Under the pieces are notes generated by a model. That model was not told the origin of the DNA. It was given only the letters and a program-made list of their open reading frames with translations, and did no database searches. This document shows positions 1 through 64,000 of a DNA stretch of 64,000 nucleotides, in pieces. The stretch is from Cristatella mucedo (lineage: Eukaryota > Bryozoa > Phylactolaemata > Cristatellidae): contig WPIO01000228.1 of assembly GCA_009760855.2 (NCBI GenBank), positions 62,001 to 126,000 on the forward strand. The letters run 5' to 3'. Numbering within the stretch: position 1 is the stretch's first letter; the number at the start of each line of letters is the position of its first letter. Both the position numbers and the translations under genes were made by a program.

Positions 1-105
1 AGTTGAACAGTGCGAGGCCATTTCGGAAAACAGCAGCAAGATCTGAGCCATCTTTAAACCATTGAAGCGATTGCCGACCGGTGCTCAAAAAAATGGTGCG
101 TAAAC

Positions 106-21234
<21,129 letters not shown>

Positions 21235-21911
21235 CTGTAATTCACAGTAAACGTTTGAAGTGAGGAAAGCAATCATCGTTAGAAAACGTTCAGGTTCACT
21301 GGAGAGCATCTTTTCTAAGTAAAACAAGTTGCGAAATCAAACAGAGAGCGACACTACCGTCCACAGGCCACGAATGGGTAAATTAAGAGTGGGCAAAAGT
21401 CAGCAACTTCATCCGTGTTCCCTGTGCGTACACGGAACTGATGAACGTAGGACTTTTAGGCTGGCTGCCGTCTGTTTCAGGCTCTGGTTCCGGCTTCGGT
21501 TCGGGCTTAACTGTTCAGCGAGTTCTTTTTTGTCGCTTCTCGAGATCTGCATTGTTTGTAGCCGTGGAAAACAACTGGAAATAGGTTATTTGAACTCGGT
21601 CGCCCAATTAGTCCACAGATTAAAGCTAAATTTACACGATAATATTGAGTATCACCCTTTCGTCTAACTTCCTCTGATGGATATTTCGGTGTTCTTTGAT
21701 GTACTTGACCTACTTTTGTTTACGATATTTCTACTTCACCAGTTGATCAACAGTAGTATTGATCGCATTTTTTATGAATGTGCAAACTAAAGTTACATTT
21801 TCTTGGTTGTGCAACAAAAACCAAAACGCAGCTCTGGCAGCCACAGCACTAAAATAGTAATTCACCAGCAGGCAAACTAACGAACGCTAAATTAGTCGAT
21901 TGCTCAATGAC

Positions 21912-22111
21912 ATAAAAATTGATCGTCTGAACCAAACATCCATCAATCTCTCGTGATATCTGATTGTTAGACTACGGTAGTAAATGGGAAATCGGAAATT
22001 TAATAATCGATATAAAAATTGATCGTCTGAACCAAACATCCATCAATCTCTCGTGATATCTGATTGTTAGACTACGGTAGTAAATGGGAAATCGGAAATT
22101 CAATAATCGAT
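21912..22111. repeat. Near-perfect 100-bp tandem duplication
   Basis: Two adjacent 100-bp units (21,912-22,011 and 22,012-22,111) differ at one base near the end (T at 22,001, C at 22,101). The second unit runs straight into the 5' break of an L2-like LINE fragment. Confidence 0.95.
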
Positions 22112-22114
22112 ACC

Positions 22115-23222
22115 ATTGAAAGCTGTCACCGCTATGCAGATGACACTCAGCTGTACCTTTGCTTTGATCCCTCTCAGCCTTCGAGCACGTCGAATTCTCT
22201 CAACTCCCTTGCTGTATGTATTGATGACATCCGCACATGGATGTCAGCAAATTTTCTTAAATTAAATGATGATAAAACTAACTTACTAGCTATGGGCAAA
22301 CCCAGTTTGATTCAGAAATTGGAAAGGCTAACGCTCAAACTCGGCTCTGCCAGCATATCTCCAGTTGAATCTGCCCGAAATATATGTGTCATGTTCCAAG
22401 GTGACCTTTTGTTAGATGACGACATCAGCTCCACAATCAAGTCTGCCTACTTTCAGCTACAAAACATTGCTAAAATTCGGGCTTGTTTAGATAAGGATAC
22501 CAAATCCAAGTTGGTCACTGCATTTGTGACATCCCATCCCGTCTTGACTTCTGTAACTCTCTGCTTGCTGGCCTACCGGCATGTGCGATCAGGTGCTTAC
22601 AGCTGGTGCAAAACTGCAGCTAGGCTTGTCTGTCGTGAGCATTGCAGTTGCCACATCACACCACTTCTCGCCGACCTGCACTAGCTACCAGTCAAACAAC
22701 GGATCGACTTCAAGGTTTTGTCGCTCACTTTTAGGTCTCTTCATTCTCTGGCTACCTATCAGATGTACTCCCCCACCAGGCCAAGCATCGTACCACCCGC
22801 TTTTTGGAAACTAACTGTTTACCAATACCTCGTTCAGACCTCAAATCCTTTGGAGACCGTGCATTTAGTTCGCATACTCCCAAAGCTTGGAACTCAATCC
22901 CGACTTGCGTAACAGCATCCCCTGACTTGGCCAAACACATTTAAAAGAAATTTAAAATGCACCTATTTTATGACAGTATTTAGTGGGTCCCTGTGATTCG
23001 TTCTGTATGTACTTATGCGTGCTGACACTGTTGCATACTGCCACTAACCACACTTGCATGCTGACCTTGTGCATGTCACCCCTAACCATGTTATTCATAT
23101 TGTTTATCGAGCATGCTACCACTCACCATTTAATCGTGCTTCCTTTGCAGCAAATGTAAAGCGCCAAGAAAGAGACTGAGTTCTCTGAGGGGGCTTTATC
23201 AAATGCATTATTATTATTATTG
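22115..23222 (+). mobile_element. 5'-truncated L2-like non-LTR retrotransposon with RT end and 3' tail
   Basis: Begins just before the reverse-transcriptase active site (HRYADDTQLYLCFDPSQPS, about 22,130) and reads on as LKLNDDKTNLLAMG and ESARNICVMFQGDLLL; the frame then breaks repeatedly. The 3' tail ends with a box for AAATGTAAAGCGCC, a ...GTTCTCTGAGGG... box and an ATT repeat at about 23,205-23,220. This layout (YADD motif, SFDP-like follow-on, short non-poly(A) tail repeat) is typical of L2/CR1-type LINEs. It is the best copy of the family in the window, but is dead: the 5' part is missing and the frame is interrupted. Confidence 0.88.
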
Positions 23223-23324
23223 AATTACCTCAAACTAAAATAATACCAGTGCTTCAGGGAGGTCCTACGGGCCCAGTCCTCTTTTCGGGTAGGCCTCTCA
23301 GCATGATTGGCTACTCTAGACCTG

Positions 23325-23500
23325 GGTCTAGGCGGCCCAGGGAGGAGGTGCTCGCGCTTTAAGACTTAGGTCGTGGGTTCGAACCCTGCAGTGGGCGATC
23401 CTTTATTTCCCACTGTAAGCGATGGTGATACCTGTTCAGGTTCTTCTGCCGCAATACAAAATGAGACTGTTAAATAAGCTAGCCTTTCCTTTACTTTTTT
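23325..23500 (+). mobile_element. SINE-2: second tRNA-derived SINE family
   Basis: Head GGCGGCCCAGGGAGGAGGTG (diverged A-box area), perfect B box GGTTCGAACCC near 23,376, then a body with TTCAGGTTCTTCTGCCGC and AATGAGACTGTTAAATAAGC. The body is shared with 11,325-11,510, 13,612-13,765 and 7,275-7,440, but not with SINE-1. Confidence 0.72.
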
Positions 23501-24985
23501 AAGATCAGGTTATTCCGTGGCCCGATCTTTGCTACCCTATACATGCGTAGGCTTAGGGAACTTGATCTCGTCGTATTTAGTTCAGCGCCTGTTTTGATCG
23601 GCTCTCGATCATTCATTTTTTACTAAACCCGTTTGTTACAGGCAAGCAAACGACGAAGTAAGCCGGACTCGAAAGTACACAGGGTGAAGTGCGAGCTACC
23701 ATGTATCACACAGATGCTGCAAACACAATCCTGATCTGAAGGAACGATGACCAAGTTAGTGCACCCTAGGGTCAAATATCCACAAGGTTCAGAGGGCATT
23801 ATACCGCCTAGGTGTTGTGGCGTGTTTAAGAAAATCACTCATCGGAGCCCAAGTACGAGTCTTGAAATTTCTCGTTCTTATGAGTTACCCTGCTCTCGCT
23901 GCGATGGGCCTACTTGATGCGCCCACGATGAGCCTTAGCCTATTTTTATGACGATCTCTCCACCGAGCAAGACTGTCAAGAGGACTTGGGCTAAAATCAT
24001 CGAAGCGTATCATGAGCATCAACCTTAAAGACTCGTTTGTCGCTACATTAATGAGGCTGCTGATTCGACTGCAATTCAAAGGAAGTTCGACGAGTTGGCT
24101 CGAAGAAAAGTCGGTGTGTAGGTGTAGCTAAAAGCGTGCTTACTCACGCATCAGCACGTCGAAGAGCTCAATCCTTACCGCGGTAACCAAACTTCCTCCT
24201 GACTTCCATGTTATATCAAGGCTTGCTTAGCTTTTCACCAAGACTGCAGCCTCTCGTCCCATCACCCTTCAGTTAATAAGTAAGCTCGTGTAAAAACAAA
24301 GGAGGAGGGTAAATACTGAGCTCCTATTTGCCTGACGACATTTTCGAAGTATTTTTACGGCTGAGTCTCGGGCGGTGTCGCGTCACGTAGGCACTGCTTC
24401 ATGTTGAATTATGGCCGGAGTCTTGGACGGGTGCCAAGGCGCCGACTTGATGGGCCTCCCCTGACTGGTGCGGCCAACACGACAGCCAATTGCATTACGG
24501 GTCATGTGACCTTCGGCATCGCTCGCTCCTGTATTCGAGGCCTTCCGTCGGCCTGCGAACACGCTATCCTCTCTCATTCGCTTTTAACGCGGAGCTTCCG
24601 ACAAGATCACCAGCGAAGACATCCGCTGTGTATACGCGACCCCACCTAAGCCTTAGATGCTAGGCGTAGCACCTGAACTCGCTATCCGTTTGTCTATGGG
24701 AATAACAATGTCATTTGTATGCACACACCGAGCGTTAGAGACATGCACGTTATCAAGCATGCAAAAGCAAGCAACTGGCATGCTTGAGCCAGTTCGCTAA
24801 AGCGACAGCGGACACTCACGGCCGCTGGTCAGTGGTACCTCCGGCTGGTAGCAAGCACTTAGTCATGCACACGTAAGCGCATGCAAAGCACACACGAATA
24901 AATAAAAAAATAATAATAAAAGGCCAGGTAGCCCATCGGGGCCGAGCAGCAGCAGCTGACTAGCGAAGAGGCGCACGAGCTTTTC
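23500..24985. other. Intergenic, nothing recognised
   Basis: No coding frame with a known motif, no clear SINE or LINE match. GC content rises towards 24,400, where the CpG-rich gag-like block begins soon after. Confidence 0.5.
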
Positions 24986-24989
24986 CAGA

Positions 24990-26450
24990 CTGCCGTGTCC
25001 ACGACTCCCGTAGCGGACTCCTACGCGGTTGGCGACTTGCTGACCGTACGTGGCTCCCGTAGCGGTCGACGACAACGCGCCTCCGACTGACAGCGACCGA
25101 TTCACCAGGGACCGGCCTCGAAGCTGCGAGGGGAACTGCGTCGCAGCCCGTCACGTCAAAGTCTTGCACCGTATCGCCGGTCGCTTCCGTCAGCTTCTCA
25201 GTAGCTGCCGTAGCGTCCTGCACATTGCCTGCTTAAGTGCCGTAGCGTCCTGCACATTTGCCTCTTGCTGCTCCGTCGGCCACTCCTTCGCTATTGCCTT
25301 CGGTAGCTCGGCGTACGCCTGTCGCGCCTCGACGAGCATCTTGCTCACGTCTTCTGCTGGCCCCTTGAGCGTCTCCGCCGCCAGCAGTTCGGGAACCAAG
25401 GCTACCACACTGTGCGCCACCATCTGCTGCTGTCACACCTCGGTCTTCGCCTCCGACCGCTCGGCGAGCATCTCGCATGCCTTCCTGGCGAGTGTCTCGC
25501 CGCCTCCGTAGTGGGCGCTTCACGCACTTCCGCCGACGCTAATGCTTCACTTCCGGCCGCCGTCTCCTCCGGAATCATTAGTGCTGACTCGCTGGCCACC
25601 GGTGCTGTCTCGCTCTCTACTATTGCCCTCTCGGCCCGCCGCCGCCTCTCTGACAGACGCTGACGTCTCATCACTGGGCGACGCCGTCTCTTTGCCGGAC
25701 GCTGCCGTCTCTCTGCCGGACGCTGCCGTCTCTCTGCCGGACGCTGCCGTCTCTCTGCCGGGCGCTGCCGTCTCTCTGCCGGACGCTGCCGTCTCTCCGC
25801 CGGGCGCTGCCGTCTCTGCCGGATGCCTCCGCCTCGCTCGTGGACGCCGCCTCTGTAGGCTCTGCCATCGTCTCTGCGGGCTCTGCCGCCGTCTCTGCGG
25901 GCTCCACCAGCGCCTCTGCGGCTCTGCCTTCGTCACCCGGCACACCGTCGGCGATTTCTGCCGCCGCTTCCGGTCGCTCTTGTCGGCCTCCTCAATTCAG
26001 CCAGCGCTTACCCAATCCGAGCGCAGCAGCCCAGCTTTACTGGCCTCCACCTCCAGCCGCTTCTGCGCTATCGCCTGAGCCTTCCTGGCACTCTGTAAAT
26101 CCGAACGCCGAATCCTCTCCTCACCTTCAGGGCTAGCAAACACTTTCACGAGTGCTGCACGCACCTGGGCGAAGTCCTCTTGCACCGAGTCAGGAAGGGT
26201 CGTAGCGAACGTTAATGCACCACCTGCCAGGAACACAAATATGCACACGTGCCACAATGGACTGGATCGACACCTCTTTCGTCAAGCCTCCGCTCCGAGT
26301 CCAGCAGCCGGCTTACGAAGTCGTCCCCCACGTGGTAGTACTCCAGCATCATCTGACGCGGGCCACTCCATCGCTTGCGCCGAAATAACTGGTAGTTTGA
26401 CTTTCTCCCTAAGCGGCAGGTACGCGGCACCGTGCAGAACACGGAAGCGG
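24990..26450 (-). pseudogene. Gag-like remnant of an LTR retrotransposon
   Basis: On the minus strand a broken frame reads YHVGDDFVSRLLDSERRLDE, shifts frame near 26,250, then FLAGGALTFATTLPDSVQED, FAQVRAALVKVF and RRSDLQSARKAQAI. The F.L.G.A......LP...V.EDF..V...L...F pattern is that of Gypsy-type Gag capsids. Downstream is an Ala/Glu/Arg-rich stretch with seven-residue repeats (ETAASGR). No protease or RT is visible next to it. The region is unusually CpG-rich. Confidence 0.6.
25685..25815. repeat. 21-bp tandem repeat array in the gag-like region
   Basis: About six units of a 21-mer (consensus CTCTCTGCCGGACGCTGCCGT) with few changes. On the minus strand it encodes the heptapeptide ETAASGR/ETAAPGR. 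A weaker 21/24-bp periodicity continues to about 25,920. Confidence 0.9.
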
Positions 26451-27060
26451 GCTCAAAGACGTTTATTCACACACACAGACGGCCTGCCCGGCATCCTCGA
26501 CGTAACTCGCCGGGCCTCCTCCGCCCGTTACGTAAATCTCACTGCCATGAATCACAACAGCCCATAAATCACAGGCAGTGTCATAATCTCTGCTAGCCCA
26601 TAAATCACTGTAGGCCATAAACTGACCGTATTAGGAATATCAACGCTATAAATGCTATTGACCTACAAACCACTAACATCTCAAAACAGCCACCGAGTCC
26701 AAAGCTAGTAGAATCTTAGTCGACGCATGCACGGCGCCTGCGCCGCTGGCTCGCCAGCTTCTCCATCCGTCACGTCGGGCCGGCACGTACCTTTTTTCCG
26801 TTAAGAAAAAAAGTCAAGGGCGCATGCTTTAGGTTCGCCAGCATTCCCGTGGACTCCAGCGCGCTTCGTCGCGGTCACGACTGTTCAGAAACTGCTTCGG
26901 AAATGTTTTAACTCCATTTGCTCCGATAGCCTATAATTGCAAAAGAAAGTTTATTAGCCATTATAGCTATAGTTAGCGGCTGCCGGCTCGGTTGTTGTGG
27001 CCGTTGCAATGGTCGGCTCTCCTCTGCGGCTTGCCAATTGGGCGTGCCAAAGAGGAGCTG

Positions 27061-27712
27061 CAAGTACCGTCCACTAATACAGGACGTAATCAGCGAACGC
27101 AGCCGGCCGTTGCACGGTTCGCCTAGGCCGAGTAACAACCGGCTGGTTTACGTCATCAATGTGTTCACCATTAGCCGCGTCAGGGACTGGTTCATGTAGA
27201 CCAGCTGCTGTCTCCGGCACAGTGCGAACGTCAGCAACGTGCCGTCCTATCCCGTCTATTTCAATGCCGACTCCAGGTCCGACGCAGGTTACCCGGCCTT
27301 GGGGCCCGTTGGTAGTGCAGCGTGCACCTGGTGGCTTCACGAACACACCTTGCCCACTTGAGTATGCACTTGCTTCCGGTCCAGCCGGTACATCTTCCTC
27401 GTAGCGCACCGGTGGACTTTTCCACTGGTAGCTTGTGGAGCTGGCGGCTTGGCGCGGAGGTTATCTCGCACCGGGTGGCCGGCGCCAAACTATACCAAAG
27501 ACCGCGTCTAAAACATCTCCGCCGCTGCGTGCCGCCATGCTCTTAATGGTGCGATGATTCCGCTCAACAATCGCGTTCCCCGATGGGCGATAGGCACACC
27601 GAAAATGCACGGTAACGCCCCAACACAGCTGCGTACTTGCGATTTAAATACAGCGGCATTGTCTAACAACAGCTGCCGGGTGGGCCGCGCTCGTGGAACA
27701 TTTGCTCCAGCC
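27061..27712 (-). pseudogene. Inverted copy of the Gypsy-type integrase 3' region
   Basis: The minus-strand frame from 27,409 reads RYEEDVPAGPEA, GVFVKPPGARCTTNGPQGR and HIDDVNQPVVTRPRR, matching the plus-strand frame at 28,940-29,220. Upstream on the minus strand the DNAAVFKSQ segment is present at about 27,665, and a deletion removes part of the VHFRC region. At 27,060 it stops abruptly against a plus-oriented flank repeat. Confidence 0.8.
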
Positions 27713-27939
27713 AGCGGGGAAGGCTGGGATTCGCCGGTCAGTGCTAGCGTCTCAAGAGATGGTGGAAGAAGTATATCGCCGCGTTCTTGCCAAAGATCCC
27801 GTTACTGGCGTCTGGTCAGTACCACCTACGACCACTGGGACGCTTTGATGCGATGCGAGTAGCATTGCCATGGGGGTATTCTAGAGATTGGCAGAAACGT
27901 TGCAGGGCACGCGTCGTGGCTTCGGAAGGTTGACGACTC

Positions 27940-29270
27940 AGCTCACATTAATTTAGCTGAGTTGGAGTCGGTGCTAAAGGGCGTCAACTTGCGATAGCCC
28001 GTTGGAGCCTAAAGAGCGTCGTCGCCGTGACCGATTCCGCCACAGTATTCGGCTGGCTCCGGTCGCTGTGCTCCGAGTATAAGCCGGTGCATTCGCTAAG
28101 GCTGAAGGGGAAGCATCGACACGATTCGAGAACGCAGTTTGCACGTGTCCGTTCGGCTTGCTCCGTCGAACGAGAATGAAGCGGATCGCCTAACTCGTGT
28201 GCCCCATCGGTGGTTGAAACCCAGTCCTACCGACGAGCAATCTCAGGATCGGTTGACTGAAGCCAGCGTTGCCGCCGTAGCAACGAATGAACGCGTGGAT
28301 AGAACGATCGACATTCGAGCCTTCCATGCTAAGCACCACCTCGGCGTTGATCGAACTCTAAGCCTTGCTCGATTGAGCTTCCCAAAGGCCAAAATCACCC
28401 GCGGTCAGGTTGTGAGTGTGGTACGATCGCGTTTCCGTTGCAGATCGGTTGACCCGGCACCCGAGTTGTGGAGCCAAGGCAGCCTTCCCGTGCCCAACAA
28501 CTGGCGCAGGCTAGCGTGTGATGTCAAGCATTTTCTGGGCGAGCCGTACTTAACCGTTGTGGACTGTCGGCCGAGTACGTTCGCGATTTGGGGCGACTGC
28601 AGAATGAGGGCACCACAGCATTGCTCAAAGAGCTGTAGCAAATATTAAGCGCGGCCCACCCCGGCAGCTGTTGTTAGACAATGCCGCTGTATTTAAATCA
28701 CAAGTGTTTACGCAGCTGTGCAATCGTTGGGGCGTCACTGTGCATTTTCGGTGTGCCTATCACCCATCGGGGAACGCGATTGTTGAGCGGAATCATCGCA
28801 CCATTAAGAGCATGGCGGCACGCAGCGGCGGAGATGTTTTAGACATGGTCTTTTGGTATAGTTTGGCGCCGGCCACCCGGTGCGAAATAACCTCCAAGCC
28901 GCCAGCTCCACAAGCTACCAGTGGAAAAGTCCACCGGTGCGCTACGAGGAAGATGTACCGGCTGGACCGGAAGCAGGTACAAACTCAAGTGGGCAAGGTG
29001 TGTTCGTGAAGCCACCAGGTGCACGCTGCACTACCAACGGGCCCCAAGGCCGGGTAACCTGCGTCGGACCTGGAGTCGGCATTGAAATAGACGGAAAACG
29101 ACGGCACGTTGCTGACGTTCGCGACAGCAGCTGGTCTATATGAACCAGTCCCTGACGCGGCTAATGCTGAACGCATCGACGACGTAAACCAGCCGGTCGT
29201 TACTCGGCCTAGGCGAACCGTGCAACGGCCGGCTGCGTTCGGTGATTACGTCCTGTATTAGTGGACGGTA
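27940..29270 (+). pseudogene. Broken RNase H / integrase of the Gypsy-type element
   Basis: RNase H piece: AHINLAELESVLKGVN. Integrase: HHLGVDRTLSLARLSFPKAK (zinc-binding HH), then SRFRCRSVDPAPELW where the usual C-x2-C has lost its first Cys to Arg; core DDE residues appear in LACDVKHF (Asp), LLLDNAAVFKSQ (Asp) and SGNAIVERNHRTIK (Glu). A frameshift lies between 28,600 and 28,670, and another stop lies in the RNase H part. The integrase is of the Gypsy-type family I recall from flatworms and ticks. Non-functional. Confidence 0.8.
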
Positions 29271-29423
29271 CTTTTTTTTGTTGGACTGCCCCGTATATTT
29301 TGTGATGTGTAAATCACGGGAGCGTATAGTTATAATTAGCGGCGGCCGGCTTGGTTGTTGTGGCCGTTGCAATGGTCGGCTCTCCTCTGCTGCTTGCCAA
29401 TTGGGTGTGTCAAAGAGGAGCTG

Positions 29424-30684
29424 CTGCGTCGGGTAATTATAGCTGCCTGACCTTGGGTTCGGAGAGTTGCGACAGATAGGGAGCGGAGGGGCAGTGGGGA
29501 AGTAAGCACTCGGCGGAGTAGTTGGGGCTCTCTCGCTGGGAGTGAGGAGTGTTACTTGAGAATAAACGATGTGACTTTTTTGTCTACTTCGCGAACCATA
29601 GGCCCAACCAGGTCCCAGCTAATATCTTAACCCTCGTAGAGAAACCGCAAAACTGGCAGTAAGTGTCATTGAATGGAAAATAAAAACCTCGGCATCTAGA
29701 TGGCCATATGTGCATGGACCACACCGCCATTGCCGGTCCGCTGTTCACACAAGTAACAGCTGCTTCGCGTCGTTCGAAGATACATTGAGCCCCAGCTAAT
29801 GCAAAGTTTTTTAGCTGTATGCTGAAGCGAATGCGATACTCTTCTCATACGGAGACATCGTTATTCCTAAGTTTCAGTTCGAGTTACGGCAACAGAGTGC
29901 GCCACGTTGAGGAGCGAGCGGTTATTTGTAGAGACCGCCATGTTGCTGCGTAGAGCGACGTCGGTGGTATTTAACTGCTTTGCCCGAGACGCCGCCTTCT
30001 ATTTAATCTGCTACTCGCCGGTTCCGTCGCGGTCCTCCTAATAGAACGGTCAGCGGACGGACGAGAACGCAGCAATTTCTGGCCAGCCGAAAACTAGCTC
30101 CGGCATATGAGATAGTCCTAGCACTGCATGCCGGCACGACGATTCCGTGCGAGACGCTGAGCTGGTGCACTCCTATCGGAAATTAATCTGGTTTATTGCG
30201 AGCACCGCCTCGCTTACGAAAGAAAAAACTAAAATAAAATTTGATTTGATTGAAAAACCCTTCGATCAGGACTGCTGCTCGAGAAGATGCGGCGGAAGAT
30301 GCTTGGCGAGATTTTGTTTCCAAGTTAAATTTGGATCTTCTGAGAGGTGCGAGCAACTTCGGCCGACGACGGGGCAACGTCTGCTGCCGCCAGCTGCGTA
30401 CGCAGAGAGCGCTAGACTTGCTGGCTTTTTCGAGGCCGTACGAAAGCGCGAAAAGACCTCGAGGCTGCTTGCGTGCTTAGCGATACCTACGAGGAGACGG
30501 AACGAGTCGCGAGTTACCACAGTTACGCCGAGCTACCACAGTTACACCGCGGGCTAGCCGCTGTCCGCGGCTGCTGCCGAGTTGCTGCACTACGCTGGTT
30601 TGCTGGGCATTTTCGACTGAACGCACGCACGAAGGTAGATCGCCCGCCGATAGTCAGGGCTTTCTAGTTCGAGGCACACTCTTT
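29424..30684. other. Intergenic; may include LTR remainder, otherwise unclassified
   Basis: 29,424-29,640 continues from the Gypsy-type flank and contains a GAATAAACG box (poly(A)-signal-like, as in an LTR) at about 29,560. Beyond 29,650 I see no family match. Short overlapping frames at 30,147-30,557 have no motif. Confidence 0.45.
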
Positions 30685-30905
30685 TCAGCCGTCCTGAGCC
30701 GATACTTCTATTGCTATTCACCTCCTGGACTGCTCTCCTGACTTAGCCATGCTTCTCACTTTCTCACTTCGCTGCGCGAGATGAAGTCTGATGAAGTTTC
30801 TGAGTGAATTTTCTGATGAAATTTTGCGAGATGAAGTCTCTGAGTGCGCTATAAAAAAACTCTCCTGCGTAACACCCGCTCGGTCACTCATCTTGCCAAA
30901 GGCAG
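30685..30905 (+). mobile_element. LINE-B 3' tail fragment
   Basis: Matches from CCGTCCTGAGCCGATACTTC through CTTCTCACTTTCTCACTTCG to AACACCCGCTCGGTCACTC, with a local internal duplication (GATGAAGTCT...GATGAAATTTTGC) at 30,780-30,835. Confidence 0.72.
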
Positions 30906-33900
30906 ATAATGTGCCGGCGAGCGGCAGCGATGACGCCATTTTGCACCCAAGTAGTCTCGAAGGGAGGAGGCCTTATTCTCAAACGATCCCAGTTCGACAA
31001 TCCCGCTTTTGCCTACACGGGAGCGCCCGCTGGCTTCGCGCTACTGCTGGCTGCGGACGGATCCGGCACGCGATCGACGATCTTCGAGCCGCGACTGGGC
31101 GGAGCCGGCGGCAGCGGCGACACTGGACGAACGGAAGTACCGTTTCGCTCTCCGTAGCTGCTGCCGTCCGTTTGCCTTACGCTTAGCTACATTCGCATCG
31201 CTATCCGTTGACTTTTGCAGCGCCTTGCGACGCTCCGAGCGCCGAGGTCCCGCCGCTGCGTCCGCTAGTCTAGGAGATCGTTCACTACATCCGGTCAATC
31301 GCTTCTCAATCTACTCGAAAATTTGCAGCCGCATCGGAAGAACCGAGAGTATTAGGGTCTCCAGCTATCGTGCGGAGATCGTTACGTTCGCGAAGCGGCG
31401 GCGGCGGCACCCACCGGAGGCGCTCGAGCGGCGAGGCGAGTGCGCCCGATAAGCGGCGGCGGCTGCGGCGATTAATTGCTAGCGGGGCTCCGTTCGAGCG
31501 CCGGAGCGCTAATCATACGACGGCAGAAAACTTATGGCAGCCAGCGTAGTGCACCGCGAGCGGAATGGCAGATCGTCGCAGAGCCTGAATACGCATGCGG
31601 ATCGAAGACGTAACTCGCTGGCGTTTTCTTTCCGTTGCTTCAAATGTCACGAAAAAGCGCCATTGGATCGCCGAAACGAATTCCGATGCATTTACAACGC
31701 GAGCCACGCGGACTTCCTGCGAATCCAGCGTGCCTACGCCGGGCGCCTGAGAATTCAAGTGCCACCGTGCAGCATCTAGCCGACGGTCATTCATTTAATC
31801 GCTGAGGTGCGCGAGCCGCCCCCCCCCCCCCCGCCCGTCAATCGCCGCGGCGACGTGAAACCTTGGACCCGCCAGTTGCCATAGCTAAGCTCGCATTCGA
31901 TCGCCGTCAATAGCGCGGTACCTATAGGCGAGCAGCTGCAGACAAAATTGAATGAGGTTATGAGAAACGTGCGCCGACGCGAACCTCAAACCTCTCGCTG
32001 GCGGACGACAGCCGCCGTCGCCGCCGCCGTCCGGACACGCCTCGTTGCCTCAGCGATCGGCTGCTCGGCCTTTGCCCGCTCGGAGCGCCGGCTGCAGGAG
32101 GCTGAGTGAGACCCGGCGCCGCCGTGGCCAATTAATGACGGTCGTGCGCCCTGCCTCGACGCATGCGACGTACCTGGAAATGTTCCGGCGACAAAATCCC
32201 TAGGGCATTCCGCCATACCTGCATTTGTCGCATAGTTCGGTGAACCGCCTGTCAGCGGTTGACCGTTCATGACTCCTGCAGCCCAGGCGCGTGTCACGGC
32301 CTCCGCGCCAGCCAGTGCGCTGCGAGCATACAGGAGCAACAGGACGCGTACCCGACGATTCTCGTCCGTGCACTCTCCTGGTGGTCAGCGATCGTCGCCG
32401 TATTTTTAAAGCAAACATTGACCGTGGACGTCGCACGCACGGACTGAAATACGATAATGCCTCAGATAGCAAACACAGAGGCCACGGTTCGCGGAGGCGG
32501 CGTTTAAGTGCGGCATAAGCCCTCGTGCGTTGAAGAACGAACGCGCTCCGCTTAAGCCCGACCTACGACCGGAAGTGGGCAGGGCTCCTGTAGTCCATTG
32601 CACCCTCTCCTTCGATTCCGACCAGCTCGCGGTAGGTGGGGGTTGGCCCGGAGTTTCTGTGTGTAGTCTGCCGCTGAAACTTTTTCTCCTACGAATCGCA
32701 GAGTAAGCCTCCTGGTCTCCCAAGCCGTTCTCTGTAATAGCGCGTATCATTTAATTGGTTTTCATACGCTCAGCTGGAAGAACTTGGCGTTGCGAATCGA
32801 AAGAGTGCAATGCTTCGGGTATGTCGGCTTTCGGGCCCCTAGCCAGGAATAATTCTTCATGGAATGGCCTTGAGTGGGCGTGACTCGAAGGAATCAGAAG
32901 TGGATCGTCAGTCAATCCCTTTTCCTATCCCGAAGGCTTCAAAAATCCACGGCAGACGCGCTTTTACCCGAGATAATATTGAATGCACCCCCCGTATTTA
33001 GCAATGCGATAGACTATTGGCATTCGTTGAAAAAGAGTGCACAATTCTGCGCCATAAGGCGCGCAGCCGGCAAATTCTCTCGAGCCCCATCGGCGAAGCA
33101 TTCGGTCTTATTCCCACCTTGAGCTCGAGCCTGAAGCTCCTCGCTGTAGGCGCACCGTCCACTATGTAGGCCTCCGTAGGCCGAATGCATAATTAGGAGA
33201 CAGGAGCCACCCGTTTGGAGAAACCGGAAGAACGCTGCTTGGCAGGCTTGTTTGACCGTACCTACAGAGAAAGAGGGTAGCGCCACCCCCTCTGAAAAAG
33301 GCCGCGAGGGCGAGCGTCGAAGGCGTACCGCTCTCCTTAGTTCTTCCAGCCGTACCTTCCTCCTCCTCCTCCTCCTCCTCCTCCTCCTCCTCCTCCTCCT
33401 CCTCCTCCTCCTCCTCTTCCTCCTCCTCCTCCTCCTCTTCATCCCTGAAGGTCTTTAACCATTGGCTTGCTGCGAACGCCTTCGCTGAGCCGGTGCAGAG
33501 CAGAAGCGCCCGCTTGTCATCGACACCAGCAGGCGCTCGCTGTAAAGGAAGTCATTGCCCGATTCTGTAGGATTAGCTTAACCAATAACGCTGACAATTT
33601 TGCAGTGGCAGGTGTCACACGTCAAGACGAGCAAAAGAGCGACCTGACCAAGCACTCCTCTAGGCTTCGACGTCGTGAATCAACTTAGTTGTGGATGGAG
33701 ATCCGGATTTAAGCTTAGCGAGCTCGGTCTTCGTACAGGAGTTCAGTTTGACGTTACGGATTTTTCTGTTAGAATGACAGACGGCTAATAACCCCGTGTG
33801 GGTCAGTCCGTAAGTGGATCATCTTTTCAAAAGTGGCGGCTAGAAACGCTGTACATCCATCAATATGCTTAGGTTTGACTTGAGCGTTTGGAGCACCCGA

Positions 33901-36262
33901 CATTAGAGTGACAGGATATTGAATGTTTTCAGAGCCTCCATTTGCTTCTTCTTGTGAGCGGAAGCACATTTGATATCAGATTCATTCTCCCCCGTTGGTT
34001 TCGCTCGATAAACTCCTGAGAAAGCTCTCAGATAATGAGGCGCTGCTCACATTCCGCTAAGCGTTTTGAAAAATGTCAGCCATCACGCCGTCCTAGGGGT
34101 CAGTGTCGCGGACTCCTGACCCTGGGGTCTTGGGCTCGACTAGCGCTGGTGGCAAGGCTTTTCGCTGGTCAATCGGTGGTAGCCACAGCCGAGTGTCACG
34201 TGGTCAGTGACGAGGCACTTGGGGGCACGATGGCAACCTAAAGGGCAAAACTGCAGGCTGTCGCCAGAGCGCACGAGATCGGCTCGATTGAAGGAATCGA
34301 GTCGACTGATCGGCAGAGTCAACAGCTTACTTCATTCGTGCAGCAGCATCAGAAGCGACTTAGCGGCCATTGGAAATCCTCGCTAGATTTCAATAAAGCT
34401 TGCCCGCTGCTTGGCTCAGACGACCCTACGATCTCGGTTCGCGAAGTGGGCGAACCATACCCATGCGCGCTAAGACGTCCTCAAAGTAAGGTCAACAGAA
34501 TTACTTGGAAAACTAATTACTGAGACACAAAACAAGCACTAATTATAGAAGAGAGGAGAGGCTGAGACGTGCTGTGAATACGTCTAGAAGTCAGGAATCC
34601 TTTCGCATACCTTCATCGCACGCTCTCTAAACGCACACACTTGGAAGTGCACGCTCACGCAAGCTGAAGCAATCCGCAAGTAATTGAAGAGAATCGGAAT
34701 GGCGGCAGGCTGCACTTCCGTCACTGCAGCCATCTGCGATTTCCTCAATACTAAAATGAGCTTTTGTTGTCAATAGAGGTGAGGTGATTGTCAGAATAGA
34801 AAGCTTAAGATAGCGCATGGCCAAATCTCTGGATAATAATATTAGCAAGGGCGGTTCGTGACGTCAAAACTGCTTAGTGCGTGAAATTGGGTAAGCGTAC
34901 TCTCGTTTGCCGTAATCTAGCGAGCAAGTGTGTAAGTGAGGCTGAGGTACTGCTTTTTTTTATCAAGGCCTGCGATAATGCTATTAACCACTTAGTGCAA
35001 AGAGAGGCCTTGGTGCGTGAGAAAAAGCTGGTCGCATGACTTGTCTCATAGGATTCTCTGCCAAGTTGAAGGCTAAAACTTTGCGGTTATCAGCCGCTCT
35101 AGAATCATGAGTTGGTAAGTTGAACCGAGCTTCAACGGCAGATGTCGCGAGCTGTCTATAGCTGCCGCCGAGTTCCCTGAAAAGCCGCAGCACTGCGCGC
35201 GCGTGCTGTCAGGGTTGCCTAATGAGTAAAAGCCGCGAGTCGAAACAGCCAGAATCCAACTCTGGTTGCTCTTCGCAGGGATTGGTTGAGCGCCCTCGGT
35301 CAACCCAGCAGTATAAAGCGCGCACGCGCTAGATAAACTGTCAGCTGGCTCATGCTGCTGCAGACCGAGCAACCGACCTGAAAGGGCAACCTTGAACGCG
35401 CGCTTGGGGCGGAGCGAAAAACGACACGGAACGACATTCTTATAGATAGGCAAATACGCTCGCACAGGCCAGCGAAACGACGAATCAAAACCTCGCGCCA
35501 AACTTCCCTGACCGAGCGTGAATTCCGACGAGTACCCAATGCACCACGTACCTCTATTGATATGTCTAGCAAACTAGCAAGTGCAGGTCAGCAGACTCCA
35601 CGGCTTCTCATGTATACGGCGGCAGAACGGTATTAGCGGCTGTCACTCTGCCTAAAGTGGGCAAACTGAAGTTATGCATTGTAAGACGTGAATCCACGAC
35701 CCAGGTACAGAGGCGAAGTCAGGTTTGGAGCGCCGGGGTGTGGATGTGGGTCTGCTGGCATCTCCCAGCGCCTGTGGGTGTCGTGCAGCCTGGCCAAGCA
35801 CCGAGGGCACCGGCCGCCGCGCAAGAGCGGCCTCTGGCCGTGCGACCGCGCGTCAGACTCGGCTCCGGCCTACCACGCCAGGGGTGGCAGCTGCCACCCC
35901 TGCCACTCCCCCTGGTTTCGCCTCTGCTTGGGTCGTGAAGCGCGACCTCTTTACCATCGGCTAGGTAATTCTTGCGGACGCTTTCGTGAGAGCTTTCCGA
36001 AGTGCTTTCGCGCGGCGACCGACAGCGAGTGCGACCAAGGTAAATTACTGGACTATTCTCCTTTCCCATGAGCTTTCTTATTATTATTATTATCATTATT
36101 TCTTTCTTATTCTTATTTAAGCGTAGGTGGAAATCTTTCGGCAATTGATCAAGTCCGCCTGCGCCTAACGCGATCCGAACTCCGCGCACGCTGTCATCCT
36201 GTCATCGCGGTACTCACGTTCATGCGACCGGCAAGTTTCGTATTCAGCAAGAAAGTGGCCAT
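30906..36262. other. GC-rich intergenic block without a recognised gene
   Basis: The first 1.7 kb is rich in CpG and carries overlapping short frames on both strands (for example 30,791-31,186, 31,009-31,452 and 31,534-31,779) with Arg/Ala-heavy composition and no motif. A C run lies at 31,817-31,833, the (TCC)n at 33,357-33,442. No gene is supported. Confidence 0.45.
33357..33442. repeat. (TCC)n microsatellite
   Basis: About 85 bp of TCC repeat with two TTC interruptions in intergenic DNA. It creates long artificial Leu- or Arg-rich reading frames on both strands. Confidence 0.97.
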
Positions 36263-36277
36263 TTAAAGTCAGTCGGC

Positions 36278-36308
<31 letters not shown>

Positions 36309-36451
36309 TATTAACAGGTGATATCGAAGAACGCACCTGCACCCAGCAATAGGAAAATGAAATTACGCCAATATCACCCGGAATCTCTTTAAGGTCAAAG
36401 AAAAAATAGTCCAAATATCTTATCCAAATATTAAAGTCAGTCGGCATTATT
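36263..36451 (-). mobile_element. Short retroposon flanked by a 21-bp target-site duplication
   Basis: The 21 bases at 36,263-36,283 (starting TTAAAGTCAGTCGGC) are repeated exactly at 36,431-36,451. Between them, read on the minus strand, is a 108-bp body ending in an (AAT)n tail. A near-identical body lies at 37,512-37,619. Confidence 0.8.
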
Positions 36452-36559
36452 CCCCTTAAAATTTTAATTGGAAAAAATTCATCGGTCCGTTGGCACTATC
36501 CGGGTCTGAGGCAGCGTTTCACTATCCCGCCTCTTTCAGGTAGTGAGGCTCGGTGTACC

Positions 36560-36622
36560 TATGGCACGTCCTTTCCAGCCGTCCTGAGCTGCTACTTCCA
36601 TGTCACTCACTACCTCAACTGC
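36560..36622 (+). mobile_element. LINE-B fragment
   Basis: Short match to the LINE-B tail (TTTCCAGCCGTCCTGAGCTG, then CTCACTACCTCAACTG), cut off at 36,622 by about 200 bp of unrelated sequence before LINE-B resumes at 36,830. Confidence 0.6.
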
Positions 36623-36829
36623 ATGCCTATTTTTCAAAATGGACTTCCCGTCTGCTGTGGATGGACTGATTGACACATGCTTGAATCGCGGAAGACAGGA
36701 ACGGCTCACGGAACCCGCGATAGTTGATGACATTTCGACAGCTACGTCTTGACAAATTGAAAAGAATGAAGTCAATCCTTGCTTCATCGGTTATAAGGCC
36801 AACTTCTTTAGTCAGCAAGATGGGCTGGG

Positions 36830-37115
36830 CTTCTTCAACAATGACTTCCACAATTCTTATGCGACGACATCTAATCTCTTACTGCCGATTGTGGTACATC
36901 CTTTCCAACCCTCTTGAGCTACTAATTCTATTTCCTCGACCGCCCTCCTGACTTAGCTGTGCTTCTCACTTCTTCTTCATTGTGTGAGATAAGTCTGCTT
37001 GCTACCAACTGCACACCGAAAGCCCCCTAGGCTATGAGTGGGTTACAGAAACGCTCCTGCGTAACACCCACAAAGTCCTTTTGGCTTCGTAGAGTTGCAA
37101 AGGGATATATTACTC
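36830..37115 (+). mobile_element. LINE-B 3' end
   Basis: RT-end nucleotides TTCCACAATTCTTATGCGAC, then the tail GTGCTTCTCACTTCTTCTTC, CACCGAAAGCCCCCTAGGC and GTAGAGTTGCAAAGGGATAT. Ends without the ACATT repeat. Confidence 0.75.
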
Positions 37116-37511
37116 ATTTTTATTGTTATTACTGGTGAGCAAAAATACATAGGCGCGAGTGACATTGACGAAAATCATTATGTACCAGAGTAGATTCCTG
37201 TTATTTTTTCCACGTAAAAGATTAAAGGTCTCTCATGGTTCGTATTGTTTTACTTTTTCCGAAAATAAGCATACTTTTCTCTGCACATGCATCTGCTCTA
37301 CTTGACAGCCTTCTTCCAACTTGCATAAGGTGATGCAAGGGCGAAACTCGCTCAGTTTGGAAAAATTCAGCCATTTTTCCACGGCAACTTTTCAGCATGA
37401 TTTTTCTGTCTTGCATTTGCTACTTCTACAAGGCACAGCAGGCTATTTTTTATCAACTGTCCACAGAGCCACCGCGTGCTTCAAAGCCCACACAACGACC
37501 GATTCGTACAC

Positions 37512-37619
37512 TTAACAGGTGATATCGAAGAACGCACCTGCACCCAGCAATAGGAAAATGAAATTACGCCAATATCACCCGGAATCTCTTTAAGGTCACA
37601 GAAAAAATATTCCAAATAT
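37512..37619 (-). repeat. Second copy of the 108-bp retroposon body
   Basis: Matches 36,311-36,418 over 108 bp with about 2 differences, same orientation, about 1.2 kb away; it has no AAT tail and no obvious flanking duplication. Confidence 0.85.
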
Positions 37620-38755
37620 GACTTTACAAACTACCGATGGGCAAAGCTGCCGAAGGGCCAGCATTTTCCTCAAGTTGCAATAGGTCGACAGTGTGAATGA
37701 CAATACTATGCTATCTCTAATGCTTGCGTCGAAGAAAGCCGAGATAACTCTATCGTCAAGCGTGATCAATTGACGATGATGGTTCTGTTTCTCTTAAAAA
37801 TAGTGTCCCCGTAATGAAAGTTGCACTTACAGCGCGGCTGCCGAGCTGAGCGCAAAGCTAGCCAAACTACTGGTCTAGTCAGCTAAACGTGGTTCCGAAT
37901 GGAAGAACAAAGTTATTTGACTTTACGCCCAAAACTCCCGCGTTTATTTTATTTTTACCGGAGGATTCTTAGCATCGTTCATGCCGTCTAAATGTTACAT
38001 TTTGCAGGGCCAGCGACCTAGCGCATTTTGACAGAGCTCGAGCGGAGCCCCGCCCCTCGGCCACACACACAGCGCACAGGCCGACGTCCTGCGCTCCAAC
38101 GCCTCGGCTGCCTCTCTGGCGTCCTCAAGACTACCCCAAGGTAAATCAATCAACCAGAGGGCTAGCTTTCGGGCGCACTACCTCATTCAACGCGAGCACA
38201 GGCTGCTCGCAAGACATACCGATCGAGGGGCTGCACTGCGTGCTCGCACGCCACGGCAAACGAGGATCGTTAATGGCAGTCCCATCCCGACGCTCTCGGC
38301 GTAGGCCGATCTGAAAATCTGGTTACGCGCGTAAGCCACGGCAGCAAATAATGCACCATACCCCTGTCAAGATCTCAAACCCGCGCCGCCGGTCAGCATC
38401 GCGGGGCTGGAAGTCCGGAAGTGGAGTCCCAGTTTCGGATTTCCAGTGATTTTCCGTTGGAGTTTCGTTTCTGGACCTTGCTTAGAGTAACTTATCGTCG
38501 GTGACCCGACATACAAAAATAATTAGGAATGATAATTTAATCATGCATTTAAGTTAAATCGTATTCATGCGTTTGTACTATTTTCGACCGATGTGTCTGC
38601 ATACAGCGGCGATTATTTAGCGATCCTCAGAGTGTATCTATGGTTGCACTCACACAATGTGAAGGATGCTCGTGCAGCCGATCCATTTATTCCGCCGACG
38701 CGATCGATACGAGGCTGGTGACGGAGAGTCTGCACGTTGGCGAGTTTCAAGCGAG
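37620..38755. other. RTRAF upstream region
   Basis: No coding sequence seen. A GC-rich segment around 38,030-38,400 includes GCCCCGCCCCTC at 38,047-38,058, a GC-box-like site about 700 bp upstream of the RTRAF ATG. Promoter role is inference only. Confidence 0.35.
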
Positions 38756-41700
38756 ATGTCGCGGCGGAAATTAAAAGCCTTGGGCTATTCCGAACAGAAG
38801 ACATTCGAAATTAACGGTAGCGTTGTGCAACCCCTATGCTATCGTGTGTGTGCTACAGGTCGATATCGGCATCGATAGACGGCGTTATTTTTCTGAAAGT
38901 CAAGGCTTTTGGCCTGCTCTTCTTTGCCAAGCTGCGTACAGTTACAGGAGTGGGTAATAATTCATGAGCTCACGTTACATTGACTCATAGTAGGTTTTCT
39001 GAGCCTGTCTCGACCATCTCGTTGCCTCTCTTGCATAGTCCGCTGTCAAGTCAAGTCACTGCATCCTGTTGGTATTATATTTATACAAGTTCTGTTAGGC
39101 TTGTGCGTAGCAACAGTTGAAGATTAGAACGACGTAAGGGAAGCAGCACGTTTTATTACGCTCGATTTATCTATCGTTTTGTGCGAAGCCACTGCCTGTC
39201 GCGGCACATGCATATATGCACAAGTTGTATTATGCTTATGCGTAGTTGCAGTTGAACCCGAAGCTGAACTTGACTTGAGTTCGAAATAGCGTTGAACTGC
39301 AGGTTCAACTATCAAGAAAAACACCAATTTCTTTATTTCTCTGTAGCGCTGCAATATCCGTTGGGCGGTATGAGGCTGTAGAAATCCTTTTGACGGTTCG
39401 GCCACAATTGCATTTGTTTTTATTATGAAGACAAATTATCTATGAGTATCGCTCCACTCATAAATAGGTCTTGCATTTAAGGCTTGGAAAAGCTCAGCAT
39501 TTCTTGATCCTATCAGTCTCACAAGGCTGTAGCAAAACGTGGCCGTGGCACGTGTGTTCATGCAAATGCACGTGTACACTTACACACGCGGTCTCGACTT
39601 CCCGACGTTAGATGTCGAGGAACAATAAAGTTAGCTCTCGCCTGATGCCTTTTAAAGTGCAGTTAGGGTTGGATGGCGGGTTGTATGGGAACAACAGCCA
39701 CAGTCTGCTCGTTGCCGTAATGATACTGAGTATCTCTCCGATGGGATGTTCGCGATTGCATCTATCCATGTCAAGCCGACTTTGGTCGCCAGCTCGTGTT
39801 ATGGTGCCATTGGATTGCACCAAGCCATCATTAGCTCTCTTCCTCAACTCTTTTGCTATCCGTGCTCCCTACACTTTGGCATGAAATACCGTGGGACATT
39901 CTCCGGCCTGGTTTGGCCCGGAGCAAGGTTAAAGCAAAACCGGCAGGTGCCGGTGTCTAACAATCCGACGTGCATTGCTATCCAAGCTGCCCATGCATTG
40001 CTACGGCTGCCACCTTGGGAGCCCAAAGGAAAATTCTCTGCTGCTAGTTTTGTTTTGTGGGCGTCTTTCTTCGGTATGGCCGTTTTGAAAAGAGAACACT
40101 TTTACATGAAGTAGAAAGTAGCCAAGTAAACAGCCTCATCACTGCAGCTGCAGAAGAGCCCCGTTGGCTTTTTCGAGCTTGCAGTGGTTAGTGAGAAATC
40201 CTGCTGCCGCATTGCACGAACCCACGACATGGGCCGTGAAGGGCCGACATCTTACTATAGGGCTTATATTGGCCGGCGGATAGCCAAGCCAAGTCTAAGC
40301 ACTTGCCCAGTCTTTCGAGTCGTTGCAGTGGTGAGATGTGCCAGGTCACGTCATCTGCTTCAGCGCTTGCTGCGTGCTGTGCCTCCTCACGTTTGCTGTG
40401 CTGTACGTTTCAGACGAGGCTCAGTATCGGAGCCTCGTTGCCTGGTTAGAAGACCAGAAAGTCAGGCAACTGAAAATCGAAGAGCGTGGGCCGCTTCGAG
40501 ACTTGGATAGCGCCACCTGGCCAGCGGTGTACGGCAAGGTACTGCACGGCAGGTCGTGGCAGACCGACCTGCGAGCTCATTGGTGGCCATTTCCTTTTGT
40601 TTTTTTATGAGACCTCTCGACATGAAAAGCAGGCCGCTAGGCCGTGCTGTGCATAAGCTCTGCAATCATCTAGAGCAGCGGTTCTCAACCTGTAGGTCGC
40701 CACCCCTTTGGGGGGGGGGTCAAACGACCCTTTCACAGGGGTCGCCTACGACCATTGGAAAACACGCACTTCCACATTTTGCACACAATAATTGTATGGC
40801 TGGGGGTCGCCACAACATGAGGAACTGTGTTAAAGGGTGCTTTCGGCCACGATGTGTGTTCGGCTCCGGTACGGTGTGCTTCCGGCCACGGTGAGCACTG
40901 TGCTGCTATGTCCCATTTAATTGACAGAGCCGTGATTTTCGGGTTATCTTGTTCTTGCTATGACATGTTGTAGCAAATGTTTGATGTTTTATTGAGAGTG
41001 ATGAGTGGGCTCTGCTCTCAGGTGATATGCTCTCAGGTGATCTCATTCGACATGAGCACGGTAGAAGCGGCACATTTATCTGAAATTTCTTGTCTCGGTG
41101 AACCCAGTGGATCACAGCAGCAATTCAATAATGACAGTAATATTAAAACGTGTATAGTATTCTAAGAGAATTAATTCTTTTTCTAGGCACCAAATAGGTT
41201 TTGGAAGGCAGCATGTCGATGATTAGTGATAATATGCAAGTTTCTGCATGCACAAGCACATAAAGGACAGCTGATACCCACAGAGCAGATGCTGTGAAGA
41301 ATATGTTTTTTTTTTACTTCTTTCTAAATGAATAGTCAGAGGATGTTGTGATGTCAGTCATGCTTTGGTGGGAGCAGTATGAGCTGACAGCACAGTCTCC
41401 ACACGATTTGAGGTTGGCAAGATGCACCACTATATGACATGTCATCAGAGCTTGTGGTACGATGTGATGCATCACTGAGAAGTATTTTGCGATAGGTGGG
41501 CCGCAGCTTATGAAGGGACCTGAAATGAGCAACATGAAAAAATTGATGAACTGAGCAGCAGAAACTTGAAGTCGATACCCTGTTTGATGGGGAATCTTGG
41601 TGTGTACAATTTTATTTAAGCAATAATTTATAAAGTTAATAATCTCTTAATAAACAGACATGAAATCGGCCCAAGGGTAGCAGCGTTACTTTCTTCGTTG

Positions 41701-43075
41701 TGATGAGCTTTCAGTTGCTTTGGTTGGACAAGTTTTTGCCCTGAACAATGCATGACACCCGAAATACCGACCCCTTTCTTGAGGCAGCAGCTGAAATCAA
41801 ATGGACTCATGGATCACCGAATGCCTTCTCCTTTCGATCAATGGATCACCGAAGGCCTTCGCCTTAAGCAGCCTTGATTCATGCAAGCTCTGCTGTCGTT
41901 TTTCTCTCGACAACTTTTTTGGAAATTAAGGGGAACAAGGAGGCAACTTAGTGCAGACAATGAAATCGTGACGTTACGAGGACCCTTGCATTGGACCCGA
42001 CTCACGAGTCAGAGAGAGCCGTATCGAAACGTCGCGACTCATCCGATGTATCTGCTTTAAGGCATTTATGGTCTCGGACATGCTGTAGCTCACATTGTCT
42101 GCTGCTGTTGTAGTACTTATCCGAACTGAAGTGTCCTCTACCGTCATCCGACCGTGCCGGCTGTCTGGAGTGGCTGCTCGGCTTGGCCATCAGGCTGGAA
42201 TATTCTGACAACGCAGAGAAATACCGGTCCGTGGAACCGAAACCGGCGACCCCGGCCGAGGCAAAGTCTGTTGGTGGCCGACCGAGCTCTGCCGGCAGAA
42301 ATCCTCTGGCCGACCTGGATTGTGAGTGGCGACCTGTGCAGACCCAGCTGCCACCGGCGTGCCACAAGCGGTTGGCCGTCGTTTAATAATAATACTAAAA
42401 CTACATTTGTTATAGCATCCTCAGAGAACTCAATCTCTTTCTAGGCACTTCACATTTGCTGTAAAGGAAGCACGATCGAATAGTCAATGGTAGCATGCTC
42501 ATTGACAACGAGCGTAGCATGGTTAGAGGTGCCATGCATAGGTCGCATGCAAATATCGTTAGTGGCAACATGCGCAGTGTCAGCATGCATAAGCACACTA
42601 AGGACGGATCACGTGGACCCACTTAATGCTGTAATAAGTAGATTTACCTGCTTGCTGCTCGTTTGCATGCAGCGGGCACTCACCGTCCTTCAAACCTGCA
42701 GGATTCGGGGGTGGGGGCTTGAGCGTGCAGCCCATAGAGGCGTGCTCAGATGCAGCCAGAGCCTATCTCACACGATGCTACACGCATAACTCGCCAGCCT
42801 TGCCCTTTTGGCTGGTCACGTGGCGATGAGGATTAGGACAGCATTTAGTGGGTCCCTGTGATTCGTCCTTGATGTGCTTATGCGTGCTGACACTGTGCAT
42901 GCTGCCACTAACCACATTTGCATGCTGACCCTGTGCATGTCACCCCTAACCATATTATTCATTTCGTTTGTTTTTCAAGAATGATTTTACTTACCATTCA
43001 ATTGCATTTCACTTTACAGCAAATGTAAAGCGCCTAGAGAGAGATTAAGTTCTCTGAGGGCGCTTTATCAAGTGA

Positions 43076-43110
<35 letters not shown>

Positions 43111-46100
43111 GAGAACCAGCCTGCCGTAGGTACGAGTGCGTAAAGGCAGGTTCAAACGGTCGGTGTCTACCTGCTCGTGGTCGTGCTCCGATCTTGCTTT
43201 TGTCTTTGCGAACACGTCACCAAGACTGGGGCGGTAGTGAGGGGGGCACGTGAGAGACAGGCTGCCTGAACAAGATTCAGTCACTCAGTGCTGTTGAAGG
43301 GCAGGTCGCAGCAAAGAGTGCAGCTTTTGTTTCATTTAGTGTCGTGAGAAGACGCTAGAGCACCAGAGCTCGGCCAGCCAGTGCCCTGCCGACGGTCTTC
43401 GATGGGGCGTGTAGGCTGTAGGCTTTTCGTCAGACTCGGTCGCTCCCATCCATCGGGCCCGGTCGGTGGTCGGAGGCCTCCCACTGGATACAGTCAGTCC
43501 GCCTGCGCGACTGTCGTCGCCGCTGCAGCAGCAGCTCTGCCTGCTCGCTGTGCCACTTGACCGCTGCAATGCAGCAGTGCTTTGGACTCGGTGGTGCTTG
43601 AACGTCATGTTTTCTTCCCACGCTTCCTTGCCAGCTTGGCATTCAGTCTCGGTCTTCTTGGGGCATCCGCCATTGTGTTGAGCCACACCGTGCCAGATGT
43701 GCTGCTGCTGCTGCTCTTTCAGACCAGAGTGCCGAATTCAAGGCGGCCGTGACGTCGCTGCAGTGCCTCCTGCAGCTGCCCGCGCATCCGGACCACCTCG
43801 AGTTGTTGAAGGTAAAGCCGTTGCGCAGGCGCTGCTCGTACGATAAGGATGGCTATATGCAGCCGCTTGCGGAATAGCCTGCGGAGCGAGGAGTATAGGG
43901 CGATGGATTTCACAGTCTCACTGGCATGGTAGCAGGAAACTTTCGGCGGCTTTCACTTCGAGCTTGCAGCAGAAAATCAAGAACTACCCTCTGCAGAACT
44001 GGAAGCCTAGACACGTGTCTCAAAGCGCCAGCACCTTACCGCTGGGCAAAGACCCTTATGCTAGCCATTTAGAGCTCCGTCACACGTGGACTGGTGTTAC
44101 CATTCTCTGCTCACCAGTCTCTGCACACAGCTTAGCACTGCAGCAGCCTGCTTGTTAGGGAATGCCTGCCCGCGTTTGCTTGTATGTCTTTATTTGCTTT
44201 GCTTGTATGCATTTGCGTGCACACCTGTCTCTGTTGCATTTTATGTGTTGTGTGTGTGTGTGTGTGTGTGTGGATTTTTTTTAGCTGCACATGCTCCAAA
44301 AACAGGTTATCCAAGTACCTAGGATTTCTATGGTGCAGAAAACTGTTACTTGCTGTGCGTTTTATCAGCCTTCTTGTAGCAAATCACATGCTAAGATTCC
44401 CGTGTTGTGAGCTTTCTTGGAGTCCCTCTGGCATTGGAAGCCTTGCATGTACCTGTGTGAAGCATCCAGTCGCTCTGTGCTTGTGCTTTGCCTGCATCGG
44501 TCGCTCGCTACAAGTATGAATATAGTGGGATGTAAAGTGCAAAGAAAGAGATGTAGTTCTCCTAGGGTGCTATATACATCTTTTATTATATGTTATTATT
44601 ATTACTGCTCACGACTATTGTGGGCTGGCTTCATAGGCAGCGTGTTCAATCCCTGAGGACGGCACGACGAATCCTTTCCTTTCAAGCACTGCGCCATCCC
44701 TTGGGGGGGGGGTGTGTTGAATCTCATTAAAACGCGGCAGACAGGTCAGCCAATGCTGCTGCTACATCTGCTATTTCTGTCACTTTATTTCTATCACTTG
44801 ATCACCTCTATCACTTTAAAGATTCAAGGAGCTTGGTTTTTGCTATCTACTGGCGCCGCAATGTACGTCTCGTAAGTATCTTGTAGCTGCTACCGTCCTC
44901 TGTCTGTCACGTCTCGAAGTATCTCCGAAGGTCCTCCTCTCCCTGCTGCACTCGCTGTGCTGCTGCTGTACATGTGATTTGGTCGAGCTACATGCTCGCT
45001 CCGATCGAGCGGCAGCGGTGCGAGTAGGTTGCCGATCCCAAAGTAGCTGGCGGGTGGCGATGCAGCAGTGCTGTGGCTTTCTCAAGGTCGGTTCTGTCTC
45101 CCCAAAGCGACGCCGTGGACCGGGTGGCGCTGGCTTTCCATCTGCGGCATTATCCTCAGTTTGTCATAAGGACATTCTGCCCTGCGAAACCCTCTGCATG
45201 ACAGCGTGGTACTTGCAAGGAGCGAAACCCTCCGCATGACAGTGTGGTACTTGCAAGGAGCCAAGGTCTCAACTGATGTCGTTACACACTTGCAGGCCGT
45301 CAATCTGCTGGTGCAAGAGCGGCTTTCGAAGGACAGGAAACCATCGGCAGCAGCATCAACTGCTGCTGGTAGTGCTGCACCGGCGACGCTGAGTCTCAAG
45401 ACTATCGATGCCGGCATCGACACCGGCGGTAAGTGCCAACTGAAGCATGTGTGGCGTACGACATGAACCAGGTTGGGCCACTGTGCTCGGCGCTGCAAAG
45501 TTGTCCCTCGTGCAGCCATCTGTTCTATAGGTTTTCCTTTAGTGTTACCCTTTACCTTTACCTTTTTTAATGTGTCCGGTCTTTTTGCTCACTGGCGCTG
45601 AACTACGGTCTCCACCTGGCTAAGATACCCTACGAGGCTGCCGGACACCTAGAGAAGCCGCTTAAGAGGGGGGGAGGGGAGGTTGATGGACTTTGCCTTA
45701 GAGGAAATCGGTGTTACAAGCATAGTCTTGGAATATTTTTTTTACTGGAAAGGGTTTGAGCATAGATTAGCAGTTGAATTCTGATTAGGCCACCAATCAT
45801 CAAGCTACCTACCCTGTTGGGTCCACCGACTTGCCTAGCCACTGCCCTCTTCCGGTCGAGAACAGCTGACCCACTTTTGGGTAAGCTCAGTAACTGATCA
45901 GCTAGCACGGTGCTACGGCTGTCTGAGCCGTATTTTGCTGTATGCGACTGCTCGCACAAATCCAACATACCCTGTCGAGTGAAAGTGGCACTGCAGCTCT
46001 CACAACTGTTGGCATTCTCAGTATGAAGCCGCACTGGTTCATCTTTGCTAGATATGTCAGGCAGCTGCTGCAGTTGCACAAACTTAGTCAGATGCCAGGT

Positions 46101-46789
46101 CACTATTGCAGGGCTAGCCGTTTCTTTACCGGCAAGTCCCAGAGCAGGCTGTGGTGGGGAGTTGTTCCGAGGTTGCAGCATCTTCTCTAATGGGTGGGGG
46201 GATGTCACCCCACCATATTGGCGTCTGCTCAAGGGACAAGATATATCGTGAATATATAGCGATATATATATATATATATATATATTGTATTATTTATTTA
46301 TATTATATGTAAAGATATAATAGATATATAACGTGAAAGAAAACTTAATTCCTGTTCGTTTTTACTAGAAGTTTCTAGTAACCCAAGTCCGGCGCTGCAA
46401 CTTCCAGCTGTATGGCAGCATCACGATGGCGATGCTTCAGTAAGGAGATGCGGCTTTGAGTGAGCCGTTTCGTTGGGATTTAGCTCGTCCACTGCATAAC
46501 TATGGATGACTCTGCTTGGCTTTTCTTCTCTTCATTTCCGGGTCATTGTCGAGGCTGACATAGCCTCGGTAAAGCCCGCGGCTGCCCTGGCCGTAGTGAT
46601 GTCTGCTGACTGAGCGCTTTATCACACTTTGTAGATTATGTCGTCAACGATGCGGCCAGGATACTGCGTCTGCTGCACTTGCGTGAGCTGCGGGACCTGC
46701 AGACGCGCATTAACGAGGCTATCGTGGCTGTGCAGGCACTTGTGGCTGATCCTAAGACCGACCAGAGGCTTGGCAGAATAGGCCGATAA
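38756..46789 (+). CDS. RTRAF: RTRAF / CLE (C14orf166 family), complete, six exons
   Basis: Conserved animal RNA-metabolism factor, part of the tRNA-splicing ligase complex (with RTCB, DDX1 and FAM98) and linked to RNA polymerase II and RNA transport granules; it shuttles between nucleus and cytoplasm. Exons 38756-38816, 40414-40538, 42114-42321, 43723-43811, 45296-45428 and 46635-46789 join in frame to 256 codons plus TAA (human protein 244). The start is MSRRKLKALGY, matching the MFRRKLTALDY start of the vertebrate protein. Then come LVAWLEDQKVRQLKIEERG, WLLGLAIRLEYSDNAEKY, EFKAAVTSLQCLL, AVNLLVQERLS, and the near-invariant C-terminus RILRLLHLRELRDLQ...VADPKTDQRLGRIGR. Exon 5 holds an Ala/Ser-rich insert (about residues 172-184) that accounts for the extra length. 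Introns hold a SPIN-like element and several LINE fragments. Convergent with the VRK1 gene. Confidence 0.96.
40676..40838 (+). mobile_element. hAT-type, SPIN-like non-autonomous DNA transposon remnant
   Basis: Left end CAGCGGTTCTCAACCTGTAG matches the terminal inverted repeat I remember for SPIN (SPACE INVADERS) hAT elements. It is followed by the GGTCGCCACCCC...CAAACGACCCTTTCACAGG block and, nearer the right, GGCTGGGGGTCGCCACAAC and ATGAGGAACTGTGTTAAAGG in SPIN order. The right terminal repeat is missing and most of the middle is deleted. A G run of about ten inside the left block is a local expansion. Located in RTRAF intron 2. Family name is from memory; no search was run. Confidence 0.78.
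41145..41600 (-). mobile_element. L2-like LINE 3' fragment, inverted
   Basis: Minus-strand copy of the tail (box AGAGAATTAATTCT at about 41,165) and of the distal RT frame (segments equivalent to 57,930-58,200). Located in RTRAF intron 2. Confidence 0.75.
42385..42640 (-). mobile_element. L2-like LINE 3' tail, inverted copy of a head-to-head pair
   Basis: Starts with AATAATAAT and carries the tail box CATCCTCAGAGAACTCAATC, then the CATGC-rich tail segments in reverse order. Lies in RTRAF intron 3 just upstream of a direct-orientation copy at 42,838-43,110. Confidence 0.85.
42838..43110 (+). mobile_element. L2-like LINE 3' tail, direct copy of a head-to-head pair
   Basis: Tail segment from TTTAGTGGGTCCCTGTGATT through AAATGTAAAGCGCC and TTCTCTGAGGGCGC to an uninterrupted (ATT)n ending at 43,110. 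Together with 42,385-42,640 it forms an inverted pair with a spacer of about 200 bp in RTRAF intron 3. Confidence 0.88.
44243..44273. repeat. (GT)n microsatellite
   Basis: GT repeat in RTRAF intron 4 followed by a T run. Confidence 0.95.
44525..44610 (+). mobile_element. L2-like LINE terminal tail fragment
   Basis: Short match to the terminal box (GTAAAGTGCAAAGAAAGAGA, then TTCTCCTAGGGTGC) followed by ATT-rich sequence; RTRAF intron 4. Confidence 0.65.
45184..45259. repeat. 38-bp tandem duplication in RTRAF intron 4
   Basis: Two units starting GCGAAACCCTC and ending ACTTGCAAGGA, differing at about two bases, just 36 bp upstream of RTRAF exon 5. Confidence 0.9.
46260..46287. repeat. (AT)n microsatellite
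   Basis: Pure AT run in RTRAF intron 5, inside a wider AT-rich stretch to about 46,330. Confidence 0.95.
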
Positions 46790-48429
46790 TGCCTCCTTGG
46801 ATGGACGATCGCCACTTCGAATGGATAGCTACCGTCTCAGACGCATGGCAGATCGGCAAGTCGTTGCACCTGTGAACCGATGTTCGCTGGAGGAATGGCG
46901 GTCGATACTTTCAAACAAAGTGCATTTGCTTTCCTCGTTGGGAGCTCGTGATTGATTAAATTCCAATGGTACAAGCCAAATAGATTGCCTCGGTTGTTCA
47001 TGACTTGATTGGAGCCGCACGGCCCATCCCGTGTATCGTGGTGTTTGCAGTTTATCACACTGCCTTTCATTAAGCCCACTGTGCTGCAGTAGTTTGCATC
47101 CTCACGTGGTCATGCGCAAAACACTGCAGCCTGACGAAGAATTGCTTCTGGATAGCGTGTATGTAGCAATGTCGCTGCTCTGCATTCGTGGAATAGTTTC
47201 AGTCACTTGTTTTTGCTCAAGGTTTGAATGAAGCTGTGATGAGCTACATTATGCCTACGTGTTAACTCTCCGTGGCCTACATTTGAATTTGGATCTGTCG
47301 CTGTACACCGGCAGCTTTAAATTGCACACGCTAGTATTAGCAGATGGTATCACCCGTGTGGTTGCACGGCTGCCCACGCTCGATGGCTAACCTGCAACTA
47401 ACAACTCAGTGAACTTAAAGCAGTTAATAAGGAGGACCGGCCTGCCTGCACGGCCAGCGATCCTAAAATCATTTTTGCCTATTCATTTGTCCTATTCCCT
47501 CGTCTTGCATAATCGATCTCGAGGTTAACAGCACGAGGTTAGCAACAACAGTCTTTCAATCGTAGCTGCTGAAAATGTAGGTGTAGCCACGTGGTGAGCT
47601 GCTATTATCCTCGCCGACGGTTACTGACAAGTGGGCTAACACTGGCCGAGCTTTGAGCATTGCCATTCCTATCTGGACGACACCAACAGGTTCTGTGTGA
47701 CGACCATGTTTCGACCTTGTAGTTTGGTTGCACAGCAGAGAGCCAGCCGATGCCCAACACCGACAGTTTATTCCCAGCACACGGAGCCCAAGAGCGCACG
47801 GCTTCTCTCAGCCCCTGCCCTCACACAACTGCCCTCCCCTGGTCGACTCCGATGACTCATCGACCACAACTGTGCACCGGCCGACCCTGATGGTGAATCC
47901 ACCATCTGGCCACCAGCTGGTCCATGCCACATCAAAGACGGACCACAGCAGTGCAATGGCCGACCCTGATGGTGAATCCACCATCTAGCCACCAGCTGGT
48001 TACCGGCCTGCGTCCATACCACATCACAGGCGGACCACAGCTGTGCACCGGCCCCTCTCGGTGGTGCTTCTAACAGCTCACCAGTAGCTTATCCGAGGAG
48101 CCTGCATACGATACATACATGCGAACTACAGACCTTGCTTTCCTTTTCTGCGGAGCACTATAGAGATCACAGCCCTTGGGGTGCTCTGCTTTGCTACTCA
48201 AACACTCGTATCAAAAAGTCACTGTCCGATGCCGTCGTCGGATCTTTTCGATCTCACTTTCGGTCCAATTTCGTGCCGGCACCCAACTCCTCCCACAAGC
48301 TCCAGATGTTGTGCACGCACCCTGGATCGTACAAGCACCCTGGATCGTACAAGAACGAACTATGTTGGCTTGAACAGCCAACTACGCTTCAAAAAGAAGC
48401 TATGATACCTTGCTTGTCGTTACTGCTTT
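46790..48429. other. RTRAF-VRK1 convergent intergenic region
   Basis: Holds the RTRAF 3' UTR, extent unknown; no clear AATAAA close to the stop. The 79-bp tandem repeat at 47,862-48,056 and an 18-bp duplication (ACCCTGGATCGTACAAGC) at about 48,320-48,352 also lie here. No further gene recognised. Confidence 0.5.
47862..48056. repeat. 79-bp imperfect tandem repeat
   Basis: About 2.4 copies of a unit with GGCCGACCCTGATGGTGAAT and CATCTGGCCACCAGCTGGT, in the RTRAF-VRK1 intergenic stretch. Its open frames on both strands are by-products of the repeat. Confidence 0.85.
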
Positions 48430-48515
48430 TCTTGCAGCAAGTTGTCAAGCGTCTGGATAGGGAGTTGGTTCTCTAGGGGCACTACATATCAGACTTACGG
48501 TTATTATTATTACTA
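48430..48515 (+). mobile_element. L2-like LINE terminal tail fragment
   Basis: Degenerate terminal box (GCAAGTTGTCAAGCGTCTGG, then TTCTCTAGGGGCAC) followed by TTATTATTATTA. Faces the minus-strand SINE at 48,528. Confidence 0.6.
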
Positions 48516-48527
48516 TCATTATAAAAT

Positions 48528-48682
48528 ATATATACATTTCATTTGTAAAGCATCCTAGGAGAAATTAATCTCTATTCAGGCGCTTCACATATGCCATGTG
48601 GCTCGAGCTCACGACCTTAGTCATCAAATACAGTCACCTTGATCTTGGTTCGACGTGAGCACCTTAGCCACTGGGCCAAATC
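48528..48682 (-). mobile_element. SINE-1: tRNA-derived SINE with L2-like 3' tail
   Basis: On the minus strand: TTTGGCCCAGTGGCTAAGGT (A-box-like, TRGCNNAGYGG), a tRNA-unrelated middle, GGTCGTGAGCTCGAGCC (B-box-like), then GTGAAGCGCCTGAATAGAGA and the tail box of the local LINE, ending in ATA-rich sequence. This is the fullest copy of the family. Confidence 0.78.
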
Positions 48683-49144
48683 AGTGCGGATTCCTTCAGG
48701 TCCACCAGCACGAGTTGATCAAGGACCCACGTAGCTCACGGTTCCAAACTCACCTCGGTATACACTGCCAGTTTGCATCCAAACGAGCCAGGGACGGTCA
48801 CGTGCACGGTCACTTCGGTTAGGACAGGCTATACACGATGCTACTTTGAAAGACTGCACGAAACAGCAGTGCTGCTGCTATCGATAGATACTACAGAAAG
48901 AAGTTAAGGGTACAGGCCCGCCTGGAGCACGCGACAATAAAGGCAGACATGATTGCTGTCTCGGCACACTATTTTAATAGAAAACAATGTCGCGCTATAA
49001 AGGCAGCAGAGTAGCGGCTCCGTGTAGGCCGTACAAGCGGCCGTCGACGAGCCATGCTGCCTCCTGCTTGACGGCTGCAGGAGCACGCTTGATGGTGCAG
49101 CCAACATCCTGAGCTACGACCGGTGCGTTGCCACCGATGCTGTC

Positions 49145-49809
49145 TCACTTCCGGCGCGCCTTGAGACCCTTGAGGGACGGTGAAGTCTGCGTGCTCGCCG
49201 AGCTGACGAGCTTCGCTCGGTTTACCGACGGCATCGGATGACCTGCAAGCGCAACGGCACGAACACGCCACGATTGGCAACGACGGGAAGCCGAACTAAG
49301 GAAAACGAATCGCCGAGTATGCCGTGCGAGGCTCGCTGTGCGACTCGCCCGCTCTGGCTTTGGCTAATCAGCGCAGGCAGGAAGGACTCACCGTTCGCCG
49401 ACGCCGAGCTGCCCGATGTTACCAGCGGAGCCGGACTGCGGCCCTTGGCTGCCGGACTGCGGCCCTTGGCTGCCGGACTGCGGCCCTTGGCCTGGACCGG
49501 ACGGGCGGTGACAGGCAAACTGCTGCCACCGCTGACCTCCATGCGGGCATCGCCGACGGGCACCGACTTGAGCGCTGTCGAGCCGACGGCTTTCCTCGGT
49601 CTCTTGACTGCCAGGCCGTCGGAGCTAACAGTGCCCGACGAAGACTCGGCAGCCGATAAAGAGGCCGCTGCCACCTCTGCCCTTGCGGCGCCACTCTTCG
49701 ACGAGGCCCTCGGCTTTGCCCTTCCGCTGCTGGTGGCGGCTGCTCCGGGGCTCGATGCACCGGCGGCAAATGTTCGCTTCCTTCCCGTCTTGCTGGCACT
49801 TTTCACCGG
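49145..49809 (-). CDS. VRK1: VRK1-like C-terminal tail (last two exons)
   Basis: Two exons encode about 170 residues of low-complexity tail after the kinase domain, rich in Ala, Ser, Lys and Arg, with likely nuclear-localisation clusters (GRKRTF, KRPRKA). A tandem heptapeptide KGRSPAA occurs nearly three times at 49,434-49,490, written as 21-bp repeats. The donor at 49391 (GTGAGT) and acceptor at 49243 join phase 1 to give ANGHPMPSVNRAKL, then SASTQTSPSLKGLKARRK and TGA. Without this splice the first exon would read on to a stop at 49,222; the spliced form is preferred because donor, acceptor and phase agree and the end is basic and TQT-containing. It is much longer than the human tail (human VRK1 is 396 residues). 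Confidence 0.8.
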
Positions 49810-52800
49810 CTACAAACGAATAGGCCAAGCACGGCCGGCACGTACAGGTCCGGCTCGGACTAGGAGAAGCAGTAGCACCGACCCGACCTCGCGCCGGCAG
49901 TAGCAGCGAGCCGGTTCGGTAGCAGCAAGGTGCTACACACGAGCGCACGTGCACACCAGATCGAGCAACGATCCGGTCCGGTTCAGGTGTGTTGCTCATA
50001 ATTTACGGCCAGACATTCAATCGCTAACGAGCCCACGCGAGGAGCTGACGTCAAGACTGCTAGCTTGCCCCCCTTCCGTTCGAGCACCCGTTAAAGCATC
50101 GAGATAGCATAGACTGGAGTCGAGTTGCCATCACAGCTTTACTCAGCAAAATCATAAGCTACTAGTTAAAATACTTATATATTTCAACTTCGTCTTCTCT
50201 TATGAAAAAGAAAACTTTTTTCTGTGGATGCAACATGGAAAAAAGAGGGAGCGACAGGATTTCTCCACTGCTAGTCAGAGTGCTCCAGCGATTCGAAAGC
50301 GGACAGCAGCACACCAACACAGCATACCAAGTTTTAAAAAAACGATAACTACAGAATGCATTACATCTGAGGCAAATCCAACCCATACACCTGGTCACTA
50401 GTATCATTGGCCCAAGCATGTAAATATGTTAAAGAGCATAAGAGCTCAAAAAGCACAACACAGATGCAACACAACAGTTAATCCAAGTCTGGCTACAGTG
50501 GCTAAGGCACAATCATTTGCATCGATGCAAGAAGTGTGTTACACACATGCGCACAAAACACACTCATATGCATCATTGCCTTTGCTCAAAAAGGAAATTT
50601 CAACCTTTTTTAATGCAATTACAATCAGGCCGTGATACCTGAGTTTCTGAGAAAACCAGTGTAGTATCGTAGTTTTGTTTCAGTCCACGTCTAAGAATAT
50701 CCCTTAAGAGATCGTATTCTGGTGCTTCCTTGTAGTCTAACTGGGTCACATAGTTGAAATACTCGAAGAACAGGTCTACGAAACGACAGTAGCACCAATG
50801 CCTGCTTATGACTACAGTCTCAGCCAGCAGTGGCACACAGACTGCTCAGCGGCACGATGAACATCGTGGCATGCTGAGTCTCTAGCCAGGCATAGGAAAG
50901 CCAAGCACAACACCGCAATGGTGGCCGCCTCTGCCATGCACAGCCCATAAACGCCCGGAGTCTCTCGATAAGCAGACAAAAAGAAAGGAACAATGTAGGC
51001 CCTGTCAAATCTCGCCAAGACTGATTTTGCACATCTGACGTACATTGCAGCAGAGCACGTCAAGAGCCAGAGCAAACAAGTGCGGAAAAACGGCAGCAGC
51101 ATCCTTAATGTAGTAGACAAGCGCAAGTAAGCCTGTGCCATACAACAGCGATGCTAGCTAAATAAAGAGTAGCTGACAGCCGACGATACGGTACACTTTT
51201 CTATGGGTATGTGTGCTTGAGCTAGTCAGTGCTACGGAAGCCACACAGTTGTACATCAGTCAAGCTGCTCTCTGGTATCTCACTTTGAGTGGCAGAGAGA
51301 GCACAGCACTCCCCAGTGCAAGCCCTGGTGCAGACCTGACATCGTGATGCTGGTGCGCTACCCTTAACAACCACATGTAACATTCAGCCAGGCGTACACG
51401 GTAACAAAGGGCAAACAAGATAACCATTTGCTATGACTCTTAAAAGAGTACAAAGACAATGATAAGAAAGTACAGTGATTCGCATAAAAAATTATAGGAA
51501 TCCTTTGCATCACTATGCTTCCCGTACATGTGCATCCAGTGCTCAACGAATGACGGCTTTGAGAAGGAAGCAGACTTCGCAAGCATCTCAACAAAGCGTT
51601 TTTGGGAGATCAGAGCCATCTTTATAAAAAAATATATTGCTCAATTTGGTCAATCCCGACCTCTGATAGCCTAGTACACCACGTGGTGATTGATAGTCAA
51701 CTTGATTTAGATACGGATGGCTCAAATCATAAAATACAAAAGCTATTTTGAAATTAAATTTAATAACGTGTATTCCCAAAGGATTATATAGTTTTGACCA
51801 TGAACTGCATTCGAAAGCTGCTCATGGATGCCATCTCACTATTGCCGATCGGCTGCCTCTGACTTTGATAATACTGATATTGGAGGACCAACCTCTCAAT
51901 AACTAGGGCTATACATCACCAGCTAGAAACTGTCTGATTCTCAGGAGTCACAACGATGCAAGTTCTCCCCAGAATGTGATAACGAATCTCGTCGGGTTAC
52001 TTCTAGCGATACCAATCAAAGATGAGATCGCCAGCCGCTCAGAGAGTGCTTGAAACTTATGTCACCTCTGATCACAGCCCGAGTTTCAATAAGTGCACTA
52101 AAAAGAAAAGCAATCCTGCTCTGCTCAAACTTGCATCAGCATTGCTTATTCTGTCCATTTAATATTTTCATACCGATGCACTGCCTACAGTTCGAACAAC
52201 TGTAAACGTTTGACTAATCCTTAGTACATCAATTACCATTCGCTCAGTCATAGCCAAAGCTCTCAGACCCCTAGAACTAGCGCTCAACCAGGCGACCAAT
52301 TAGCGTACAGTTGCTCCCACATCTCGCTAAGACCCCTATGCTAGCTTCTGGGGCGCTACACAATCATTAACTATTCCAACTCTCACCTTCACATCACTAC
52401 ATAGCAGCTGCTTAAACGCTTCGGGTTTAAGATCACATCTGCAAGTTGAAAGAATTTTGCCTAGAGCAAAAAAGTAATTGCCATTTAGGAGATAACATTT
52501 AGTATCCATCTTCTGCGACGCCATTCAGACGACGGTATTAACTGTGTAGAAATGTCAGCCCTCTTCATATGGACAAGGCTCGCTTGCTGACAGAGTAGCA
52601 GGTTCGCAACGCTTGGCAAGACTCGCAGAGAGATGCGAGTTTCGTGAACGAGACCATTAAAACGGACGGACGAAACATTAGTATTCAGTTCTGTATTTAA
52701 AAAAAGAACAAGTGATAAAGAATCTACAGCTGCAATGGCTAAGCTGCCAGCTTGAGCTACGCAAGATACCATACCTGATGGGTCACTAATTTTGCAAGCA

Positions 52801-54348
52801 CTGATAAGTGAACGGACATCGTTCATGTACCTAAAACGGTGTGTGCAATGTAATACTGCAGGCTCACTTCAAGTAAACATCGTCTGCTCATGTCACACAT
52901 AACGGCAAGCATACACATGCGACCGGCTGCTAAGAGCTTGTTGGCCCAGCCACCCAACAAAGCCACAACCAGCCAGTCACCGAAAAGCTTCGGCCGGACG
53001 ACCGACCAGCAAAATACGAATGGCATGCAGAAGCGACCTACCTGATTTTCATGTCTCGCACGGCGTCTTTATCGGCGATGAATCTTAACCAAGGAAGCGT
53101 GCCGGAGTACCACTGAAGCAGGCAGTAGCCCAGGATCTCGATGTCACCTCTGCGAGACGGTTCTGAAGAGGAAATGTCGTGCAAGCGTGCTCACAGTGAG
53201 TCCAGTAAAGGCTACTGGCACACGAGCCACAATCAACTGCTGGCTTCTTGAGCAACGGCGCAGACAGCACGACGATTTCACACTGCCGATTACTTTACGA
53301 CAGCAAAGGACGATTTCCCCTCCACCAGCTCGGCTATACGACCTAACTGAGTGTACGAGAGTAAACAAACAATGCTGACATACAAGGTATGCTGAGTGAG
53401 CTGTCGAACAATCTAGAGCGGTGTGTGGGGGACAAGTTCGAGCGATCGAGTTACGATGAAGAAGAGCACTTCAAAAAACGTGTCTGAGATGAACTGACAT
53501 CAGCTTCGCGAGAGAGATAGTGGGAAGATTATCCGTGAAGCAGCTGTTCCTACAGAGCTATTTGGAGGGACCCACTACGCAGCTCCTCGGGGGGGGGGGA
53601 GGCCCCCAAGGAGCCACATAAAGTACTGACAGCTCCGATAGCAAAATAATAATAGTACCTAATATCTAATACCTCGTGCCACACCAACAAGAGCACCTAA
53701 TAGCAATGCACAACCACTCAGACTCATAGCAGCTGTTGCCCCGAGGTAGGATAAATCTTTTCACAAGACAAGCACAGGTATTCTTCGGCGTAGAGTCAAT
53801 GGAACGCTTACGTAACCGCTATATGAATGAGGTGAGATACCGAATACCAGCAAGGCATTCCAACGAGAGCATATTTCTTATCAAGCTCCTACTAGCTCGA
53901 AGTAATTCGCTGGCACTAGCCTGTATGCAGCTGTACGTCACCAGGCCAGTATCGCTAACACTGACGAAGGCAAAACATGGGATTGAAATCATGGCCGACA
54001 TTAGCTTTGCTGGCAGCAATGGGTAGGAGTAGCCGTTCCACTTACTCACTCCTTTGTGGGCGTCCCTACTTGTGAAGTCAACAGTCCCGTCATGCGCTTT
54101 CCTAGGGTCTTCTTTGTATTCGTGGTGAGAAGTGTCCAACTGAAACTTGCTTGCCAAGCCATAATCAACCAGATACACATGCTGCGGGATTGGCTGCCCA
54201 TCAACAAGCAAGATATTGGAGGCCTTAATGTCGGCGTGGACATAGCCGTTACTATGAATGTACTCCAAGGCATCCAGCTACAACGAAGCACGGTATTATT
54301 TCATTCAAAATCCGTTATTTATACATCAGTTCACACATTCATGAGCAC

Positions 54349-54436
<88 letters not shown>

Positions 54437-57400
54437 CACACACATACATATACATATTCATTTGCATAGTGCCCCAAGAGAACTTGACCTCTATTCGGGT
54501 GCTTCACATATGACACACGATCTTGATCATCAAATACATTCACTTTGACCTTGGTCGAGACAAATGCCTTAACCACTGGGCTAAACAAGCGCAAATGCTG
54601 TGGAGAGTCAGGCAAAAGCAAACAGTAACACAGAGGCTGGCAAGTCAAACGAGCCTAGCAAGTGGTCATGCTTAAAACTAGCATTTGTTGATACTTAAAC
54701 TCCAAAAAAAGTAAGTAAGCACTATTAATAGTCATGCGACTGTGCAAATATTTTGGATTTACCGAGGTTCTTTATGTTGACAGGATCATGGATTGCACAC
54801 TTTAGCTGACACACACAACTTAGTGCATATATAATTATGGCAAACTAGAACAATCGAATCCCTCCTGTACACATACCGACATCAGATGATTTTCTAAGCA
54901 GCATATAGTGAGTTGGTTCCTACAGGGACTTGGTGATGTTCACTGTCTCTCAAGAAATGTACAGGATCAAAATGCCTCAGGCAAGCATTTCCTACTAGGT
55001 CTGATGCTACAGATATTGCAAGCAAGGCCTTCCAGTCAGTGTTTACTCTATAATGTATGCAAATTTATTTCGGTGATTTATTTTGGGGATTTATTTCGGT
55101 GATTCGGGGATTTCGGCTTGTGTCACCAATTCAGGACCTTACGTTCCGGGTTTAAATTATATGTGTGGTAGGATATTTTGCTGGATCGGTATTTGACAGC
55201 TACCATTAACAAGCTGGTGCACAACATCCACGTGGCACTAAAGAGGAGAGACAGCAATCTGAAGAACGACCCAAAAAATCTCACCACCAAACTGCACGAT
55301 CGGCAAAATGCATAAACAACGCGACTAAAACAAGAAAAATGAGTTTGTCCATGTAGTTCAAGAACTGCAGCACAATCTCTACCTGCAGTGTTGGCACTCC
55401 TTAACTAGCCAAGAATTTCAATCAACAGCCAGCATTACTTTCCAGGTGATAAGACAATCAAGCCGTACTAAGCAACCCAGTCGTTTGTAAGCTAGGAAGC
55501 TAGATGTGGCTCTAATGAAGGTAGCTAAACTCAGTCAGAAACCAAAAGGACATTAAACCTTGTTATGAAACCACTAAATAAATAGCCCCTCTAAAGGCAT
55601 GGAAATTATGCTTCAGATGTCATTCTTCTAGCAAATGGACAGCCATTTCCTACCGAAGAATGCATTAGCTTGAAAGCTGCTTGCTAAGCATTTACACTAC
55701 ATAGTGCATGCTAATGTTACTGTTTTCCTTGAGTTTGCTGTCTATGTGCTCGTAGGAGGAGAGAAGCTCGCTTCGGTTGTTTATGGACACATTTTCCAAA
55801 AAAAGAGTAAGGCATGTATTTTGTGTGCAGCAAAGCAGTCAGGCAAAGGGCTGATCCAACGGCATGTCGAGCAAGTGGTCAGACGGAGTGTGAGTGTGTC
55901 TAGTTCAGCCCGGAACCGACAGAGTCCGGAACAGAATAACGGCACATTCGTGTACCACTGCCGGCTGCTTCTTAGAAACGTGTGCTATGCATGAATCACA
56001 ACGCAGCAACCAAAATAACTATGGATCAACCAACGGCTCTTGGTTAGCTTCACTCTGCAGCACCAGGATTCGTCTATGTGGAGCCAAAATCCACAAATTT
56101 CACTTCTATGTAGATGCAACTCAGCTTTACATTTGCTTTGATCCCTCTCAGCCCTCAAGCATGTCGAATTCTCTCAAATACCTTGCTGCATGTATTGATG
56201 ACACCAGCACGTGGATGGCAGCAAACTTTGTCAAATTGAATAATGCGTAATGAATGCTATTACCAAATTGATAGTTCCTTTGGAGACTGTGGCTTTAGTT
56301 CTCATGCTCACAAAACCTGGAACTCACTTCCGACTTTTGCCAGGACATCACCTGACCTGACCACATTTAAAACGAAGCTACAAACGCATCTATTTATCAC
56401 AGCATTTAATGGGTCCACGTGATTTGTCCTGTGTGTGGATATGGGAGCTCTTCGTATGCATTCTGCCACTAACCATATTTGCATGTCGACCTTGTGCATG
56501 TCACCTCTAAACATGTTATGCTTGTTCTCATTGAAAAGAAGAGATCAAGTTCTATGAGAACTTTATACAAATATATTATTATTATATCATATAGCGGAAA
56601 GCAATATGTTTAGCCTGTGCTCATCCCGTGTGCCTGAATAACTAATCTCGGTGTTACGGTCTTCGAGTCTTAAAAATGCATAGTTCTACTGACGATCCCA
56701 TTTTGGCTTATGCTTGCCAGTGCTGCCATTGCTCTGCTAGCTGGGTTGTGATATATGAGGATTGCTGGTAACTGAGTCACTGACCGATCACACTGCTGAA
56801 GCAAACACTCTCCATACATGTGCACGTTTTGCGGCTGTGGCTAATATAGATTTAGATAGTAACTTATAGTGCAAGAGCATAACCATTATGTAGTGGCAGC
56901 TAGAGCTCTTATCAGTTATATAAAACCTACAATACAAGCATTGGACACCATGGGAAATGCATTGTGGGTACTGACTGCTTACATTTGTTCTGTGCTCATT
57001 GGCTACTATTGGTCGGCTGCGCATGCTTCATCGTGCGCTCATGGAACACACGAACAAACAGACAAAAAGAAAAAAGGTAAACAAAAAGGTACACATAAAT
57101 GTTCAGCAACCCCCACATACACACTGACAAAACACCAAAGTTACTAGGAGAACTGGCTGGAGTGGGTACATGTATAGCCAACAAGATGTTTCAGTACAAG
57201 TGATAAAAGCAGTACAACCACCAGCAGGTTAAGCTCAACAGCTAAAGCATCCATCAGAGAAACCACAAAGTTCAAAAAAGCTCTAACCAGCCTTCAGTCT
57301 TACACTTATAACTTATAACAAGTGATCACATGCAGGTCGTTAGAAGAAATGGGGCCAGTGGGCACGCAAGAAAACTCAGACCTACCATCTGCAATCCCAG

Positions 57401-60400
57401 CAGAAGGACCGTCTTTAAAGGAAAGCGCTGACCGTTCTTGTCAAAAACTTGCTGAAGATCTGTGCCAAAACGTTCCATGACCATAAATCTGTATTTTGTC
57501 TGACGGTTGTCTTCATATGACCCAGACGCAATGTATTTCGGGACGCCAAGGTGCAGCAGCTTACGCGCTTTCTTCCACTGTTCAACTAAAAATGGTGAAT
57601 ATGCAAAATATAGCAGCAGCTGTGGACGCACAGGCACTGCAGTACTAAATGTATGCATCATGGCTCATCGAAAAATAATAATATAAAATAATAATAATAC
57701 GCTTGATACATCGCCCTTTGAGAACTCAATCTCTTCCTAAGCGCTTTACATTTGCTGCAAAGGAAACCCAATCGAATGGTGAGTGGTATCATGCTTGATA
57801 AACAACATGAATAACATGGTTACGGGTGACATGCACAGGGTCAGCATGCAAGTGTGGTTAGTGGCAGCATGCACAGTGTCAGCACGCATGAGCACATAAA
57901 GGACGAATCACAGGGACCCACTAAATGCTGTCATAAATAAGAAGTTTTTTAAGTTTTTTTTAACGTGGTCAAGTCGGGGGATGTCGTGATGCAAGTCGGG
58001 GGGGGGCGAGTTCCAGGCTTTGGGAGCATACGAACTAAATGCAAGGTCTCCAAAGGATTTGAGGTTTGTACGAGGTATTGGTAAACAGTTAGATTTCGAA
58101 AAGCAGGTGGTACGATGCTTGGCCTGGTGGGGGAGTAGATCTGATAGATAGGCTGGAGCCACAGAATGAAGGGACCTAAAAGTGAGCGACAAAACCTTGA
58201 AGTCGGTCCATTGTTTGACTGGTAGCCAGTGCAGGTCGGCGAGAAGTGGTGTGATGTGGCAACTCACAGACAAGCCTAGCTGCAGAGTTTTGCACCAGCT
58301 GTAAGAGCTTGATTGCACGTGACGATAGGCCAGCAAGCAGTGAGTTACAGAAGTCAAGACAGCATAAGCACATCATCCTAGCAATGTGCAATATTCATAC
58401 TTTGGTTCCCAATATGCCGACGACACTGCTTAACTCCCAACCCCCTCACTGGTGCAACGTAACAACTCGACACTAGCCGATGTCATTGACAAGCTTGCTC
58501 CTCTGACTCAGTATACTGCAAGTCCTAGCCCAGATTGCCTTTGGTATACCGAAGGCATTAAACTAACCAGATCTATCAAGTGCAAGTTCACAGCCACTCA
58601 CTAAGAAGGCCAGACTAGACCAGAGAACTTCAGCTATGCCCCCAACCCAGTCTGCCTACTGCCGCTACTATAAAAAAATCTGGAACCAGCAGCGGCAGAC
58701 CAAGTAGACTCATATATCAAATTTTCAAACCTAAGCAACTGCCTGCCACGTTTTAGTGCTAATCATTCAACTGAGACGACATTGCTGCGAGTGTATAAAG
58801 ACCCTCTCGAGAATGCAGACTAGAGTAGCATAAAGTCACTTTGCTTGCTTCGATGGATCTTTGGGCTGCTATTGATATTACTGATCACCAAGTCATTCTT
58901 CCTTTTTTCTTGAGCCCCTCTCATCTCGCCAGGGCATCACTGGCACTGCACTGCAATAGTTTAGGTCCTATCTCGGTAGGAAACTCAAGAGCATTGCTGT
59001 CAAAAAAATATGCAACAACCAACAGAAGAGCCTCCGAAGTAGGGGTAACCCCCCAAGCTCTGTGCTTGGCCCACGTCTTTCCACAATTTATATTCTTCCT
59101 CTTGCCGATGTAATTGCCTATCACAATATAGGTTTCATTTCTATGCAGATGACACAAAGCTGTAACTAACCTCGGTTTAAAAAAAAAATTGTCGCAGTAT
59201 GACCGCAGGTGCTATTACTGCTACTCTGTTCGAGCAATAAAGAGATTTTCTACGACGGCAGGCATCCGGAAGTTGTGCACAGTAATTTATAATAAAAATA
59301 TATTTGTATAGCACCCTCAGAGAACTGCATCTCGTTCTAGGCAGTTTACAGATGCTGCATAGAAAGCATTACCAAACTATTGGTGGTAACATCCACAAGC
59401 AGCAGGTATAGTGTAAGCAGATACGTGCACACGAAGGACGAACTACAAAGGCCCACCAAACGCCACAATACAGGTGTTTTTAAACTTTTTTTTTTTAAAT
59501 GTCGCCATGTCAGGGGACATTGTGACGAGTGTGGATAGTGAGTTCCAGGCTTTGGGGGCATAGAAACCAAAGGCACGGTCTCTAACGGTTTTGAGGCTCG
59601 TACGAGGTATGGCTAAACGATTCGAGTCAGAACAGTGATGTGAGCTGCCCAAGAGGATGCTTGGATAATTCCCAGCTGGCCAGAGTTCCCAAATACTCAG
59701 TGGCTTTGTTTAGTGCTCTGGCAAGTCCGAACAATGAAAATTAAGGTGTTTTAAGATTTTTTTTTACTACTCAATGTATCCTTTGATCCATCCCCACCTT
59801 CCTGCACGGCAACCTCTGTTAACTCCTTTGCTGCATGTACTACTGACATTCGTAAATGGATGACAGTAAACTTTCTCAGATTGAACTGCGATAAAACCAA
59901 CTTATGGGCAAACGAAGTGCTACTCAAAAAGTAGAAAGCTTGACATTTAAATCAGCTCTGCCGTCATATCTCCGGTAGAATCTGCACGACATCTAGGTGT
60001 CCAGTTCCAAAGTGACCTCTCACTAGACGACCACATGAGCTCATCAGTCAAATCGACCTTCTTTCAGCTATGTAAAATTGCAAAAACAAATTAGGCTTGC
60101 TTAGACAGTACTATACCCAAGTTTGTCCTTGCATTTGTGACATTCTGTCTCGACTTCTGTAACTCACTGCTTGCTGGTCTACCGGCCTGCGCAATCAAGC
60201 GCTTACAGTTGATGCAAAACTCTGCAGCTAGGCTTGTCTGTCGTGAGCGTTGCAGTTGCCACACCTCACCACTTCTCGTCAACTTGCACTGGCTCCTAAT
60301 CAAACAGCTTATTTTTAAGGTGTTATCACTCACTTTTAAGTCCCTTAATTCTTTTGTTCGAGCTTACCTTTCTGGAGCACTTGCTCGGCAGGCCTTTCCT

Positions 60401-62980
60401 GTTCCCATTGACTCCCATTGATTAGTTGTGCCTCTAACTAACCTCACTCCCATGGAGTCTATGACTTCAGTTCCTATGCATGCAGAACCAGAAACTTACT
60501 GGCGACTGACACCACGACATCTCCTGATGGGAGAAAATTTAATACAGAGCTAAAAGGCCACATTTTCTTTACAGCATGTTTGCTGTCTGTGCAAATCGTC
60601 CATCATGTGCCTCCGTATGCTGAAAGTGTGCAGGTCTGTGTCACTAATCGAGCTCATACGCTTTCCCACGCGATGTATCTACATAAAGATTTAGTTATGT
60701 CAAGGTACAACACAAATGCATTGTTGTTATTATCTTCCCAAGCCAGACATTAAACGACTGGCCTTTCTCAGGTTCTTGTAGTGGTGGATACAGAAGATAA
60801 GTCCTTAGGAGGAGATACGTGATCAAGATGCTATTGAGTTTTCCTGTATGAGCATGCTCCTACAGTCAGAATGTGATGCTTACTGTGCAGTGCTGTACAC
60901 CTATATTGATGCAATGCGACACTCTTCAAGCCCATCAGAGGTTAACAACATCATATTATAATAATGTAAATATTCAACGCTGGTAACTAACTTATAGATG
61001 TGCCACAGCAAACATAAAATGCTTATTCCAAACAGCAGACCGTTTGAAGACTATTTTTTTAACTGGTCACGGCAGTGCTACAGCGCACACAAAAACAGCA
61101 TTACACTGATGACAGGAAATAGTAGAGGCATACATGTGCACAGTCATACTTAGCTCGGGCTTTGCAGCCCTCTGATAGTAATGCAGCTCGCAAAAGAGTG
61201 GTCCATTGTCATGTGGTTCCTTTAATTAAAAAAAAAGAGCAATGACGGGTGCACAAAGAAAGAGCTCTGGCTACAATGTACTGACATCCGAACCCAAAGC
61301 CATCAATCATAAACAAGAAAGCATGCTGGCTTCACATTGAGAGATCAGTTATCGTGCAGCTAAAAATGAATGTCAAGATGTGCCTTCAACACCACCCTGA
61401 TCATTGACAGCAACCAACACCAAGGTAATCAACAATGCGAGCAGGCGTCAAACAGCCATCAGAGTATGATCCCATTCCAATGTTTCAGAGCCAATCACAA
61501 AATGGCCCAAGATAGCATCGATATAAAGATGTCTACATAGAGCTCATGGCCATGATTAAATTCAGTGTCAAACAAGTATCCTTCTTTTGTATATGCAATG
61601 CAACTGAGGCAATTAAGCAACTGTGGAAATAGAATCGTATAGGCCTCTTGCAAGACGAGTAAAGGAATGTGTTACATTAAAAATCTTAGTCACGATGAAA
61701 TCTGCTACATCTTTCAAAAGAACCAAAATCTGTGTCGTCGAGCATTGAGAAAATTCGGTCAATGTATGTAGGACGAGGTGCCACGGTTCCATTTACTTAA
61801 ATGCACGTACCACATTCAGATTAAATAATATGTGCCACGAAAGTCCTCATCATGCAGCACTCCCATGTCATCACCGACCAACAAAAGCCGACCACGAAGA
61901 AAAGGCCTACGTGCAGTGCACTACGATTTCCAATGACCACTAGACGTAATGCCGAACACACTGATTTTGGACTGCATCTCCGTAAGATTGCTGTCCACAC
62001 TCGACATCACCTTCATACTTAGCTGAATAGCTTCACCAGTATCAGCCTCCTCGTGCCCTCGAATCCCCTATGGACAATAAATTAGCTGTTCCATTCCTCC
62101 CCTTAAAGACCGTTGGCGACAGAAGCTTTTACTCTGCAGGTCCTCGACTGTGGAGCTCATTTCCACAATTCTTATGCAACGACATCTACTCTCCGGCTGC
62201 CGAACTACGGCAGATCCTTTCCAGCCGCCCTGAGCTGCAACTTCCTTGCTGCTCGCTAATAAAAGCTGCTCTCCTGACTCAGCTATGCTTCTCACTTTCT
62301 CTTTGTTGCATGAGATTAAGTTTGTTGGCTATTGACCGGGTACCGAAAGCGACTTAGGCTTCGAGTGCGCTACACAAAACTCTCAGGCGAAACACAGACA
62401 TAGCCTTTGTGGATTACAGACAGAGATACATTACATTCCATTACATGCAGTGCATCTTCGTTGCTGCATGAGCTTTAACGTTGCCTGCACCATAAAGCTA
62501 ACAAGGGTAAGGCAAGTGCGAATACGAATACATATAGCCATAGTTTCGCTAAGTAACGGAACAGCCGGTCAGCACTGGAAATGGACATAATTATTACTAG
62601 ACGTAGTTTAGTCAGGGATACCGTGAAGTCAGTCGGGAGTGAGCTCCAGGCTTATGGAGCATACAAACTGAAGACACGATTTCCAAAGAATTTCTGGTAG
62701 GTTGGAGGCACAACTAAACAATTTGAGTCAGAAGAGATTCGGTGACTAGGGAACCGGAACGAGAGAATGAAAAGCCCTAGAAGCAAGTGACAGAGCCTCG
62801 AAGTCAGTTCCCGACTGGTAGATCGGGATGCACACAGACTGCAGCACCTATGCAGGGATATAATTGTGTACACACCAACTAATCTGCTCCAGTGAACACC
62901 ATAAGACGGTAGAAGGCAAATACTTACTATTTTCATGATGTAATATGTATCTTGGCTGCTGGATTCAGAAACGGCTGAGC
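49145..62980 (-). CDS. VRK1: Vaccinia-related-kinase family Ser/Thr kinase, VRK1-like, N-terminus missing
   Basis: Nuclear kinase of the CK1 group; known VRK1 substrates include the barrier-to-autointegration factor, histones and p53. Exons 5' to 3': 62980-62928, 61219-61150, 57585-57386, 54277-54046, 53162-53042, 52830-52775, 50775-50639, 49809-49392, 49242-49145, joining in frame to 461 codons plus TGA. Seen: ATP-lysine strand YYIMKIEPHDNGPLF, KLLHLGVPKY, YRFMVMERFGTDLQQ, catalytic loop YVHADIKASNILL, magnesium motif VYLVDYGLA (DYG in place of DFG, normal for VRKs), EYKEDPRKAHDGTVDFTS, SRRGDIEILGYCLLQW and EAPEYDLLRDILRRGLKQ. A basic tail follows. About 60 N-terminal residues with the glycine-rich loop were not found to 64,000 and probably lie beyond. 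The large intron 57586-61149 is full of LINE fragments. A possible minus-strand ATTAAA poly(A) signal is at 48,973-48,978. Confidence 0.95.
54351..54460. repeat. (AT)n / (AC)n compound microsatellite
   Basis: About 90 bp of AT repeat broken by CATA and followed by a short CACA run, in the VRK1 intron 54278-57385. It directly abuts a minus-strand SINE and may have grown from that SINE's 3' tail. Confidence 0.96.
54462..54590 (-). mobile_element. SINE-1 copy
   Basis: Minus strand starts GTTTAGCCCAGTGGTTAAGG (A-box-like) and ends with the tail GTGAAGCACCCGAATAGAGG and TTCTCTTGGGGCAC; the B-box area is partly deleted. It abuts the (AT)n microsatellite 54,351-54,460. Confidence 0.75.
56095..56585 (+). 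mobile_element. L2-like LINE copy with internal deletion
   Basis: RT motif region reads FYVDATQLYICFDPSQPS (YADD mutated to YVDA), then jumps from about 56,250 directly to the distal part of the RT frame and 3' tail, ending in ATT repeats. Clearly inactive. Lies in VRK1 intron 54278-57385. Confidence 0.82.
57670..58395 (-). mobile_element. L2-like LINE 3' half, inverted
   Basis: Minus-strand frame 58,357-57,908 reads ITPLLADLHWLPVKQ, PAYLSDLLPHQAKHR and the conserved end FGDLAFSSYAPKAWN. The tail box and AAT repeat follow to 57,670. Located 85 bases upstream of the VRK1 exon 57386-57585. Confidence 0.88.
58420..59165 (+). mobile_element. L2-like LINE internal RT fragment
   Basis: Broken frame over the linker and RT domain: DKLAPLTQYTASP, HSTETTLLRVY, LASMDLWAAIDITDHQVI (RT motif A), a degenerate PPSSVLGP segment, and FYADDTKL at about 59,140, then an A run. 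It begins 25 bp from the inverted copy 57,670-58,395. Confidence 0.8.
59290..59650 (-). mobile_element. L2-like LINE 3' fragment, inverted
   Basis: Tail box (GCACCCTCAGAGAACTGCAT) and the distal RT frame reading VRDRAFGFYAPKAWNSL on the minus strand; VRK1 intron 57586-61149. Confidence 0.82.
59780..60735 (+). mobile_element. L2-like LINE RT-to-tail fragment
   Basis: Starts within the region after the YADD motif (SFAACTTDIRKWMTVNF-like, degenerate), continues through SARHLGVQFQSDLSLDDH, FCLDFCNSLLAGLPACAIK and RLVCRERCSCHTSPLLVN, to a weak tail ending in TTGTTGTTATTAT. Frameshifts throughout; VRK1 intron. Confidence 0.8.
62075..62440 (+). mobile_element. LINE-B RT end and 3' tail
   Basis: Open frame 62,070-62,357 reads TVGDRSFYSAGPRLWSSFPQ, the conserved end of non-LTR RT frames (R.FS.AGP.LWNSLP), then the tail to ACATTCCATTACAT at about 62,440. 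It is the best evidence that the family is a non-LTR retrotransposon. VRK1 intron 61220-62927. Confidence 0.8.
62590..62840 (-). mobile_element. L2-like LINE distal RT fragment, inverted
   Basis: Degenerate minus-strand copy of the distal RT frame (GNRVFSLYAP segment at 62,650-62,690). Lies 90 bp from the VRK1 exon 62928-62980. Confidence 0.7.
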
Positions 62981-63739
62981 CTGCAAGCACCAAGCCAGTG
63001 CTTACGACAGAGAAAGAAAATAACCCGACAGTTTCAATAAGCAGAACTGCCCACACGGAGACAAGATTGCTTGCAGACAAACTTCGTAAGGCGTAACTTG
63101 ACTTTAATAGCCTTGAGAAAGCTAGGAAAGAGCGGCACGACGGCTGCACGGCACTCAGTGGTAGCTGCTAGGAGGCTGCTCGCTTGAACAACGGCGGTTT
63201 GAGTTTTTGCATGCACATGCCCAGGCTATCTGCCACAAACAATCCATCACCGAGCACGCCCATGTGTGCAGTGACAGATGCGGAATCAGAGATGCAGGTG
63301 CTTACGGTCTGCTTGCATGCATTGCCCAACACAGGCTGGCTAGAGCCTCAGCGGCTGAACTAAGTCTTTTCAAGTCCCACTACATCTCAGGGTGGCTCGT
63401 GCGGGCAGCAGTTTCAACAGCCTGTGTCCAAGCTGCAACCCACTGATATAAGACCATACATTCCGGAGTCGAGATTGGTCTGCCGCCTCCAGCAGTCACC
63501 GCCACACGTTGTGCCCCTCGCTCAGAACTGTACATTGCAGCATCGTGCTACGCTGCTGGGTCAGCGCACGTAGGCATGCGTTCACTCGATGCCAGCGCTT
63601 ATGCCAGCAAATCGATAACCAGGCGTCGTCATCAAAATTTGTTTTTAGAAGCAAAAATGTCACGATCGGCTTTTGTAGCAGAGTGGAAAGACAGGAGCAA
63701 GCATGACCGAAGCTTTACTTTTGTACCCCACTATTCAGA

Positions 63740-64000
63740 GGTCTGGGCAAGAAAGCGCTTGCAGCTGGTATACATCTCAGCAACTAGGCTGGTTTATTGT
63801 GAAGTCGCAAATAACGACATTACCACACTTCTCACCGGCTTGTACGGTTTTCACATCATGATATTATAACTTCAAGATTCTGACACTCAATTCCAGGTCC
63901 CTTTATTCTCTTGCACCAGACTACCTATCGAAATAGCTCCCGGACAATACTTGCCAGCCACCAAGTCATTCTAGCCCTTTCGGCTCGTTCACCATGTCTC
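63740..64000 (+). mobile_element. L2-like LINE fragment running off the window
   Basis: Degenerate match to the RLVCRE...TTLLTGLY part of the RT frame and the following TLNSRSLYSLAP segment; continues past the right edge. Confidence 0.65.

Follow-up and report, generated by a model that had tools for sequence, protein, structure and literature searches.

Background

The locus considered here raises the question of how a short non-coding segment within a gene of an animal genome came by its likeness to SPIN, a hAT transposon, and whether it was inherited by descent or acquired horizontally. An original prediction, made from the letters of a 64-kb stretch of genomic DNA (64,000 bases, henceforth the window), had placed a SPIN-like remnant with a terminal repeat, further internal blocks and a lost right end inside intron 2 of the gene RTRAF. 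The known invertebrate hosts of SPIN are a triatomine bug, a planarian and a pond snail, and every host added to this list is informative about which animals, and what kinds of contact, convey transposons from phylum to phylum. SPIN is contained in the Buster family, and TcBuster generates 8-bp duplications of the form nnnTAnnn, as described in PMC3499496; PMC3517528 likewise gives nnnTAnnn as the target duplication consensus of Buster elements. The presence of SPIN in murine rodents is described in PMC5857283, and SPIN-related hATs of Rhodnius in PMC11614815.

Results and discussion

A right-truncated hAT element within RTRAF

The gene surrounding the element was identified by tblastn with the human RTRAF protein and by the Pfam RLL domain (PF10036), which matches two of its exons at 2.1e-12 and 1.1e-23. 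By exon, the protein identity to human RTRAF is 45-75% over the four best tblastn matches (E<=0.005), two weaker matches (E 0.20 and 5.6) having been left out of this range. The gene was correctly predicted; the numbering of the intron as the second is presumptive, since exon 1 of RTRAF was not located. The features of the locus, in order along the window, are as follows:

40414..40538, + strand: RTRAF coding exon upstream of the element, with AG before it and GT after it, corresponding to approximately residues 20-63 of RTRAF
40668..40675, + strand: presumed target octamer ATCTAGAG, left copy, centred on TA like the octamers of 34 of the 39 other copies of the element
40676..40838, + strand: copy of a 187-bp non-autonomous hAT element (putatively a SPIN-type MITE) in the RTRAF intron, 163 bp long, with the left end intact and the last 29 bp missing
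40676..40690, + strand: left terminal inverted repeat CAGCGGTTCTCAACC, exact, and identical to the consensus of the 39 other copies
40710..40719, + strand: homopolymer of 10 G, where the aligned family consensus has five fewer
40837..40890, + strand: two similar 15-base stretches, GTGCTT.CGGCCACG, at 40837 and 40876, starting where the element breaks off, with a putative role in its truncation
42132..42284 (start about 42132), + strand: RTRAF coding stretch next after the element, found by tblastn with human RTRAF
46634..46786, + strand: last RTRAF coding exon (Pfam RLL, 1.1e-23)

The left terminal repeat CAGCGGTTCTCAACC occurs exactly as predicted at 40676-40690. By itself this 15-mer is weak evidence, because with up to three mismatches it has 2 matches in the window against 1.66 expected by chance. 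Near-identical 15-bp ends are common to many hAT-Charlie families, and for this reason the end is no signature of SPIN. It is the inner blocks, rather than the terminal 15-mer, that carry the putative identification as a SPIN-type element.

Loss of the right end was evident by several measures. The motif GAGAACC is absent from 40001 to 43000, a second copy of the target octamer ATCTAGAG with at most one mismatch was not found between 40839 and about 43000, and within 40839-42100 nothing resembles the right end at a score above 16, which is also the median of the shuffled sequences. The right end and the second target copy were likely removed by a local rearrangement, because the two similar 15-base stretches, which lie 39 bases apart and may be its trace, start at the break point. 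A search of the remainder of the 64-kb window for a second copy of the element yielded none.

Several other features of the window were recognized along the way. Exons of a xanthine dehydrogenase/aldehyde oxidase-like gene lie on the - strand at 2265-9066, as indicated by Pfam and motifs, with a PDB match to XDH at 2265-2693 (3.8e-10), and an exon of a vaccinia-related kinase occupies 53822-54277, also on the - strand, with VRK1 as its best PDB match (7.3e-24). Pieces of a LINE are found at 21912-22684 and 57908-58372; the first has a weak match to reverse transcriptase and shares part of its length with a tandem duplication of 100 bp (99% matches).

Members of the family elsewhere in the genome

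The window copy was used to search the host genome (572,011,866 bases in 688 contigs), and 40 of the 2049 first-look candidates were scored. All 40 matched, and the 39 besides the window copy itself, at 85-90% identity, are spread over 29 contigs, the longest of which is 24.8 Mb. Every one of these 39 copies continues beyond the point at which the window copy breaks off, into sequence like CGCGGCATTAGGAAGGTTGAGAACCACTG. The 29-base right end is followed to base 25 or further in 36 of the 39, with at least 24 of the 29 bases identical in 32 of them; in three copies (L021, L025 and L041) the right terminus has been lost or changed. The majority consensus of the copies is 187 bp long, starting with CAGCGGTTCTCAACC, of which the first bases are CAG, and finishing with GGTTGAGAACCACTG, the two ends being inverted repeats of each other with one difference in 15.

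The original prediction had pointed to full copies with 8-bp target duplications as a means of checking it, and such copies are indeed present in the genome. Flanking repeats of 8 bp with 7-8 matching bases were detected in 27 of the 39 copies, 11 of them perfect, as against 37 of 1482 in a mispaired control, in which left and right flanks were taken from different copies; in both cases the right end was allowed to shift by up to 3 bases. The remaining 12 copies have no target duplication at 7 or more bases. TA occupies the centre of the target octamer in 34/39. At least three of the 39 copies share flanks (L009, L026 and L040) and are not independent insertions; the flanks of these are similar on both sides, and they may sit inside another repeat or have been copied along with it.

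Across the 40 copies the mean K2P distance from the consensus is 0.061 (range 0.033-0.095), figures that are biased in that the other 39 were scored as the best matches of the window copy and form no random sample. The window copy differs from the consensus by 9 substitutions in 158 aligned positions (K2P 0.060). CpG sites have changed 2.5 times as often as other sites (12.5% versus 5.0%; 40 copies). With its many copies, clear target duplications and about 6% divergence in the sampled copies, the family is suited to dating the invasion.

Relationship to SPIN and other hAT elements

The reference for comparison was a provisional 225-base sequence of a rodent hAT repeat, set down ahead of the recovery of any genomic copy and presumably corresponding to URR1 of Repbase; URR1 and the murine SPIN are presumably one family. 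Local alignment of 40676-40838 to this provisional reference scores 176, and 1000 dinucleotide shuffles score 18.2 +/- 2.3 with a maximum of 27, so that a chance origin of the stretch can be rejected and the further blocks of the original prediction are borne out. The best other place in the window scores 31. When the first 15 bases are left out, the score against the provisional SPIN-type reference is still 146. A closer match to some other hAT-Charlie family would have spoken against SPIN; the two tested, MER5A and a MER3-like sequence, both likewise in provisional form, score 27 and 31 versus 176 over the whole copy and 16 and 16 versus 146 over the inner blocks, that is, they match little beyond the terminus.

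The family consensus agrees with the provisional reference at 85/85 bases on the left and 80/81 on the right, the blocks being bounded by where the agreement ends. The agreement takes in all 29 bases of the right terminus, which are absent from the window. Since a consensus obtained later agrees with the reference, including a terminus that the window lacks, the reference appears to be a correct rendering of a real element. Between the end blocks, the 21 bp of the host consensus and the 59 bp of the provisional rodent form correspond poorly. Differing inner parts are usual for independently formed short derivatives. The family also displays two features of the Buster group: an 8-bp nnnTAnnn target duplication (27/39 at 7-8 bases; TA in 34/39) and short terminal inverted repeats starting with CAG, as seen in the consensus. 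The name SPIN would be apt for the element to the extent that the provisional reference renders the murine SPIN accurately.

Candidate sources of transposase

A profile search of the genome for the hAT dimerisation domain (PF05699) gave 766 first-look candidates; 150 of these were scored, and 138 matched at E<=0.001. The sequence of the element was found in none of the 50 loci examined among these 138 matches, 30 of the loci having been taken with only about 1.5 kb of flank, beyond which ends would be missed. The 30 best loci (L048-L077), which lie on many contigs, represent one very young hAT family with a reading frame of up to about 640 aa: the other 29 match L062 at 99.0-99.8% in their longest aligned stretches, and dozens of matches in the genome share one score. 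As a candidate for the autonomous partner this young family was discarded, since the sequence of the element occurs in 0/30 of its loci. The 20 weaker loci are also without it, and three of them (L081, L085 and L086) hold pieces of the young family. Separately, hAT-derived frames were noticed at L095, L090 and L097, with no SPIN-type ends nearby; these are possible Buster remnants, and we take them to resemble Buster transposases of the GTF2IRD2/ZBED5 type.

Identity of the host

The original prediction spoke of spread across phyla on the proviso that the host is an invertebrate. One contig of the assembly, C688, carries mitochondrial genes, including COX1 as recognized by Pfam. Translated with code 5, its COX1 runs through 517 codons without a stop, 15 of them TGA and 11 AGA/AGG, the latter read as serine; several of the AGA/AGG fall at conserved serines, e.g. 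in VKVFSW and NNMSFWLLPP, and AAA is found where lysine is expected. In the vertebrate mitochondrial code AGA and AGG are stops, and the host is therefore an invertebrate if C688 belongs to it. The genes on one strand follow the order cox3-trnK-trnA-trnN-atp6-cox1-trnI-nad3, where cox3, atp6 and nad3 were called by eye and the tRNAs by ARAGORN, one Leu and one Ser that overlap genes being ignored; a further tRNA Gly follows nad3, and a tRNA Ser lies on the other strand. This order is unlike the arthropod order and nearer to the mollusc/lophotrochozoan order, which is weak evidence on the affinity of the host. A tick, at first suggested by G+C and CpG, was discarded as the host on account of this order. 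Fragments of COX1 other than that of C688 are present on C166, C83, C549 and C299 (L099-L103) and are possibly nuclear copies of mitochondrial DNA. The G+C content of the window, 0.488, compares with 0.448 for 20 other loci. Neither the G+C content nor the size of the genome agrees with those of the triatomine bug, the planarian or the pond snail.

Origin of the element

We favor, with a probability of about 0.85, the reading that the segment is a dead, right-truncated copy of a 187-bp non-coding hAT MITE of the Buster/SPIN group, most likely acquired horizontally. A miniature element of this kind would hold only the ends recognised by the transposase, and would have been mobilised in trans by cut-and-paste, using the transposase of a full-length element. 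Having presumably entered the genome by horizontal transfer and not by descent, the family would have multiplied to many copies in this invertebrate. The window copy would have inserted at a TA-centred octamer within the RTRAF intron, and a later, small local rearrangement would have taken its last 29 bp together with the second target copy, leaving it no longer mobile. Horizontal transfer is the most likely mode of entry because the non-coding ends barely differ from the provisional rodent sequence, with 165/166 bases equal. For comparison, the RTRAF exons have 45-75% protein identity to human RTRAF.

An improbable alternative is that of a resident, vertically inherited hAT-Charlie/Buster family, the SPIN-like ends of which reflect shared ancestry within the superfamily. 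hAT elements, Charlie included, are reported in all arthropod species investigated (PMC6327564), sequences with the hAT domain are frequent in the present genome, as the 138 matches at E<=0.001 attest, and no autonomous partner with SPIN-type ends emerged from the 50 loci examined, all of which would sit well with such a family. Yet neutral descent across phyla would not preserve non-coding ends at 165/166 bases, and the scores of 27 and 31 for the provisional MER5A and MER3-like sequences, as against 176, also count against such a family. Considerably less probable still is contamination of the assembly by vertebrate DNA, or a chimeric join, a concern already voiced in the original prediction. 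Exons of a diverged RTRAF gene, at 45-75% identity to the human protein, flank the copy on either side, the 39 other copies are distributed over 29 contigs of up to 24.8 Mb, 27 of them with target duplications of their own, and the inner 21 bp of the consensus have no counterpart in the provisional rodent sequence.

Very unlikely, too, is a functional element under selection, such as an intronic regulatory unit or a non-coding RNA. Single-strand DNA folding of the copy is somewhat stronger than that of shuffled sequences (z -2.49; 3/200 shuffles as good), a signal that is also expected of transposon ends, since these are self-complementary. Of the six reading frames, one remains open through its 54 codons and the other five are interrupted by stops. 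Within the window every Rfam family stays below its gathering score, and the copy is as far from the consensus (K2P 0.060) as the copies are on average (0.061). The copy itself, as a truncated MITE, has no known activity, and its value is that of a marker.

Comparison with known SPIN-related elements

A literature search over titles and the beginnings of abstracts returned, among the matches listed, none that reports this element from an additional invertebrate. Four pieces of the element's sequence, searched as letters in papers, gave no match, and no paper was found for SPIN, URR1 and transposon together. Exact matches to single element patterns numbered 0 in all scans of viral and prokaryotic genome contigs, and distant blastn against plasmids and phages recovered 0 relatives. 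On balance, we consider it an even proposition that the genome represents a previously unreported host lineage of SPIN, possibly lophotrochozoan, in which an element with consensus ends essentially identical to those of mammals has amplified to roughly a thousand copies or more, part of them inside genes. If true, this would widen the distribution of a transposon that ranks among those most often passed between animals; and should the lineage have no tie to tetrapods through blood feeding or parasitism, a route other than the host-parasite contact usually invoked would be needed.

The occurrence of SPIN-related hATs in invertebrates is already known, and the present family would add another. 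It resembles the non-autonomous SPIN elements of tetrapods, triatomine bugs and others, which likewise have an 8-bp TA-centred duplication and a short non-coding form. With the presumed rodent SPIN sequence it shares both ends, but the inner 21 bp differ; the provisional reference, presumably the URR1-type rodent repeat, matches the consensus at both ends and is 38 bp longer. The hAT of the snail Biomphalaria glabrata, with significant identity to SPIN and about 1,000 copies as described in PMC5440852, also attains many copies in an invertebrate, a likeness drawn from the description and not from its sequence. In the Biomphalaria glabrata assembly, the same source found no DNA transposon with its transposase intact; in the present genome, none with the ends of the element was seen in the 50 loci examined.
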